From NCBI RefSeq assembly GCF_022483985.1, contig NZ_JAKVME010000001.1, positions 1,488,001-1,552,000 on the forward strand: a stretch of 64,000 bases of DNA, read 5' to 3'. The stretch comes from Acetobacter sp. GTDB taxonomy: Bacteria > Pseudomonadota > Alphaproteobacteria > Acetobacterales > Acetobacteraceae. The translations under genes and the position numbers were made by a program. The notes beneath the pieces were generated by a model, which saw only the letters and a list, made by a program, of their open reading frames with translations, searched no databases and was not told the DNA's origin. Shown here piece after piece: positions 1 to 64,000 of this stretch (position 1 is its first letter; the number at the start of each line of letters is the position of its first letter).

Positions 1-112
1 AGAAACCATTTCCCTGCCCTCTCTCCCTATAATCCCCGCCGTGTGCTAGGGCCGTTCCTCAACGGCTGCGGGCCTCGCAGCCACCCGTTTCAGACCCCAG
101 ACACAAGGCCGG

Positions 113-1027
113 ATGACCATGCCCCTGACCGACGCCCAGCGTACCGAAATCGAAGAGCATGGCCAGACGACAGCCACGACCAAGCGCCCGACCGTGCCCG
201 CGCTGGAAGATATTCTCTTCAAGGCCCACCCGGTTCTGGACCACGGTTTCGTGCGTGTGATCGACTATATGGGCGACGATGCCGCCATCGTGCAGGCCGC
301 CCGCGTGTCTTACGGCCGCGGCACCCGCAAGGTCTCGGAAGACACCGGCCTGATCCGCTATCTGATGCGCCATCGTCATTCGACGCCGTTCGAGATGTGC
401 GAGATCAAATTCCACATCAAGCTTCCGATCTTCATCGCCCGGCAGTGGATTCGCCATCGCACGGCCAACGTGAACGAGTATTCGGCGCGTTATTCGATTA
501 TGGACAGGGAGTTCTATCTCCCCTCACCCGAGCATATGGCCGCCCAGAGCGCCAGCAACCGGCAGGGACGCGGTGATGTGCTGGATGCCGAGACCGCCGC
601 GAAGGTGATGAACCTGCTGCGTGATGACGCAATCCGCTGCTACGACACTTATGAAAACCTGCTCGACACAGATAATGGCCCCGGTCTGGCGCGTGAACTC
701 GCGCGGATGAACCTGACGCTGAACACCTACACCCAGTGGTACTGGAAGGTGGACCTGCACAACCTGATGCACTTCCTCTCCCTGCGTATCGACCCGCATG
801 CGCAGTATGAAATCCGCGCCTACGCCGAAGTCATGCTGTCCATGCTGGAAGCATGGGTGCCGATCGCAGCTTCCGCGTTCAGCGAATATCGCGTCGGTGC
901 GGTGACGTTCTCCGCCACCATGGTCGCCCTGCTGCGCAAGATGCTGGCGGGTGAAACGGTGACACAGGAAAATTCCGGCCTGTCACGGCGCGAATGGGAT
1001 GAATTCCAGAAGGTGCTGCATGGCTGA
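113..1027 (+). CDS. thyX: Flavin-dependent thymidylate synthase ThyX
   Basis: ThyX makes dTMP from dUMP using methylenetetrahydrofolate as carbon donor and FAD/NADPH for reduction, in the cytoplasm. The signature RHRxxSxNExSxRY is present in the form [14 protein letters not shown] at residues 114-127, and [10 protein letters not shown] lies at 86-95. At 304 aa it is at the long end of the family, with about 35 extra N-terminal residues. Start is uncertain between ATG at 113 and ATG at 119; an AAGG lies just upstream. No thyA is seen in the window, which fits ThyX as the dTMP source. The stop overlaps the start of the next small gene. A TATAAT at 28-33 may be its -10 element. Identification is firm. 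Confidence 0.96.
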
Positions 1028-1259
1028 GGACGATACGCTTTTCCCATCTTCCTCCGGGCAGGCTCCGGAAAAGCGTCCAGTCCGCAAGGCCCCGACCTTT
1101 ACACCGTTTGTCGTCGCAGCGATCTTCCTCGTGAGTATCTGGGGAGTCCTGACATTCGTCTTTCCCGACAGATCGGCAGATCCTTCCGCATCAACAATCA
1201 TGAAGAACACGCTGCGGCAGCTTTCTCCGGCCGATATGACAACCGGATCACATCGGTAA
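1020..1259 (+). CDS. Small single-pass membrane protein, function unknown
   Basis: This is a 79-aa protein starting at an ATG that overlaps the last eight bases of thyX, so it is probably translationally coupled. A polar N-terminus (about 30 residues, basic near the membrane) is followed by one hydrophobic segment at about residues 34-52 ([20 protein letters not shown]) and a short polar tail. No domain was recognised. The topology suggests an inner-membrane protein with the N-terminus in the cytoplasm. Overlap with thyX and a clear transmembrane helix support a real gene, but no function can be assigned. Confidence 0.6.
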
Positions 1260-1393
1260 AAGCCCGCTCAGAGTAGCTTTGCTGATGCAGTCCGGATCTC
1301 ATCATAAAATATAAACATTGTTCCTGTTTCTGAGTTATGGCTGGAAACGGTCCTGCGCGGGCAGGACATGCCGTTGTTTGCTTCAGGGACACC

Positions 1394-2584
1394 ATGCTCT
1401 TCAAATCGCTTTCCGGTTCGACAATAGTCGGTCTGTGCGCGCTCTTCGCATGCACGTTTACCGCCCTGACCAGTGAAGTCGCACCCGTCGGCCTGCTGGT
1501 GGATATGGCACAGGCTTTCCATATTCAGGAAGGTCAGGCTGGGCTGGCGGTCAGCGCCTTCGCTCTCATGGTGGCTTTCGGCGCCGTGCCGCTGACCATC
1601 GTCACGGGCAAAATGGACCGCAAGATGCTGGTGCTGGTGTCTCTCGCCGGATACATCGTGTCCAATCTCGTCGTCGCGCTGGCGCCCAGCTTTCTTGTCC
1701 TTTGCCTTGGGCGCATGATCGGAGGGCTTGCCCACGCGGTGCTGATGTCCGTCGTCGCAGCCTACGCAGCGCGGCTTGTTCCGCCAGCCATGACCGGACG
1801 CGCCATCTCCTTCGTCTATGGCGGCACCTCTCTGGGTGCGATCCTCGGCGTGCCGGGATCAGCCGCGATCGGACATTTCGCGAACTGGCGCATCGCCATG
1901 TTCATCATGACGGGACTGGCTGTCCTGCTTCTGATCTTCATCACGCTCAAACTGCCGCCTGTGCCCGCTCCCTCCTCTTCCGCACCCGGCGGCGTGCCGA
2001 CCATCCGCTCCCGCGAGGCGATCCGGAGCTTCGGCCTCGTGGTGCTCGTGGACGTGGTCTTCTTCCTTGCCCACAACCTGCTCTACACCTACGTAACACC
2101 GCTCCTCCTTCAGCACGGCGTTACGGAAAATGATCTCAGCATCGTTCTCCTCATCACCGGCAGCCTGAGCATTGTCGGGCTATGGATGGCGAGCCTGATG
2201 GTGGATCACTGTCCCGCTATAGGGCTGCTTTGCGCGGGCATTCTGATGCTGCTTGGCATGGGGCTGATGGCCGGCCATATCCTGACCGGATGGGAGTGCA
2301 TCGTCGCCATCACCATCTGGTGCATCGGCTTTTCAGCCATCGTACCTTTCGTGATGTCGGGCGCCATTCGCGCCAACGCAACGCAGGCAGACGTTGCCGG
2401 AGCCGCCATCAATAGCGCCAGCAATGTGGGCATTCTGCTGGGATCAGCAGCAGGTGGCCAGATTCTGTCCTTCTCCGGCTTCGGCGTGCTGACCTCGGTA
2501 TCACTCTCCATCGTCGTGCTCGGCATCGGGATCGGTCTCGCAAGCCCGAAAGCTTTTCCCTGGAAATTGACGCATAGCCACTGA
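1394..2584 (+). CDS. MFS transporter, DHA1-like sugar/drug efflux family
   Basis: A 396-aa polytopic protein with about 12 hydrophobic segments, typical of drug:H+ antiporter-1 or arabinose/sugar-efflux-type MFS carriers. The opening segment (TALTSEVAPVGLL) resembles the first helix of AraJ/SotB-like proteins, and the loop MDRKMLV after helix 2 fits the MFS G-x-x-x-D-R-x-G-R-R position in a degenerate form. An upstream in-frame ATG at 1337 would add 19 residues lacking helix character, so 1394 is preferred. The gene stands alone; a hairpin at 2606-2633 follows. The substrate cannot be told from sequence. Confidence 0.85.
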   Translation: MLFKSLSGSTIVGLCALFACTFTALTSEVAPVGLLVDMAQAFHIQEGQAGLAVSAFALMVAFGAVPLTIVTGKMDRKMLVLVSLAGYIVSNLVVALAPSFLVLCLGRMIGGLAHAVLMSVVAAYAARLVPPAMTGRAISFVYGGTSLGAILGVPGSAAIGHFANWRIAMFIMTGLAVLLLIFITLKLPPVPAPSSSAPGGVPTIRSREAIRSFGLVVLVDVVFFLAHNLLYTYVTPLLLQHGVTENDLSIVLLITGSLSIVGLWMASLMVDHCPAIGLLCAGILMLLGMGLMAGHILTGWECIVAITIWCIGFSAIVPFVMSGAIRANATQADVAGAAINSASNVGILLGSAAGGQILSFSGFGVLTSVSLSIVVLGIGIGLASPKAFPWKLTHSH

Positions 2585-2605
2585 TCAGGAAGACCCATCT
2601 GACTT

Positions 2606-2633
2606 TGAACCCGGACAGTCAGCTTCGGGTTCA
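2606..2633 (+). terminator. Hairpin downstream of the MFS gene
   Basis: An 8-bp perfect stem (TGAACCCG / CGGGTTCA) begins about 20 bases after the MFS stop codon. It lacks a strong T-run, so it may be a weak terminator or an mRNA-end hairpin. Confidence 0.45.
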
Positions 2634-2698
2634 GAGAGGTCTTTCAGACAACGAGCGTCTGTCGCCACTCTTCCGTCATGCAATCATTGGTCACGTAT

Positions 2699-2718
2699 TG
2701 TTATGTTATAACATAACA
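2699..2718. promoter_or_regulatory. Zur-type operator (perfect 20-bp palindrome)
   Basis: TGTTATGTTATAACATAACA is a perfect 20-bp palindrome located 41 bases before the COG0523 start codon. It matches the known Zur operator character of proteobacteria (GTTATA-n-TATAAC core). The adjacent gene belongs to a family classically controlled by Zur. The assignment is therefore strong, though Zur itself is not in the window. Confidence 0.82.
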
Positions 2719-2759
2719 TATAATAGTCATTAGATCGCAACCGAAGGGATGAGGCCGTC

Positions 2760-3975
<1,216 letters not shown>

Positions 3976-3983
<8 letters not shown>

Positions 3984-4308
3984 AAACACCATCAGCAACG
4001 AACGGACCCTCCGCCACGAGATGTGGCGTCGTTATGATGGGGATGACTGGGTGGCGTTCGATGCGTTACCCGCCAGTATCCGCAGGCGCGTGACGGAACA
4101 TGCCTATGACGCATGGTCGGTCAACGTGATGATCCTCTGGCGACACTACAAGGGTATTTACGGCCGGACGGCACGGGCGGAACGCGCGCTGCTCCGCTAT
4201 CTCGATTACTGCGAACGGCTGGAACGCGAGGCCTTCGCCACACGCTATGGCGAGATATATGGCATGACGCTGCCTCATGATGCGGCGTCCGTTTCTGTTC
4301 TACGGTAA
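3976..4308 (+). CDS. Small conserved-looking protein downstream of the COG0523 GTPase (DUF6525-like)
   Basis: A 110-aa soluble protein starting at GTG 3976 that overlaps the GTPase stop by eight bases. An alternative start is ATG 4021 ([17 protein letters not shown]), where sequence with conserved character begins. It is rich in Arg, Tyr and Trp and predicted helical ([38 protein letters not shown]). It resembles a short alphaproteobacterial family of unknown function that I associate with DUF6525; this is recalled, not searched. Placement behind a Zur-box suggests zinc-responsive expression. It has no cysteine or histidine cluster that would mark a metal site. Confidence 0.65.
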
Positions 4309-4415
4309 ACCGAAGCGAAGATTCAGAACGGTTTTGTAAGCACACAGAGGAGAACAGATTTTCAGGATTTTGGTCCGCACCTCACAAAGAAGCACAATAC
4401 CTGCTGTTACAAAAA

Positions 4416-4443
4416 CGGGCGCACAGAAAAATCCGTGCGCCCG
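4416..4443 (-). terminator. Rho-independent terminator of the degP gene
   Basis: A 9-bp perfect stem (CGGGCGCAC / GTGCGCCCG) with a 10-nt loop. Read on the minus strand it is followed by TTTTTG, so it terminates the protease gene. A second hairpin (ACGGGAG / CTCCCGT, about 4474-4497) overlaps the protease stop codon. The gene pair is convergent, so it may serve both sides. Confidence 0.8.
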
Positions 4444-4496
4444 CCACTCTGAAACCAGCCATCCCTCCTCAAACGGGAGGGAAGGCTTGCTCCCGT

Positions 4497-6047
4497 TTAT
4501 TGACCGTCGTCGTCGGAAGACGGTGCGTTGTTGTCAGAGTTTCCATCCAGAGACACTGCGACAAACAGCGACTGACCATCGCGCAGAACCCGCAGCATGA
4601 CGGCATGACGCGCCTTCAAAGCCGCCGAGACAGCAGAAACGGTCGCGGAAGGTGTTTCCACTGCCTGCTCACCGACAGCCTGAATCAGGTCGCCGGGACG
4701 TAGACCGGCCTGATCCGCCGGAGAACCGGGCTGCACATCCGACACAACCACGCCATGCACGGAATGATCCAGCCCAAGCTGCTGACGGATGTCACCGGTC
4801 AGCGGTTGCAGGCTGACGCCGATCTTCTCGCCATGCGCTCCGGCACCAGCGGACGAAGGCGTGCTCGCTGTAGACTGATTCACGATGTGAACAGTCATAT
4901 CCTTCGACACACCGTTACGCAGCACCGTGATCGTAGCGTCCGTTCCCGGCGTGATCGAGGCGACTTTCACCGCCAGCGCGTGCGGTGTCTCAACCGTCTT
5001 GCCATTCAGCTTGACGATCACATCGCCTGCCTTGACGCCCGCCTTGGCCGCAGGGCTGTCAGGCGTGATGTTGGCGACCAGCGCGCCAGCAGGCGGAGCG
5101 CCCGGCGTAGCAGGCTTTAGGTTCAACGCGCTGGCCATGGACTGGGAAATGACCTGCGCCTCAACGCCCAGATAGCCGCGTGTCACATGTCCCGTCTTCT
5201 GGAGCTGCGACACCACGGTTTTCACCGTATCGGACGGGATGGCAAAGCCAATGCCGATTGATCCACCGGACGGAGAGAAGATGGCGGTGTTCACACCGAC
5301 GACCTTGCCATCCTGCGTGATGAGCGGTCCGCCCGAATTGCCGCGATTGATCGGCGCATCGACCTGAAAGAAGTTGTCGTAAGGACCATCGCCGATATCG
5401 CGGCCCAGCGCGGAAACGATGCCCGCCGTGACCGTGCCGCCGAGTCCGTAGGGGTTGCCCACGGCGATGACCCATTCGCCCGGCTGCACATCATCAGACT
5501 CGCCGAGTTCAATGAACGGCAGCTTTCTGGTGCTGTTCAGCTTGAGCAGCGCGATGTCGGTTTTCGGATCCCGGCCAATGACCCGGGCCTGAAGGGTCGT
5601 CCCGTCATCCAGTGTCGCCGTGACCTTCGTCGCCCCTTTGACGACGTGATTATTGGTCACGACAAACCCGTCAGCAGAAAGAATGAAGCCTGATCCACGT
5701 GCTTCCACTGCCTGACGCTGCTGCTGCGGCATCATCTGAAAAGGAAAAGGAAACGGAAAGGGCGACTGCTGCATGCCCTGTTCTTCGCCCTCGCCTGCAT
5801 CCGGATGGATCATGGCGGTGATGGACACAACAGCAGGCTTCACCTGTTTCACCAGCGTCACGAAATCAGGAATGGTCCGGTTCGGACTGGTCGGCTGGAT
5901 GGGGCCGGGCGCATCGGCCAGAGCCGATGGAATCAGAGCAGGCACGAGAGGCGATGCAAGCGCGATGGTGCCGAGACCCGCCATGACGGCAGCCGTCGTC
6001 ATGAAACGCTTGCGGGTCTGGCGGATCGACGAATTCTTTACTGGCAT
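4497..6047 (-). CDS. degP: Periplasmic serine protease, DegP/HtrA (Do) family
   Basis: A 516-aa Do-like protease for periplasmic protein quality control. The N-terminus has a long signal or anchor (basic residues 10-15, hydrophobic 17-44, likely cleavage after SALADA). The trypsin-like domain carries the triad His134 (TNNHVV), Asp164 (KTDIAL) and Ser238 (NRGNSGGPL). Two PDZ domains follow at roughly 300-390 and 415-505. A Phe/Pro and Gln-rich loop at 93-112 is the usual LA-type loop. The start was chosen at ATG 6047, preceded by GGAAAAG; an upstream ATG at 6161 would add 38 residues before the signal sequence. It stands alone between two terminators. Confidence 0.95.
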   Translation of the reverse strand: MPVKNSSIRQTRKRFMTTAAVMAGLGTIALASPLVPALIPSALADAPGPIQPTSPNRTIPDFVTLVKQVKPAVVSITAMIHPDAGEGEEQGMQQSPFPFPFPFQMMPQQQRQAVEARGSGFILSADGFVVTNNHVVKGATKVTATLDDGTTLQARVIGRDPKTDIALLKLNSTRKLPFIELGESDDVQPGEWVIAVGNPYGLGGTVTAGIVSALGRDIGDGPYDNFFQVDAPINRGNSGGPLITQDGKVVGVNTAIFSPSGGSIGIGFAIPSDTVKTVVSQLQKTGHVTRGYLGVEAQVISQSMASALNLKPATPGAPPAGALVANITPDSPAAKAGVKAGDVIVKLNGKTVETPHALAVKVASITPGTDATITVLRNGVSKDMTVHIVNQSTASTPSSAGAGAHGEKIGVSLQPLTGDIRQQLGLDHSVHGVVVSDVQPGSPADQAGLRPGDLIQAVGEQAVETPSATVSAVSAALKARHAVMLRVLRDGQSLFVAVSLDGNSDNNAPSSDDDGQ

Positions 6048-6225
6048 GTCTTTTCCGATAAATCCCTTGAACCGGGTCGTCTTGCGACCCCCGGCCGATG
6101 ATGGTCGGAGATGCTTGCAAGAGCAATCCGTCTCCTTGATACAAAAGGGAAACTGCCTCACCCCACCGAACGCCAGCCATACGGAGAGATGAAACGTCCG
6201 TTACTTCCGGCGGACACACCTACTC

Positions 6226-6270
6226 TAAAAAGCCGGACGGAAGCCCGGAAACCCGGTCTCGCCGGGCCTG
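6226..6270 (-). terminator. Terminator downstream of tadA
   Basis: GC-rich nested hairpin (GCCCGG at 6243-6248 pairing CCGGGC at 6262-6267, extended by CGGA/TCCG arms). On the minus strand it runs into TTTTTAG, the normal layout of an intrinsic terminator about 70 bases beyond the tadA stop. Confidence 0.65.
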
Positions 6271-6340
6271 ACATTCCGTTACGGCCAAGTATTAATATTT
6301 GGTCATTCCAGACTATCGAGCGTGAAGGATTGCCCTGAGC

Positions 6341-6841
6341 TTAATCGCGCAACTGCCTGAAAAAACCTTTCAGGAGCAGGCTGTTCTCCCTCTCCCTCAC
6401 GCCTCCGACAATCTCCGGGTGACGCAGGCAGGCCGGATGATCGATGACACGCGGTCCATGATCGATTCCTCCACCTTTCGGGTCGTACGCGCCAAAGATG
6501 ATTCGTTTCACACGGAAATGCACCGCCGCCGCCGCACACATCGGACAGGGCTCCAGTGTGACGACAAGCGTGCAGCCCTCCAGACGCATGGAGCCAGTCA
6601 CCTGAGCCGCCTTCCGCATGGCCAGCATTTCGGCATGTGCTGATGGATCGCCTCGCGCCTCGACCTCATTTCCGGCGGCGGACAGGGAAACGCCGGTCGC
6701 TGACAGAACGACAGCACCGACAGGAACCTCGCCACGGCTGGCGGCGGAGCGCGCTTCAACCAGCGCCAGATCCATGCCGGAACAGGGCTGAATTCCGCCG
6801 GAATATCTGAGCTGAAGGTTCTTCATCACGTTCTGTTTCAA
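6341..6841 (-). CDS. tadA: tRNA-specific adenosine deaminase TadA (nucleoside deaminase family)
   Basis: TadA deaminates A34 to inosine in the tRNA-Arg(ACG) anticodon. The zinc site of the CDA fold is complete: HAE at 69-71 (His ligand and proton-shuttle Glu) and PCPMC with Cys99 and Cys102. The downstream FGAYDPKGGGIDHG stretch is typical of TadA. Three in-frame starts exist: 6841, 6826 and 6775; the last (MDLALVEARSA) begins where family homology begins and would give about 144 aa. Guanine deaminases share this fold, but the VPVGAVV and SAHAEMLA motifs favour TadA. It ends in its own terminator. Confidence 0.88.
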   Translation of the reverse strand: MKQNVMKNLQLRYSGGIQPCSGMDLALVEARSAASRGEVPVGAVVLSATGVSLSAAGNEVEARGDPSAHAEMLAMRKAAQVTGSMRLEGCTLVVTLEPCPMCAAAAVHFRVKRIIFGAYDPKGGGIDHGPRVIDHPACLRHPEIVGGVRERENSLLLKGFFRQLRD

Positions 6842-7054
6842 TAGCGGAGACCCAACCGGGAATTTTTTGTGGCGAAAAAATGTCAGAAGCCGTGTTTTTA
6901 GCTTGATTCCTTAAGTTTTTCTCTGTCACAGTGCGTATCACGGCCTGTAACAATTCTCCATCATTGTCACGATGGGATGTGGAAGCGCCGCACTGAATTA
7001 TCACTGGCTGCCGACGTCACAAAGACATCGGCAAGCGTGGAAGGGGGAGAGGTC

Positions 7055-7195
7055 ATGCAGAGTTTGACACTGGTTCTTGCCGCCGCCACCATCGGCCTGG
7101 CTTTTGCAGCATCAGATCATCTTCATTCAAAACAGGAACCTGTGCACGTCAAGGTTGACCGTGTTCACCAGCACAGCAACAAGCCACAGTCCTGA
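7055..7195 (+). CDS. Very small secreted or membrane peptide, unknown
   Basis: A 46-aa reading frame with a strong ribosome binding site (GGGGGAGAGG ending three bases before ATG 7055). It has a hydrophobic N-terminal segment (residues 3-20, LTLVLAAATIGLAFAA) that could be a signal peptide or membrane anchor, then a His/Lys-rich tail (SDHLHSKQ, VDRVHQHSN). An upstream in-frame ATG at 6977 is less likely. The His-rich tail could bind metal, but this is speculation. No family recognised. Confidence 0.5.
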   Translation: MQSLTLVLAAATIGLAFAASDHLHSKQEPVHVKVDRVHQHSNKPQS

Positions 7196-7264
7196 ATTAT
7201 AGCCGACTGAGTATCAGGTCGGTCGCCATATACGACGGAGAGTGTTTCCTCTAATGGGAGCGAT

Positions 7265-8020
7265 ATGGACTCATTCGCTCCCATGCCCCTTATCGGGGTG
7301 ACACTCGATCAGGAACCAGGCGGCGCCGGACAGTATTCCGCGTTCCCTTGGTACGCCCTGCGGGCAAACTATATGGGCGCCGTCATCAAGGCTGGCGGGC
7401 TGCCTGTAGCGCTTCCCTACGCGCCCTGCCTGACTGGCAGGATTCTCGACCGTCTGGACGGGCTGATCGTCACCGGCGGCGCGTTTGACATCGACCCCGC
7501 GCTCTACGGCGAAGAGCGCAGTGAAGCCACGACCACGCTGAAACCCGGCCGCACCGCAGCGGAGATGGCGCTGCTGGAAGCCGCCATGGAGCGCGGCATG
7601 CCGGTGCTCGGTATCTGCGGCGGCATGCAGCTTCTCGCCGCAGCGCTGGATGGCTCGCTGATTCAGGACATTGCAAGCGAAAAGCCCGATGCCCTCCCCC
7701 ATGAACAGCCGAATCCACGCGATCAGGCCGGACACATCATCACCATCGAGCCTTATTCTCTACTCGGTACAATTGTCGGGCGTGGCACGATGGCGGTGAA
7801 TTCCTCGCACCATCAGGCCGTCCGTGATCCGGGTCGTGGCCGGGTGTCCGCACGGGCGGAAGATGGCATCATCGAAGCGATTGAAGACCCTTCGGCGCGG
7901 TTCTGTGTCGGGGTGCAATGGCATCCGGAATTTCTTATCGATCCGGGAGATCTCGCGTTATTCACGGCTTTTGTCGAAGCCGCGCAGAACGCAACAGTGT
8001 CGGGAGACGGTGTATGGTAG
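7265..8020 (+). CDS. Class I glutamine amidotransferase-like hydrolase, peptidase C26 (PuuD-like)
   Basis: A 251-aa gamma-glutamyl-gamma-aminobutyrate hydrolase-type protein. The catalytic triad of the class I amidotransferase fold is visible: nucleophile Cys118 in GICGGMQ, and His220 and Glu222 in VQWHPEF. Family members release gamma-linked glutamate from compounds such as gamma-Glu-GABA (putrescine breakdown) or act on related gamma-glutamyl substrates. No other puu genes are near, so the substrate is open. It heads a four-gene run (this gene, rluB, rsmD, yigZ) with start/stop overlaps. Confidence 0.88.
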   Translation: MDSFAPMPLIGVTLDQEPGGAGQYSAFPWYALRANYMGAVIKAGGLPVALPYAPCLTGRILDRLDGLIVTGGAFDIDPALYGEERSEATTTLKPGRTAAEMALLEAAMERGMPVLGICGGMQLLAAALDGSLIQDIASEKPDALPHEQPNPRDQAGHIITIEPYSLLGTIVGRGTMAVNSSHHQAVRDPGRGRVSARAEDGIIEAIEDPSARFCVGVQWHPEFLIDPGDLALFTAFVEAAQNATVSGDGVW

Positions 8021-8790
8021 ACGACAGCAACGAAAACACGACAGACGCACGCGGCGATCGTATCGCGAAATGGCTCGCCCGCAGTGGTGTCGCCAGCCGC
8101 CGCGATATCGAACGGATGATCACAGAACGCCGCATCAAACTGAACGGCGCCGTGGTCGAACATCCGGCAACCTTCGTAACCGCGACCGATGCCGTTTCCG
8201 TTGACGGCAACCTCGTGCAGGGTCCGGAGCACACCCGCCTCTGGCGCTATCACAAGCCCGACGGACTGGTGACGACGCACCGTGACCCGGAAGGTCGCCC
8301 GACAGTCTTCGAAAAACTGCCCGAAGGCATGCCGCGCGTCGTCAGCGTCGGGCGATTGGACCTGAACAGTGAAGGTCTGTTGCTGCTGACCAATGACGGC
8401 GCACTGGCCCGTCGTCTGGAACTGCCTTCCAACGGCTGGCTACGACGCTACCGTGTGCGTGTGTTCGGCGTGGTCAACGAGCGGGAACTTGCCGGACTGG
8501 CAAAGGGCTGCGTCATCGAGGGTGTGAAATACGGTCCCATCGAAGCCTCGCTCGACTCCCGCAAAGGCGACAATGCGTGGCTGACCGTCTCCCTGCGGGA
8601 AGGCAAGAACCGTGAAATCCGCCGTGTCATGACGGCTCTGAACCTGCATGTCAGCCGCCTGCTCCGCACGTCCTACGGCCCGTTCCCTCTCGGGGAACTC
8701 AAGCCAGGAGAACTGGAAGAAGTGCCCGGACGGGTCATGAAGACGCAGATTCCACGCGACGTGGAGATCGACACCAAGCGACGCCGCTGA
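8014..8790 (+). CDS. rluB: 23S rRNA pseudouridine synthase, RluB/RsuA family
   Basis: A 258-aa pseudouridine synthase. An N-terminal S4 RNA-binding domain (about 15-62: RIAKWLARSGVASRRDIERM) is followed by the catalytic domain with Asp116 in GRLDLNSEGLLLLTNDG. The ending GKNREIRRVM is typical of the RsuA/RluB/E/F group; RluB (U2605 of 23S rRNA) is the likeliest member, but RluE or RluF cannot be excluded. The start is ATG 8014, overlapping the stop of the upstream hydrolase (TGTATGGTAG), which implies translational coupling. The stop overlaps the ATG of rsmD. Confidence 0.9.
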   Translation: MVDDSNENTTDARGDRIAKWLARSGVASRRDIERMITERRIKLNGAVVEHPATFVTATDAVSVDGNLVQGPEHTRLWRYHKPDGLVTTHRDPEGRPTVFEKLPEGMPRVVSVGRLDLNSEGLLLLTNDGALARRLELPSNGWLRRYRVRVFGVVNERELAGLAKGCVIEGVKYGPIEASLDSRKGDNAWLTVSLREGKNREIRRVMTALNLHVSRLLRTSYGPFPLGELKPGELEEVPGRVMKTQIPRDVEIDTKRRR

Positions 8791-9344
8791 TGCGGATTAT
8801 CGCCGGGATACGACGCGGACGAACGCTGACGGCTCCGGAAGGCAAGGCCACCCGCCCCACCGCTGACCGCGTGAGACAGGCGCTGTTCGACATGCTCCTT
8901 CATGCGCCGTGGGGAGGCCGGGAGTGTGTCGAGGGCGTCCATGTGCTGGACGGTTTTGCCGGAACAGGAGCGCTCGGGCTGGAGGCGCTGTCACGCGGCG
9001 GCGCATTCTGTACGTTCTTCGAGACAGACCGCCCGGCCCTGACAGCACTTAGGACAAACGTACACGACTGTCAGATGCAGGACATGAGCCGCGTTCTGGC
9101 TTCGACCGTTCTCAAGCCGCCGCGCGCCTCGACACCCTGTGGACTGGTGTTTCTCGACCCGCCCTACGGCCAGTCCCTACCCGCGCAGGCGCTCGCCGCC
9201 CTTACCTCTGCTGGCTGGATTGCCCCCGGTGCTCTGATCGTCACTGAAACCGGGCGCGACGAGCCGGTGCCTGTCGAGGGAGCGGAGATTCTGGCCGAGC
9301 GGGCTCATGGCGCAGCCCGCCTGTGGGTGTGGCGACAGGGCTGA
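8790..9344 (+). CDS. rsmD: 16S rRNA (guanine966-N2)-methyltransferase RsmD
   Basis: A 184-aa SAM-dependent methyltransferase. The opening MRIIAGIRRGRTL is diagnostic for RsmD, TRPTADRVRQALFDML follows, the SAM-binding loop LDGFAGTGALG lies at 53-63 and the catalytic DPPY at 123-126. It methylates G966 in 16S rRNA during 30S assembly. It starts one base before the end of rluB's stop (overlap TGATG), which in alphaproteobacteria is a common rRNA-modification pairing. Confidence 0.95.
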   Translation: MRIIAGIRRGRTLTAPEGKATRPTADRVRQALFDMLLHAPWGGRECVEGVHVLDGFAGTGALGLEALSRGGAFCTFFETDRPALTALRTNVHDCQMQDMSRVLASTVLKPPRASTPCGLVFLDPPYGQSLPAQALAALTSAGWIAPGALIVTETGRDEPVPVEGAEILAERAHGAARLWVWRQG

Positions 9345-9350
9345 TCGGAG

Positions 9351-9941
9351 ATGGTCGAGACGCTGGTCGGACGGGCGGATTTCGAGAAGGAAATCAAGAA
9401 AAGCCGTTTTCTGGCAATGGCTCTTCCGGTCGAGACCGAAGAAGCCGCCATGACCTTCATCCGGGAGGTTTCCTACCCCGACGCCACCCATAACTGCTGG
9501 GCATGGAAGATCGGCGCCCGCTATCGCAGTGATGATGCTGGCGAGCCGGGCGGCACGGCAGGACGCCCCATCCTGCAAGTCATTGAAGCACAGGGGTTCG
9601 ATCGGGTTGCAGTAGTCGTCACACGCTGGTTCGGCGGCGTGAAGCTCGGTGCAGGCGGACTGGTTCGGGCCTATGGCGGCACCGCAGCCGAATGCCTGCG
9701 ACTGGCGGAACGCGTCGAAGTGATCGAGCGTATCCGGCTGACGTTCCACTGTCCGTTCAGCGATCTGGCGCTGGTGGGATCACGACTTCCCGCTCTGGAT
9801 GCCGTCATCGAAAGCGAAGAGTTTGATGCGACAGGAGCTTCCTATGTCGTGGCCGTTCCTGTTCAGCAGGTTGAGGATGTCACCCATCGGCTGGCCGACA
9901 TGACCAGCGGGCGCATCATGGCGACCGAGAAAGCGGAGTGA
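9351..9941 (+). CDS. yigZ: YigZ/IMPACT-family protein
   Basis: A 196-aa member of the UPF0029/IMPACT family. The N-terminal domain has KSRFLAMALPV, the DATHNCWAW motif, the GEPGGTAGRPIL loop and VVTRWFGGVKLGAGGLVRAYG, which are the family hallmarks. A C-terminal DUF1949-type ferredoxin-like domain follows (about 130-195). IMPACT proteins regulate translation-related kinases in eukaryotes; the bacterial role is unsettled. It closes the operon six bases after rsmD. Confidence 0.92.
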   Translation: MVETLVGRADFEKEIKKSRFLAMALPVETEEAAMTFIREVSYPDATHNCWAWKIGARYRSDDAGEPGGTAGRPILQVIEAQGFDRVAVVVTRWFGGVKLGAGGLVRAYGGTAAECLRLAERVEVIERIRLTFHCPFSDLALVGSRLPALDAVIESEEFDATGASYVVAVPVQQVEDVTHRLADMTSGRIMATEKAE

Positions 9942-10313
9942 TACCAGCGGTTTTTCTGCGTGTTTCTTTATGTCAGGGAGATTTACGGGGCGGTGCTTCG
10001 AACCCCATCCAAGGTGCGCCTTTGAAAACCGTTTGCCTCCAACACACTCAAGCCCGCGGCCTGTGGGTCCTTGCGGGCGCGGGCGGAGCAAACATCAACC
10101 TCCGCAAAACTCAATCCGTTATGCTGTCGTATGATTGCCAGACTGGTGACTGCCCCATCTCCGACCTCCATCAGTCTCACGGAACAGAAAATCGGACGAA
10201 TCTGTAAAAATTTCAGGGCAGTTTCCGTTCAGACCGGACCACGGAGACCACTCCAACTCATTTTTCATCGCGTAACCTTGTCCGGCCAGACATCGGACAT
10301 TACTCCGAAAACA
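9942..10313. other. Intergenic gap with one copy of a GC-rich dispersed repeat
   Basis: 372 bases between yigZ and the 3' end of gpsA. The left part (9986-10086) is a repeat copy described separately. The rest shows only short out-of-context reading frames without plausible ribosome binding sites or protein-like composition. No RNA gene was recognised. Confidence 0.6.
9986..10086 (+). repeat. Dispersed GC-rich repeat, copy A
   Basis: The block contains CGGGGCGGTGCTTCGAACCC, then CCTTTGAAAACCGTTTG, then GGTCCTTGCGGGCGCGGGCGG. The same order of blocks occurs at 54797-54887 (plus strand) and partly at 46681-46773 (minus strand). The three copies are degenerate, and no protein is encoded. Confidence 0.6.
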
Positions 10314-11279
10314 TTATAGCCCCGTCTCCGATCCGGCAGGCCGCATCAGCAGACCGTTCATCACCGTTTCCAGATCAGCCCGGCTCTCCACCAGATCGGT
10401 CACGGCATCAATCACCGGCACGGAAACCCCCTTCCGGCGCGCAAGAGCCGCCAGCGCACCCGCGGTCGCCACCCCCTCAGCCACGCCGCCGAGAGTCATG
10501 GAAATCTGTTGCAGAGTGCTGCCCTGCCCCAGCGCCAGCCCGACACGATAGTTGCGGGATGATCCACCCGTACAGGTCAGCAGCAGATCACCCACACCAG
10601 CCAGCCCCGCCATCGTCGCGGCCTGCCCTCCCAGCGCTCCGGCCAGACGACTGATTTCAGCCAGTCCGCGTGTCACCAGCGCGGCGCGGGCATTCTCGCC
10701 GAGACCCGCGCCAATGGCCGCGCCCGCCGCAATGGCGATGACATTCTTCGCCGCCCCGCCAAGCTGCACACCAGCGATATCCGTGCTGTCATACAAACGA
10801 AAACGCGATGTTCCCAGCAAATCCGCCAGAGTGCGGGCCAGCCCCGGCTGCGCGGCGGCGATCACTGCGGCAGCAGGCAGACCATCAGCCACCTCATGAG
10901 CAAAATTCGGCCCTGAGAGGATCGCGCCATTCAGGTCTGGCCGTCCGTCACGCAAAATATCGAGCGGGAAACGCAGGCTCTCCGGCTCCACGCCCTTGCA
11001 GCACAGAACGACCGGCGCGGATGTCCGCACGTCCTTCAGCACGGAAGCAAAATACTTCATCGGGACAACGGACAGGACCATATCCGCGTCCATCAGCAAG
11101 CTGTCTGTCACGGTAACGGTTTCGGGAAGCGGATGATCCGCAAGACGCGGCATCGCGCCGTTCGGCAGCCTCGTCGCGGGATTACGGGCCCACAGTTGCA
11201 CCGCAGCTCCGGCGCGCGCCGCCTGAAGCGCCAGCGCGATGCCCCATGATCCTGCCCCGATGACCGCAATCCGCTTCAT
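10314..11279 (-). CDS. gpsA: Glycerol-3-phosphate dehydrogenase [NAD(P)+] GpsA
   Basis: A 321-aa enzyme that reduces dihydroxyacetone phosphate to sn-glycerol-3-phosphate for phospholipid synthesis. The Rossmann motif IAVIGAGSWGIALA opens the protein, followed by LSVVPMKYF, SGPNFAHEVADGLPAA and the catalytic-lysine region GGAAKNVIAIAAG, all typical of GpsA. The start is ATG 11279, placing the Rossmann motif right at the N-terminus; an in-frame ATG at 11336 lies within the upstream gene. Its start overlaps the stop of rlmJ by four bases, so the pair is coupled. Confidence 0.95.
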   Translation of the reverse strand: MKRIAVIGAGSWGIALALQAARAGAAVQLWARNPATRLPNGAMPRLADHPLPETVTVTDSLLMDADMVLSVVPMKYFASVLKDVRTSAPVVLCCKGVEPESLRFPLDILRDGRPDLNGAILSGPNFAHEVADGLPAAAVIAAAQPGLARTLADLLGTSRFRLYDSTDIAGVQLGGAAKNVIAIAAGAAIGAGLGENARAALVTRGLAEISRLAGALGGQAATMAGLAGVGDLLLTCTGGSSRNYRVGLALGQGSTLQQISMTLGGVAEGVATAGALAALARRKGVSVPVIDAVTDLVESRADLETVMNGLLMRPAGSETGL

Positions 11280-12127
11280 TCCGGCACAACCCACTCCACC
11301 AGGGATTCCGTGTTTCCGTCTCCGAGATATTTGCACAGCGTGGAGAGAATGGCAGCACCTTCCTCGTCAAATCTGAATGGAGGGTTGGCGATCAGCAGGC
11401 CGCAGCCATTCAGCAGGGCTGGGTCGAGCGGAGGACGGATGGTCAGTTCCAGATTGAGCAGGTTTCTCTGCCCGGCATCCTGCAACGCGTTGAAAAAGGC
11501 TCTTGGTGGAGAACGATGTTTGATCGGATACCATACGGCCACAATTCCGGACGGGAAACGCTGACGCGCTGTGATCACGGCCCTGACGAGGTCAGTAAAC
11601 TCGGAGCGCTCTTCGAAGGGTGGGTCTATCAGCACCAGTCCCCGTTTGGCCGTCTTGGGCGGCAACAGAGCCGTCACGGCTTCATAAGCGTCACGGTGAT
11701 GCACGGCTATGGCGGGATTGTTGTGAAACAGGCGCCGCAAAGCCCGCTGATCTTCCGGATGCAATTCGCAGCAGACCAGAGAGTCGTCGGAACGCAGTGA
11801 GCGGGCCACAATCTCCGGCGAACCGGGATACATCATCTTTCCCGCATATTCCTTCATCACCTGTCGCACGAGAGCGAGCCAGTCTTTCAGCGGCTCAAGA
11901 TCCGGCGCGTCGGCAGGTAGTTCCAGCAGACGACCAATGCCGTCCCGCCACTCGCCCGTCGCTTCCGCCTGCGGAGAGGTCAGGTCATACAGGCCGATCC
12001 CCGCATGGGTATCGAGGACGGAGAACGGCGTATTCTTGCGACTAAGCGCGCGGAGCAGGGCTGTCAGCAGCGCGTGCTTCATGCAGTCGGCGAAATTGCC
12101 TGCGTGATAGAGGTGGCGATAGTTCAT
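11276..12127 (-). CDS. rlmJ: 23S rRNA (adenine2030-N6)-methyltransferase RlmJ
   Basis: A 283-aa methyltransferase. The opening MNYRHLYHAGNFADCMKHA is characteristic of RlmJ, with VLDTHAGIGLYDL (SAM-binding), YPGSPEIVA at about 100-108 and the catalytic DPPF at 168-171. It methylates A2030 of 23S rRNA. It is the first gene of a two-gene unit with gpsA (overlap 11276-11279). Confidence 0.94.
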   Translation of the reverse strand: MNYRHLYHAGNFADCMKHALLTALLRALSRKNTPFSVLDTHAGIGLYDLTSPQAEATGEWRDGIGRLLELPADAPDLEPLKDWLALVRQVMKEYAGKMMYPGSPEIVARSLRSDDSLVCCELHPEDQRALRRLFHNNPAIAVHHRDAYEAVTALLPPKTAKRGLVLIDPPFEERSEFTDLVRAVITARQRFPSGIVAVWYPIKHRSPPRAFFNALQDAGQRNLLNLELTIRPPLDPALLNGCGLLIANPPFRFDEEGAAILSTLCKYLGDGNTESLVEWVVPE

Positions 12128-12278
12128 ACCGACGCTATAGCAGTCGGCGCTCCGCTCTCAAACACACCGGCTGGAGCGGTCTGAGCATCAGAGATCACAC
12201 AAGACCGGGCATCAATGCCCTTGCACAAAACTGAACTGGTTCAAGTCCCACAACAGCCGACTTTCCGTGCATGAATTT

Positions 12279-12485
12279 TTATACGGCATTTCCAATAACG
12301 ATGGCTTTCCGGTCATCAAAGTCCATCCCACAAGTATCATTATCCACATTATTAATCAGCATATTTTGAGAAAAATTCTCTTCCTGTACAAAACCGTCAT
12401 GACCATCAATGACGATAACATCATCATACGCTTCATATCCTGCATCAGAATATGCAAGCTCTCTGAGTGATCTAAGCAGACTCAT
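12279..12485 (-). CDS. Possible small acidic protein in a low-GC gap
   Basis: A 68-aa reading frame from ATG 12485 with GGAAA about nine bases upstream; an alternative ATG at 12557 would give 92 aa. It is Asp/Asn-rich (DDVIVIDGHDG, NNVDNDTCGMDFDDR) and in a segment clearly lower in GC than its neighbours. It may be a real small gene, a remnant of a transferred gene, or chance. No family recognised. The rest of 12128-12853 holds only a hairpin at 12581-12616 (CGCCATT / AATGGCG stem). Confidence 0.3.
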   Translation of the reverse strand: MSLLRSLRELAYSDAGYEAYDDVIVIDGHDGFVQEENFSQNMLINNVDNDTCGMDFDDRKAIVIGNAV

Positions 12486-12853
12486 GAAAATGTTTCCATA
12501 ATCTGAGGGCCTTTTAGGAACTCCGGAAGAAGCAGAAACACGAGGAAAATGTCTCAATACCCGAAAGAGTGACAGTCACCCGCCATTCCTCTGGAGCATA
12601 TGCGAGAGAAATGGCGCTGACTGACTTTAACGGTCCCCGCCATACCCACGGACGACAACCGCTGTCTTAGCCTGCCGGACTCTTACACCAGCGGATCACG
12701 GTTCGGTATGCCTGATGACCGCAACCATTTCCAAGCCAAAGAACTATCCGTGTTCACACAGGATATTCGAAATACCCTGTTTTACACATGATTTCTTACT
12801 GGCGTACACCAGTCACACAAACATTCCGCGTGACCGGCATACGAGAAAAGCGT

Positions 12854-14977
12854 TCAGTAGCTCAGCGTAAATCCGCCATACCCGGCGCGGCCCTGCTGGA
12901 GATAACCCACCGGGTTTTCAAACTGGCGGTTCAGCAGGTTATCAGCACGGGCGAAGACCGTCAGGTAGCGGTTGATCTGATAGCTGGCAGCCAGATCGAT
13001 CGTGAAATATCCATGCCCCTTGGCGCATGTCTGGCAATAGCTGCCGCTCGCCGCGTAGACCGGGTAATCGCGCCAGCCGCTGACATAAAGAATATTGCCG
13101 GACAGGGTGAGATCCTTGATCGGCTTCCATGTCGTGTTGAAGTTGAACTTGTGCTGCGGGCGACGCTGAAGTGGCTGATCATCCGTCGTATCGCGTGCGT
13201 GAGTCCATGTATAATTGAGATTGAACTCAAGACTGTCCAGCGCTTTCCAGTTCAGGAAAGCCTCGACGCCATACATACGGGCACGATTCACGTTGGCGTA
13301 GGAATAAAGAGTTGTAAAAGCTGAATAGGTCGTTGTTGACTGGATCAGGTTACGCACATGATTTTCATACCATGTTGCGCCGAAATGCAGACGATCATGC
13401 GCCAGCTTCTGCTCCACGGTCACATCGTAACCAAGCAGGCGTTCAGCCCGCAGTTTCTGATTTCCCTGATAGTTGTAATAACTTCCGTTGAGTCTCCCGA
13501 AAAGCTGGTAGAGAGACGGTCCATGAAAGCCGTTACCCGCGCTGGCCTTGATGATGGTTCCGGTGCCGGGGATATGGATGGCTGGCGCAACGCGCCATGT
13601 CACATAATGTCCGTAACGTGAGTTTGAATCATAACGGATATTGGCTGCACCGTAAAGAATCTGATTCCAGTTTCCCTGGTACTGACCATATCCGGCCGTC
13701 GTATCCATGCTGGCGCGATCGCTGTAAGGCGCGTCGTTGGTTCCCGTCCCATCGCTCTGGTTGCCGTAATAGGTATCGTGGAAATGTTCCGCACCCACCA
13801 GAAAGGAACCATATTTCCTGAGATCCAGCGTTCCGTGCCAGTCAATTTTCAGACGCGAGGACCGATAGTAGTTCGGATCGTTCAGACGCGCCCCCCCGTC
13901 CGCGCCTGTGCCGATGTAGGTAAAATTGCGCCAGTTGGTCATGTAGCCCAGCCCGATCACCTGATCGAACAGACCGCCCCACGAGCGGAGATGCGCCGTA
14001 CCGCGCACAATGGCTTCGTTCTGGATCGTCCGCTGCCGCTCGCGCTGGGCGTCACCATAGGCTTCGTCCATCATTTCGTAGGAGCTATACGAACGGTAAT
14101 TGCTTTGCATCAGACGCGAAGTGAGACCGAGATCGAAATTATCCGTCACGTCATAATCCATACGGACATTCGCGCTGCGGTTGTCGTAGGTATTGCCCCG
14201 TTCGCGCTGCTCTTTCGTAACGGTCGAAAATGTACCGATATAGCGTTCGATATAACGTGGGATCGAGTGGAAACCGGTCTGCCTGTAATGAGACAGTTCG
14301 AAATTGTAGTGGAACCGGTCAAGGCTCCCACGTGCGCCAAACACCTGATTGAACGTGCCATAGGAACCACCTTCCACACGCACGAAAGGCTTGATGCGTC
14401 CCTGCCCTTTCGCAGTGGTCATGTCGATCACACCCGCCATGGCGTCGGCGCCGTAAAGACCGCTCTGCGGACCACGCAGGATTTCAATCCGGCCCAGTCC
14501 ATCCGTCATGAACTGCGCCGGGTCAAACGCGCCTGACGTGCTGCTGCCGTCATTCACATCCATTCCATCGAGACGCACTTTCACCTCGTTGGAGTTGTTT
14601 CCGCGCATGAAAATGGCTGTCGTACCCCCCATGCCTCCCGTGCTGACGACATTCAGACCGGGCTGTCTTTCCAGTATGTCCGACAGAGAACGGCGCTGCT
14701 GGGTCTGAATCTGCTGTTCGGTGACGATCGTCATGGCCGTGCCGATCTCGTCAGCCTTGATCGGCCGACGGGCTGCGCTCACCGTAATGGCTTCAGGCCA
14801 AGTATCCGTGTGTTCGGACAGAATGGAGCGGACAGTTGGCACGTCAGCAGTGTGGACGACTGGCCGGACGGCGGCTTTCTTCGTGTCCACAACCGCATCA
14901 GCAGCCTGCGCTGTCGTGGTCACAAGAAGCGTGGAAAGAACCGAGGCACCGGTTAGCAAAAGGGCGCGAAAGGGCAT
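12854..14977 (-). CDS. btuB: TonB-dependent outer-membrane receptor, probable vitamin B12 receptor (BtuB-like)
   Basis: A 707-aa outer-membrane receptor. It has a signal peptide (1-26, ending TAQA), a TonB-box-like EAITVSA (62-68), a plug domain (about 75-190: IVTEQQIQTQQRRSLSDILERQPG, IEILRGPQSGLYGADAMAGVID) and a 22-strand barrel ending in the aromatic GGFTLSY. The cobalamin riboswitch directly upstream marks corrinoid as the ligand. It needs TonB/ExbB/ExbD, which are encoded about 6 kb away. No BtuCDF transporter is in the window. Identification as a TonB receptor is certain; B12 specificity is inferred from the riboswitch. Confidence 0.93.
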   Translation of the reverse strand: MPFRALLLTGASVLSTLLVTTTAQAADAVVDTKKAAVRPVVHTADVPTVRSILSEHTDTWPEAITVSAARRPIKADEIGTAMTIVTEQQIQTQQRRSLSDILERQPGLNVVSTGGMGGTTAIFMRGNNSNEVKVRLDGMDVNDGSSTSGAFDPAQFMTDGLGRIEILRGPQSGLYGADAMAGVIDMTTAKGQGRIKPFVRVEGGSYGTFNQVFGARGSLDRFHYNFELSHYRQTGFHSIPRYIERYIGTFSTVTKEQRERGNTYDNRSANVRMDYDVTDNFDLGLTSRLMQSNYRSYSSYEMMDEAYGDAQRERQRTIQNEAIVRGTAHLRSWGGLFDQVIGLGYMTNWRNFTYIGTGADGGARLNDPNYYRSSRLKIDWHGTLDLRKYGSFLVGAEHFHDTYYGNQSDGTGTNDAPYSDRASMDTTAGYGQYQGNWNQILYGAANIRYDSNSRYGHYVTWRVAPAIHIPGTGTIIKASAGNGFHGPSLYQLFGRLNGSYYNYQGNQKLRAERLLGYDVTVEQKLAHDRLHFGATWYENHVRNLIQSTTTYSAFTTLYSYANVNRARMYGVEAFLNWKALDSLEFNLNYTWTHARDTTDDQPLQRRPQHKFNFNTTWKPIKDLTLSGNILYVSGWRDYPVYAASGSYCQTCAKGHGYFTIDLAASYQINRYLTVFARADNLLNRQFENPVGYLQQGRAGYGGFTLSY

Positions 14978-15095
14978 TGTGGTTGGCTCGTGACTGTCTG
15001 CGTTGCCACGAGCAAAAGGTCGTCCACGCTTTCACGCAGCCTTGCCAACCTGTCAGATCACCCCGTCCGACACGCCTCGTCCGCAACATCCGGTA

Positions 15096-15300
15096 TGATG
15101 GCAGGTCTCCTGACTCGCGGCGTGTGACAGGACTGTCCTCCCTTCCCGGAGATGGAACGCTCCAGTGGGCCGGCATGACACCGGACGAACATCCTGACCG
15201 CTTACAGTTGCGGGGGCAGTCCGGGCATAGGCGATCAACCACCGCACCCGGTTCCCTTTTCATCCCTCGGACACGGTCTGAACGCGTCTTGTGGGAACCA
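15096..15300 (-). promoter_or_regulatory. Cobalamin (AdoCbl-type) riboswitch upstream of btuB
   Basis: On the minus strand the conserved blocks appear in order: a 5' arm with GGGAACCGGGTGCGG, the CCCCCGCAACTGTAAGCGG core, the B12-box region CCCACTGG, then CCGGGAAGGGAGGACAG, and the 3' GAGTCAGGAGACCTGCC. This is the standard cobalamin riboswitch layout. It ends about 118 bases before the receptor start, so high intracellular cobalamin should shut down receptor synthesis. Confidence 0.93.
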
Positions 15301-15398
15301 TCATGAGGATGTGATTACAGGCAGGTTAAAGTGAGTCAATCACACCTGAGAGATCAGGACACAGACTGTGGCATACACGCCACAATGTCGGTTTAAGA

Positions 15399-16130
15399 TC
15401 AGGGCGTCAGACTGGCGCGGGCGGCATCCATAAGCCGACGCATTTCCTGCACCACGGCGGGCAACCCATCAAAAATCGCCTGACCGATCAGGAAGTGCCC
15501 GATATTCAGTTCCACGATCTCCGGGATGGAAGCCACCGGCGCAACATTCCCGAAGCTGAGACCATGTCCGGCATGCACCTCCAGCCCAAGACCCGCCGCC
15601 TGCTTCGCCGCTTTTTTCAGGCGGACGATTTCTCCCTCCTTCCCGTGGGCATAGGCTCCGGTATGCAACTCAACCACAGCCGCACCCGAGGCGGCGGAAG
15701 CCGCGATCTGCTCCGGATCAGGATCGACAAACAGCGAAACCCTGATGCCAGCGTCCCGGAGTTTTCTTATCATCGGAGACAGGCTTTCGATCTGCGCGGC
15801 GACATCCAGCCCGCCTTCCGTGGTTACCTCCTCCCGGCGCTCCGGCACGATACAGCAGGCGTGCGGCTTCAGTTTACAGGCCAGCGCCACCATTTCTTCC
15901 GTTGCCGCCATTTCCATATTCAGCGGAGCACGCAGGGTCGCACTGAGACGACTCATATCTTCGTCACGAATATGACGCCGGTCCTCGCGCAGATGCGCGG
16001 TGATCCCGTCAGCACCCGCCTTTATGGCCAGCAGGGCCGCTTCGACCGGATCAGGATGCGTGCCTCCACGCGCATTGCGAATGGTGGCGACGTGATCAAT
16101 ATTCACCCCAAGGCGCTGATGCTGGATCAT
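15399..16130 (-). CDS. pdxJ: Pyridoxine 5'-phosphate synthase PdxJ
   Basis: A 243-aa TIM-barrel enzyme that condenses 3-amino-2-oxopropyl phosphate with 1-deoxyxylulose 5-phosphate in the last ring-forming step of DXP-dependent vitamin B6 synthesis. The family opening [23 protein letters not shown] is present, as are [26 protein letters not shown], the [16 protein letters not shown] loop and the C-terminal [16 protein letters not shown] phosphate-binding region. It overlaps the end of pdxA by four bases, so the two B6 enzymes are co-translated. Confidence 0.97.
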
Positions 16131-17125
16131 GAGAGCAACCCTCCTTTGTAGTTCAGACGATTTTCAGACAGGACACTGGCGAGCCGGAGCGCTGCGACCA
16201 GACTGGTCGCTTCGGCAATCCCTCTGCCCGCGATATCGAACGCCGTGCCGTGGTCCGGGGATGTACGGACGATGGGAAGCCCAAGCGTGACATTCACCCC
16301 ATGCGCCATGTCCAGAGTCTTGATGGGTATCAACGCCTGATCATGATACATGCAGAGAGCTGCATCATATTTCTGCCGAGCGGTCTCCGTGAACATGGTG
16401 TCGGGCGGCATCGGACCAATAACATCAATCCCTTTGTCACGCAGGCGTTCGATCGCCGGGATGATCATATCGATCTCTTCCCGGCCCATCATCCCGTCTT
16501 CGCCGGCATGGGGATTCAGTCCCGCGACCGCGAGTCTGGGCCGGGTATTGCCGAAATCCCTTTGGAGGGAAAGAGCTGTCGTCAATCCTGTCTCGACGAT
16601 CATGTCTTCGGTCAGCGTTTCCAGCGCCTCGCGCAGGGAAACATGGATCGTCACCGGCACCACGCGCAGCATGGGACTGGCGAGCATCATGACCTCGCGT
16701 CCCGGAACATCGCAGAGTTCAGCAAGAAATTCCGTGTGACCGGGATGCGGAAAACCCGCACGGCGCAGCACGGCCTTGCTGATGGGATTGGTGACAACGC
16801 CACCCGCCACACCCGCTTTCACCAATCCAACAGCGCGGGCAATGCTGTCGATCACCGTCTGGCCGTTGGCCGAGTCAGGTTCACCGACCGTGACCGGGGC
16901 CGCCAGCCCGAGCGGGACAACCGGAAGCGCATCCCTGAAAACAGATGGTGCCTGCTCAATTGTTTCAATTTCTTTCACCGGCAATGACGAGGGAAGACAC
17001 GCGGGATCACCCAGCCATGCGAAAACCGCCTCTTCATCCCGCAGGGTCCGCCATGCGCCAGCAGTGATCTCGGGACCAATCCCGGCAGGATCACCCATTG
17101 TCAGGGCGAGTGGGAGGCGTGTCAT
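16127..17125 (-). CDS. pdxA: 4-hydroxythreonine-4-phosphate dehydrogenase PdxA
   Basis: A 332-aa metal-dependent dehydrogenase that makes the 3-amino-2-oxopropyl phosphate used by PdxJ. Landmarks are [15 protein letters not shown] at the N-terminus, the metal-binding histidines in [10 protein letters not shown] and [27 protein letters not shown], and [23 protein letters not shown]. The start is ATG 17125, whose last bases overlap the stop of the upstream dipeptidase; an earlier ATG (17155) would lie inside that gene. Gene order dipeptidase-pdxA-pdxJ forms one operon on the minus strand. Confidence 0.97.
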
Positions 17126-18510
17126 TGCGCGAGAGCCATCAGGACGCGCACCCATGACCGGGTGCCCTTATGAAAGGATGTCAGGCTGTATTTTTCATTC
17201 GGCGAATGGATACGGTCATCATCCAGACCAAACCCGATCAGCAGCGTGTCGAGACCGAGCGCCTCTTTCACTTCCCCGACCACGGGAATGGAACCGCCGC
17301 AACCGATAACGGCGGCCTGCGTCTCCCACTCCTCGGTGAGCGCGGCCAGCGCACTGGCGAGTTGCGGCATGTCGGCAGGCACCACGCTGGCGCGAGAACC
17401 GCCATGTGATTTGAATTCGACCGTGCAGTCAGATGGCACGCGCACGCGCACATGCTCGCGGAAACTGGCACGAACGGTCTCCGGGTCCTGTGTTCCTACA
17501 AGGCGGAAGGAAATCTTGGCCATCGCACGGGCAGGCAGGACGGTCTTGAAACCGTCTTCCTCATATCCTCCGGAAATCCCGTTGATTTCACAGCTTGGCC
17601 GACACCATGTCTGCTCCAGCGCGGAATATCCCTGCTCTCCCGCTGGCCAGCGCAACCCGACAGCACCGAGACTGTCTTCGTCCGTCGGGCCGATCTTGCG
17701 CCACTGCTCGCGCACGCTCGCCGGAATGTCCGCCAAGCCATCATAAAATCCAGCCAGCGTGACACGGCCTGTCGCCCCGTCCCGCAGATCGGAAATAATG
17801 TCGCACAGCACCTGTATTGGGTTCCGGGCAGCGTTCCCGAACATACCGGAGTGAAGATCACGATCCGCAGCGATGATCGTGACTTCCTCACCAACCATGC
17901 CGCGCAACATTGTGGTGATAGCCGGTGTTTTCGCATCCAGCATGCCCGTATCGCAGATCAGAGCCAGATCAGCGTTCAGTTCCGCGCTGTGCGTTTTGAG
18001 GAAAGGCAGAAGATTTTCTCCCCCCGACTCTTCTTCACCCTCGATCACGATTGTCACGCCTACGGGCAACTCTCCGGCGCTTTCAATCAGGGCGCGGCAG
18101 GCTTCCACAAAGGTCATGACCTGCCCTTTGTCGTCAGCTGCTCCACGGGCGCGAATTTCCTGCGCGCCGTCAAGATTGGTTACAAGCTGTGGATCGAAAG
18201 GGTCTCTCTTCCAGAGTGGGAGCGGATCGACCGGCTGCACATCATAATGCCCGTAAAACAGCACATGCGGTGCACCCGCAGACCCTGCACGGCGCGCCGT
18301 GACGATCGGATGACCCGGTGTTTCATGGATGGTGGCTGCAAAGCCCAGAGAAGACAGTTCCGCATTCAGCCATTCGGCTGCGGCACGGCAATCTTCCGCG
18401 TGAGATGTCTGCGTCGATATGCTGGGAATACGCAGGAACGCGAAAAGACGCGCAAGAGCCGCCTCCAGATTGTCATCGACTTTCTGCAGAGCGTCAATCT
18501 GTCCGGGCAT
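17122..18510 (-). CDS. M20-family metallopeptidase (dipeptidase)
   Basis: A 462-aa cytoplasmic dinuclear-zinc hydrolase of the ArgE/DapE/carnosinase group. Metal-site residues are His88 and Asp90 (FYGHYDVQP), the Asp pair at 126-127 (GAADDKGQ) and the general-base Glu region EGEEESG (157-163). The dimerisation (lid) domain lies at about 210-370. The C-terminal [18 protein letters not shown] carries the last histidine. The length and the [13 protein letters not shown] motif fit dipeptidases of the CNDP/PepV-like type. It heads the operon with pdxA and pdxJ; a functional link with B6 synthesis is not evident. Confidence 0.92.
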
Positions 18511-18650
18511 TGAGTGCTTCCTGTCTGATCCGCCTCTCGTCGCTGAGGCGGAAGCATCATGACACTGGAAACAGTCTTATGGAATGTCTGGCCGGTTATT
18601 CATGTGTCGGGCAATGTTTCGCGTTACTGACACAGCAACATCAAAGCGAA

Positions 18651-18689
18651 TGTCATGTGACTGGCATTTTTCAGGCCAGTCACATGACA
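18651..18689 (-). terminator. Perfect 15-bp inverted repeat downstream of the TPR gene
   Basis: TGTCATGTGACTGGC pairs perfectly with GCCAGTCACATGACA around a 9-nt loop. It lies about 75 bases beyond the stop of the TPR protein and is the likely end of the tonB-exbBDD-TPR transcript, although a T-run is lacking. Confidence 0.6.
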
Positions 18690-18762
18690 CTTTCAGCATG
18701 CCGACCAGAAGGCAGCGACACCACTCGTATCACAAGTGGATACGATGTGCCGCTGTGTCTGT

Positions 18763-20004
18763 TTACTTACCCGCGACGCTTTTCAGCTTCAGTATCCAGA
18801 GCTGAGCGATATCGTGCGCAGCATTGTCCCCAGCAACCGTCTGGAAAGTCGCAATGGCGTTGGCTGTCTGACCGGCGTCCATCTGGGCCTCTCCCAGTCG
18901 CAGCCGCGCCATGTCAGCATCCACCACGCCTTTTTCGATCGCCTGCTTCATAAGGGAAAGGCCCTTATCGGCCTGACCGAAGGAGACGTAATTGTAGCCA
19001 ACAAACAGAAGCTGGTCGCCGGTCTTCGCCTTGACGGCAGAAGCCTCATCCGCAGCAATCGACGCCTGTTTCTTGTCGGCTGCCGCGCTGATGAAGTTAC
19101 GCAGTTTCAGTTCGCGGTCAGCGCCCGCGCCCTTCCCCAGAGCACCAAGCGTGTAGCCCTGTGACATGATGTCCAAACCCACACGCGGCAGTCCCATCTG
19201 GGTCGCGATTTCAGCGGCGTCTATAAAGTCGGCAGGCAGTTTCAGATTTCCTGCGGCCAGACGAATACGATACACATCAAGCTGAAGCGCAGGCGGCAAT
19301 CTGTTGTTGGTGACGAGACTGTGCAGCAGTTGCTCCCAGTAATCCGGTTTCGGATAATAGGTGGCCAGCAGCGTGTAGGTGTGCATCTGCCCCGCCGTGT
19401 CCTTGAGCTGTGTCTGGCAGGATGCCAGCATGAGCAACTCGTTTTCGGACGGCGTTTTCTTCGCTTTCAGCGTTTCCTCGACCAGCTTTTTCTGCACACG
19501 GGCAGCGTTGGCGTAGTCTTTCTGGAGATAATAAGCCTGAATCAGGTATTTCTCGATATCTGTGTTCGGCCCGATCTGCTTCAGATAACGCTCAAATCCG
19601 GCTGCCGCGGCCGGGTAATCCTTCGCGGTGTAAGCGACCGTTGCCTCGGCCTGTAACAGTTGCGCTTTGGTGTCGCGCGGCGTTCTGGATGAGGCGATCA
19701 GCTTGTCATAAGAGGTCTGCATCACAGCACGATCGCCGGACTGTGACGCAATGGCACCGCGCATCTGCTCGATCACGTAGGAATCATAATCGGACTTGCC
19801 CGACACGCTGTCAGCGGTCGTCACATCCTTCATGGCCTCGGCGTAATTGTGCGCGGAAAGAGCATGCCCGGCTGCCTCAAGCGATTTTGCGACAGCGGGG
19901 TTGAGATTATCCTCGGCACGACCGGCAGAAAGAGTGGTCAGGCACAGAGGCGTCAGACAAAGGACACGTATTGCGAAGGATAGACGAATAAACCGCAAAG
20001 ACAT
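18763..20004 (-). CDS. Exported TPR-repeat protein of the TonB-ExbBD cluster
   Basis: A 413-aa protein with a signal peptide (MSLRFIRLSF, hydrophobic to about residue 28, probable cleavage near SAGRA) and a helical body made of TPR-like units (AAGHALSAHNYAEAMKD, VAYTAKDYPAAAAGFERYLKQIG, AYYLQKDYANAARVQKKL, GYNYVSFGQADKGLSLMKQA, LGEAQMDAGQTANAIATF). The start is ATG 20004, four bases after the upstream exbD stop; longer in-frame extension would run antisense-like through exbD. Periplasmic TPR proteins linked to ExbB/ExbD sets are known in other bacteria and may couple the motor to receptors or the envelope, but the exact role here is unknown. Confidence 0.82.
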   Translation of the reverse strand: MSLRFIRLSFAIRVLCLTPLCLTTLSAGRAEDNLNPAVAKSLEAAGHALSAHNYAEAMKDVTTADSVSGKSDYDSYVIEQMRGAIASQSGDRAVMQTSYDKLIASSRTPRDTKAQLLQAEATVAYTAKDYPAAAAGFERYLKQIGPNTDIEKYLIQAYYLQKDYANAARVQKKLVEETLKAKKTPSENELLMLASCQTQLKDTAGQMHTYTLLATYYPKPDYWEQLLHSLVTNNRLPPALQLDVYRIRLAAGNLKLPADFIDAAEIATQMGLPRVGLDIMSQGYTLGALGKGAGADRELKLRNFISAAADKKQASIAADEASAVKAKTGDQLLFVGYNYVSFGQADKGLSLMKQAIEKGVVDADMARLRLGEAQMDAGQTANAIATFQTVAGDNAAHDIAQLWILKLKSVAGK

Positions 20005-20008
20005 GGCC

Positions 20009-20443
20009 TTACTGCGCTCCCATAAACTGGTCCTGCCCGACAATACCGAGCTTTTTGATGCCCAGACGCTGCGCATCGGCAAGAACATGAGCCACCGTCT
20101 TGTAATCTGCAAGACGATTGGGATTGATATGCATTTCCGCCTGCTCCGGTTCAGCAGCAGCGGACTGGAACAATGCGACGAGATCATTTTCATTGGCGAC
20201 GGGGATACCGTTCCAAGTGACCGAATTGTCAAAATCGATCGCGACAGTGATGACCTTGTCCTGCTGTTCTGTCGGCGGCGGAGGATCGCCCTGTGGCAGA
20301 TTCATCGAAACCGACTGTGTCTGAAGCGGAATCGTGATGATCAGCATGATCAGGAGAACCAGCATCACGTCAATGAGCGGTGTGGTGTTGATATCGACGA
20401 TACCTTCGTCTTCGTCGCCTCCGGATCCCAGATTCATACCCAT
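20009..20443 (-). CDS. exbD: ExbD/TolR-family biopolymer transport protein (second copy)
   Basis: A 144-aa protein with a short cytoplasmic N-terminus, a single transmembrane helix at about 20-42 carrying the essential Asp (DINTTPLIDVMLVLLIMLI, Asp25 region) and a periplasmic domain. It partners ExbB in using the proton motive force to energise TonB. It differs substantially from the other ExbD encoded just upstream, so the two are not a recent duplication. The gap to that gene is 119 bases with a hairpin, while the downstream TPR gene follows by four bases. Confidence 0.92.
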   Translation of the reverse strand: MGMNLGSGGDEDEGIVDINTTPLIDVMLVLLIMLIITIPLQTQSVSMNLPQGDPPPPTEQQDKVITVAIDFDNSVTWNGIPVANENDLVALFQSAAAEPEQAEMHINPNRLADYKTVAHVLADAQRLGIKKLGIVGQDQFMGAQ

Positions 20444-20556
20444 GGAAGAATCACTTTCTCATCTGAGCCCCGCATCGCCGGCACGTGGTGCGCTGCGATG
20501 CGGTTTTATTGGTAACAAACGACACATGCACCTGAAACGTGCAGATCATTTCCAGT

Positions 20557-20578
20557 GACGCCTCAGCTATGAGGCGTC
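20557..20578 (-). promoter_or_regulatory. Intercistronic hairpin between the two exbD genes
   Basis: A perfect 9-bp stem with a 4-nt loop (GACGCCTCA-GCTA-TGAGGCGTC, plus-strand reading) that includes the stop codon of the upstream exbD. No T-run follows, so partial termination or RNA processing/stabilisation is more likely than full termination. Confidence 0.5.
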
Positions 20579-20985
20579 TCGGTAATGAAATCGACCCGCA
20601 GCACGCCAGCTTCCTGACAGGCGGCCACCAGCTTGCCGACGGCCTCGTAGCGGGCATTACCGTCGCCACGGATCATGATCTGCGGCTGCGGCTGTTTCGC
20701 CGCAACCTTTTCCAGCCTCGCCAGCAGGTCCGCATGATCACGGATGGGTGTCTGATCCCACCAGGCCTGACCATCCGGCGTCACAGCCAGAGTGATGTTT
20801 TCAGGCATGATCTTGCTTGGCTGATTGACGTCTTTAGGCAGGTCAACCTTCACCGAGTGTGTCGCCACAGGAATAGTGATGAGGAAGATGATGAGGAGAA
20901 CAAGCATGACATCCACAAGAGGTGTCGTGTTGATATCCGAGAGGACGGTGTCCTCGTCATCGCCTCCGCCTACAGACATCCCCAT
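20563..20985 (-). CDS. exbD: ExbD/TolR-family biopolymer transport protein (first copy)
   Basis: A 140-aa ExbD with the membrane helix at about 17-42 (SDINTTPLVDVMLVLLIIFLITI, conserved Asp within) and a periplasmic C-terminal domain (KVDLPKDVNQPSKIMPENITLAVTPDGQAWWDQTPI...). It starts two bases after the exbB stop, so the two are translated together. With ExbB it forms the proton-driven motor for TonB. Confidence 0.93.
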   Translation of the reverse strand: MGMSVGGGDDEDTVLSDINTTPLVDVMLVLLIIFLITIPVATHSVKVDLPKDVNQPSKIMPENITLAVTPDGQAWWDQTPIRDHADLLARLEKVAAKQPQPQIMIRGDGNARYEAVGKLVAACQEAGVLRVDFITETPHS

Positions 20986-20987
20986 GA

Positions 20988-22007
20988 TCAGGCACCTTTA
21001 GCAGGAGAAGAAGCATCCTTGCCCGGACGAACGGAACCATGACGGAAACCACCGATCATGATGGACTGGAGGTCGGCTGCGAAGTTACGGATACGCTCCA
21101 TGGCCGTCTTGTTGCGGCGGACCAGCAGGTTGTAGCCAAGCACAGCCGGAACAGCGGTTCCAAGACCGATGGCCGTCATGATCAGGGATTCACCCACCGG
21201 ACCGGCGACCTTGTCGATGGAAGCCTGACCGGCAATGCCGATGGCCGTCAGTGCGTGATAGATACCCCAGACCGTGCCGAACAGACCCACGAACGGAGAC
21301 GTTGAGCCAACCGTGCCGAGGAACGCCAGACCGCTCTGAAGATCGCTCTGCACGGAATCAACCGCACGGTGGATCTGAGAAGATGTCCAGTCGGTCAGGT
21401 CGATGGATTCCTGCATCGTACCTTCATGATGGTCGGCGGCAACAATGCCTGTATCGGCAATGTAGCGGAACGGAGAAGACGACTTCAGCGCGGATGCACC
21501 TTCCTGAAGGGAGGGTTTGGTCCAGAAGTGCTTCGTCGCGTCACGATCGGCAGAGAAAAGCTTCGCCTGCTCAAGGAACTTGGTGATCATGATGTACCAT
21601 GTGCCGATCGACATCACCACGAGGATCACCAGAACGGCGCGTGCGATAATATCGCCGTTACCCCACAGGGCGCCCAGTCCATAGGGATTTTCAACAGCCG
21701 TCGCCGGAGCCGCGTGCGGAGCAGGAGCCTCGGAAGGCGCAGCGGGAGCTGAAGCGTCTGAAGGCGCTGCGGCGACAGGGGCTGGAGCCGGCGCAGAAGC
21801 ATCGGCCGCAGGAGCAGCCGGGGCAGGCGCGGCTGCGTCCGGAGCGGGGGCTTCCGCAGCAGGGGCTGCATCCGGAGCGGGAGCTGACGCTGCAGGAGCA
21901 GCCGCATCCTGAGCGAGCGCCACCACTGGAGCCGCTGTGCTCAGAAGAACAGCCAGCGACGGAATGGCCAGCGTGGAGTAAGGCAGGCGGCGTAGCAGTC
22001 GGATCAT
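20988..22007 (-). CDS. exbB: ExbB/TolQ/MotA proton channel protein with Ala/Pro-rich N-terminal extension
   Basis: A 339-aa inner-membrane protein. An N-terminal signal-like segment (about 10-35) is followed by an Ala/Pro/Asp low-complexity stretch (about 36-110), then the MotA/TolQ/ExbB channel domain with helices near 120-142 (IARAVLVILVVMSIGTWYIMI), 240-262 (TVGSTSPFVGLFGTVWGIYHAL) and 280-305 (IMTAIGLGTAVPAVLGYNLLV). GLFGTVWGI and the TAIGLGTAVPAV helix are family hallmarks. The start was chosen at ATG 22007 (MIRLLRRLPYS, with GAGGA upstream); an earlier in-frame ATG is at 22037. It lies between tonB and the first exbD. Confidence 0.93.
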   Translation of the reverse strand: MIRLLRRLPYSTLAIPSLAVLLSTAAPVVALAQDAAAPAASAPAPDAAPAAEAPAPDAAAPAPAAPAADASAPAPAPVAAAPSDASAPAAPSEAPAPHAAPATAVENPYGLGALWGNGDIIARAVLVILVVMSIGTWYIMITKFLEQAKLFSADRDATKHFWTKPSLQEGASALKSSSPFRYIADTGIVAADHHEGTMQESIDLTDWTSSQIHRAVDSVQSDLQSGLAFLGTVGSTSPFVGLFGTVWGIYHALTAIGIAGQASIDKVAGPVGESLIMTAIGLGTAVPAVLGYNLLVRRNKTAMERIRNFAADLQSIMIGGFRHGSVRPGKDASSPAKGA

Positions 22008-22070
22008 CGAGTCAGTGTCCTCATCTGGTAGAACCATAGCATTGTGGAACAGCCACAGCTTCAAATACGG

Positions 22071-22733
22071 TCAGTTGTCACTCAGGCTGAAAGTAATCGT
22101 ATAGGTGTGATGGAATTCCTTGACAGGAACACCATTGGCGGTAGCCGGCTGATAACGTGATTTACGCACGTACTGAAGCGCCGCAGCAGCGAAGTCCTGA
22201 CCGCCCTTTACGCTTGTTACAGTACAGTTATCAGTCATTCCTGTTGGCTCCACGTCACAGACAAGTGTGACATGCCCTTCCCGCCCCTCGTCCTGCGCCT
22301 CTTCAGGATAATGCAGCTCGACGCGGTTCAACGGCGTGGAACCAGCCAGATGATCCGGAGTCGGTGGACCGACGGGAGCCTGCACCGGAGTGCTCGGCGT
22401 AACCTTTGCCGGAGGCATCGGCTTGGGGGGCGGTGTGTGTGTCACATGATGCACCACCGGACGCGGTGGCGGCTGCACCTTGATCTTCGGCGGCGGCACA
22501 TAAGGCGGCGGTGGCGAAGTCAACTGCGGCGGGGGTGGCGGTGGCGGCGGTGGCGGCGGTGGTTTCACCTCCGGAATGACAGTCGCCTTGATCGGCGGCT
22601 GTATGACAGGCACCGACACCTTATCTTTCCAGGTGAAATAGACCACGCCAAGAATCCCGCACACCACTGCGACACCTGAGACGCCAGCAATCTTTAATGT
22701 CGGGTCACGCCGCTGTTGCGCGTAGTCCAGCAT
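22071..22733 (-). CDS. tonB: TonB energy transducer
   Basis: A 220-aa TonB. The sequence shows a cytoplasmic N-terminus (MLDYAQQRRDP), one transmembrane anchor at about 15-34 (IAGVSGVAVVCGILGVVYF), a periplasmic Pro-rich spacer with a run of 12 prolines and further PPPPYVPPPK and Lys/Pro stretches, and a C-terminal TonB domain (about 140-220: PLNRVELHYPEEAQDEGREGHVTLVCDVEPTG ending YTITFSLSDN, shown here in parts). The start is ATG 22733 with GGGAGAG upstream; an in-frame ATG at 22793 is less likely. It heads the cluster tonB-exbB-exbD-exbD-TPR and would energise receptors such as the BtuB-like protein nearby. Confidence 0.93.
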   Translation of the reverse strand: MLDYAQQRRDPTLKIAGVSGVAVVCGILGVVYFTWKDKVSVPVIQPPIKATVIPEVKPPPPPPPPPPPPQLTSPPPPYVPPPKIKVQPPPRPVVHHVTHTPPPKPMPPAKVTPSTPVQAPVGPPTPDHLAGSTPLNRVELHYPEEAQDEGREGHVTLVCDVEPTGMTDNCTVTSVKGGQDFAAAALQYVRKSRYQPATANGVPVKEFHHTYTITFSLSDN

Positions 22734-22793
22734 ACTCAAAACTCTCCCTGGTCTGATGTCAGACGGCTCGACCTTGATGCATACCTGCGACAA

Positions 22794-23221
22794 CAGACGA
22801 CAGCCCCACCATTCCCCGTCTTTCGGCGGAGAACAGCGAGACGCATCTGCGAGGCATCTGCAATACCGTGATTGGGCTATCGACGGGAGCAGATGTCAAG
22901 AGACCAAACCTTTCCTTGCGCACATCATTTCCCATGTATTTATCCTGCACAATACAGAATCCTAAATGTTTCGATTTCGATATAGTTATAGGAAGATTTT
23001 TCTTACCGCAATACGCAAGCTTGCTGAATCCTCACGAAAAGATGACGTCATACGTCATATTTATGGCGTTATTCGGAAAACCCGGACGACAGCGCTTCTG
23101 GCCAAAATCCGCATCAGACCAGCATCAGAACGACCTGACCATGACCCGTCACGATGGCAAAAAAAGCCCACTCCAATCAAGGAGAACGCTAATCTAAATT
23201 TAATTTAAGAATTTCTAAATG
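22794..23221. other. Non-coding gap carrying the tonB-cluster promoter region
   Basis: About 430 bases, AT-rich at 22930-23060 and 23190-23220. It includes a short palindromic block (ATGACGTCAT, about 23041-23050) followed by a repeat of CGTCAT. No Fur box could be recognised. Reading frames here lack protein-like composition. Confidence 0.45.
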
Positions 23222-23252
23222 ACGGGGTTCCGGCTCAACCACGGAACCCCGT
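23222..23252. terminator. Terminator downstream of prfB
   Basis: An 11-bp perfect stem (ACGGGGTTCCG / CGGAACCCCGT) immediately after the prfB stop codon. On the minus strand it is followed by CATTTAG; on the plus strand by TTGTTCTT. Confidence 0.75.
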
Positions 23253-23258
23253 TTGTTC

Positions 23259-24390
23259 TTACTGCGCGGACGCGCTGGCCTCGGAGCGGGTTGCTCCAAC
23301 GCGTGCGGCGAGAGATGCCGCCATGAAATCATCCAGATCGCCATCAAGCACGGCGTCCGGATTACCCTTTTCAACGTTCGTTCGCAGGTCTTTCACCATC
23401 TGATAGGGCGCGAGAACGTATGAACGAATCTGATGCCCCCAGCCGATATCCGTCTTGGCGGCTTCCGTCTGGGCAGCAGCCGCTTCCCGCCGTTGAAGTT
23501 CCGCCTCGTACATGCGCGCCTTGAGCATACCCATGGCCGTCGCGCGGTTCCGGTGCTGGGAACGGTCCGTCTGACACGCCACGATGATGCCGGTCGGGAT
23601 ATGGGTGATACGGATGGCGGATTCCGTCTTGTTGACGTGCTGTCCACCCGCGCCGGACGCACGGAACGTATCGACCTTCAGGTCAGCTTCGTTGATCTCG
23701 ATCTCGATGGTGTCATCGACCACCGGGAAGACCCAGACCGAAGCGAAGGATGTCTGGCGACGTGCCGCCGCATCAAACGGAGAGATACGCACGAGACGAT
23801 GCACGCCCGCTTCCGTCTTCAGCCAACCATAGGCATTCGGCCCCGAGACCTGAAGCGTCGCCGATTTCAGCCCCGCCTGCTCGCCTTCCGAACTTTCGAT
23901 CATGGTCAGCTTGTAACCATGCGCCTCAGCCCAGCGGCTGTACATCCGCAGCAGCATCTCGGCCCAGTCCTGAGCCTCCGTGCCGCCCGCCCCTGCATTC
24001 ACCTCAAGATAGCAATCGTTCGAATCCGCCTCGCCCGACAGAAGACTTTCCGTCTCCCGACGCTTGGCTTCTTCAGCCAGACGGTGGAGCGTCTTCATAC
24101 CATCGGCGACCATGTCGGCGTCGCCCTCTTCCTCGGCCATGCTGATGAGTTCGAGCGTATCCTCGACCTCATTTTCAAGGTTCTGAACACCCTCGATCTG
24201 GTTGGCCAGAAGCGTGCGCTCGCGCATCATCTTCTGCGCGGCCTCGGCATCATTCCAGAGATCCGGGTCTTCGGCCCGGTTATTCAGTTCGGCAAGTCTG
24301 CCCTGGGCGACATCCCAGTCAAAGATGCCTCCTCAGCAGCGCAACCGACTGCTTGATCTGCTCGTTGAGCGCTTCTGTCTCGGCGGACAT
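23259..24390 (-). CDS. prfB: Peptide chain release factor 2 (programmed +1 frameshift)
   Basis: RF2 releases peptides at UGA and UAA codons. The gene starts at ATG 24390 and reads 23 codons ([19 protein letters not shown]...HL) to CTT-TGA at 24324-24319, then must shift +1 to continue as [12 protein letters not shown]. The shift site is complete: internal Shine-Dalgarno AGGAGG (24333-24328), three-base spacer, CTT, UGA, C. The product is 376 aa. The stop-recognition tripeptide SPF is at 203-205, defining RF2 rather than RF1, and the peptidyl-transfer GGQ at 248-250. A naive gene call from the ATG at 24230 would lose the first 53 residues. Expression is self-regulated by RF2 level. Confidence 0.97.
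24319..24333 (-). promoter_or_regulatory. prfB +1 frameshift element
   Basis: Minus-strand reading AGGAGG-CAT-CTT-TGA. It matches the known RF2 autoregulation site: a Shine-Dalgarno-like hexamer three bases upstream of the slippery CUU, with in-frame UGA followed by C. When RF2 is scarce, ribosomes slip and complete the protein. Confidence 0.97.
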
Positions 24391-24566
24391 GCGACCGTGA
24401 CTCCGTCTTTCGGGGTTAATCTGAACGGGGCTGAATACAGGCAGGCGGCGCGGCTGTCATCCCTCACAAATAAAACGAGGAGGAAACAGAGCCCATTAAA
24501 TTTGCTTCAACCTGAACGATAAAAAATAACGGCACTTCATCCGATCGACAGAAAAAGGTCGCCTGC

Positions 24567-24887
24567 ATGCGCCTCTGGGACGAAACCCTTGCAAAAAACC
24601 TTATCGGCTGCACCTTGCTGATCGGCCTGACCCGCGAGGTGGGAGACAGCTGCTCATACGAACAGTTTTTCGGTGTCGTCACACACTGCGACCCGGAAAG
24701 AGGCATTACACTCCGTCTCGAAGGCTCACGGAAAGGAAGCACCTACAATCTCCCCCCGGATATGCAGTCGCTTCATCCCGCCGAACCGGGAGAATACCGA
24801 CTGAGACAGACAGGGGAAATCGTAACTGATCCTGATTACATCACGACATGGATACTGAGACCAACCTCTCCTTCTGCTCCTCAATAA
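24567..24887 (+). CDS. Small hypothetical protein
   Basis: A 106-aa soluble protein, not recognised. It has beta-rich character (LIGCTLLIGLTREVGD, QFFGVVTHCDPERGITLRLEG, EYRLRQTGEIVTDPDYITTWILR), which would suit a small barrel. AAAGG lies upstream of ATG 24567. Composition and codon use resemble neighbouring genes and no competing gene lies opposite, so it is probably real. It is convergent with the PBP1A gene and their 3' ends overlap by seven bases. Confidence 0.65.
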   Translation: MRLWDETLAKNLIGCTLLIGLTREVGDSCSYEQFFGVVTHCDPERGITLRLEGSRKGSTYNLPPDMQSLHPAEPGEYRLRQTGEIVTDPDYITTWILRPTSPSAPQ

Positions 24888-27802
24888 AGCCCACCCATGC
24901 CAATATCGCCACCCGACGGCTGCTGCGCTGGTGCAGGTGTTGCCGCAGAATTTGTCCCACTACCGCTACTGCTGGGCGCGCTGCTCTCGGAAGCGCCACC
25001 AGACGACATGTCACTTTCAGAATCAGGCAGATTTTCCGCGCCTGTATCCGCAGCCGTCAGCTCTCCCGTTCCGGGACTGCCTGCGGCAAAGCTGGAGCTG
25101 CCACCCGGCACCTGATCGTCCTTGAACGCATCGACGGTCACACCACGACCGGTATCGTAACGCACAAGCGTCACTCCTTCAGGCACAGGGAAATCCAGCT
25201 TTGGCCGCCCTTCAAGAGCCGATTTCATGATCCGGTTCCAGATCGGACCGGCGATGGTGCCGCCTGTCTCGTTCTTGCCGAGCGACTGCGGCTGATCGAA
25301 CCCGATCCACACAATCGTCACCAGATCGGCTGAATAGCCCGCGAACCAGGCGTCATTGAAATCCTGACTGGTTCCCGTCTTGCCTGCGATCGGGTTGTCG
25401 ATTCCAACTCCTGCCTGCTGGCCAGTGCCGCGTTTGATCACGTCCTGCAACATGGTGGTGATCTGGAAGGCGCTGGCTTCGCTGCTGACAGCCGGCCGCG
25501 TGTCCATCAGAGCAGGCACATCCGACTGCCCCGCTTCCGGAACAACTGTCCCGCCAGACGGCGACTGAGACGCGCGGGCGGAAGCGTTATCGCCCTGCCC
25601 CGCATCCGGGAAGACGGCATTCGGTTCGGTTCCAGAGGGCGACACCGCCGGTGTCTGCGCCTGAGCCAAAGATGAAAGTGTCAACCCCTCCGGTCGCCAG
25701 AGGATATGGCCGTTGCGATCCTGCACATCGTCGATCAGGGTGGGCGTGACCTTGTGGCCGCCGTTGGCAATGGTGGCGTAAGCGCCGGCCTCGCGCAGCA
25801 CGGTCGTCTCCACAGCGCCCAGAGCCGCGGGCAGCACATGCGGCATGTTCTGCACCAGCCCGATATCCTCGGCCAGCCTGGCGACGCTCTTGATGCCGAT
25901 ATGCGCGGCCAGACGAATGGTCACGAGGTTGCGGGATTCCCTCAGCGCGTCGTGCAGCGTCGTCGCGCCCCAGAAATCCTTTTCATAATTGTTCGGATGC
26001 CAGCTTCCATAGGAAACGGCGGAATCATCAAACTTCTGGGACGGGGAAACCCCCTGCTCCATCGCCGTCAGATAGACGAACGGTTTGAAGGAGGATCCCG
26101 GCTGACGCATCGCCTGCGAAGCCCGATTGAACTGCGAGGATTCAAACGACCAGCCACCCGACATGGCCAGCACGCGTCCCGTGTGGACATCCATCGTCAC
26201 GACCGCGCCTTCGACCCGTGGAATCTGCCGGATCGCAACACGACCGCCCTCGGCCTGCGGTTCGACCATCAGCAGATCGCCGGGGCGCAACGCCCGATAG
26301 ACCCGCATCCAGCCCATATCCTTCGCCAGCAACGCAGCACGATGAGGCGTGCCGCTTTCGAGCCAGCCGACCGTGCCGTTACCTGAATCCAGCACGACCG
26401 CCAGACGCCAGCGATCCAGCATACCCCTCGGATGTGGCGCCGCGGCCAGTGCGGCGGTCCATGCAGCCTCGTCCTGCGCGGCGCTTCGGGTGACGGTGTC
26501 GAGATGCCCGACGGCACCGCGCCAGCCACCATGCGAACGGTCATAGGCCATAAGCCCATCCCGCAACGCCGCCGTGACGGAGGTCTGAAGGACAGGGTCG
26601 AAGCTTGTGTGCACGTCCAGACCACCCTGCATGGTCTGCTGCACGCCATATTTCTCGATCAGCTCGCGACGTACTTCCTCGCTGAACCACTCAGAGCCGG
26701 GAGCGGGTCCGGGCCGCCGGAAGCTTTTCGTGGAGAGCGCTTCCTGTCGGGCCGCCTCGGCAGACTGGGCGTCGAGCCAGCCGAGTTCCTGCATACGATC
26801 CAGAATCCAGTTGCGCCGATTACGGGCCGCTTCCGGATAACGGTAAGGATTGTAGTTGGTTGGAGACTTCGGAAGCGCAGCCAGAAAAGCCGCTTCGGAA
26901 TCATCAAGCTGATCGAGCGGCTTGTTGAAATAGGCCTGCGACGCCGCGCCGATGCCGTAAGCACCGTCACCCAGATAGATTTCATTGAGATAGATTTCGA
27001 GAATCTTCTCCTTGGGCAGCACCTGCTCCACGCGCAGAGCCAGCAGGGCTTCCTTGGCCTTGCGCTCCATCGACAGGGCGTTCGAGCCCAGCAGCATGAT
27101 GCGGGCGACCTGCTGTGTGATGGTCGAAGCGCCAAGCGGCCGTCGCCCCTTGCCACGGGACAGGTCCGTGAGACCGGCGCGCAGGATGGCGACCGGGTCA
27201 ATGCCCTTGTGGGACCAGAATTTCTGGTCTTCTGCGGCAAGAAAAGCGTTCTTCACGCGGTCCGGGATAGCTGAATAGGGCACGAAGACCCGTCGTTCCG
27301 CCGCAAGCTCGGCAATGAGCCGATCGTCACCGGAATAAAGGCGGCTCATCACCGGCGGCTGATAGGAACGCAGCCCCTCCACGGTGGGGAGGTCCGACAC
27401 CAGACCGGCATATTTGTACCACACGACCACGCCCGCCGTCGCGGTTCCGAGCAGCAGCACGGCCACAGTGGTTCCAAGCAGCTTGCGCCACATGCGAAAA
27501 CGCGGACGACGCGGCGGGCCACCCCGGAACGGTGGCCGCACACCGCCACCACTACCGCCGCCGGAACCACCGCCACCAAAGTTGCCACCGCCGTAACCGC
27601 CTTCCAGCCGATCGCTGGAAGACACACGCAGATCAGGCCGGTTCCGGCCGCCGGAAAGGTCTGAGGCCTGCACCACCAGAGCGCTCCATGCGTCTGCGAT
27701 GGAACCGCCGAGCACAGCGCCCCGTCCTTCCGGATGGTGCGGGTAACCGGCAGGAACCGGATTGCAGGAGAGCGGCAGGAAGAAAACTGGGCGGGATATC
27801 AT
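24881..27802 (-). CDS. mrcA: Penicillin-binding protein 1A (bifunctional transglycosylase/transpeptidase)
   Basis: A class A PBP that polymerises and crosslinks peptidoglycan at the inner membrane. Numbered from ATG 27802 (973 aa): an unusual Gly-rich and Pro/Arg-rich cytoplasmic tail (about 65-102), a membrane anchor at about 106-128, the GT51 transglycosylase with EDQKFWSHKG at 191-200 (catalytic Glu191), and the transpeptidase with SSFK (nucleophile Ser), SRN and KTGTSQ. The C-terminus is a Ser/Gly/Ala-rich low-complexity tail. The start is uncertain: ATG 27916 and several later GTG codons are in frame. No operon partner; it overlaps the 3' end of the small gene at 24567-24887. Confidence 0.93.
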   Translation of the reverse strand: MISRPVFFLPLSCNPVPAGYPHHPEGRGAVLGGSIADAWSALVVQASDLSGGRNRPDLRVSSSDRLEGGYGGGNFGGGGSGGGSGGGVRPPFRGGPPRRPRFRMWRKLLGTTVAVLLLGTATAGVVVWYKYAGLVSDLPTVEGLRSYQPPVMSRLYSGDDRLIAELAAERRVFVPYSAIPDRVKNAFLAAEDQKFWSHKGIDPVAILRAGLTDLSRGKGRRPLGASTITQQVARIMLLGSNALSMERKAKEALLALRVEQVLPKEKILEIYLNEIYLGDGAYGIGAASQAYFNKPLDQLDDSEAAFLAALPKSPTNYNPYRYPEAARNRRNWILDRMQELGWLDAQSAEAARQEALSTKSFRRPGPAPGSEWFSEEVRRELIEKYGVQQTMQGGLDVHTSFDPVLQTSVTAALRDGLMAYDRSHGGWRGAVGHLDTVTRSAAQDEAAWTAALAAAPHPRGMLDRWRLAVVLDSGNGTVGWLESGTPHRAALLAKDMGWMRVYRALRPGDLLMVEPQAEGGRVAIRQIPRVEGAVVTMDVHTGRVLAMSGGWSFESSQFNRASQAMRQPGSSFKPFVYLTAMEQGVSPSQKFDDSAVSYGSWHPNNYEKDFWGATTLHDALRESRNLVTIRLAAHIGIKSVARLAEDIGLVQNMPHVLPAALGAVETTVLREAGAYATIANGGHKVTPTLIDDVQDRNGHILWRPEGLTLSSLAQAQTPAVSPSGTEPNAVFPDAGQGDNASARASQSPSGGTVVPEAGQSDVPALMDTRPAVSSEASAFQITTMLQDVIKRGTGQQAGVGIDNPIAGKTGTSQDFNDAWFAGYSADLVTIVWIGFDQPQSLGKNETGGTIAGPIWNRIMKSALEGRPKLDFPVPEGVTLVRYDTGRGVTVDAFKDDQVPGGSSSFAAGSPGTGELTAADTGAENLPDSESDMSSGGASESSAPSSSGSGTNSAATPAPAQQPSGGDIGMGGLY

Positions 27803-27939
27803 ATACGGGTCTCTATCACCGTCACGGGATGCCGTCGCCCCCGGCATAGCTGGAAAACGGCAGGGATTCTGGTTCTGACTTATGGCGGTTTTATGGACAG
27901 CCCCAACGCGAGACAAAAGCCTCCGCGTCGGTGGGCAGC

Positions 27940-28422
27940 TCAGCTTCCCAGCACGACGCGATTGACGGCGTCATGCACACGGCCTGACGTCGGAGACGTT
28001 ATACTGGAGAACCAGTTTACAAGCTGCCCTTCCCGATTGATCAGGTACTTGAAGAAATTCCAGCGTGGACGGGCGAAAAAACCGCCCTTTCCCGCCAGCC
28101 AGTGGAACAGCGGGGTGGCTTCAGCGCCCTTGACGTGACATCTGGCCGTCATCGGAAAGCTCACACCATAATTACGGGCGCAGAAGGTGGCGATTTCTGA
28201 GGCGCTCCCTGGCTCCTGCTGGCCGAAGTCATTGGACGGTATGCCAACGACGACGAGTTCATGCCCCATTTCCGACCAGAGCGACTGGAGACCTTCATAT
28301 TGCGGCGTGAAACCACATTTCGAGGCCGTGTTGACAATCAGGAGCGGTTTTCCACGCCAGGCCCCGAGATCCACGACACCACCCTGAAGACCGGGAAGGC
28401 TGAAATCATAGGCACAGGACAT
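27940..28422 (-). CDS. Glutathione peroxidase family protein (thiol peroxidase, Cys type)
   Basis: A 160-aa thioredoxin-fold peroxidase that reduces hydroperoxides. The catalytic region NTASKCGFTPQYEGLQ has Cys36 in the place of selenocysteine, with the Gln of FGQQEPG (about 68) and Trp of RWNFFKYL completing the triad. Bacterial Cys-type members often use thioredoxin as reductant. The start is ATG 28422 with GGAGAG eight bases upstream; a longer frame to 28578 lacks family similarity at its N-terminus. Single-gene unit. Confidence 0.92.
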   Translation of the reverse strand: MSCAYDFSLPGLQGGVVDLGAWRGKPLLIVNTASKCGFTPQYEGLQSLWSEMGHELVVVGIPSNDFGQQEPGSASEIATFCARNYGVSFPMTARCHVKGAEATPLFHWLAGKGGFFARPRWNFFKYLINREGQLVNWFSSITSPTSGRVHDAVNRVVLGS

Positions 28423-28824
28423 TTTGCCGCTCTCCGTTGGCTGATGCGTCTCATTTTCCTGCCCATGTCTCCGCAGATTGTCGAGAGGCATGGACAACCG
28501 GAACAGTATAATGTGCACCCGCACCATCTCGCAAAGCCGGGATACGACATGGCTTCCATCAGGAGAAACTGCCAACAACGCCAGTTCACGAAACGGCTTC
28601 CGAAGCCCGGAAGAGGCGGAGGACCGCTGGAGAAAATGAGCCGGTCAAGGGAAATGCTTTCATGGAGCAACCTCCGGGCTTCACAAACATTCTTGCAGGA
28701 GATGAAAAGAGATGAAACAAAGGTGTCTCCTGCACGCGACAGCAGCCCTGACGGCCTGCCCTCTCTGCCAGTCGGTCTGAAAATGCCCGTTGTCTGTGGG
28801 AAACGCCGAATAAGGAGTGCGACC
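28423..28824. other. Gap between divergent genes, with a 9-bp inverted repeat
   Basis: About 400 bases between the divergently transcribed peroxidase and the exported protein at 28825. A perfect inverted repeat, TGCAGGAGA (28694-28702) and TCTCCTGCA (28726-28734), sits about 90 bases before the downstream start and may be an operator or a leader hairpin. A long open frame crosses this gap on the plus strand but has no protein-like features before residue 28825. Confidence 0.45.
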
Positions 28825-29346
28825 TTGACCCGACAATTTCTGGCCGCGACCATGATGATCACCGTGACCGGCTTTGGCATCGTCCCGGCAAAGGTGGCGC
28901 TGGCCGCATCGGTTCCAGCCGAAACCACGGACATGGTCGCTCCGGGGGCCGATAATACGGACCGGATTGTCTTTCGGATCACGCAGGCCAATCTCGGCCC
29001 CGGCTACACGTGGGGCAACGGCATCCTGCATTTCAAAAGTGCTGACTATGCCATCCGCGTGGAAGGTGGCGGAGCGCCCGCCATCGGCTATTCCAATGCC
29101 TGCGTGCAGGGCGCGGTCACCGGGCTGGCCACTGTCGAAGACTTCGACAGCACTTTCTGGGCCGTCAACACCGAGGCATCCGCCGGTAGCGGCACCGGCA
29201 ACATGGCGCTCCAGAATCAACGGGGCACCGAGTTGCACCTCAACGTCAAAAGCCGTGGTGTGCGACTCTCCGCTGCTGCCGAGCGTCTTCGGTTCCACGT
29301 TCTCGGTCCAGCCAAACAGAGCTTCGACAGCCAGCGCTGCTCCTGA
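28825..29346 (+). CDS. Exported protein of unknown function
   Basis: A 173-aa protein best started at TTG 28825, which has a good ribosome binding site (AAGGAG, seven bases spacing) and is followed directly by a signal peptide (LTRQFLAATMMITVTGFGIVPAKVALA in parts, cleavage near residue 28). The mature part is beta-rich with many glycines (GPGYTWGNGILHF, YAIRVEGGGAPAIGYSNACVQGAV, GTELHLNVKSRGVRLSAAAERLRF). One Cys pair (CVQG and the C-terminal RCS) could form a disulfide. No family was recognised. It lies just upstream of lpxB but has its own leader. Confidence 0.72.
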   Translation: MTRQFLAATMMITVTGFGIVPAKVALAASVPAETTDMVAPGADNTDRIVFRITQANLGPGYTWGNGILHFKSADYAIRVEGGGAPAIGYSNACVQGAVTGLATVEDFDSTFWAVNTEASAGSGTGNMALQNQRGTELHLNVKSRGVRLSAAAERLRFHVLGPAKQSFDSQRCS

Positions 29347-29369
29347 TCAGGTCCGGATAGCCTTACTCC

Positions 29370-30560
29370 ATGACTGACGCCCCCCTGATCTGGCTTCTCG
29401 CAGGAGAAGCCAGTGGAGACGTGCTGGGTTCGCGCCTGATGGCCGCCCTACGAAAGCAGCAGCCCGATGTCCGCTTTGCCGGGGTGGGAGGCCCCCGCAT
29501 GACCGAGGCGGGTCTCATCAGTCTTTTCCCCATGAGAGATCTTGCCGTCATGGGGCTGGTGGAGATTCTGCCCCGTATACGGTCACTTTCCCGCCGTCTT
29601 GACGAAGCCGTCACCAACATTGAAGCCCTGCGGCCCGATCTGGTTGTGACCATCGACAGTCCCGGCTTTTCACTCCGGCTGCTGCGCCGGATCGCCCCGC
29701 TGCGTATTCCGCGCGTCCAGTATGTCGCGCCGCAGGTCTGGGCATGGCGGGAACACCGTGTGCGGAAATTCCCCGGTCTATGGGAAAAACTCCTCGTCCT
29801 GCTTCCCTTTGAGGAAACCTTCTTTCAGAAGCACGATCTTGACGCGCATTTCGTCGGTCATCCGGTGCTCCAGTCGGAAGCCGACAGAGGGGATGCCCAT
29901 CGATTCCGTCAACAGCACCATCTACAGGACGCAGCCCCGATCCTGATTCTGATGCCCGGCAGCAGACGCTCGGAAGCCCCTCGCCTGTTGCCCGTTTTCG
30001 GCGCCATGCTGACGCTTCTGAAAAAACGGATGCCGGATATCGTCCCGGTTATTCCGGTCTCTCCGATCGTGGCGGACACCGTCAGAAAGGCAACAGCTCT
30101 CTGGCCGGTGCAACCGCTGATCGTGACGGAGATCACGGAAAAACATGAAGCTTTCGCAGCCGCCAGCGCCGCCCTGACAAAATCAGGCACGTCGACTCTC
30201 GAACTGGCTCTGGCTGGAGTGCCCATGGCGGTGACCTATCGTGTCAATCCGCTCACGGCCGCGATCGCCCGTCGCCTGATCCGCGTTCCCCATGTCGCCA
30301 TGGTCAATCTTCTGGCGAGGGAAGCGCTCGTGCCGGAGTTGCTTCAGGAAGACTGCCGTCCGGACAAACTGGCGCAGACGGTTATCCAGCTCATGACTGA
30401 TCCTCTCCTTCAGGCCCGTCAGAAGAAAGGGTTTCAGACCCTGCTTACCGGCCTTCGCGCACCGGGCCAGTCGACACCCGCTGATGCGGCCGCATCGGAA
30501 ATCCTGAGTCTTCTTCGGGAAAAGGCTGCCAGTCTGCCCTCTCCTCATCCGGAAAGTTAG
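29370..30560 (+). CDS. lpxB: Lipid-A-disaccharide synthase LpxB
   Basis: A 396-aa peripheral inner-membrane GT19 glycosyltransferase that joins UDP-2,3-diacylglucosamine and lipid X into the lipid A disaccharide. Landmarks are LAGEASGDVLGSRLM at the N-terminus, FAGVGGPRMTEAGL, the DSPGFSLRL stretch, QYVAPQVWAWREHRVRK, FVGHPV, LMPGSRRSE and the C-terminal TKSGTSTLELAL. It is not next to lpxA/lpxD/fabZ here, unlike many alphaproteobacteria. A palindrome overlaps its stop codon. Confidence 0.96.
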   Translation: MTDAPLIWLLAGEASGDVLGSRLMAALRKQQPDVRFAGVGGPRMTEAGLISLFPMRDLAVMGLVEILPRIRSLSRRLDEAVTNIEALRPDLVVTIDSPGFSLRLLRRIAPLRIPRVQYVAPQVWAWREHRVRKFPGLWEKLLVLLPFEETFFQKHDLDAHFVGHPVLQSEADRGDAHRFRQQHHLQDAAPILILMPGSRRSEAPRLLPVFGAMLTLLKKRMPDIVPVIPVSPIVADTVRKATALWPVQPLIVTEITEKHEAFAAASAALTKSGTSTLELALAGVPMAVTYRVNPLTAAIARRLIRVPHVAMVNLLAREALVPELLQEDCRPDKLAQTVIQLMTDPLLQARQKKGFQTLLTGLRAPGQSTPADAAASEILSLLREKAASLPSPHPES

Positions 30561-30600
30561 GGCAATCCCGCTGAACGCGGGTTCAGTTAAATTGCCCTAA
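30557..30600. repeat. Palindromic element at the end of lpxB
   Basis: A 10-bp perfect outer stem (TTAGGGCAAT / ATTGCCCTAA) with an inner CCCGC / GCGGG stem; the lpxB stop TAG is inside the stem. It probably acts as a transcript-end hairpin. Its outer arms resemble the hairpin at 36233-36276. Confidence 0.6.
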
Positions 30601-30778
30601 CACCCTGTCTATCGCGCGCCTTCAGCAGCTTAAACATGTCCGTTTGAACCGAATATGCGCCCATCCCCGGTGCGACATGGTGTCATAATCCGCCACTTGT
30701 TACAGTAGGTAACTTTTCTGCCTCATTCAGGAGACAGGACAACGATAGGACGATGACCAGAAACAGCATCAGGAATAT

Positions 30779-31216
30779 ATGATGAAGCGCTTGGCTTTCG
30801 CAGGTTTTGCTGCCCTTTCCCTCGCCATTGCGGCGCAGGATGTGCATGCCCAGAGCACGGTCCCGGCAACCCAGCAGTCATTTGGTTCTTCCCTGCTTTC
30901 AGGCGTGCGTCAGAGCGGTCAAGACGCCGTCAATCAGAGCGTCACGAACACTCGATCCAATCTCGAAAACCGTGCCAGTTCCTACAGCCAGAATGTGTCG
31001 GCCCGTGAAAAAGCAGTGAGTGACAAGGTCAACGGATACAAGGACGGCATAAACACTCAGACCGCCAATGCCCGGAACAAGGTGAGTGGCGGCCTCAAAA
31101 ACTATCAGAACGATGTGGCTACGCGCAGGGAAAATATCGACAGTTCCTACAAGGCCAAGAAGTCACAGCTCACGGCGACCAAGAACGCCACCAAGTCCCT
31201 TCTCGGCACCTGGTAA
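30779..31216 (+). CDS. Exported helical protein with LEA-like amphipathic repeats
   Basis: A 145-aa protein with a signal peptide (MMKRLAFAGFAALSLAIAAQ in parts, cleavage near HAQ at 23-25). The mature part is very poor in large hydrophobics and Cys, and rich in Asn, Lys, Ser, Ala and Gln in amphipathic helical stretches (ENRASSYSQNVSAREKAVSDKV, NARNKVSGGLKNYQNDVATRREN in parts). Such composition recalls LEA-type or apolipoprotein-like stress proteins, but this is only a compositional likeness. Single gene with a strong terminator. Confidence 0.7.
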   Translation: MMKRLAFAGFAALSLAIAAQDVHAQSTVPATQQSFGSSLLSGVRQSGQDAVNQSVTNTRSNLENRASSYSQNVSAREKAVSDKVNGYKDGINTQTANARNKVSGGLKNYQNDVATRRENIDSSYKAKKSQLTATKNATKSLLGTW

Positions 31217-31226
31217 AAAAGCATCG

Positions 31227-31256
31227 GACAGGAGAAAACTCCGGATTTCTCCTGTC
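31227..31256. terminator. Bidirectional terminator hairpin
   Basis: An 11-bp perfect stem (GACAGGAGAAA / TTTCTCCTGTC) between convergent genes. On the minus strand TTTTTT follows, so it also ends the PCuAC-like gene. Confidence 0.85.
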
Positions 31257-31273
31257 GGTCCATCCTGCTCAAT

Positions 31274-31855
31274 TCAGTTTGCCGTAGAGCGTGGCACCGG
31301 CTGATGCGCTCTGGTGCCACGCACCTCGAAACTGACCGTTTTTTCCGAGCCCCCCAGAAAATGGAACTGCACGGGAATGGTCATCCCCTGCTCCACCGCC
31401 TTCCCCTCCGCGACCTTGCAGACAAGATGATAACCGCCCGGCGGAAAGACCAGCATCTGTTTTGCCGGCAGGGTCAGATGCGTGAAGAGCTGTCGCGTCA
31501 GTGTGCCAACCTCCAGATCGGAATGATAACCGAACATGGTCGAGCAGGATGGAGAAGAAATCCGGTCGATCAGGTACGATGTGTCCGAACTGTTTTCCAG
31601 CTCGAAATAGGCGGCGACATAGTGCTGCCCAGCCCCGACATGCTGCATCCATCCGCCTTTTATGACCACATCCTTCGCGGCATGCTCCTGCCCGGGAATA
31701 ACAGCGATGGTGAAACCGGTCTTAACGGCCTCGGTATTCAGTTCGTCCTCATGAGGCAGTGGTGTTGAGTCGGCATATCCCGTGGAAGCAGACAAAAGCA
31801 TGGAAACGCCAAGCGCATTCGTCAGATAACGTCGCAACACACCGCCTTTTCCCAT
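31274..31855 (-). CDS. PCuAC-domain copper chaperone-like periplasmic protein
   Basis: A 193-aa exported protein. A signal peptide covers about 1-29 (ending GYADS). The PCuAC domain lies at about 60-180 with GAGQHYVAAYFELENSSDTSYLIDRISSPSC, shown in parts, and the FPPGGYHLVCKV motif. PCuAC proteins deliver Cu(I) to cytochrome oxidase. The classical ligands are H-x10-M-x21-H-x-M; here the last Met-containing HxM is replaced by HLVC, and the first region is CSTMFGYH, so the site is altered. The start is ATG 31855 (MGKGGVLRRYL); an ATG at 31894 would extend the signal peptide. No Cu transporter adjoins. Confidence 0.75.
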   Translation of the reverse strand: MGKGGVLRRYLTNALGVSMLLSASTGYADSTPLPHEDELNTEAVKTGFTIAVIPGQEHAAKDVVIKGGWMQHVGAGQHYVAAYFELENSSDTSYLIDRISSPSCSTMFGYHSDLEVGTLTRQLFTHLTLPAKQMLVFPPGGYHLVCKVAEGKAVEQGMTIPVQFHFLGGSEKTVSFEVRGTRAHQPVPRSTAN

Positions 31856-32122
31856 AGCCCTGCCGCCTTTCCACGAACCATACAGACTTCTCACACCCCG
31901 CTCCTTTCCGCATGCCGCTTCATTTTCCCCGGTTCATGTCCGCCCGTCTGCGACTCTGCGGAAACAGCCCCGGGTTGCGGGCGGGACTCCCGGATGATTT
32001 GGCGATATACCACTGAATTATGAAAAACAGTTCCTGCGCGACGGTCGCAGGAGCCATGAAAGTGCGGAACAGGGCGCCGTTATCGGAGGCTCCGGTCTGC
32101 ACGGGATCAGGAACAGTAAGCG

Positions 32123-32593
32123 ATGCGGTGCCCTTTCTGCAGTGAAGCCGAAACACAGGTGAAGGACAGCCGTCCCGCCGAAGACGGAACATCCATCCGC
32201 CGCCGCCGCGCCTGTGCGACGTGCGGACAACGCTTTACGACCGTTGAACGTGTCCAGCTTCGTGAACTGACCGTTGTGAAAGCCGATGGACGCCGCGCCC
32301 TGTTCGATCGGGAAAAGCTCTCCCGCTCCATCCGGATCGCGCTTCGCAAGCGTCCGGTCTCGGAAGAGCAGATCGAACAGATGGTCAGCGGCATCGTCCG
32401 GCGACTGGAAGCCTCCGGGGAAAGCGAAATCTCCACAACACGGGTAGGCGAACTCGCCATGGAATCGCTGCATGCGATCGACGCGGTCGGTTACGTCCGT
32501 TTTGCCAGCGTATACCGGGACTTCCGCGAGACAAAGGACTTCTCGGAAATCCTCACCAGTATCGATGACCGGCGCAACCAGAAGACTAAATAA
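32123..32593 (+). CDS. nrdR: Transcriptional repressor NrdR
   Basis: A 156-aa repressor of ribonucleotide reductase genes. It has a zinc ribbon with Cys3, Cys6, Cys31 and Cys34 (MRCPFC ... CATCGQRF) and an ATP-cone domain (about 49-139, [20 protein letters not shown]). It senses ATP/dATP and binds NrdR boxes. No nrd genes are in the window. It precedes nusB and thiL in the usual alphaproteobacterial order, though ribDEH genes often found in between are absent. Confidence 0.97.
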
Positions 32594-32681
32594 GACATCA
32601 ATGCTCCGAAGGGCTGGACCTTACGCCCCAAAGGCGTCATTTAGCGCCCCCTTGGATAACCATTTGGCAGGAGGCACGATC

Positions 32682-33290
32682 ATGGCCCATTCAGACGACC
32701 GACTGAGCCCGGCCATGCGTCCGCGCACCGCCGCCCGTGTCGCCGCCGTTCAGGCTGTGTTTCAGATCGAACAGGGCAATGACACTGCGGACAGTGTCAT
32801 CATCCAGTTTGTCCAGCATCGTCTGGGTACGACGCTCGCCGGAGAGACCTTCGACGACGGTTTCATCCCTGAAGCCGACGTGACGCTGTTCACCCGCCTC
32901 ACCCGTCAGGCGGACGCTGGCACAGCCCATATCCATGAACTGCTGGCGGAGGTCCTGCCTCCGACATGGCCGGTCAAGCGCCTTGATCCAGTGCTCCGGG
33001 CCCTGTTTGCCGTCGCGATCTGTGAAATGGAAGAAAAAGACGCGCCGCCGGTGAACGTCATCATCAATGAGTATCTCGACGTTGCACATGGCTTTTTCTC
33101 TGGTGATGAGCCCAAGCTGGTGAATGGCGTTCTCGACGCCGTCGCCAGACGCCAAACGGCTTCGACTCAAGACGCCGCATCCGATGACGCAGCGGCAGTG
33201 GTATCCGAACAGCCGGAGAATGATCCTGCGGCTCACGTCCTGACGGAAGCCGCCGCAGAAACGGACCATTCCCATGACGGACAGGCCTGA
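32682..33290 (+). CDS. nusB: Transcription antitermination factor NusB
   Basis: A 202-aa NusB, an all-helical RNA-binding factor that joins NusE at boxA sites to prevent premature termination in rRNA operons. RPRTAARVAAVQAVFQIEQ, the central KRLDPVLRALFAVAICEME and the ending VNVIINEYLDVAHGFFSGDEPKLVNGVLD are family hallmarks. The start is ATG 32682 with CAGGAGGC upstream. A low-complexity acidic tail of about 40 residues follows the domain and is longer than usual. The 3' end overlaps thiL by 17 bases. Confidence 0.96.
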   Translation: MAHSDDRLSPAMRPRTAARVAAVQAVFQIEQGNDTADSVIIQFVQHRLGTTLAGETFDDGFIPEADVTLFTRLTRQADAGTAHIHELLAEVLPPTWPVKRLDPVLRALFAVAICEMEEKDAPPVNVIINEYLDVAHGFFSGDEPKLVNGVLDAVARRQTASTQDAASDDAAAVVSEQPENDPAAHVLTEAAAETDHSHDGQA

Positions 33291-34284
33291 CCCCACCTCG
33301 CCCACGGACAGCCTCTCACACACGCTTCCGGACGAATTTTCCTTTATTCGTCGTCATTTCCGTCGCCTCGCCGGACGGGACGCCCTGGATCTCACTGACG
33401 ATGCGGCGGTGTTCACACCGCCGTCCGGAAAGCAACTGGTGATCGCCGCCGACGCCATGGTCGAAGGCGTCCATTTCCTCCCCGATGATCCACCCGACAC
33501 CATTGGCCGCAAACTGCTGCGCGCCAATCTTTCCGACATGGCGGCCATGGGTGCCCGTCCGTTCGGGTGGCTACTGACGCTTGCCTGCCCCAAAGCTGAC
33601 GGTCGTTACAATGACGCGTGGTTTGAAGCGTTTTCAGACGGGCTGGCTGAAGATCAGGCGCTGTTCGGAGTCTCCCTGCTCGGTGGTGACACGACCTCCA
33701 CGCGCGGCCCTCTGGTTCTCTCCCTCACCATTCTTGGCGACGTCTCGCCCAGCCACGCCCTGCGACGCAATGGAGCGCAGAATGGTGACGGACTATGGGT
33801 CACCGGCACCATAGGGGACGGAGCGCTCGGTCTTCTGGCGCTTCAGAACAGGGTTGCCGATTCCACAGGCTGGCTTACGAAACGTTATCGCCTTCCTCAA
33901 CCCCGACTTGGGCTGGATCTTTCGGGTATCGCGCATGCCGTGATGGATGTGTCAGACGGACTTGTTCAGGATATCGGCCACCTTGCACGGGAGAGCGGTC
34001 TGGGGGCTCGTCTCAATGTCGATAGCGTGCCGCTGTCAGACGCCGCACGCACCGTTGTCGCTGACGATGATGGCCTTGCTCTCTGTCTGACCGGCGGCGA
34101 TGACTACGAACTGTTGCTGGCTGTTCCGGATGATCAGACACCGGCCCTTCTGAGTCGATGCAGAGCCCAGGGAGTGGCTGTCACCCGGATTGGAGACTTC
34201 GTCAGCGCTCAGAAGGGCGTGCAGGTCCTCCGTCACGATGGCTCACCCTTCCCGCTACGGCGTCAGGGCTGGAGCCATTTCTGA
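33274..34284 (+). CDS. thiL: Thiamine-monophosphate kinase ThiL
   Basis: A 336-aa kinase that converts thiamine monophosphate to thiamine pyrophosphate. LTDDAAVF, VIAADAMVEGVHF, LLRANLSDMAAMGARP, SLLGGDTT, MDVSDGLVQDIGHLA and LTGGDDYELLLAV follow the ThiL order. It begins inside the end of nusB (17-base overlap). No TPP riboswitch is seen; the coupling to nusB probably sets expression. Confidence 0.96.
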   Translation: MTDRPDPTSPTDSLSHTLPDEFSFIRRHFRRLAGRDALDLTDDAAVFTPPSGKQLVIAADAMVEGVHFLPDDPPDTIGRKLLRANLSDMAAMGARPFGWLLTLACPKADGRYNDAWFEAFSDGLAEDQALFGVSLLGGDTTSTRGPLVLSLTILGDVSPSHALRRNGAQNGDGLWVTGTIGDGALGLLALQNRVADSTGWLTKRYRLPQPRLGLDLSGIAHAVMDVSDGLVQDIGHLARESGLGARLNVDSVPLSDAARTVVADDDGLALCLTGGDDYELLLAVPDDQTPALLSRCRAQGVAVTRIGDFVSAQKGVQVLRHDGSPFPLRRQGWSHF

Positions 34285-34508
34285 TCCGGCCTGTTGCAAG
34301 CCCAGCGAAAATGGTGAGAGCCTTCGGAGAAACTGACCTTGCTCCCTACCCGTTCTTCAGGAACAGGACATATTGTCTCAACCGCAAGAAACCTTGATGC
34401 TCAGCACCATTAAATGCTGAATTAAAAACACACCTAAAAATGGAAATAAAAAATTATCTATTTAGATTTTATACTGGACTGAATTGACAGGTTTAAGGAC
34501 AGTATAAA

Positions 34509-36209
34509 ATGTTAAAATCTTGGCCCGGTGGCTGGGCGGATGCGAAAGCAACACTGGCAGCGCTCCGACAGTCATTTGCGGTCATCGAGTTTGACACCCG
34601 GGGCATTATCCTAAGCGCGAACGAAAATTTCTGTCACGCAATGGGGTATAAATCCGAGGAACTCATCGGTCGGCATCACAGTATTTTTGCCGAACCGGAT
34701 TACGCCAGCAGTCCGGAATATCGTGCTTTCTGGGAGAAGCTGGCCAGTGGCGAATGCGTGACTGGTGAGTGTGTGCGTATCGGAAAAGATGGCAATGAGG
34801 TCTGGTTGCAGGCGTCCTACTCCCCTGTGCGTGACGTCTCCGGCAACGTGTACAAGATCGTAAAGCTTGCATCCGTCATTACCGGCTCCGTTATGGAAGC
34901 AACCGATTCCAAAGGAAAGCTGGAGGCGCTTTCCCGTGTGCAGGCCGTTATCGAATTTCTGCCTGATGGCACGATCATGACGGCCAATAAAAATTTTCTG
35001 AAAACTGTCGCTTACGATCTTCAGGAAATACAAGGACGTCATCACAGCATGTTTGTTGAAACGAGTGTCGCGAAGACATCCGAATATGCCGCTTTCTGGG
35101 ACAAGCTGCGAGCCGGTGAATTTGTGTCTTCCGAGTGCAAGCGGATCGGCAAGAATGGCAAGGAAATCTGGTTGCAGACCTCCTACAATCCGATTTTTGA
35201 CCGGAAAGGCCGTATTATCAAGGTCGTCAAGTTCGCCACCGACATTACCCGACGCGTACAGGCCATCAATGAAATCGAGCATGGCCTGAAGAAGCTGGCC
35301 AGCAATACACTCAATTACCGCCTCACCACACCAATCGACAGCACTTACGAAGGTCTCCGGCACGACTTCAACAAGGCCATCCAGAACCTCGATCAGACCA
35401 TTGGCGCCATTTCCTCTTCGGTCACGACAGTTGGCCGGGGAGCTGACGAGATTACCACAGCCTCGGTCGATCTGGCCCAGCGCACGGAAACGCAGGCTGT
35501 CAGTCTGGAAGAAACAGCCTCCCGTCTCAACCAGCTTACAAATGCCGTGACCCGGAGCGCTGACGGCGCCAAGGATGCGTCCACCCTTGCATCCAACGTC
35601 CGCACCAATGCCGCCAGATCCGGCGAGGTTGTGAACAACGCTGTCAAGGCCATGGAGCAGATCAGAAACACTTCACAGTCAATTTCGCAGATTGTCGGCA
35701 TGATTGATGAAATTGCCTTTCTGACCAACATGCTGTCGCTGAATGCCGCTGTTGAGGCAGCACGTGCGGGTGAGGCTGGAGTGGGTTTCTCCGTGGTCGC
35801 TTCCGAAGTCCGTCAGCTCGCGAAACGCTCCGCCGACGCTTCAAAACAGATCAGGGACTTGATTTCCAGTTCCGACATTCAGGTTCAGCGGGGTGTTGAA
35901 ATGGTGGGAACCGCTGGCAAAGCCCTGCAGTCCATCATGGCCGAGATGTTCCATATGGATAATCTGATGTCTGACATCGCCACAGGCGCCCAGGAACAGG
36001 CACAGGGGTTGGCACAGATCAATGAGTCTGTGAGCAAGCTTGACCACATGACCCAGAAGAATGCGGCGATGGCAACGCAAAGCACAAAAGCCGCAAACGC
36101 TCTGGACGGTCAGGCAAAACGACTTGAGAGACTTACTGGAAATTTCAAAATCACTTCATCCGGTGAAACTTTAGCACAGATATTTACGCCTGAACTGTGT
36201 GGTGTTTAG
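34509..36209 (+). CDS. Cytoplasmic methyl-accepting chemotaxis protein with two PAS domains
   Basis: A 566-aa chemoreceptor with no transmembrane segments. Two tandem PAS domains (about 18-125 and 138-247) are close relatives of each other ([25 protein letters not shown] and [24 protein letters not shown], both with GRHHS and [16 protein letters not shown]). A linker helix and a HAMP-like stretch (about 248-310) lead to the signalling domain (about 330-540) with the hairpin tip [31 protein letters not shown] in parts. No CheR-docking pentapeptide end is seen. Such soluble receptors usually sense redox, oxygen or small metabolites inside the cell. AAGGAC is the ribosome binding site. No che genes adjoin. 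Confidence 0.92.
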
Positions 36210-36548
36210 GACGCCACTTAATCTATCTGCAAGGCAATCGGTATCCCTGTCATTATGCAGACGCTACTGGATTGCCCTTATTAATAAATAAAAATAGAAA
36301 TATGTACTTTTATAAAAAATTAATCTATAATTACAAATAAAATACCATTTAAAATAATTATAATTCAATTTAATTTTTATATAATTGAATTTATATTCAA
36401 ATCAAAAAATTTTTTCAAAAAACCTCGACGATGAATCGTCACTCCCCATAGATCATATCTATGAAAAATATTGACCATTTATACGTTACGATTCCATTAT
36501 GATATGTGAAAAAACAGTCGTCGGTGGTGTTTAGATAAGAGGCCCCAG
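36210..36548. other. Strongly AT-rich intergenic island with a hairpin
   Basis: The 339-base gap has a block at about 36280-36420 that is nearly all A and T, unlike the GC-rich chromosome around it. At its left end a stem GGCAATC / GATTGCC (36233-36239 and 36270-36276) is probably the chemoreceptor transcript end. The AT block could be a promoter region or nucleoid-protein binding site, or scar DNA of a transfer event. No protein-like frame is present. Confidence 0.5.
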
Positions 36549-37349
36549 ATGGATTGCCTGGAAATCACCAGATCAAAAATCGATATCGCCAGTCTTGTCG
36601 GATTATGGACACGTAGTCTTATTGAGTGGGCCGATGGCAGCCGTGATGAAAGCACCAAAGTCTTCTGGTTGCAGGGGAAGAACCATTTTATCGATCTTCG
36701 CCAGCCCGCGTCTCTGCCTCTTTTCCCGAACAAAAAATGCCGTGACGATCTGACGCATCAGGACTGTCTCGCTTTGTCCCGACAGGAAGGTTTTGCGGGA
36801 CATCTTCGAACGAACGGTGCCGCATACGAATGGGTTCGGCTGATCGACTATCAACCCGCCCAAAGTCTGGCTGATGCGGGGTTTCTCCATTGGCAGAACA
36901 ATATACTGGTAGAGACAGGAAGAGATCTGCCCTACACGGAGCACTGGCACCGTGAAAAAGGGTTTACCTCATCAATTCCGCTGAACTTTCAACTCGTGGA
37001 TAAGACCAACGGTTGCAGGGCGGCTTTTATCATGGTCGGACGCGATTTCATGTTCGCCAGAGATCGAAGCGTTTCTCTTCCCGCAGACATGACATTACAC
37101 CAAGCGGTCAGTCAGGCCTCGAACGAAAAGATCGCCCGCCAATTGATTGATTGTGAAATCTCATTTGGCAAAATCGCCGAGGCTGGTGGTCCACTCGTCA
37201 TCCACAATTCAACTCTACCGTGGAAAACAGGTTCATTATTCCAGTTTGATCTGTCGGGAGAAAACATCGTCACGATAGCCGATATCGCGTCCAATGGGAA
37301 AAACATAACACACAGATGGCATCGGATATCCACGGAAGGGAGCGAGTGA
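36549..37349 (+). CDS. Unrecognised protein, first gene of the 36.5-40.5 kb cluster
   Basis: A 266-aa soluble protein without signal peptide or membrane segment. Notable parts are IASLVGLWTRSLIEWADGSRDE, VFWLQGKNHFIDLRQPASLP, LALSRQEGFAGHLRTNGAAYEW, VETGRDLPYTEHWHRE and the beta-rich C-terminus. The repeated Trp and alternating strands suggest a beta-barrel (lipocalin-like or HRI1-like) fold, but I do not recognise the family for certain. The stop overlaps the start of the next gene (GTGATGG), so it is co-translated with the oxygenase, whose reading frame is broken. Codon use and GC are lower than the window average. Confidence 0.7.
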   Translation: MDCLEITRSKIDIASLVGLWTRSLIEWADGSRDESTKVFWLQGKNHFIDLRQPASLPLFPNKKCRDDLTHQDCLALSRQEGFAGHLRTNGAAYEWVRLIDYQPAQSLADAGFLHWQNNILVETGRDLPYTEHWHREKGFTSSIPLNFQLVDKTNGCRAAFIMVGRDFMFARDRSVSLPADMTLHQAVSQASNEKIARQLIDCEISFGKIAEAGGPLVIHNSTLPWKTGSLFQFDLSGENIVTIADIASNGKNITHRWHRISTEGSE

Positions 37350-38374
37350 TGGACAGTCATTTCACGACAATACCTGTCATTGATATGTCAGGGTTGAACG
37401 GCACGACCGAACAGAAGCTGACTGTCGTTGAAAACCTCGCCCATGCGGCAAGGCATGTCGGCTTCATGTACATCACGGGTCACGGCATGGAGCCTTCGCT
37501 ATTCTCCAATATGCTGAACGAAGCAAAAACCTTTTTCGATCTACCCATTGAAGAAAAAATGGCCCTTTATATTGGCTAATCCTCCAATCATCGCGGCTAC
37601 GTGCCACATGGCGAAGAAGTTTTCTCAGGCGGCAGTAAAGACCTCAAGGAAGCCTTCGATCTGTCACTGGATCTGCCTTCCGACGACCCTGACTACCTTG
37701 CCGGCAATCCCCTCCTTGGCCCCAACCAGTGGCCGCCCATTCCGCAGTTCCGTGAAATAATAACTTCTTATTACAACAGTGTTTTTAATGTAGGTCGTCG
37801 TCTGATATCAGCATTTGCCCTGGCTCTGGGATTGGACGCTGATGCGTTTGAAGCCAGCCTGACCAGACCGCCCAGCCAGTTGCGACTGATCCATTATCCT
37901 TATGATCCGACAGCACACGATGTAGCGGGCATCGGCGCGCATACTGACTTCGAATGTTTCACATTGCTGCGTGCAACGGCGCCCGGTCTGGAAGTCATGA
38001 ACGGTCAGGGACAGTGGATTGATGCTCCTCCGATCGAAAACGCCTTCATCGTTAATATTGGTGATATGCTAGAACTTCTCAGCGGAGGGGAGTTTATCGC
38101 CACATCACATCGGGTAAGAAAAGTAAAAAAGGAACGCTATTCGTTCCCCTTATTTTTCTCTCTGGACTATAATACACGAGTACAGCCGCTGCCCGGTCGG
38201 GAGAACCCCGCTCTCCCGACACAGAGCCTTCTGGCCGGGGAGCATCTTTTTGCGCAGACAGCCCAGATATTTACCTATCTGAAACAACGTCTTGCAGATG
38301 GAACCCTGATTCTGCCAGACTCTTCACTGGCGCTCTCCTCCTTTGGTCAGGAATCACGGCATCTGAACGCGTAA
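37349..38374 (+). pseudogene. 2-oxoglutarate/Fe(II) (isopenicillin-N-synthase-like) oxygenase split by an in-frame TAA
   Basis: The N-terminal part (codons 1-76: TTIPVIDMSGLNGT, HAARHVGFMYITGHG) and the rest (from codon 78) are in the same frame, separated only by TAA at 37577-37579. Full length would be 341 codons, the normal family length. The iron ligands are intact: His198-x-Asp200 (AHTDFE) and His254 (ATSHRV), and the 2-oxoglutarate R-x-S lies at 263-265 (RYSFP). The stop sits in YIG-stop-SSNHRGYVPHGEE, just before the conserved HRGY. A single-base change is the simplest explanation; sequencing error or readthrough remain possible. A restart at ATG 37601 lacks a ribosome binding site. 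It starts by overlap with the preceding gene. Confidence 0.85.
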
Positions 38375-38430
38375 CGCCATAATAGTTTTTCGCTTTTCTG
38401 TCGGCGACAGTCTTTTCAAATCGGAACGGA

Positions 38431-39423
38431 ATGAAGGTGAAAACACAAAAGGTCGTCTCTCCCACAGAACAGACCCTCAAGGCCTTTATCCGTAAGGTTG
38501 ACTGGAATCTCTGTAGGGATTTTCTGGCTATTGTTGAATATGGAGGCATAGGCTCCGCTGCACGAGCAACAGGACGACAGCAGCCCAGTCTTAGCTCTTC
38601 TCTCAAGCGGTTTGAGAATCATATCGGTTTCACTCTCTGCACCCGATCAAGCCGAGGAATAGAACTGACACCATCCGGAAAGGCTGTTTTTGAACTGTGC
38701 CGGGAAATGGCCGGATGTGTCATGGCAATCCCCCAGCATGCGGCCGCCGCCGCCGGATGTATTGAGGGGACCCTGAGGCTCAGCATGCTCGCCGATCTTG
38801 GAATTCGCGCTGTTGATGACACCATCATCATGTTTCATGAAATATATCCATCCGTTTCCCTCCACATCGACGTTGCGCCCTGGCGTGACACAATTGAAGC
38901 TGTCGTAAGAGGGGATGCTGATATTGGCATAAGCTGCGACAATGCGCCCCGGGACACTCTCCGTTATGTGCTGATGGGATGCGAAAAGCAGCAGCTTTAT
39001 TGTCACGCTTCCTCCAGCATCTTTCAGGAGCTGCAATCGCTTCTTTCTGATCCCGGACAGTACAAACCTCAAGTTTTTTCGAAGTACAACTTCATTCTGA
39101 CCGGAAATGACGAGCCGCAGGAACTTTTTTCATTCCGGAAGCGCCATGGGCTGGGTCGCCATATCGGTGGGCAGGCTGACACGCTGAGCGAGGCGCGCCG
39201 GCTTATTCGCCTTGGTGTGGGAATCGGTTTTCTACCAACAGATTTCGCGGCCGGAGATGTCCAGACCGGACAACTTGTTCCGCTTCTGCCTGAGGAGATT
39301 CTTCCGCGTTATCCGATCTACATGATCACGCGCGCGGAGACCCCGGACGGCACTGCGGCATCCTTGATCGTGAATGTCATCATTTCAAGAACGGCAGGAA
39401 AGGAGATGCAGCAAAGCCCCTGA
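38431..39423 (+). CDS. LysR-family transcriptional regulator
   Basis: A 330-aa LysR regulator. The winged helix-turn-helix covers about 22-85 (WNLCRDFLAIVEYGGIGSAARATGRQQPSLSSSLKRFENHIG in parts) and the LysR substrate domain about 110-320. Unlike the classical opening, about 22 residues precede the DNA-binding domain; internal later starts would cut the helix, so ATG 38431 is retained. Most LysR proteins control neighbouring genes, here the oxygenase gene and the substrate-binding protein. It reads in the same direction rather than divergently. Confidence 0.9.
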   Translation: MKVKTQKVVSPTEQTLKAFIRKVDWNLCRDFLAIVEYGGIGSAARATGRQQPSLSSSLKRFENHIGFTLCTRSSRGIELTPSGKAVFELCREMAGCVMAIPQHAAAAAGCIEGTLRLSMLADLGIRAVDDTIIMFHEIYPSVSLHIDVAPWRDTIEAVVRGDADIGISCDNAPRDTLRYVLMGCEKQQLYCHASSSIFQELQSLLSDPGQYKPQVFSKYNFILTGNDEPQELFSFRKRHGLGRHIGGQADTLSEARRLIRLGVGIGFLPTDFAAGDVQTGQLVPLLPEEILPRYPIYMITRAETPDGTAASLIVNVIISRTAGKEMQQSP

Positions 39424-39490
39424 AACGCAGTTATCTGCTCGTGCCACCAACTCGTCATGCGACACCTTCATCCCCGAAAAAGGAACTCTC

Positions 39491-40468
39491 ATGAAGTTAG
39501 GATACGGACTTAAACGTCTTGCGCTGGCTCTCAGCCTATCACTGGCCACCCTCGGCTCGGCGCAGGCCGCTCCTCTACAGGTCGGTTTCAGTGACTGGCC
39601 CGGTTTTGTGGCCTGGCAGATCGCCATCGAGAAAAACTGGTTCAAGGAAGCTGGTATCGACGTCAATTTTCAATGGTTCGACTACAGCGCCTCGCTGGAT
39701 GCCTACGCGGCAGGAAAACTTGATGCCATAGCGGCAACAAATGGCGATGTTCTTGTCACGGGCTCATCCGGTCGGAAAAGCATCATCGTCATGGCTAATG
39801 ACTATTCTGACGGCAATGACATGATCATCGCAGTTCCGGGCATCTCATCCCTCTCCGAACTGAAGGGAAAGAAAATTGCCGTGGAAACCGGACTTGTCGA
39901 TCACCTCATGCTTCTGACGGCACTCAAGCAGGTCGGACTTTCGGAAAAGGACGTGACATTGGTCAACACAAAAACCAATGAAACACCGCAGGTTCTTGCT
40001 TCAGGTTCAGTCGCCGCCATTGCCGCCTGGCAACCTAGTTCAGGACAGGCGCTTCGGGAGGTTCCCGGCTCCAGACCACTCTTCACATCACGGGAAGCGC
40101 CAGGCCTTATCTACGACGTTCTGGCCGTCAGCCCGGAAAGTCTGAAAGAGCACAGAGAGGAATGGAAGCGGCTTATTTCAGTCTGGGACCGCGTGGTGGC
40201 CTACATCAGGGACCCGAAAACACGCGATGACGCCGTCGCCATCATGTCTGCCCGTGTGGGTCTTCCACCGGCAAGCTATACAAAACTTCTCAAAGGCACC
40301 CACCTGCTGACCATCGAAGGAAACCGTGAAATCTACAAAAGAACGGAGGGGCTATCCTCTCTTCTGGGTTCCACCCGCAATGCGGATGCATTCAACATCC
40401 GTTACGACGTTTACAAAACACCGCAGAATGTCCCGTCTTACCTTGATGCGAGCCTGATCCAGCCTTAA
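39491..40468 (+). CDS. ABC transporter substrate-binding protein, SsuA/TauA/NMT1-like (orphan)
   Basis: A 325-aa exported protein with a signal peptide (1-25, ending AQA). The domain is of the NitT/TauT-SsuA type: VGFSDWPGFVAWQIAIEKNWFKEAGIDVNF at the start in parts, YAAGKLDAIAATNGDVL, LKGKKIAVETGLVDHLMLL. Members bind nitrate, sulfonates, taurine, or pyrimidine-like thiamine precursors. A further characteristic is that no permease or ATPase gene lies alongside, so it must borrow a transporter or is a remnant. The start is ATG 39491, preceded by GGAAC; an in-frame ATG at 39374 lies within the LysR gene. Confidence 0.88.
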   Translation: MKLGYGLKRLALALSLSLATLGSAQAAPLQVGFSDWPGFVAWQIAIEKNWFKEAGIDVNFQWFDYSASLDAYAAGKLDAIAATNGDVLVTGSSGRKSIIVMANDYSDGNDMIIAVPGISSLSELKGKKIAVETGLVDHLMLLTALKQVGLSEKDVTLVNTKTNETPQVLASGSVAAIAAWQPSSGQALREVPGSRPLFTSREAPGLIYDVLAVSPESLKEHREEWKRLISVWDRVVAYIRDPKTRDDAVAIMSARVGLPPASYTKLLKGTHLLTIEGNREIYKRTEGLSSLLGSTRNADAFNIRYDVYKTPQNVPSYLDASLIQP

Positions 40469-40629
40469 CGGCCTTTCGCCCGGCATGTGTCTGAAATATA
40501 TGCAAACACATGCCTGGCTGTTTTGTTCGGGACGCAGATCTCATCCGGCTCTCCTAACATTGACAGTTTCCCTTATCGGTTCAGGATCAGGCGCAGACGA
40601 CAACGCTTTTCTGCCGAGAGGACACTGTC

Positions 40630-41310
40630 ATGAATTCGAGCATTACCCTGACCGCCGCCGATGGTCATGAATTTTCCGCCTGGCAAGCCGGAGCGCAGGA
40701 TGCGCCTTATGCGCTGATCGTGGTGCAGGAAATTTTCGGCGTAAACAACAATATCCGAAATGTAGCGGACGAATTCGCCGCTGCTGGTTTCTCGGTGCTC
40801 GCACCCGCTGTTTTCGATCGCGCGCAACGCAACGTCGAGTTGGGATACAGCCCGGAAGACGTGCAGGAAGGGCTTCGTCTGCGGAACGAAATCCCGCTGG
40901 CCGATACGCTCGCCGACCTCCATGCCTGCGTGCAACACTTCAGGCATCACGCCCCCCGCCGCAAGATAGGCATCATCGGCTACTGCTGGGGCGGTACGCT
41001 GGCCTGGGACGCCGCGACCCATACGCACGATCTGGGAGCCGCTGTCAGCTGGTATGGTGGCGGCATTGCGGCTCACAAGGACGCCACACCTCACTGCCCC
41101 GTGCAACTGCATTTCGGTGTAGAAGACACCTCCATTCCGCATCAGGACGTAAAAATCATCCGTGAGACGCATCCCGAAGTCGAGCTATACGTTTATGACG
41201 ATGCAGGACATGGTTTTGGAAACAGGGATCGTTCCAGCTTCAATGCCGACGCCAACCGTCTGGCATGGGAGCGCAGCGTCGAGTTCCTGAAAGCCAGCCT
41301 GCATACATGA
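40630..41310 (+). CDS. Dienelactone hydrolase family protein
   Basis: A 226-aa alpha/beta hydrolase. The nucleophile is Cys119 in GYCWGG, with the acid near FGVEDTS and the base His194 in GHGF, as in carboxymethylenebutenolidase. VVQEIFGVNNNIRNVADEFAAAGFSVLAPA in parts is family-typical. Related cytosolic enzymes act on various esters and lactones; no chlorocatechol genes adjoin, so the substrate is unknown. It is followed after 40 bases by a very small membrane gene. Confidence 0.9.
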   Translation: MNSSITLTAADGHEFSAWQAGAQDAPYALIVVQEIFGVNNNIRNVADEFAAAGFSVLAPAVFDRAQRNVELGYSPEDVQEGLRLRNEIPLADTLADLHACVQHFRHHAPRRKIGIIGYCWGGTLAWDAATHTHDLGAAVSWYGGGIAAHKDATPHCPVQLHFGVEDTSIPHQDVKIIRETHPEVELYVYDDAGHGFGNRDRSSFNADANRLAWERSVEFLKASLHT

Positions 41311-41350
41311 GCGGCCGTAAGGCCGCACAATCCGCATGGAGGACAAGCTC

Positions 41351-41542
41351 ATGCAAGGAATGACACCGGACTTCCAGAAACGGCAGATGCCTGTGGCCAG
41401 CCTGATCATAGCAGTGAGTGTCGCGGCAACAGGCCTGCTGGTCACACTCGTCAGCAGGGCTATGGGAAGCAAGGCCCCAACATCAACTAGCGCACCCTCA
41501 CGGGAAGCAGCGCCGGTTGCGAGCCCGCCTTCCGCCTCCTGA
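41351..41542 (+). CDS. Small single-pass membrane protein
   Basis: A 63-aa protein from ATG 41351, which has GGAGG about eight bases upstream. A hydrophobic segment covers about residues 16-38 (VASLIIAVSVAATGLLVTLVSRA), then a Ser/Pro/Ala tail. No function can be assigned. It lies 40 bases after the dienelactone hydrolase and shares its terminator. Confidence 0.6.
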   Translation: MQGMTPDFQKRQMPVASLIIAVSVAATGLLVTLVSRAMGSKAPTSTSAPSREAAPVASPPSAS

Positions 41543-41553
41543 CCCAAAAGCGA

Positions 41554-41576
41554 GGAGAGGCGTTATCCGCCTCTCC
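41554..41576. terminator. Terminator hairpin between convergent genes
   Basis: A 9-bp stem (GGAGAGGCG / CGCCTCTCC) with a 5-nt loop between the small membrane protein and ppk2. T-runs are short on both sides. Confidence 0.65.
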
Positions 41577-41587
41577 CCAGCCCGTAT

Positions 41588-42499
41588 TCAGTAAACTTCC
41601 GGCACGATCAGCGATTCAGGTGTTGGCTGACGCTCATAGTCCGGATTGAACTTGCGCGGCGGCAACTGCGCCAGCGGGCGTTCCACAGCTTCATAAGGCA
41701 CCTGTGAGAGCAGGTGATTGATGCAGTTCAGACGGGCTTTTTTCTTGTCCACAGCCTGCACGACCCACCAGGGGGCCTCTTCAATGCTTGAACGCTCCAG
41801 CATCTCTTCCTTGGCGCGGGTATAGTCTTCCCACCGGATGCGGCTCTGAAGGTCCATCGGACTGAGCTTCCACTGCTTCAGCGGGTCCTGAATACGGGCG
41901 TGGAAACGGCGCTCCTGCTCATCGTCCGTGATCGAAAACCAGTATTTCACAAGCTTGATACCGCTTCTGACCAGCATGCGCTCAAACTCGGGCACAGAGC
42001 GGTAGAACTCTTCATATTGGTCGTCCGTGCAGAAACCCATGACCCGCTCGACACCGGCGCGATTATACCAGCTACGATCGAACAGAACGATCTCACCGGC
42101 AGACGGCAGGTGGCTGACATAGCGCTGGAAATACCACTGTGTGCGCTCACGTTCCGTCGGTGCGGAAAGAGCGGCAACCCGGCAGATACGGGGATTCAGA
42201 CGCTGGGTGATGCGTTTGATGGCGCCACCCTTGCCAGCGGAATCACGGCCTTCAAACAGCACGACAAGACGGTAGCCGGTTTCCTGCACCCAGTCCTGCA
42301 ATTTGACGAGTTCGCCCTGCATGCGCAGAAGTTCACGGAAATAGGTCCGACGGAAAGAGCCGCCTTCTACAGCTTCTCCCTCAAAACGCCGGTCGTCGAG
42401 TTCAAGCTCAAACTCTTCGTCAATATCGTCGAGAATGTCCTCGCGTGTGCGAAGCCGCTCCTCGGCAGCAGACAAGGCTGTTCGTTCTTCGCTCACCAC
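41588..42499 (-). CDS. ppk2: Polyphosphate kinase 2 (PPK2)
   Basis: A 303-aa P-loop kinase of the PPK2 family, which uses polyphosphate to make GTP/ATP from GDP/ADP (or the reverse). Walker A is GRDSAGKGG (84-92), Walker B DRSWYNR (141-147), and RITQRLNPR and WKLSPMDLQSRIRWEDYTRAKEEM (lid region) are typical. The single domain and 300-residue length fit class I. It lies close to the phosphate transporter and porin, but with a 140-base gap and separate transcription likely. Confidence 0.95.
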   Translation of the reverse strand: MVSEERTALSAAEERLRTREDILDDIDEEFELELDDRRFEGEAVEGGSFRRTYFRELLRMQGELVKLQDWVQETGYRLVVLFEGRDSAGKGGAIKRITQRLNPRICRVAALSAPTERERTQWYFQRYVSHLPSAGEIVLFDRSWYNRAGVERVMGFCTDDQYEEFYRSVPEFERMLVRSGIKLVKYWFSITDDEQERRFHARIQDPLKQWKLSPMDLQSRIRWEDYTRAKEEMLERSSIEEAPWWVVQAVDKKKARLNCINHLLSQVPYEAVERPLAQLPPRKFNPDYERQPTPESLIVPEVY

Positions 42500-42638
42500 A
42501 GTTTCTCCTGCTCTTGATATTCCGATATCATCAGGACGATCCGGAAAGTTTCATGACCCATGATGTGGCAGAAATTCCTTGTCCGGTCATGATATTTACA
42601 AGAAATACTGAGAGATTTAACAGAAAATACACAAACAA

Positions 42639-44099
42639 TCAGAAACTGGTCGTCACATTGAGACCAAAGACCGCAGCGTCACGCACGCGCCTTGCTGTAG
42701 ATGCCTTGAGTATTCCTCCACCCACATGATGGATATATTGAAAATCGGGCTGCACGCTGATGCCGTTCCAGACCGGTGCCTGCCAGGTCAGTTCGACATG
42801 ATGCTCCGCCTGTAGAGGAAGAACGCCGTCCGCGCCCTCCCGCAGACTGTCCTGATTGAAACTCCAGGCGCGGTTTCCGGAATTGCTCATCCCCCATGCC
42901 AGTCCCAGCACATCCTGAGAACGCCATGGCACGATACCGTGGAACGTAAAACCCGCCTGAATACCAAAGGACAGACTGTTCTGTTTCCCGCCTGTCCCCA
43001 TGACTCTGGTAAAAATGCTGGCCGCCTTGGGCGCGTCTCCGTCCGGATTCCAGAACGTCTGGTCCACAATACCGTAGATCATCCAGTTGCCGTGATGCAT
43101 CAGGGGCTGGCCGTTTGAATCACTCGTCGCCAGAAGATGACCCCGCGTATCGTAACGACGATCCGGGAACGAACCGCTGTCATAGAAACCGCCCAGCTTC
43201 CACACACCGGGCAACGCGCCTGTCGGGGCGTCACTGAAAACAGCGGCATCAACGGAAAGATCCACCTCCGCCATGGCGAGAACGCCTGTCGAAAGGCTGA
43301 ACCGTGTGCCGGACGGGTTCATATCCAGCACGGATCGTTCACTGAAAAACGGACCTCCGGTCGGATTGTCGTCCATCACACCGACAAGAATGCTGACCGG
43401 ATAGGTTGGTATGATGCGGGCGCGGATACCCGGCACCGACAGCGGCCATGATGGCCCTCCTCCGTAGAGGTTTGCCGATGGCACGCCGGGCCAGCCGAAA
43501 TCAGCATTCAGGAACAGGGAGGCATTGTCACTGACAAGGAACTCCGTATCGGGATCAATCGCCCCAAGCCGGATATCAAGCCGGTTGTTCCAGAAGCCCT
43601 GACCATACCAGAGTTCGAACAGGCGGGTATTCCGGCCACCGGCATCATAACCGCTCAGCGTGTTGATCGCGCCGACGCGGTCAGCCGTAGCGGAACGCCC
43701 CCGAAGCTGGATGGCGCTGATGTTGAACAGCCCATCATGCCAGCCGAACAGAGGCGCCGTATCGAGGTTGAGAGTAGCGATTGTTGCGCCGTCATAGATC
43801 GCGCCACGCGAGAGGCCGCCGGAAGCGACACCCCATAGCTCCTCCACATCCTGAAGATGCAGGCGGACACCATGAGCCCTGAGCCGGGAGCGCGCGCCGA
43901 CGGGGTCGCCAAGCAGGGTTGTATCCCATCCCTGAGGCGTGCTGTCGGGGGCTGTGCTTGGAAAAGGAAGCGGAACACCGGAAGGAAGAACGTCGGTGAC
44001 CGGAGGATTGTCCGCTGCCAGTGCCGGAGCCGCCAGCCGGAAGGACAGACCTCCCAGAATGACGGCTCCGATAAGACGGGACAGAACGTCCCGTTTCAT
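42639..44099 (-). CDS. OprB-type outer-membrane porin
   Basis: A 486-aa porin with a signal peptide (MKRDVLSRLIGAVILGGLSF in parts, cleavage near ALAAD at about 30). The body matches carbohydrate-selective OprB porins: DTTLLGDPVGARSRLRAHGV, LHLQDVEELWGVASGGLSRGAIYDGATIATLNLDT in parts, FNISAIQLRG, FELWYGQGFWNNRLDIRLG, LFLNADFGWPGVP, GFTFHGIVP, ending in aromatic Phe (VTTSF). The start is ATG 44099, five bases after the phosphate transporter stop, so the two are one operon. That partner suggests that the porin may pass phosphate or a phosphorylated compound; this is inference. Confidence 0.9.
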   Translation of the reverse strand: MKRDVLSRLIGAVILGGLSFRLAAPALAADNPPVTDVLPSGVPLPFPSTAPDSTPQGWDTTLLGDPVGARSRLRAHGVRLHLQDVEELWGVASGGLSRGAIYDGATIATLNLDTAPLFGWHDGLFNISAIQLRGRSATADRVGAINTLSGYDAGGRNTRLFELWYGQGFWNNRLDIRLGAIDPDTEFLVSDNASLFLNADFGWPGVPSANLYGGGPSWPLSVPGIRARIIPTYPVSILVGVMDDNPTGGPFFSERSVLDMNPSGTRFSLSTGVLAMAEVDLSVDAAVFSDAPTGALPGVWKLGGFYDSGSFPDRRYDTRGHLLATSDSNGQPLMHHGNWMIYGIVDQTFWNPDGDAPKAASIFTRVMGTGGKQNSLSFGIQAGFTFHGIVPWRSQDVLGLAWGMSNSGNRAWSFNQDSLREGADGVLPLQAEHHVELTWQAPVWNGISVQPDFQYIHHVGGGILKASTARRVRDAAVFGLNVTTSF

Positions 44100-44104
44100 A
44101 CCAG

Positions 44105-45715
44105 TCAGAAAACCTGACGCAGCAGGATGTAGAGCACACCACTGATCATCATGGCTGCCGGCAGGGTGATGACCCATGCGAGCGCCATCGTCCTGAGGGT
44201 GGACCACTGGAGACCCGAGCCATTGGCAGCCATTGTTCCGGCGACACCACCGGAGAGGATGTGTGTTGTGGAAACCGGCATGCCGTATCCTTCGGCAAGG
44301 CCGATCGTGCCCATGGCGACGATCTCGGCGGCGGCGCCCTGAGCGTAGGTCAGGTGCGTCTTGCCGATTTTCTCACCGACAGTGATGACAATGCGCTTCC
44401 AGCCCACCATGGTTCCCAGACCAAGCGCAATGGCGACGGCGATCTTCACCCAGATCGGGATGAAGCGTGTGCCTTCGTTCAGCGCGGCCATGAACTTCTT
44501 GAAACGGCCATTCTCTTCAGCCGAGAAGGTGTCGCCAGCCTTCATGGTGCGGATGGCGTCAGACGTCAGATACATGTCCGTGCGGACGTTGGCGACCGAA
44601 GCGGACGGCATGCTCCGCAGTGAACCATAGCTTTTCACAGCCGAGGACACGGAGTCAGACAGGACCGAAAGCGCCGACCAGACCTGAGGACCAGACACAT
44701 TGCGATCACGCAGGGCGTCACTCACAATGTGACGGGCCTCTTCGATGCTTGGAGCAGGCGTTCCGTTAACATGCGAGCGGAAAGCCTCGGCAGCGTAATC
44801 AGCGGACTGCACGAAGCCCGGTGTCATGCTGTCAGGCATGGCGCGGTTGAGGGCATAAGCTGTCGGAGCCGCACCGATGAGGATCAGCATGATCAGGCCC
44901 ATGCCTTTCTGACCGTCGTTCCCACCATGAAAGAAGGACACGCCGGTGCAGGTGCCGATCAGCAGGCCACGGATCCACCACGGCGGCGGCTGGTCGCCCT
45001 TCGGGGCTTCGTAGAGTTTGCGGCTGCGGATGGTGAGTTTCATCAGAACCAGCAGGGCGGCCGACAGGGCGAAACCGCAGATCGGGCTGAACAGCAGGGA
45101 CTTGAAGACCTTGGTGACCTGTGCCCAGTCCACACCCTGCGTGGCAATGCCGTGAGGAGCCATAAGCTGGTTGGCGATACCGACGCCCATGATGGAGCCG
45201 ATCAGGGCATGGGAGGAGGAGTTCGGGATACCCATCGCCCATGTCGCCAGATTCCAGATGATCGCCGCGAGCAGAAGCGCGAAGATCATGGCGTGACCCG
45301 CGCCGCTTCCGACCTGAAGGATCAGTTCGACTGGCAGCAGGGAGACGATGCTGTAGGCGACCGCGCCGGAGGAGACGAGAACACCGAGCAGGTTCCACAT
45401 GCCGGACCAGACGACGGCGACCAGAGGCGGCAGGCTGTTGGTGTAAATGACAGTCGCGACGGCGTTTGCCGTGTCGTGAAAGCCGTTGACGAATTCAAAC
45501 CCGAGGGCGATGAGCAGAGCAAGGCCCAGCAGGACGAATGCGCCAATGGCTACGCCCTGACCACCTGCGGTATGAAGATCCGATAGAACGCTGTAACCCA
45601 CGAACCCCAGGGCAACGAAAACGATACCCTGAAAGAACATCCGGAAAGCGGGGTGTTCTCCTCCCCGCATATCCGGCCGTCCTGCGGGGATGGCATCGGC
45701 TGTTGTATCTGACAT
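44105..45715 (-). CDS. pitA: PiT-family inorganic phosphate transporter
   Basis: A 536-aa inner-membrane carrier that co-transports metal-phosphate with protons. The N-terminal signature GFEFVNGFHDTANAVATVIY and the C-terminal GMPVSTTHILSGG are present, and the second NDG motif is in GGNDGQKGMGLIM. About ten transmembrane helices flank a long cytoplasmic loop (about 300-420) rich in helices. The start is ATG 45715; a GTG at 45727 is also in frame. A candidate PHO box lies 64 bases upstream and the porin follows by five bases. Confidence 0.94.
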   Translation of the reverse strand: MSDTTADAIPAGRPDMRGGEHPAFRMFFQGIVFVALGFVGYSVLSDLHTAGGQGVAIGAFVLLGLALLIALGFEFVNGFHDTANAVATVIYTNSLPPLVAVVWSGMWNLLGVLVSSGAVAYSIVSLLPVELILQVGSGAGHAMIFALLLAAIIWNLATWAMGIPNSSSHALIGSIMGVGIANQLMAPHGIATQGVDWAQVTKVFKSLLFSPICGFALSAALLVLMKLTIRSRKLYEAPKGDQPPPWWIRGLLIGTCTGVSFFHGGNDGQKGMGLIMLILIGAAPTAYALNRAMPDSMTPGFVQSADYAAEAFRSHVNGTPAPSIEEARHIVSDALRDRNVSGPQVWSALSVLSDSVSSAVKSYGSLRSMPSASVANVRTDMYLTSDAIRTMKAGDTFSAEENGRFKKFMAALNEGTRFIPIWVKIAVAIALGLGTMVGWKRIVITVGEKIGKTHLTYAQGAAAEIVAMGTIGLAEGYGMPVSTTHILSGGVAGTMAANGSGLQWSTLRTMALAWVITLPAAMMISGVLYILLRQVF

Positions 45716-45778
45716 GTATTTAACCACTCAGTAAGGAAACCTGAAGCCCTTCTAGCCAACCCGTCCCTGAAAGATTCA

Positions 45779-45796
45779 GTGATAGTTTTGTGACAG
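45779..45796 (-). promoter_or_regulatory. Candidate PHO box upstream of the phosphate transporter
   Basis: On the minus strand CTGTCAC-AAAA-CTATCAC, that is two 7-bp repeats with 4-bp spacing, close to the consensus CTGTCAT-n4-CTGTCAT (mismatches at the end positions and one in the second repeat). The place and spacing fit PhoB control of the PiT-porin operon. The gene upstream on the plus strand (MOSC) starts 40 bases away and might also be affected. Confidence 0.55.
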
Positions 45797-45836
45797 GCCT
45801 GTTCGTTTCACTTCTGAAATTTGTTGAAAGTGTCTC

Positions 45837-46670
45837 ATGCGACTGTTTCTGCACTCTCTTCACATTCATCCCGTGAAAAGCCTGCACGGTCTTTCAATGC
45901 AGGAGCTTCTGCTCTGTCCGTGGGGACCGGACAAGGATCGCCGCTGGATGATCGTTGATCACGAGGGACAGTTCGTCACCCAACGCAGATATCCGGTGAT
46001 GGCGACAATAAATGTCTCGATCACGACGGAAGGTCTGCGGCTCACGCACAACGGCCAGCCGGATTTGAGGGTCAGACGCCCCACTGGAGAGGCTCGCCCC
46101 GTCACGGTATGGAAAGACACGGTTCAGGCTCTTGATGCGGGTGATGACGCCGCCCTGTGGGTCTCCGGGATCATCGGCATGCCCTGTCGTCTGGTCTACA
46201 TGCCCTGCCCCGAGAGCGACCGCCGCCGCCAGTGGGATGACCGTGTTTTTACAAACTCTTTCTCGGATGGCTTTCCGGTACTGATCACGACGCTTGCCTC
46301 ACTGAACGATTTGAACAACCGTCTGGACGCTCCCGTCCCGATGGACCGTTTTCGTCCCAATCTCGTCGTGTCCGGCGCAGAAGCGTGGGAAGAAGACAGA
46401 TGGGCAAGGATACGGATTGGCGGCGCGGAACTGAGTCTGGTGAAACCCTGCTCCCGCTGTGTGATGACCACCGTGGATCAGGACACAGGCCTCATCCCCG
46501 ACCGGAAAGAACCCTTGGCTACTCTGGCACGGTTCAGAAAACAGGAAGGGGGCGTGATGTTCGGCCAGAATGCGCTCGTGGAGCGCACAGGGCGGGTTTC
46601 TGTCGGTGAAGAGGTGGAAATTCTTGAGTTCAGGCCAGCAACGGTGGAGCGGTCAGACTCTCTTGAATGA
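45837..46670 (+). CDS. MOSC-domain protein (YcbX-like, molybdenum cofactor sulfurase C-terminal type)
   Basis: A 277-aa protein with an N-terminal MOSC_N beta-barrel domain (about 1-95: LHSLHIHPVKSLHGLSM, RRWMIVDHEGQFVTQR) and a MOSC domain (about 110-265) including RFRPNLVVSGAEAWEEDRW and the conserved cysteine region KPCSRCVMTTVDQDTG. Relatives such as YcbX/mARC bind molybdenum cofactor and reduce N-hydroxylated compounds. No [2Fe-2S] ferredoxin domain is fused, unlike YcbX. Single gene, divergent to the phosphate transporter. Confidence 0.9.
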   Translation: MRLFLHSLHIHPVKSLHGLSMQELLLCPWGPDKDRRWMIVDHEGQFVTQRRYPVMATINVSITTEGLRLTHNGQPDLRVRRPTGEARPVTVWKDTVQALDAGDDAALWVSGIIGMPCRLVYMPCPESDRRRQWDDRVFTNSFSDGFPVLITTLASLNDLNNRLDAPVPMDRFRPNLVVSGAEAWEEDRWARIRIGGAELSLVKPCSRCVMTTVDQDTGLIPDRKEPLATLARFRKQEGGVMFGQNALVERTGRVSVGEEVEILEFRPATVERSDSLE

Positions 46671-46680
46671 CGCAGGCGTT

Positions 46681-46773
46681 TCCCTGAACTCCATACGGGA
46701 ACGGCCCCAAGTCCGTTGTAAACAAACGGTTTCCAGAGACGCCCCTTTTGGCAGGAGCTCGGGGTAGCGTCCC
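46681..46773 (-). repeat. Dispersed GC-rich repeat, copy B
   Basis: On the minus strand the blocks read GGGACGCTACCCCGAGC, then CCAAAAGGGGCGTCTCTGG, then AAACCGTTTGTTTAC. The same blocks occur in copies A and C, in a degenerate form. It lies just after the trpE 3' end, and a poly-A/T-rich stretch (46845-46865) adjoins it. Confidence 0.55.
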
Positions 46774-46886
46774 GTAAGTCTTTCCAACAGGAAGAGACAC
46801 GCAAGACCGTTAATACCACCTGCACCCAAAAGACGTTTTTCTGAAGCTTTTTTCAAAAACTTTTGGAAACAGCTCCTGCAACCCTC

Positions 46887-48413
46887 TCAGCCGCGCATCG
46901 CCATCCGCACGGCATCTTCCGCCGCACGAAACAACGCCCGCGCCTTGTGCTTCGTTTCCGCACATTCCAGTGACGGCACACTGTCGGCTACAACGCCACA
47001 CCCTGCCTGCACATACATCATGCCATCCTTCACGACCGCCATACGCAGACCGATGCAGGTATCCATGTCGCCGCCCGCGCCGAAATAACCGATACATCCG
47101 GCATAGGTCGCACGGCGGGTCCGCTCGACCTCGTCGATGATCTCCATCGCACGGATCTTTGGCGCGCCCGTGAGCGTACCAGCCGGGAATGCGGCGACAA
47201 GAGCGTCGAGCGCGTCCAGTTCCGGCTTGAGCATACCTTCGACGTTCGAGGAAATATGCATGACATGGCTGAAGCGTTCGATGATGAACTTCTCGGTCAC
47301 CTTGACCGACCCGGTAATGCTGACGCGGCCGACATCGTTTCGGCCAAGGTCGATCAGCATGAGATGCTCGGCCCGTTCCTTTTCGTCAGCCAGCAGTTCT
47401 TCCTCAAGGCGCTTGTCCTCCTCCGCATCCGCGCCACGCGGACGCGTTCCGGCCAGCGGACGCACCGTCATCTTGCCGTCACGCAGACGCACAAGGATTT
47501 CCGGTGACGATCCGACCAGAGAGAAGCCACCGAGGTTCAGATGGAACAGGAATGGCGCGGGGTTGATCCGGCGCAGGGAACGATAGAGCGCGAGCGAGGA
47601 CAGACCGAACGGTGTTGAGAAACGCTGGCTGGGGACAACCTGAAACGCGTCTCCAGCGGCGATATAGTCCTGAATACGCCTGACCACATCTTCAAATTCC
47701 GCTTCCGTATAGGTGGAATGCGGCGGCTCAAGAGCCTCAACTGCCGACTCCTGCGGCACGGTCAGCGGTGCGGCAAGACAGGCCTGCGCCTCCTGAATCA
47801 ACCGCGTGGCCCGATCAAAGGCCATGTCCGGCTGATCATCCGCACGAGGCCGGATCGGAGCCGCAAGAATCAGTTCATCCGTCACCGTGTCGAAAATGAC
47901 GAACAGGCCGGGACGCATGAGAATGGCTTCGGGCAGACCGAGGTCATCCACCGGCGCATTCGGCAGACGCTCCATCTGGCGCACCATATCATAACCCAGA
48001 TAACCGAAGACTCCCGCCGTCATGGGCGGAAGGCTGTCATCGAGTTGCAGGCGGCTTTCGTTGATCAGCTTGCGCAGACTCTCCAGCGGCGCTTCGTCCA
48101 AAGACACGTAAGCCTCGGCGTCGGTCATCGCATTCCGGTTGACCGCTGCTTTGCCGTCATGACAGCGCCACAGCAGATCCGGCTTCAGGGCGATGACGGA
48201 GTAGCGGCCCCGGCTCGCGCCGCCTTCAACGGATTCCAGCAGCAGCGTGTTCCGTCCGTCCGAACCGTTCATGGCCGCAAGTCGCATATAGGCGGCGACC
48301 GGTGTCAGCAGATCGGCAGCATCCACAGCGAAAACGACGCTGCTGTCTCCACGTTCCCATGCGGCTGCACAGGCCGCACGGGAGGGAGAATCAAGAGTGG
48401 CGAGCCGCATCAC
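46887..48413 (-). CDS. trpE: Anthranilate synthase component I TrpE
   Basis: A 508-aa enzyme that converts chorismate and ammonia (from TrpG) to anthranilate, the first step to tryptophan. The tryptophan-feedback motif LLLES is at 57-61, followed by SRGRYS (68-72). The chorismate-binding domain (about 230-495) has PSQRFSTPF, SSPEILVRLRDGKMTVRPLAGTRPRG in parts, LIDLGRNDVGRV, TLTGAPKIRAMEIIDE and GCIGYFG. Its start overlaps the upstream ppiD stop. No trpG, trpD or trpC follows, so the usual operon is interrupted here. ATG 48410 is an alternative start. Confidence 0.95.
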   Translation of the reverse strand: MMRLATLDSPSRAACAAAWERGDSSVVFAVDAADLLTPVAAYMRLAAMNGSDGRNTLLLESVEGGASRGRYSVIALKPDLLWRCHDGKAAVNRNAMTDAEAYVSLDEAPLESLRKLINESRLQLDDSLPPMTAGVFGYLGYDMVRQMERLPNAPVDDLGLPEAILMRPGLFVIFDTVTDELILAAPIRPRADDQPDMAFDRATRLIQEAQACLAAPLTVPQESAVEALEPPHSTYTEAEFEDVVRRIQDYIAAGDAFQVVPSQRFSTPFGLSSLALYRSLRRINPAPFLFHLNLGGFSLVGSSPEILVRLRDGKMTVRPLAGTRPRGADAEEDKRLEEELLADEKERAEHLMLIDLGRNDVGRVSITGSVKVTEKFIIERFSHVMHISSNVEGMLKPELDALDALVAAFPAGTLTGAPKIRAMEIIDEVERTRRATYAGCIGYFGAGGDMDTCIGLRMAVVKDGMMYVQAGCGVVADSVPSLECAETKHKARALFRAAEDAVRMAMRG

Positions 48414-50353
48414 GAACCATCTCCAAAGCCAGCCTCGCTCATGGCAGCACGAACACCGGCTGCGATGATCTTCGGCTTGTAACGCTCACCAAGACTCTGG
48501 ATGAATGCCGCCGTCATGTCGGATGACAGGGACTCAGTCATGCCATCCCGCACACGACCGATGCCGATTGCATCGGACTTCGGATCAGGGTGCCGCACGG
48601 CGGTCACTGTTGCGACCAGAAAGCCCTTATCGTCTTCGACCATGACACTCCGGCCGACAGGCATCCTAAGAGCGATGCCCATCAGGTCACGCGGCAGGGT
48701 TTCGACAGGACGGGCACGCGACACCATCACGTCCTTCTGAAGATCGCTACCTGTGGGGGCGACTGCTGACACACCGCCCTTCTGACCGGCTGCAACATAA
48801 AGCGCTGTGGCGGCCTGATCGGCTTCGTGATGACGCGCTTCCTCTTTCCATGCCGCCAGAACCTGGTCCTTCACGGCGTCATAGGGCTGCGGCTGGCTTG
48901 GCGTGACGTCATCGACGGAGACAGCATACCAGCCAAGGGAGTCAGACGGCTTGCCCTGCTGCGACGGCCCCTTCGCTTCGATCAACTGGGACGCAGCCCC
49001 TTTGGCCTGCTCGAACACCCGTGCGACAATGGCGTCACGCAGAGCGCCCGATGCCGGTAGCGGCGCAGGCGTGCCGTCCTTCGTCATACCCTTTGCATCC
49101 AGAAAACCCGCTGCCGGAGCAGCGCCCAGATCGGCAGGAATGGAGTCCATCCCGCCCCCGGCCAGCGCATCCTGAAGTTTCGGCACGCTGGCGCTGACCA
49201 TCGCCGGTCCCTTCGCCTTCGCGATTTCATCACGAAGCGTCGACTTCGCCGCGTCAAAGTTTTCGGCATGCGGAGGCGTCGTTCTGGTTACGCGGAAGAC
49301 AATCCATCCGGTATCGGTCTTTTCCGGTCCCTGAACGCTGCCCTGCTCCGCACCGAAAACCAGCTTCTGGAGCGTGGCGGAAGGCAGAACGCTCGGGCGG
49401 GCGTCATTGAATTCAACCGCCGCGCTGTTCTTTGCCGACACCTGAATCTGGTTCCAGTCGGCCCCGCCTTTCCAGAGCGTCGCCACAGCCTGTGCGGCGG
49501 CCTGATCGGACGATGTCACAAGCTGGACGCTGCGCAACTCAGGCTGGTTGAAGCGCTCTTTCTGCGCGTCATAGAGCTGATGCAGTTTCTCATCCGTCGC
49601 GGGCGACTGGTTGGCGACAGTCTCCGGCGACAGCACCACGATGCGCGCATGACGGTATTCCGGACTACGGAACATCCACGGATGGTTGTCGTAGAAGCGT
49701 TTCAGGGTCGCCTCGTCCGGCGTGGCAGGGTCGGCCTGTGAGGCGAAAGGAACACGCAGCACGTCGAGCACATGCGTCTCCGTCTCGAAACCATAGGTGT
49801 GATCGACCACCAGATCAGACACATGCGCGCCCGTGGACAGGGGCTCCATCACGGCGCGGGCGGTCAGATCGTCACGCACCAGTCCGATCAGGCGCTGTTC
49901 GGTCATACCGGCATTGGCCATGGCCGCGTTGAATTTCTGGCGGTCGAACTGGCCGTTCTTGCCCTGAAAATAGGGCATGGCGAAAATCTCGTCCCGCACG
50001 GCGCTGTCCGGCACGTGGATACCGTAATTTTTCGCCGCCTCCAGAATCTGCGCCTGCCCGACCAGCCGCTGGAGAATCTCGTTGGCCATCGGCTGACGGA
50101 CGTTGGCGGGAATGTGCGCCACATCCGGCATACCCATCTGCTGGGCGATGCGCGGCATCTCCGCCTGCAGGGCCGCCGCGAAGTCACGGGTGGTGATCTT
50201 CTGGGAGCCGACTTTCGCCACGATGGTCGGATCGTCCGCCATATTGGTCAGGACGTCGCCCACTCCCCAGCCCACGAAGGCCAGAAAGATGACGATGGCG
50301 AGGACACGACCCAGCCAGGATTCAACGACAAAGCGGCGGAGGAAGGAAATCAT
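48410..50353 (-). CDS. ppiD: SurA N-terminal/PpiD-like periplasmic peptidyl-prolyl isomerase
   Basis: A 647-aa membrane-anchored chaperone for newly exported proteins. A single N-terminal anchor (about 15-36: LGRVLAIVIFLAFVGWGVGDVL) is followed by a SurA_N domain (about 40-190: IVAKVGSQKITTRDFAAALQAEMPR in parts), then a parvulin-like rotamase region (about 250-390, with a degenerate active site) and a helical C-terminus. The start is ATG 50353, with AAGGAAG upstream; an earlier ATG would lie at 50407. It overlaps trpE by four bases, a pairing widely seen in alphaproteobacteria. Confidence 0.93.
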   Translation of the reverse strand: MISFLRRFVVESWLGRVLAIVIFLAFVGWGVGDVLTNMADDPTIVAKVGSQKITTRDFAAALQAEMPRIAQQMGMPDVAHIPANVRQPMANEILQRLVGQAQILEAAKNYGIHVPDSAVRDEIFAMPYFQGKNGQFDRQKFNAAMANAGMTEQRLIGLVRDDLTARAVMEPLSTGAHVSDLVVDHTYGFETETHVLDVLRVPFASQADPATPDEATLKRFYDNHPWMFRSPEYRHARIVVLSPETVANQSPATDEKLHQLYDAQKERFNQPELRSVQLVTSSDQAAAQAVATLWKGGADWNQIQVSAKNSAAVEFNDARPSVLPSATLQKLVFGAEQGSVQGPEKTDTGWIVFRVTRTTPPHAENFDAAKSTLRDEIAKAKGPAMVSASVPKLQDALAGGGMDSIPADLGAAPAAGFLDAKGMTKDGTPAPLPASGALRDAIVARVFEQAKGAASQLIEAKGPSQQGKPSDSLGWYAVSVDDVTPSQPQPYDAVKDQVLAAWKEEARHHEADQAATALYVAAGQKGGVSAVAPTGSDLQKDVMVSRARPVETLPRDLMGIALRMPVGRSVMVEDDKGFLVATVTAVRHPDPKSDAIGIGRVRDGMTESLSSDMTAAFIQSLGERYKPKIIAAGVRAAMSEAGFGDGS

Positions 50354-50611
50354 GCAGTCACGGGTCCGCGAAGAAGGCAGAATATGGATGACGGCCAAAC
50401 ACCGCATCCGGGCGGGGCACCATATTCATCCTGCTCCGTCTTGACCAGAACCGGGGTCGGTCCCCTGACAGAATGGACTGCTTCTTGCATGGCCGGACCC
50501 CGATAGGGTAGCCATGCACCCCAACAGGTGGGAGCAGTCCCACATTGACCCGCAGAGGCCGGACCAGCGTCGCCAGACGTTCTGACCGAATCTCACAGGA
50601 GAGACGTTCCG

Positions 50612-51361
50612 ATGAGCACACCCATCATTGTCGGCAACTGGAAGATGAACGGCCTGAGCGCCGACTCCGTCGATCGCGTGAAGCAGATCACCGCCAGCCT
50701 GACGGCAGAGCCTGTTCCGGGTGTGGACGTCGTGGTGTGCCCGCCCTTCACTTACCTGTCTCTCGTTCACCAGACACTGGACGGCTCGACTGTCGCTCTG
50801 GGCGCACAGGACTGTCACAAGAATGACAAGGGCGCTCATACGGGTGACATCGCACCGTCCATGCTGAAGGATGTCGGGGCGTCACACGTCATTCTCGGCC
50901 ATTCCGAACGTCGTCGTGATCATGGCGAGGTGGATGAGACGGTCCGTGAAAAGACCGTCGCGGCCACGAAAGCGGGTCTGACACCCATCGTCTGCATCGG
51001 CGAGACGGAAGATCAGCGCCAGTCCGGGCAGACGGAAGACACGCTCGGCTGGCAGATCAAGGGTTCCCTGCCCGACGGTTTCACCGGCATCGTGGCCTAT
51101 GAGCCGGTCTGGGCCATCGGCACGGGTCTCGCCGCCACATCGGAAGACATCAAGGCGACCGTCGCCTTCATCCGTGCGGAGCTGGTGCGTCAGTTCGGCG
51201 ATGCTGGCAAATCCCTGCGGATTCTGTATGGTGGCTCCGTGGATGCGGGCAACGCCGCCTCGATCCTCTCCATCCCGGATGTGGCCGGTGCTCTGGTCGG
51301 AGGCGCCAGCCTGAAGCCGGACGCTTTCCTGTCCATCATTCGCGCCGTTCCCGCGAACTGA
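50612..51361 (+). CDS. tpiA: Triosephosphate isomerase TpiA
   Basis: A 249-aa TIM-barrel enzyme interconverting glyceraldehyde-3-phosphate and dihydroxyacetone phosphate. NWKMNG has Asn9 and Lys11, the electrophile His97 is in LGHSERR, and the base Glu164 in AYEPVWAIGTG, with the phosphate loop GGSVDAGN and GALVGGASL. The ribosome binding site CAGGAGAG precedes ATG 50612. It starts the series tpiA-secG-pyrG-kdsA on the plus strand and diverges from ppiD. Confidence 0.98.
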   Translation: MSTPIIVGNWKMNGLSADSVDRVKQITASLTAEPVPGVDVVVCPPFTYLSLVHQTLDGSTVALGAQDCHKNDKGAHTGDIAPSMLKDVGASHVILGHSERRRDHGEVDETVREKTVAATKAGLTPIVCIGETEDQRQSGQTEDTLGWQIKGSLPDGFTGIVAYEPVWAIGTGLAATSEDIKATVAFIRAELVRQFGDAGKSLRILYGGSVDAGNAASILSIPDVAGALVGGASLKPDAFLSIIRAVPAN

Positions 51362-51411
51362 AACCTTTCTGTTTCAGACGCGACCTTTCTGACCTCTCGA
51401 CCGGATAGTCC

Positions 51412-51768
51412 ATGACCACCGCCCTGCTGATCCTTCATCTTATTGTCACCGTCGCCCTGATTGCTGTCGTGCTGATCCAGCGCAGCGAGGGAGGCGGTCT
51501 CGGCATCGGCTCGTCACAGGGCATGGGAGCTTTCATGTCCGGTCGCGGCACGGCGAATCTGCTGACCCGCACCACCGCAGGGCTGGCGACGGCGTTCATG
51601 CTGCTGTCCCTTCTGCTCGCCGTGATGAACCGTGGCGCTGTGTCCGGTGGCGGCAGCCATGACATTCTGGCTGCTCCGCCGCCTGTGGCATCGACTGCAC
51701 CCGCGGCAACCGCACCAGCCCAGCAGACACAGCCTGTGGATGCTGAGGGAACCACCCAGCACCCGTAA
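51412..51768 (+). CDS. secG: Preprotein translocase subunit SecG
   Basis: A 118-aa SecYEG subunit with two membrane helices (about 4-22 and 56-74) linked by the conserved QRSEGGGLGIGSSQGMGAFMSGRGTANLLTRTTA region (in parts). A Pro/Ala/Gln-rich tail follows. It lies 50 bases after tpiA, in the usual alphaproteobacterial order; secA is also in this window. Confidence 0.94.
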   Translation: MTTALLILHLIVTVALIAVVLIQRSEGGGLGIGSSQGMGAFMSGRGTANLLTRTTAGLATAFMLLSLLLAVMNRGAVSGGGSHDILAAPPPVASTAPAATAPAQQTQPVDAEGTTQHP

Positions 51769-51800
51769 CAGTCGGCCTTTTATGGTGTGGTTTCAGACGA

Positions 51801-51830
51801 AGCGCAGGAGTCCTCCTCTGCGCTTTTGTT
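51801..51830 (+). terminator. Intrinsic terminator after secG
   Basis: A stem AGCGCAG / CTGCGCT followed by TTTGTTTTG lies about 30 bases after the secG stop. It separates the tpiA-secG unit from pyrG; the 51769-52101 gap otherwise shows no gene, and TCCGGAG at 52019-52024 and GGAGAC at 52090 precede pyrG. Confidence 0.7.
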
Positions 51831-51906
51831 TTGACCGCCGCGATGCACTCTGGCTGTTCTCCGAATCATACAGAGAGACCCTGTTCCGCTGATCTCGGTT
51901 TGCTAA

Positions 51907-54569
<2,663 letters not shown>

Positions 54570-54598
54570 TGCTGGCTCCTGAGGCCAAGGCGGTATTA

Positions 54599-54645
54599 GA
54601 GCAACATCCGATCAGGCGGAATCGTCTGGTCGGATAAAGTTGCTC
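54599..54645. repeat. Palindromic element 1 downstream of kdsA
   Basis: The outer arms GAGCAAC / GTTGCTC enclose ATCCGA / TCGGAT and further pairing. Such paired palindromes are a frequent intergenic element in alphaproteobacteria. Confidence 0.6.
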
Positions 54646-54658
54646 GATAAGCAACGAG

Positions 54659-54702
54659 TTAGAGCGGCATCCATGATCCAGTCTGAATGGATGCCACTCT
54701 AA
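54659..54702. repeat. Palindromic element 2 downstream of kdsA
   Basis: The arms TTAGAGCGGCATCCAT and ATGGATGCCACTCTAA pair almost perfectly. It directly follows palindrome 1 by 14 bases and is followed by AAAA, so the pair may end the kdsA transcript. Confidence 0.6.
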
Positions 54703-54796
54703 AAATTCGCCTGTAACGTCTAGCCGATAAGAGACTATTTTCGGGGTGTCACCTTATACTAACCCGGGAAAAGATTGACTCTTGTGAGGACGTTTT

Positions 54797-54887
54797 CCGG
54801 GGCGTTGCCCCGAACCCTACCATAGGCCTTTGGAAACCGTATTTACCAGGGCGCAGGGGCCTACGGTCCCTGCCGGGTGCGGGCAGC
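54797..54887 (+). repeat. Dispersed GC-rich repeat, copy C
   Basis: The block order is CGGGGCGTTGCCCCGAACCC, then GGCCTTTGGAAACCGTATTT, then GGTCCCTGCCGGGTGCGGGC. It closely follows copy A. Downstream, AAAAGGCGACACC and GGCTTTTTAAATAAGCC form a further short palindrome (about 54947-54964). Confidence 0.6.
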
Positions 54888-54972
54888 TTTCACTGTGTCA
54901 CTGCCAAGGCTGGTTGGTATTATTCAAAAGGCGACACCTTTTCCGAGGCTTTTTAAATAAGCCTCGTCTGTC

Positions 54973-55347
54973 TCAGTGCTCTTTGCCGAGTTTCGTACCC
55001 GCCGTCTTCAACTGCGTCGTAAACTTGGAAAAGTTGGTGGCAATCCGCTTCTGAACGGCTGAACTGCCTTCCTGAATATGCTCCATCTTTCCCTTCGCTT
55101 CGTTGCTGATGACCGTCTGCTGGCGTGTCGCTTCTTTCGCTACGCAAGCATTATAGGCCCGGGCAGCCTTTTCATAACTTGCCGCCTTGTCCACGCTGGC
55201 ATTGTAACGATCAACGCTGGAAACATCGAGTGTCGGCGCGGAAGGCTCGGCGCCACATCCGGCAGCCGTCCAGAGTCCCTCCGCGTGCGCCGGAGCGCCG
55301 AGCAGTAGCAGGGAAGTCGCGGCACAAATTGCAAACGTCGTTTTCAT
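54973..55347 (-). CDS. Small exported protein of unknown function
   Basis: A 124-aa protein with a signal peptide (1-22, ending PAHA). The start is ATG 55347, with GGAAGGAAC upstream; earlier in-frame ATG codons lie within the antisense of pyrC. The mature part has a Cys pair (GCGAEP ... AYNACVAKE) and then a helical, Lys/Thr-rich tail (TNFSKFTTQLKTAGTKLGKEH in parts). It is not recognised. Its helical tail and size recall the exported protein at 30779-31216, but homology is not shown. Confidence 0.72.
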   Translation of the reverse strand: MKTTFAICAATSLLLLGAPAHAEGLWTAAGCGAEPSAPTLDVSSVDRYNASVDKAASYEKAARAYNACVAKEATRQQTVISNEAKGKMEHIQEGSSAVQKRIATNFSKFTTQLKTAGTKLGKEH

Positions 55348-55465
55348 ACATGTTCCTTCCGGTCTGAGCCGGATTCTGTTGGCATGATCGGCAGGAGACT
55401 GGTCGTATTTTCGATTCGGACCAGCCCTGCCCGGCTCCCGCCTATGCTGCGAAGTCGCGGCTTTT

Positions 55466-56788
55466 TCAGGGCAGAAAGCGCACCAGCCGCCCTGTCGGCG
55501 CGTCAAGGATCTCGTCCTCACGCATCACCACTTTTCCACGCACAATCGTCGCCATCGGCCAGCCTTTCACCTCCTTGCCGTCAAAGGGCGACCAACCCGC
55601 AGGAGTGACAATCCAGTCATTGGTGATGCGACGTTCCGCCTTCATGTCCACGAGCGTAAAGTCGGCGTCATAGCCGACTGACAGCCGTCCCTTCGCCATC
55701 ATGCCGTACACACGGGCGGGACCGGCAGCCATCACGTCCACCAGACGCGACAGCGACAGGCGACCGGCGTTAACGTGATCCAGCATCAGCGGCACCAGCG
55801 TTTGCACGCCGGTCATGCCGGACGGGCATTCCGGCCAGGGTTTGGCTTTCGCTTCCAGCGAATGTGGCGCGTGGTCGGAGGAGACCACATCGACCATCCC
55901 GTTCTGCAGGGCGCGCCACGCCGCCTCGAAATGTCGTTCCTCGCGGATCGGAGGGTTCATCACCGCCAGATTGCCGAGTTGGTCATAACATTCCGGCGCG
56001 ATCTGCGTCAGGTGGTTGGCCAGCACTTCCGTCGTGACAAGATGGCGGTAGTTCTCAAGAAATTTGAATTCTTCTTCCGTGGACGTGTGCAGGATATGCA
56101 CCGGACGGCCCGTTTTCACCGACAATGCCGTGATACGACGCGTGCCGAGGAACGCGCATTCAGGATCACGCCAGATGCTGTGGTTGCAGCAGGGCATGCC
56201 GGTCTGACCAAACTGGGTTTTCCGGGCGCGCAGGCGATATTCATCCTCAGAATGAAACGAGACGCGGCGATGACCGTGGCGCAGTACGGCCTCGATCCCC
56301 TCATCATCCTCGATCATCAGATTGCCTGTGGAAGATCCAGCGAACACCTTGATCCCGCAAACACCATCAAACGTCTCGAACTCACCGAGGTCTTTGGTGT
56401 TTTCACGTGTCGCGCCAACATAGAATGCAAAATCGGTATAGGATTCGCGAGAAGCATATTCCTGCTTCCAGCGCAGCATTTCAGCATCCGTTACCGCAGG
56501 ATTGGTGTTCGGCATATCAAACACCGTGGCGATGCCACCAAGAGCCGCAGCCTTTGTCCCCGTCGGGATGCTTTCAACAGCCGGGTTCCCAGGGTCACGC
56601 AGATGCACATGCGCGTCGATCAGACCGGGCAGCACATGCAGCCCCTGCGCATCGATCACTTCATGCGCTTCAGCCGTTGAGGACACATCGATGCTTGCTA
56701 TACGCCCAGCAATAACACCAACATCCGTCCGCGCCTCACCCCAGGGCAGGATGCAGATGCCGTTCCGGATAATCAGGTCATAGTGCAT
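55466..56788 (-). CDS. pyrC: Dihydroorotase PyrC (class I-like)
   Basis: A 440-aa amidohydrolase closing carbamoyl-aspartate to dihydroorotate in pyrimidine synthesis. The metal site has HVHLRDPG (His60, His62), a probable bridging Lys146 in GIKVFAGSSTG, the His of VSFHSEDEY, HILHTS and the catalytic Asp of SSDHAPH. The NPPIREERH motif is also typical. The length and LRDPG fit class I (PyrC/PyrX type) enzymes rather than the 348-aa E. coli type. Its promoter region is only about 45 bases from the IS insertion, which may affect expression. Confidence 0.93.
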   Translation of the reverse strand: MHYDLIIRNGICILPWGEARTDVGVIAGRIASIDVSSTAEAHEVIDAQGLHVLPGLIDAHVHLRDPGNPAVESIPTGTKAAALGGIATVFDMPNTNPAVTDAEMLRWKQEYASRESYTDFAFYVGATRENTKDLGEFETFDGVCGIKVFAGSSTGNLMIEDDEGIEAVLRHGHRRVSFHSEDEYRLRARKTQFGQTGMPCCNHSIWRDPECAFLGTRRITALSVKTGRPVHILHTSTEEEFKFLENYRHLVTTEVLANHLTQIAPECYDQLGNLAVMNPPIREERHFEAAWRALQNGMVDVVSSDHAPHSLEAKAKPWPECPSGMTGVQTLVPLMLDHVNAGRLSLSRLVDVMAAGPARVYGMMAKGRLSVGYDADFTLVDMKAERRITNDWIVTPAGWSPFDGKEVKGWPMATIVRGKVVMREDEILDAPTGRLVRFLP

Positions 56789-56834
56789 GGGGCGTCTCTT
56801 TCAGTAACACTCTTGCGAAGGATAACAGACAGGT

Positions 56835-58125
56835 GGAGGGTTCGAAAAACCTTTGATTGACTTCTCTTGTGCCTGATTTCAGGTTTTTAGCGTGTTGACT
56901 GCTGCTTCCCTGGTCTAACTTTTACTCTGGGTTTTGAGCAGAGCGATGGTTTCCTGCTCTGGATTGCTACGCGGCGGCGTTAATCCGCTCCAAGAGGAGA
57001 AAGCGGCGCATATTATAGACGATATTGGCCAGCCCGACCCTCATGGTGGCCCGCGTTATGCCTACGGTTCGGACGAACAGCCCCGTCTGTGATTTCTGAT
57101 CGGCAAAGACATGCTCGACACGCGACCGGATAACGGACTTTCCTGCGTTGGATCTCTGGATATGGCGTGGCATAGGCTTGAGATGCGGCTTTTTCCTGTG
57201 AACCTTCGAGACAAAGCCCTGCTTTTCCATGAAGTCCTCATTGGCTTTTGAGCGGTAGGCTGTGTCTGCCCAGACCGTTGAAGCTGTATTGCTTTTATCA
57301 AGCAGGCCCTCCCTCAATCGCGCGCCATCACTGGCGGCGGCATCTGTCGTCTTCCATTTGCGGATCAGCCGAAATTTCCGGTCGATGGAGATGTGCGATT
57401 TATAGCCAAAGAACGGGATGGCCAGATCTGTTGCAGGGATACTCCCGTCCTCCTGTCGCTTCGCTTTCGTGAACTTCAGGGTCCAGCGCGCATGCCTGTC
57501 CTTGTGGGACAGCTTTGACGGCTTGTCCTGCCAGTCCTGAGGGATCCGTCCTTCACGCAGATCCGCCTTCTCCGCATTGGTATTGCGCTGCTTCGGAGCC
57601 GCTACCAGCGTGGCATCCAGGATCTGGCCTGACATCGGCAGATAACCAGCGTTACGCAGGGTTGCGTCAAAGCGATTGAACAGACCACCAATCGCACCAG
57701 CCTGGGTCAGACGCTCTCGAAACAGCCATACCGTTCTGGCATCAGGTACACGGTCCGACAGCCCCAGACCTAAAAAGCGCATGAAGGAGAGACGGTCGTT
57801 GATCAGGTATTCCGTCCGTTCATCGGACAGATTGTTGAGTGTCTGGATCACCAGGATCTTGAACATCAGCACCGGATCAAACGGTGGACGCCCGCCTTTG
57901 CTCCCGTCTGAATAGGCCAGTGCCTTGTCCAGTTCCGGGCGGAACACCTCAAAATCCACAGTCCGGGAAAACGCTTCAAGCTGGTCGCCAAGACCGCTTA
58001 ACCGAGCAAGCCGCTCTTCAACGTCAAAAAATCCCGCCTGTTTCATAGCGCCATTCCTCCAACCAGAACCAGAAAAATGGAATCACAGCGTAGGCCTCAA
58101 TACCAAGAGGTTTTTAGAACCCTCC
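56835..58125 (-). mobile_element. Complete IS5-family insertion sequence (1291 bp) with 4-bp target duplication
   Basis: The inverted repeats read GGAGGGTTCGAAAAACCT at the left and, on the opposite strand at the right end, GGAGGGTTCTAAAAACCT (17 of 18 identical). AGGT flanks both ends (56831-56834 and 58126-58129) as the target duplication. One transposase gene fills it. The intact ends and frame point to a recent, potentially active copy. Confidence 0.92.
56967..58046 (-). CDS. IS5-family transposase
   Basis: A 359-aa DDE transposase. Catalytic residues fit Asp in SGQILDATLVAAP, Asp in STVWADTAYRSK and Glu in IRSRVEHVFADQK; the last is the family's Y-(2)-R-(3)-E-(6)-K motif in a variant form. 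The N-terminal GGRPPFDPVLMFKILVIQTLNNLSDERTEYLINDR in parts is the DUF772 region of IS5 transposases. The frame is intact. The length suits the IS5 group rather than the shorter IS1031 or IS427 groups. It lies on the same strand as its host operon. Confidence 0.95.
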   Translation of the reverse strand: MKQAGFFDVEERLARLSGLGDQLEAFSRTVDFEVFRPELDKALAYSDGSKGGRPPFDPVLMFKILVIQTLNNLSDERTEYLINDRLSFMRFLGLGLSDRVPDARTVWLFRERLTQAGAIGGLFNRFDATLRNAGYLPMSGQILDATLVAAPKQRNTNAEKADLREGRIPQDWQDKPSKLSHKDRHARWTLKFTKAKRQEDGSIPATDLAIPFFGYKSHISIDRKFRLIRKWKTTDAAASDGARLREGLLDKSNTASTVWADTAYRSKANEDFMEKQGFVSKVHRKKPHLKPMPRHIQRSNAGKSVIRSRVEHVFADQKSQTGLFVRTVGITRATMRVGLANIVYNMRRFLLLERINAAA

Positions 58126-58316
58126 AGGTCTGTGTATCCGACATTCTGGCTGGGAGCGTTCTAGCCTGAAATACAAAAAACCGGGAATCGAAATCTGAAT
58201 TTCCGGACACGGAAACTGCCCGGTTTTCCTGCATTTCATCCCGCTAAAATGAAAAATCCGGCAAGCCGTGTTTCAACAGCTCACCGGACATCAACCGCCA
58301 GCACTACTCTCTCCCG

Positions 58317-59078
58317 TTATGCTGACAGTTCCCTTACTTGTACAAAACCTCTTTCCTCGATAGCGAAGTCCCGTCTGTTTTTAAGAATCCAGACTGACAG
58401 GAGGCGCTCGGAAAGAAAACCCATAACCCTTTTCTGGTAATTATCGTAATTTGAAAAGAATTTTTTATCAGCGAGCGGCATCAGAATGCTGAAGAGCCAC
58501 TCTGAATAGGCGTCAAATATTTCTTTTCTGGCTATAATCATGTTTGTGTGATGAAAATAGTCACAATTATTGAAATAGAAATCACATGCGTTGACGTAGG
58601 CAGGCTGAATATCCCGGATTTGCTCGCTGACCAGAAGCATATCATCCAGAACGTGATGTCTGGCATACTGGCGCAGAACCGGCTCGCCGTGATGCCTTAT
58701 TGGGGCGATCATATCGACATTGGAAAAATCAAAATCATTGCCGGCGGCAATCTCGTCACCTTCGCAAACGACTTTAACGTCATTCACGTGTTTATAATAA
58801 AGATTGGTTCCATGATCTTTCTTGGAAAAATATCTTCTATAATGATTCAGACCGACAAACTCTGAACTGTGATCATTCTTCCAGATCCAGTACTGAACGG
58901 TGAGTTCACAAAAGATACTGTTCAGGTCCGAGATATTATCTCCAGTGTCATCACCGATAAAATCGGCAATCTCGTCCCTGTTTTCTCGCGTGCTCATGCC
59001 GCCTATGACAGGCACATAAGCCGAATCAAACGGCGGACAAAACTTCTTGTGCCCGGCTACGTATATCTTCAAACTCAT
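58317..59078 (-). CDS. DUF4422 glycosyltransferase (capsule/LPS type)
   Basis: A 253-aa protein of the DUF4422 family, often found in capsule and LPS clusters. LKIYVAGHKKF at the start, SIFCELTVQYWIWKN, FVGLNHYRRYF, DMIAPIRHHG and VMGFLSERLLSVWI are typical. The GC content is clearly lower than in the neighbours and the IS lies about 190 bases downstream, so transfer is likely. The start is ATG 59078. The upstream GT9 gene is about 200 bases away with no gene in between. It may add sugars to LPS core or exopolysaccharide. Confidence 0.88.
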   Translation of the reverse strand: MSLKIYVAGHKKFCPPFDSAYVPVIGGMSTRENRDEIADFIGDDTGDNISDLNSIFCELTVQYWIWKNDHSSEFVGLNHYRRYFSKKDHGTNLYYKHVNDVKVVCEGDEIAAGNDFDFSNVDMIAPIRHHGEPVLRQYARHHVLDDMLLVSEQIRDIQPAYVNACDFYFNNCDYFHHTNMIIARKEIFDAYSEWLFSILMPLADKKFFSNYDNYQKRVMGFLSERLLSVWILKNRRDFAIEERGFVQVRELSA

Positions 59079-59279
59079 TACTGAATCCGCCTTTATCTTT
59101 TTTCAGACACGTGTGTACTCTGCCAGCCTCTGTTTTACAATTGAAATGCTGATAAAAACTGAACTGAAGAAAATCAGAAATACTTCCGTCACTCCAGAAA
59201 TAGTAAGCACTAGGAATAAACAGCGTTAATTCACACTCATCAAATACCAGAATCCTCGAACCACCACCATTACTCCAAA

Positions 59280-60206
59280 TCATGCTTCCGATACGGATAA
59301 CGGCGCACAGCCTCCATGCGGCTGCATCATGGAAACAATCCGGTCAACCACCCTGTCAGGTGCAAGACCACTGATTGGGGCACTCCCTTCAGGCCCCGGT
59401 GCAGCCACCCAGTCGGCATGAGGTCCGGAAGGTGCGTATTCACTGCTGCGGGATGGTCCAAAAAGCCCCAGAGTCGGTATCCCTGCCGCTGCGGCCAGAT
59501 GCATCAACCCGGAATCATTGCCGACAAAGAGAGAGCAGCGTTGCAACATGGCTGCTGTTTCCGCGAGAGAAAACCGCCCCCCTGCGTCGATCGCGCCCGG
59601 AATGGCCAGAACGGGGGCCGCCAGAGCACGTTCAGCTTCACCGGGGCCATAAAAGACCGCCAGTTTTTTTTCAGGGAAAATCTTCTCAAGACGCGCCCAC
59701 AGCGCAACAAAATTTTCCGCAGACCAGACCTTTCCGATCCAGTTGGCAGTCGGAGCGAAAGCAATCACATCCGCGTCCGCGAAAATCTCCCCGGCAAGCC
59801 GCCGGTCCTGTTCCGCTGTCCAGACGACGGGCATCGGCGGTGGAGACAGCGACAGAACCTCGCCAACATGAATGATCCGTCGTCCGGACCGCCTTCCCCC
59901 GCGCATGACACGACGGGCGCGCGTCCTCAGAAGCAGGCTGATGGCTGACCCCCGCAAATCGACCACGATATCCCAGCGCATCCCGGCACACTGCTTCCAC
60001 AATTCCAGCCAATGCCGGTCATAGGCTAGCTTTGTCATGACAATGACACGCTCAAGCTGCGGCATACGCTGGAACAGCCCTGCGGCAACCGGGCCGCAGG
60101 CGACTGTAAATCGTGCGTCAGGATGCGCCTGAATCAGATAGCTGAGCAGCCCCGTCGAAATGACGGCATCCCCAAGACGTGTTGCGGTGATGAAGAGGAT
60201 GCGCAT
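59280..60206 (-). CDS. Glycosyltransferase family 9 (heptosyltransferase-like)
   Basis: A 308-aa GT9 enzyme with the opening MRILFITATRLGDAVISTGLL and the C-terminal LFVGNDSGLMHLAAAAGIPTLGLFGPS, both hallmarks of ADP-heptose:LPS heptosyltransferases. The FAPTANWIGKVWSAENFVAL stretch is the usual nucleotide-sugar region. It probably acts in LPS core assembly at the cytoplasmic face of the inner membrane. It is of normal GC, unlike the DUF4422 gene next to it. Confidence 0.92.
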   Translation of the reverse strand: MRILFITATRLGDAVISTGLLSYLIQAHPDARFTVACGPVAAGLFQRMPQLERVIVMTKLAYDRHWLELWKQCAGMRWDIVVDLRGSAISLLLRTRARRVMRGGRRSGRRIIHVGEVLSLSPPPMPVVWTAEQDRRLAGEIFADADVIAFAPTANWIGKVWSAENFVALWARLEKIFPEKKLAVFYGPGEAERALAAPVLAIPGAIDAGGRFSLAETAAMLQRCSLFVGNDSGLMHLAAAAGIPTLGLFGPSRSSEYAPSGPHADWVAAPGPEGSAPISGLAPDRVVDRIVSMMQPHGGCAPLSVSEA

Positions 60207-60228
60207 AAGCGGACTTTCATTTCAGCGG

Positions 60229-60263
60229 TTCAGCACTTCTTAAGTGAAGCGACCGAACCGCGA
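60229..60263 (-). terminator. Hairpin downstream of the YebC gene
   Basis: GCGGTTC pairs with GAACCGC in an interrupted stem with an inner CACTTC / GAAGTG (the inner palindrome centres on TTAAG). It ends the YebC transcript before the GT9 gene, though it has no T-run. Confidence 0.45.
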
Positions 60264-60273
60264 GGCGAAAGAA

Positions 60274-61023
60274 TTACGCAGAGAGCGCTTCAGCCACTTC
60301 TTCGGACAGGTCGAAGTTGGCGTAGACGTTCTGAACGTCGTCGTTATCTTCAAGAACATCCAGTAGTTTCAGGACGCCGCGGGCTTTTTCCTCATCCAGC
60401 GCCACGGAATTTTCCGGCCGCCAGTCGAGTTTGGCGGCGAGAGGCTCACCGAACTTCGGCTCCAGAACGTCACGCACTGCGAAGAAGGACTCAACCTCGC
60501 AGGTGATTTCGTGCGTTTCCTCAGTCGAAACCACGTTATCCGCCCCGGCCTCAATCGCGGCTTCCAGCATTTCCTCTTCACTGGCGACACTGGCCGGATA
60601 GGTAATGACGCCCAGACGGTTGAACATGAAAGAGACGGAGTTCATTTCGCCCAGCGAACCGCCGTATTTCGAGAAAGCCGCCCGCACTTCGCTCGCCGTA
60701 CGATTGCGATTGTCCGTCAGAGCCTCGACAATCACCGCAACGCCAGCGGGGCCATAGCCCTCATAACGGATTTCGGCGTAATCATCGCCGCCGCCCGCTC
60801 CGGTCGCCTTCTTGATGGCGCGCTCGACAGTATCCTTCGGCATGTTGACTTCACGGGCTGCGTAAATCGCAGCGCGCAGGCGCGGGTTGGAAGACGGGTC
60901 AGGCAGGCCGGAGCGAGCCGCCACCGTGATTTCACGGATGACCTTGGCAAACTGCTTGGCCCGTCTGGCGTCCTGCGCCCCCTTGCGGTGCATGATGTTC
61001 TTGAATTGCGAATGGCCTGCCAT
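60274..61023 (-). CDS. yebC: YebC/PmpR-family protein (TACO1-like)
   Basis: A 249-aa YebC-type protein: [28 protein letters not shown] opens it in parts, and [53 protein letters not shown], shown in parts, follow. Such proteins act as transcription regulators or aid translation of proline-rich stretches; a role in ribosome stalling relief is the recent view. It stands alone; in many bacteria it precedes ruvC, which is absent here. Confidence 0.95.
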
Positions 61024-61193
61024 CTCGCTGTCCTCGTTCTGACGGAATGTATCTGGATGAATGTCGGCTATGTGGGGCCGGACCGGTGGGAACAGACGCC
61101 CACCGGAAAACGCCCCAAGCCAAAGAGAATGCTCGGGAGAAAACTCCCGCTATCCGGCGCGTTCAGAGCCCCGGAGGATGTCCTGAACGGGGT

Positions 61194-63914
61194 TCAGACA
61201 TGACGCCCGTGACAGTGTTTGTATTTGAGACCCGAGCCGCATGGACACAGAGAGTTGCGCGGCGTCTCTCCCCATGTGGAAGGATCGTCCGGGAGAATAG
61301 CCCCGCCACTCGGCGGTTCCATAGTCACGGCAGCCGGTGCGCCGGTATAGTGCGCCGGTTCAGAGGCATACCCTTCCACGTGAGGATCGGGATGAAACTC
61401 TCCGATACCTTCAAGAGGGTGCGGCTCGGGCGGTGGCGCCATCTCCACCCGGGCCAGAAGCGTGATCACGCGTTCACGCATCTCATCAAGCATGAAGGTA
61501 AAGAGCTGGAAGGCCTCGTGCTTGTATTCGTTCAGCGGATCTTTCTGGCCATAGGCCCGCAGACCGATGCCCTGACGAAGCTGATCCAGCGCGTGCAGAT
61601 GCTCTTTCCAGACGGAGTCGAACGTGGTCAGCAGAATCTGCTTTTCCAGATACCGCATGATGTCGGGGCCGAAATTCGTGGTCCGGACAGCCTGCGCCTG
61701 CGCGGCTGCATCCTCGATCCGGGCCGCGACCTGCTCCCTGTCCATCCCGTCTTCCGTCGCCCATTCGGCAAGCGGCAGATCAAGATTGAAAATACGCTTC
61801 ACCTCTTCCGCGAGTTCGGCTGTCTGCCACTGTTCGGCAAAAGCCTTTTCCGGAATGTGCCGGTCAACCAGAGAAAGGATCAGTTCCTCGCGCATTTCCA
61901 CAATCAGCGAGGCGACATCTTCCTGCGTCATGAATTCGCGGCGCTGGGCGTAAACCTCCTTGCGCTGATCGTTCATGACGTCGTCATATTTGAGCGTGTT
62001 CTTGCGCATGTCGAAGTTGCGGGCTTCGACTTTCTTCTGCGCGCGTTCCAGAGCCTTGTTCAGCCAGGGATGAACGATCGCTTCCCCTTCCTGCATCCCC
62101 ATTTTCTGGAGCATGCCGGTCATGCGATCGGACCCGAAAATCCGCATCAGGTCGTCCTGAAGCGATACAAAGAAGCGTGAGTTTCCGGGATCACCCTGAC
62201 GACCCGCGCGGCCACGAAGCTGATTGTCGATACGCCGACTCTCGTGACGCTCGGTGCCGATCACATACAGACCGCCCGCAGCCTTCACGATGGCCTGATT
62301 CTTCGACACCTCGTCACGGATGGCCTGCTCGCCCGCCGCACGCTCGGCCGGGTCGGTAATATGTCCCAGCTCCTGCTGAGTCCGCATCTCGACATTGCCG
62401 CCGAGCTTGATGTCCGTGCCGCGTCCCGCCATGTTCGTGGCGATGGTGATCGCGCCGGGCGCACCCGCCTGCGCCACGATCGCGGCTTCCATCTCGTGGA
62501 AACGGGCGTTGAGCACATTGTGCGGAATGCCGTCGCGCTTCAGCAGCGCGGAAAGCGCCTCGCTTTTTTCGACCGACGTGGTGCCGACCAGAATAGGTTG
62601 CCCGCCTTTGTGGATTTCCTCAACCAGCTTGACCACGGCGGCGAATTTCTGCGCCTCGTCAAGATAGATTTCGTCATCCGTGTCCTTGCGGGCGACGGGG
62701 AGATTGGTCGGGATTTCGACCACATCCAGCTTGTAGATTTCCGCGAATTCATCCGCTTCCGTCATCGCCGTGCCGGTCATGCCAGACAGCTTGGGATAGA
62801 GCCGGAAGTAGTTCTGGAAGGTGATGGAGGCCAGCGTCTGATTTTCCTGCTGGACCTCGACATGCTCCTTCGCTTCAAGCGCCTGGTGCAGACCATCCGA
62901 ATAACGGCGGCCATCCATCATACGTCCCGTGAACTCATCAATGATGGTCACCTTGCCGTCACGAACGATGTAATCCACATCGCGCGAGAACAGCGTATGG
63001 GCGCGCAGGGATTGCTGCACATGGTGGACGACGGCGACATTCTGCACGTCATACAGGCCACCGTCGCTCAGTACGCCCGCTGCACGAAGCAGCTCTTCCA
63101 CCCTGTCAGAGCCGGTTTCCGTCAAGATCGCCGTGCGAAGCTTCTCGTCCTTGTCGAAGGCCGCCGGGTCCCGGACCAGCTCGGCCATGACAGCATCCAC
63201 GGCACGATAAAGCTCCGAGCTGTCTTCCGCCGGACCGGAAATGATCAGCGGTGTCCGGGCCTCGTCAATCAGGATGGAATCGACTTCATCGACAATGGCG
63301 TGGTTGAAAGGCCGCTGGACCATTTCTTCCAGCCGGTATTTCATGTTGTCGCGGAGATAGTCGAAGCCGAATTCGTTGTTCGTGCCGTAGGTGATGTCGC
63401 AGGCATAGGCTTCGCGACGCGCCTCATCGGGCAGGTTCGGCACGATTGTACCGGTCGTCAGACCGAGGAAGCCGTACAGCCGACTCATTTCCTCGGCGTC
63501 ACGACGCGCCAGATAATCGTTGACCGTGACGACGTGAACGCCCCTGCCGCTCAATGCATTGAGGTAGACCGCGAGTGTCGCGACGAGGGTCTTGCCCTCA
63601 CCGGTCCGCATTTCAGCGATTTTGCCGGAATGCAGCACCATGCCGCCGATGAGCTGCACATCGAAGTGGCGCATCCCGAGCACACGCTTCGAGGCTTCCC
63701 GGCAGACCGCGAACGCTTCGGGCAGCAGGCCGTCCAGCGTTTCTCCCTGAGCCAGACGCTCCCGGAACTCTACCGTCTTGTGAGCGAGGGCGTCGTCATC
63801 AAGCGGGGCGATACCAGCCTCAAGCGCATTGATTTCAGGTACGCGGCGCTGAAACGCTTTGAGCGAACGGTCATTGGCAGTGCCGAAGAGGGCGCGAGCG
63901 AGCGAGGCGAACAT
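61194..63914 (-). CDS. secA: Preprotein translocase ATPase SecA
   Basis: A 906-aa motor ATPase that drives proteins through SecYEG. Walker A is MRTGEGKT (102-109), the DEAD-like [19 protein letters not shown] lies at about 215-233, the second nucleotide-binding domain has [13 protein letters not shown] and [25 protein letters not shown] is motif VI, and the zinc site [14 protein letters not shown] ends the protein. The start is ATG 63914 ([11 protein letters not shown]); an ATG 24 bases upstream is also in frame. The gene lies in full within the window. Confidence 0.98.
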
Positions 63915-64000
63915 GAAGACCTTTCCGGAACAGCACACCCGGAGCCGACCCCGCGTTCCTGCCCTGCATCTTGAGCACAGACAGGGACCGAAAAGCCGAC

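Follow-up and report, generated by a model that had tools for sequence, protein, structure and literature searches.

The window, a 64,000-nucleotide stretch of Acetobacter sp. DNA, contains four genes at 36549-40468, all on the + strand and lying between an AT-rich gap and a hydrolase gene, as the preliminary description of the locus had it. They code for a 266-aa protein of the MgdL family (36549..37349, +), a putative N-(hydroxymethyl)guanidine lyase; an MgdH-like 2OG-Fe(II) oxygenase (37349..38374, +), a putative methylguanidine hydroxylase whose gene is interrupted in this strain; a LysR-type transcriptional regulator (38431..39423, +) that may sense the operon's substrate; and a TIGR03427/SsuA-like orphan substrate-binding protein (SBP; 39491..40468, +) of 325 aa with a signal peptide. 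The GC content of the four genes (50-54%, compared with 58% for the whole window) is lower, again as first described. The stop codon of the lyase gene and the start of the oxygenase gene overlap in TGATG (37347..37351, +), and the two are likely translationally coupled. A second overlap, between the LysR and SBP genes, is not retained: although the open frame of the SBP extends back to 39374, the protein probably begins at the ATG at 39491, which is the conserved start and is followed by the signal peptide, and the two genes therefore do not overlap. The downstream neighbor, a dienelactone-hydrolase-family gene (40630-41310), is excluded from the cluster because it does not move with it to a second chromosomal site.

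The AT-rich region upstream of the operon (36210..36548, +; 339 bp, 28% GC) is conserved between species only in its last ~110 bp. An operator-like site accounts for the conservation of this promoter-proximal part, and the low GC of the region is not read as evidence of foreign DNA. The site is a palindrome of the T-N11-A type, CATAGATCATATCTATG (CATAGAT-N3-ATCTATG; 36447..36463, +), and is exact in all nine genomes with the LysR-linked cluster. It is absent from loci outside such clusters, has one exact copy in the 3.7-Mb genome, and does not occur in 100 shuffles of the window; it is a probable LysR binding site.

The lyase-like protein

The preliminary description listed the first protein as unrecognized and the cluster as unexplained, but the 266-aa protein has relatives and belongs with the MgdL family, so that label is dropped. 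MgdL is an N-(hydroxymethyl)guanidine lyase of Vreelandella boliviensis described in 2025, with narrow specificity for N-(hydroxymethyl)guanidine and with Asp49 and Arg51 both essential (PMC12508155). MgdH and MgdL were located with the four PCR primers of that report at a locus (G705/L060) where the published operon and its riboswitches are present. Between the 266-aa protein and MgdL there is only modest pairwise similarity (BLASTP, 31% identity over 108 aa, E=1.5e-10), and profile-profile alignment (hhalign) gives a probability of 98.7% over 211 columns. D49 (36693-36695) and R51 (36699-36701) coincide with the MgdL catalytic positions and are invariant across 21 homologues, MgdL included, and the gene adjoins that of an MgdH-type oxygenase; the protein is thus best described as an MgdL-family member and a putative N-(hydroxymethyl)guanidine lyase. 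The 266-aa protein shows a weak profile match at residues 20-134 to the fungal HRI1 family (PF16815, function unknown), which 8 of 21 members of its own family also match (best E=2.1e-5), but it scores 19.2 bits, under the Pfam gathering score of 27, and HRI1 membership is rejected. No convincing PDB chain match was found for either the single protein or the family profile, and the AlphaFold2 model, made from only three sequences, has a pLDDT of 33 and was set aside as a guide to the beta-barrel fold, with its internal active site, expected of an MgdL.

The interrupted oxygenase gene

The oxygenase contains DIOX_N and 2OG-FeII_Oxy domains and shares 56.5% identity with MgdH over 338 aa (E=3e-137, 382 bits). 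Ethylene-forming enzyme and other guanidine-releasing 2OG oxygenases belong to the same broad superfamily, but the window enzyme is far nearer to MgdH than to its best PDB match, chain 9ovh (225 bits), which bears the ethylene-forming enzyme name, or to the ethylene-forming enzyme chains (about 62-83 bits). In the oxygenase tree, the window enzyme and MgdH share a supported clade of 24 with weakly resolved internal order, which also includes a subgroup without MgdL nearby; the tree does not put the window enzyme nearer to MgdH than to this subgroup, and its putative function as a methylguanidine hydroxylase therefore rests on its pairing with the lyase. The same genome codes for a second MgdH-clade oxygenase (C1:2094070-2095071), with a sugar-isomerase-like protein, an aldolase, and an amino-acid ABC system as neighbors; it belongs to a different subgroup and gene context, so it is not assumed to replace the interrupted gene.

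A 2OG-Fe(II) oxygenase gene is present, as described earlier, but not as one intact open reading frame, since an in-frame TAA (37577..37579, +) is at codon 77. The frame is open on either side, relatives have a sense codon at this position, and the reading frame is intact in six of them. A. sicerae has both the oxygenase and the 266-aa protein in intact form. Read through the stop, the sequence conserves the HTD, the distal His, and the Arg of the 2OG-Fe(II) HxD...H motif, and its dN/dS of about 0.05, as in the intact relatives, reflects normal purifying selection. The gene has either been broken recently in this strain or been mis-sequenced. That the oxygenase is still functional, with the TAA a sequencing error or with translation passing it or restarting behind it (GTG 37601), is a possibility we consider real but the lesser one; the lesion is single, the frame is otherwise open, and the dN/dS is like that of intact genes, but the base lies in an almost closed assembly of three contigs, and a restart product would be without the first 84 residues. 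An independent frameshift in the same gene of another Acetobacter (L013) also speaks against it and indicates that oxygenase loss does occur in the genus. This question bears on the state of the strain only and not on the pathway. The lyase, LysR, and SBP genes are intact in the window strain, so the decay suggested by the preliminary description is confined to the one stop codon in a gene still showing the substitution pattern of its intact relatives. Because a recent stop would disable the oxygenase, the route is probably off in this strain, and it probably works in sister species.

A proposed methylguanidine demethylation operon

The highest-scoring model for the orphan SBP is TIGR03427 (urea/guanidine carboxylase-associated), and the protein shares 63% identity with the SBP of a guanidine carboxylase operon elsewhere in this genome (L057:9217-19492, minus strand), 586 kb from the cluster. 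This operon codes for an SBP, permease, ATPase, UAAP1, UAAP2, carboxylase, and allophanate hydrolase, with profile scores all over cut-off (TIGR02712, 1810 bits; TIGR03424, 328; TIGR03425, 273; TIGR02713, 770). The carboxylase has Asp (GAIDFTGD) where the yeast urea carboxylase has Asn (GAINFTGD), which we take to be the guanidine/urea specificity position (residue 1330). The permease and ATPase of this operon are the likely transporter partner of the orphan SBP, in keeping with the distant transporter on which the cluster was earlier thought to depend. The palindrome was not found upstream of the carboxylase operon, and shared control by the window LysR is therefore not supported. Neither the window nor the carboxylase operon yielded a guanidine riboswitch, and Guanidine-I is absent genome-wide.

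Together, these features make it quite probable that the cluster is a LysR-linked, stand-alone methylguanidine demethylation operon feeding guanidine assimilation encoded elsewhere in the genome. The periplasmic SBP would capture methylguanidine, or an N-methylguanidino compound close to it, and pass it to the permease/ATPase of the carboxylase operon. Using Fe(II), O2, and 2-oxoglutarate, the oxygenase would hydroxylate the methyl group to give N-(hydroxymethyl)guanidine, and the 266-aa lyase would split this into guanidine and formaldehyde. Guanidine carboxylase, carboxyguanidine deiminase, and allophanate hydrolase would then convert the guanidine to ammonia and CO2, and a glutathione-dependent dehydrogenase could take up the formaldehyde; a formaldehyde dehydrogenase gene is present in the genome. 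LysR is predicted to bind the palindrome at 36447-36463 and to switch the operon on a substrate cue, in the role that guanidine riboswitches have in V. boliviensis. We are evenly divided on a more specific version, in which LysR is dedicated to sensing methylguanidine (or the hydroxymethyl product made from it), takes the place of riboswitches, and controls a stand-alone demethylation module whose own SBP plugs into the host guanidine importer.

The neighborhood survey proposed with the preliminary description shows that the genes of the cluster do co-occur: eight Acetobacter genomes carry all or most of them, at two unrelated chromosomal sites, and a more distant alphaproteobacterium of another family (G337) has them rearranged. 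The SBP is missing or damaged in two of the eight, and there are partial losses of the cluster (L011 and L013), but every cluster gene is under purifying selection. Adjacent lyase-oxygenase pairs are present across many genera, often beside a carboxylase operon. All 14 genomes with the lyase family have the carboxylase, compared with 46 of 398 sampled (p about 1e-14, genome kinship ignored); within Acetobacter the counts are 8/8 and 16/37 (p=3e-4, genome kinship likewise ignored).

The same chemistry could act on another N-alkylated guanidino substrate (dimethylguanidine, or a creatine- or guanidinoacetate-like compound) to yield guanidine and an aldehyde, which we consider unlikely but worth keeping in mind. 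Some lyase-family members are found in clusters that are linked to riboswitches and contain a desaturase-family protein, short-chain dehydrogenases (SDRs), and a creatininase-family hydrolase in place of MgdH, and some family genes have no MgdH-type neighbor (L041, L042, and L047-L050); several different guanidine hemiaminals may thus be substrates of this family. MgdH also accepts dimethylguanidine (PMC12508155). Against this, the window pairs the lyase with an MgdH-type oxygenase, the same arrangement as in V. boliviensis, whose MgdL has narrow specificity. Demethylation of methylguanidine or a close relative is thus the narrower form of the nitrogen or sulfur compound oxidation first suggested, of which the sulfur part is unsupported. 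A sulfonate or taurine pathway, with a TauD-like desulfonating oxygenase and an SBP for taurine or sulfonates, is very improbable and is rejected on the kinship of both proteins; the SBP also scores on the SsuA and TauA models, but under their cut-offs and behind TIGR03427, and the oxygenase has the domains and closeness to MgdH given above. Least credible of all is a chance or relic collection of genes without joint function, for which the lower GC, the one broken gene, and the partial losses could be cited, but which the survey refutes: the set recurs, with the palindrome upstream, at two unrelated chromosomal sites and also in another family, and every gene is under purifying selection.

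Comparison with known guanidine systems

The 2025 description of methylguanidine demethylation concerned one halophile, and the present analysis places the pathway, by homology and gene context, in acetic acid bacteria, in a modular form apparently linked to a transcription factor and not to riboswitches. The 266-aa protein gains a testable function, and genomes with intact and with broken copies are available for comparison.

The window cluster and the V. boliviensis system share the oxygenase-lyase pair by homology, the lyase residues D49 and R51, and a downstream guanidine carboxylase pathway in the genome (PMC12508155). However, the window pair has an operon to itself, 586 kb from that of the carboxylase, its order is lyase before oxygenase, and its oxygenase gene is broken, all unlike V. 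boliviensis; it also has its own SBP, LysR, and operator-like palindrome, the latter two perhaps standing in for the Guanidine-I/II riboswitches of V. boliviensis (PMC12508155). The Gca pathway, comprising Gca, CgdA/B, AtzF, and an ABC importer (PMC12186494), is matched by the complete operon in the same genome with Asp at the specificity position, but that operon is without a guanidine riboswitch, and the window cluster itself has none of the Gca enzymes and shares with the pathway only a paralogous SBP.

A lyase-oxygenase pair related to methylguanidine enzymes

The four-gene cluster (36549-40468, plus strand, of a window at G000:C1:1488001-1552000 in a 3.7-Mb genome) codes for a 266-aa protein (36549-37349), an oxygenase (37349-38374), a LysR regulator (38431-39423), and a substrate-binding protein (SBP; 39491-40468), with 83-93% identity to the corresponding proteins of Acetobacter sicerae, of the same genus. 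The cluster genes are 50-54% GC and the upstream gap 28%, compared with 58% overall, bearing out the AT-rich island and lower-GC genes of the preliminary description. Its overlapping starts hold for genes 1 and 2, joined at TGATG (37347-37351, plus strand) with the same spacing in A. sicerae, but not for the SBP, whose conserved start is ATG 39491 (325-aa product with a signal peptide). Immediately upstream is a gene for a soluble PAS-PAS methyl-accepting chemotaxis protein (34509-36209), which at this site in relatives is present, divergent, or absent; a cobalamin riboswitch (115 bits) lies at 15083-15317 on the minus strand.

The 266-aa protein, previously considered unrecognised, has only sub-threshold Pfam matches (HRI1 the best) and aligns with MgdL (BLASTP E=1.5e-10; hhalign 98.7%), a hypothetical protein until the report that in Vreelandella boliviensis methylguanidine is hydroxylated by MgdH and the product split by MgdL (PMC12508155). 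The MgdH and MgdL sequences were obtained via genome G705 by exact matches to four PCR primers from that study, and the published operon and riboswitches are both seen at its locus. Residues D49 and R51, essential in MgdL (PMC12508155), occupy the same positions in the 266-aa protein and are among 12 invariant columns over 21 homologues, together with D33, E122, E131, and three Trp; these agree with the published substrate model, in which Glu, Asp, and Trp hold the guanidine group (PMC12508155). The MgdL family also resembles fungal HRI1, a protein of unknown function, at a weak profile level (8/21 members, best E=2.1e-5), and the two may share a distant common origin.

The oxygenase shares 56.5% identity with MgdH. 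The oxygenase tree does not place it nearer to MgdH than to a subgroup lacking MgdL, so that its proposed function rests on the lyase-oxygenase pairing. From homology and context we infer methylguanidine demethylation, feeding a guanidine carboxylase pathway. MgdL-family genes also occur without a nearby MgdH-type oxygenase, at loci L042:5792-11769 and L047:9366-16905 and at L041, L048, and L049, with Guanidine-I riboswitches on L047 and L048. Neighbors at L042 and L047 include a fatty-acid-desaturase-family protein, SDRs, and a creatininase-family hydrolase, with a metallo-beta-lactamase-fold protein additionally at L047; these loci may encode a different guanidine-hemiaminal route, perhaps one starting from creatinine, in which a desaturase-type hydroxylase stands in for MgdH.

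The interrupted oxygenase gene

A single in-frame TAA (37577-37579, plus strand), where relatives have a sense codon, is the sole interruption of a frame that on either side is that of a normal 341-residue protein; the 76-residue truncated product is without any iron ligand. The dN/dS is 0.045-0.050, compared with 0.039-0.045 among intact relatives, and one lesion with otherwise normal constraint means that the stop arose recently or reflects an error in the sequence. The proposal of a decaying pathway applies to this gene alone, the other three being intact. A second oxygenase of the MgdH clade, about 52% identical, is encoded in this genome (L075:9050-10081; G000:C1:2094070-2095071) but is not assumed to substitute for the broken one, as its gene context differs: it neighbors a sugar-isomerase-like protein, an aldolase-like gene, a TonB receptor, a LysR, and an amino-acid ABC system, and it belongs to a well-supported subgroup of the oxygenase tree.

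Conservation and the guanidine carboxylase operon

The 266-aa family is present in 8/37 Acetobacter genomes. In five, the cluster lies at the window's site, ordered lyase-oxygenase-LysR-SBP, with nusB-thiL nearby at one end and dienelactone hydrolase-ppk2 at the other. The remaining three carry it at a second site, flanked by glycosyltransferase and purF genes: one copy is complete (lyase-oxygenase-SBP-LysR), one is without the SBP, and one, in a fragmentary assembly, shows independent damage, with the oxygenase frameshifted (L013:7426-8437) and the SBP truncated (8483-8872). G337, from another family, has the order LysR-lyase-SBP-SBP-oxygenase-oxygenase with a lyase only 40% identical to the window's, and the genes thus co-occur elsewhere, as the preliminary description's neighborhood survey asked.

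The same genome carries an operon (C1:2114216-2124491) of SBP, permease, ATPase, UAAP1, UAAP2, carboxylase, and allophanate hydrolase genes. The carboxylase motif GAIDFTGD has Asp where yeast urea carboxylase has Asn, at the specificity position, which we take to be Asn1330 of the yeast enzyme. Asp denotes the guanidine type, according to a review (PMC12186494). The cluster's orphan SBP is 63% identical to the operon's SBP. Other ABC systems are known in which two binding proteins share a permease, so this importer, a good candidate for the distant transporter suggested earlier, plausibly also works with the orphan SBP. The carboxylase is present in all 14 of the 398 genomes with the 266-aa family and in 46/398 overall (p=1e-14 for this phylum sample, counting genomes as independent despite kinship); within Acetobacter, it is in 8/8 lyase-family genomes versus 16/37 genomes (p=3e-4). 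In seven distant genomes, the lyase-oxygenase pair is ≤20 kb from carboxylase-operon genes. A class III formaldehyde dehydrogenase is also encoded and would handle the demethylation by-product.

Control and relation to known systems

The palindrome CATAGAT-N3-ATCTATG, 85 bp before the first gene, has the T-N11-A form characteristic of LysR sites. Nine genomes, representing both Acetobacter sites as well as G337, share it without a mismatch; it was not found at any other locus examined (riboswitch-linked ones among them), and has one exact copy in the whole genome. No guanidine riboswitch was found in the window or at the carboxylase operon, and no Guanidine-I riboswitch anywhere in the genome.

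Within the literature library searched, Acetobacter and methylguanidine do not appear together in any paper, and neither Acetobacter nor LysR comes up in the main text of PMC12508155. The chemistry of methylguanidine demethylation is already known; what is new is the variant seen here, which is modular, LysR-linked, and equipped with a binding protein of its own. Control in V. boliviensis is by Guanidine-I and -II riboswitches (PMC12508155), whereas here a LysR-linked palindrome, a putative regulatory site, is present instead.
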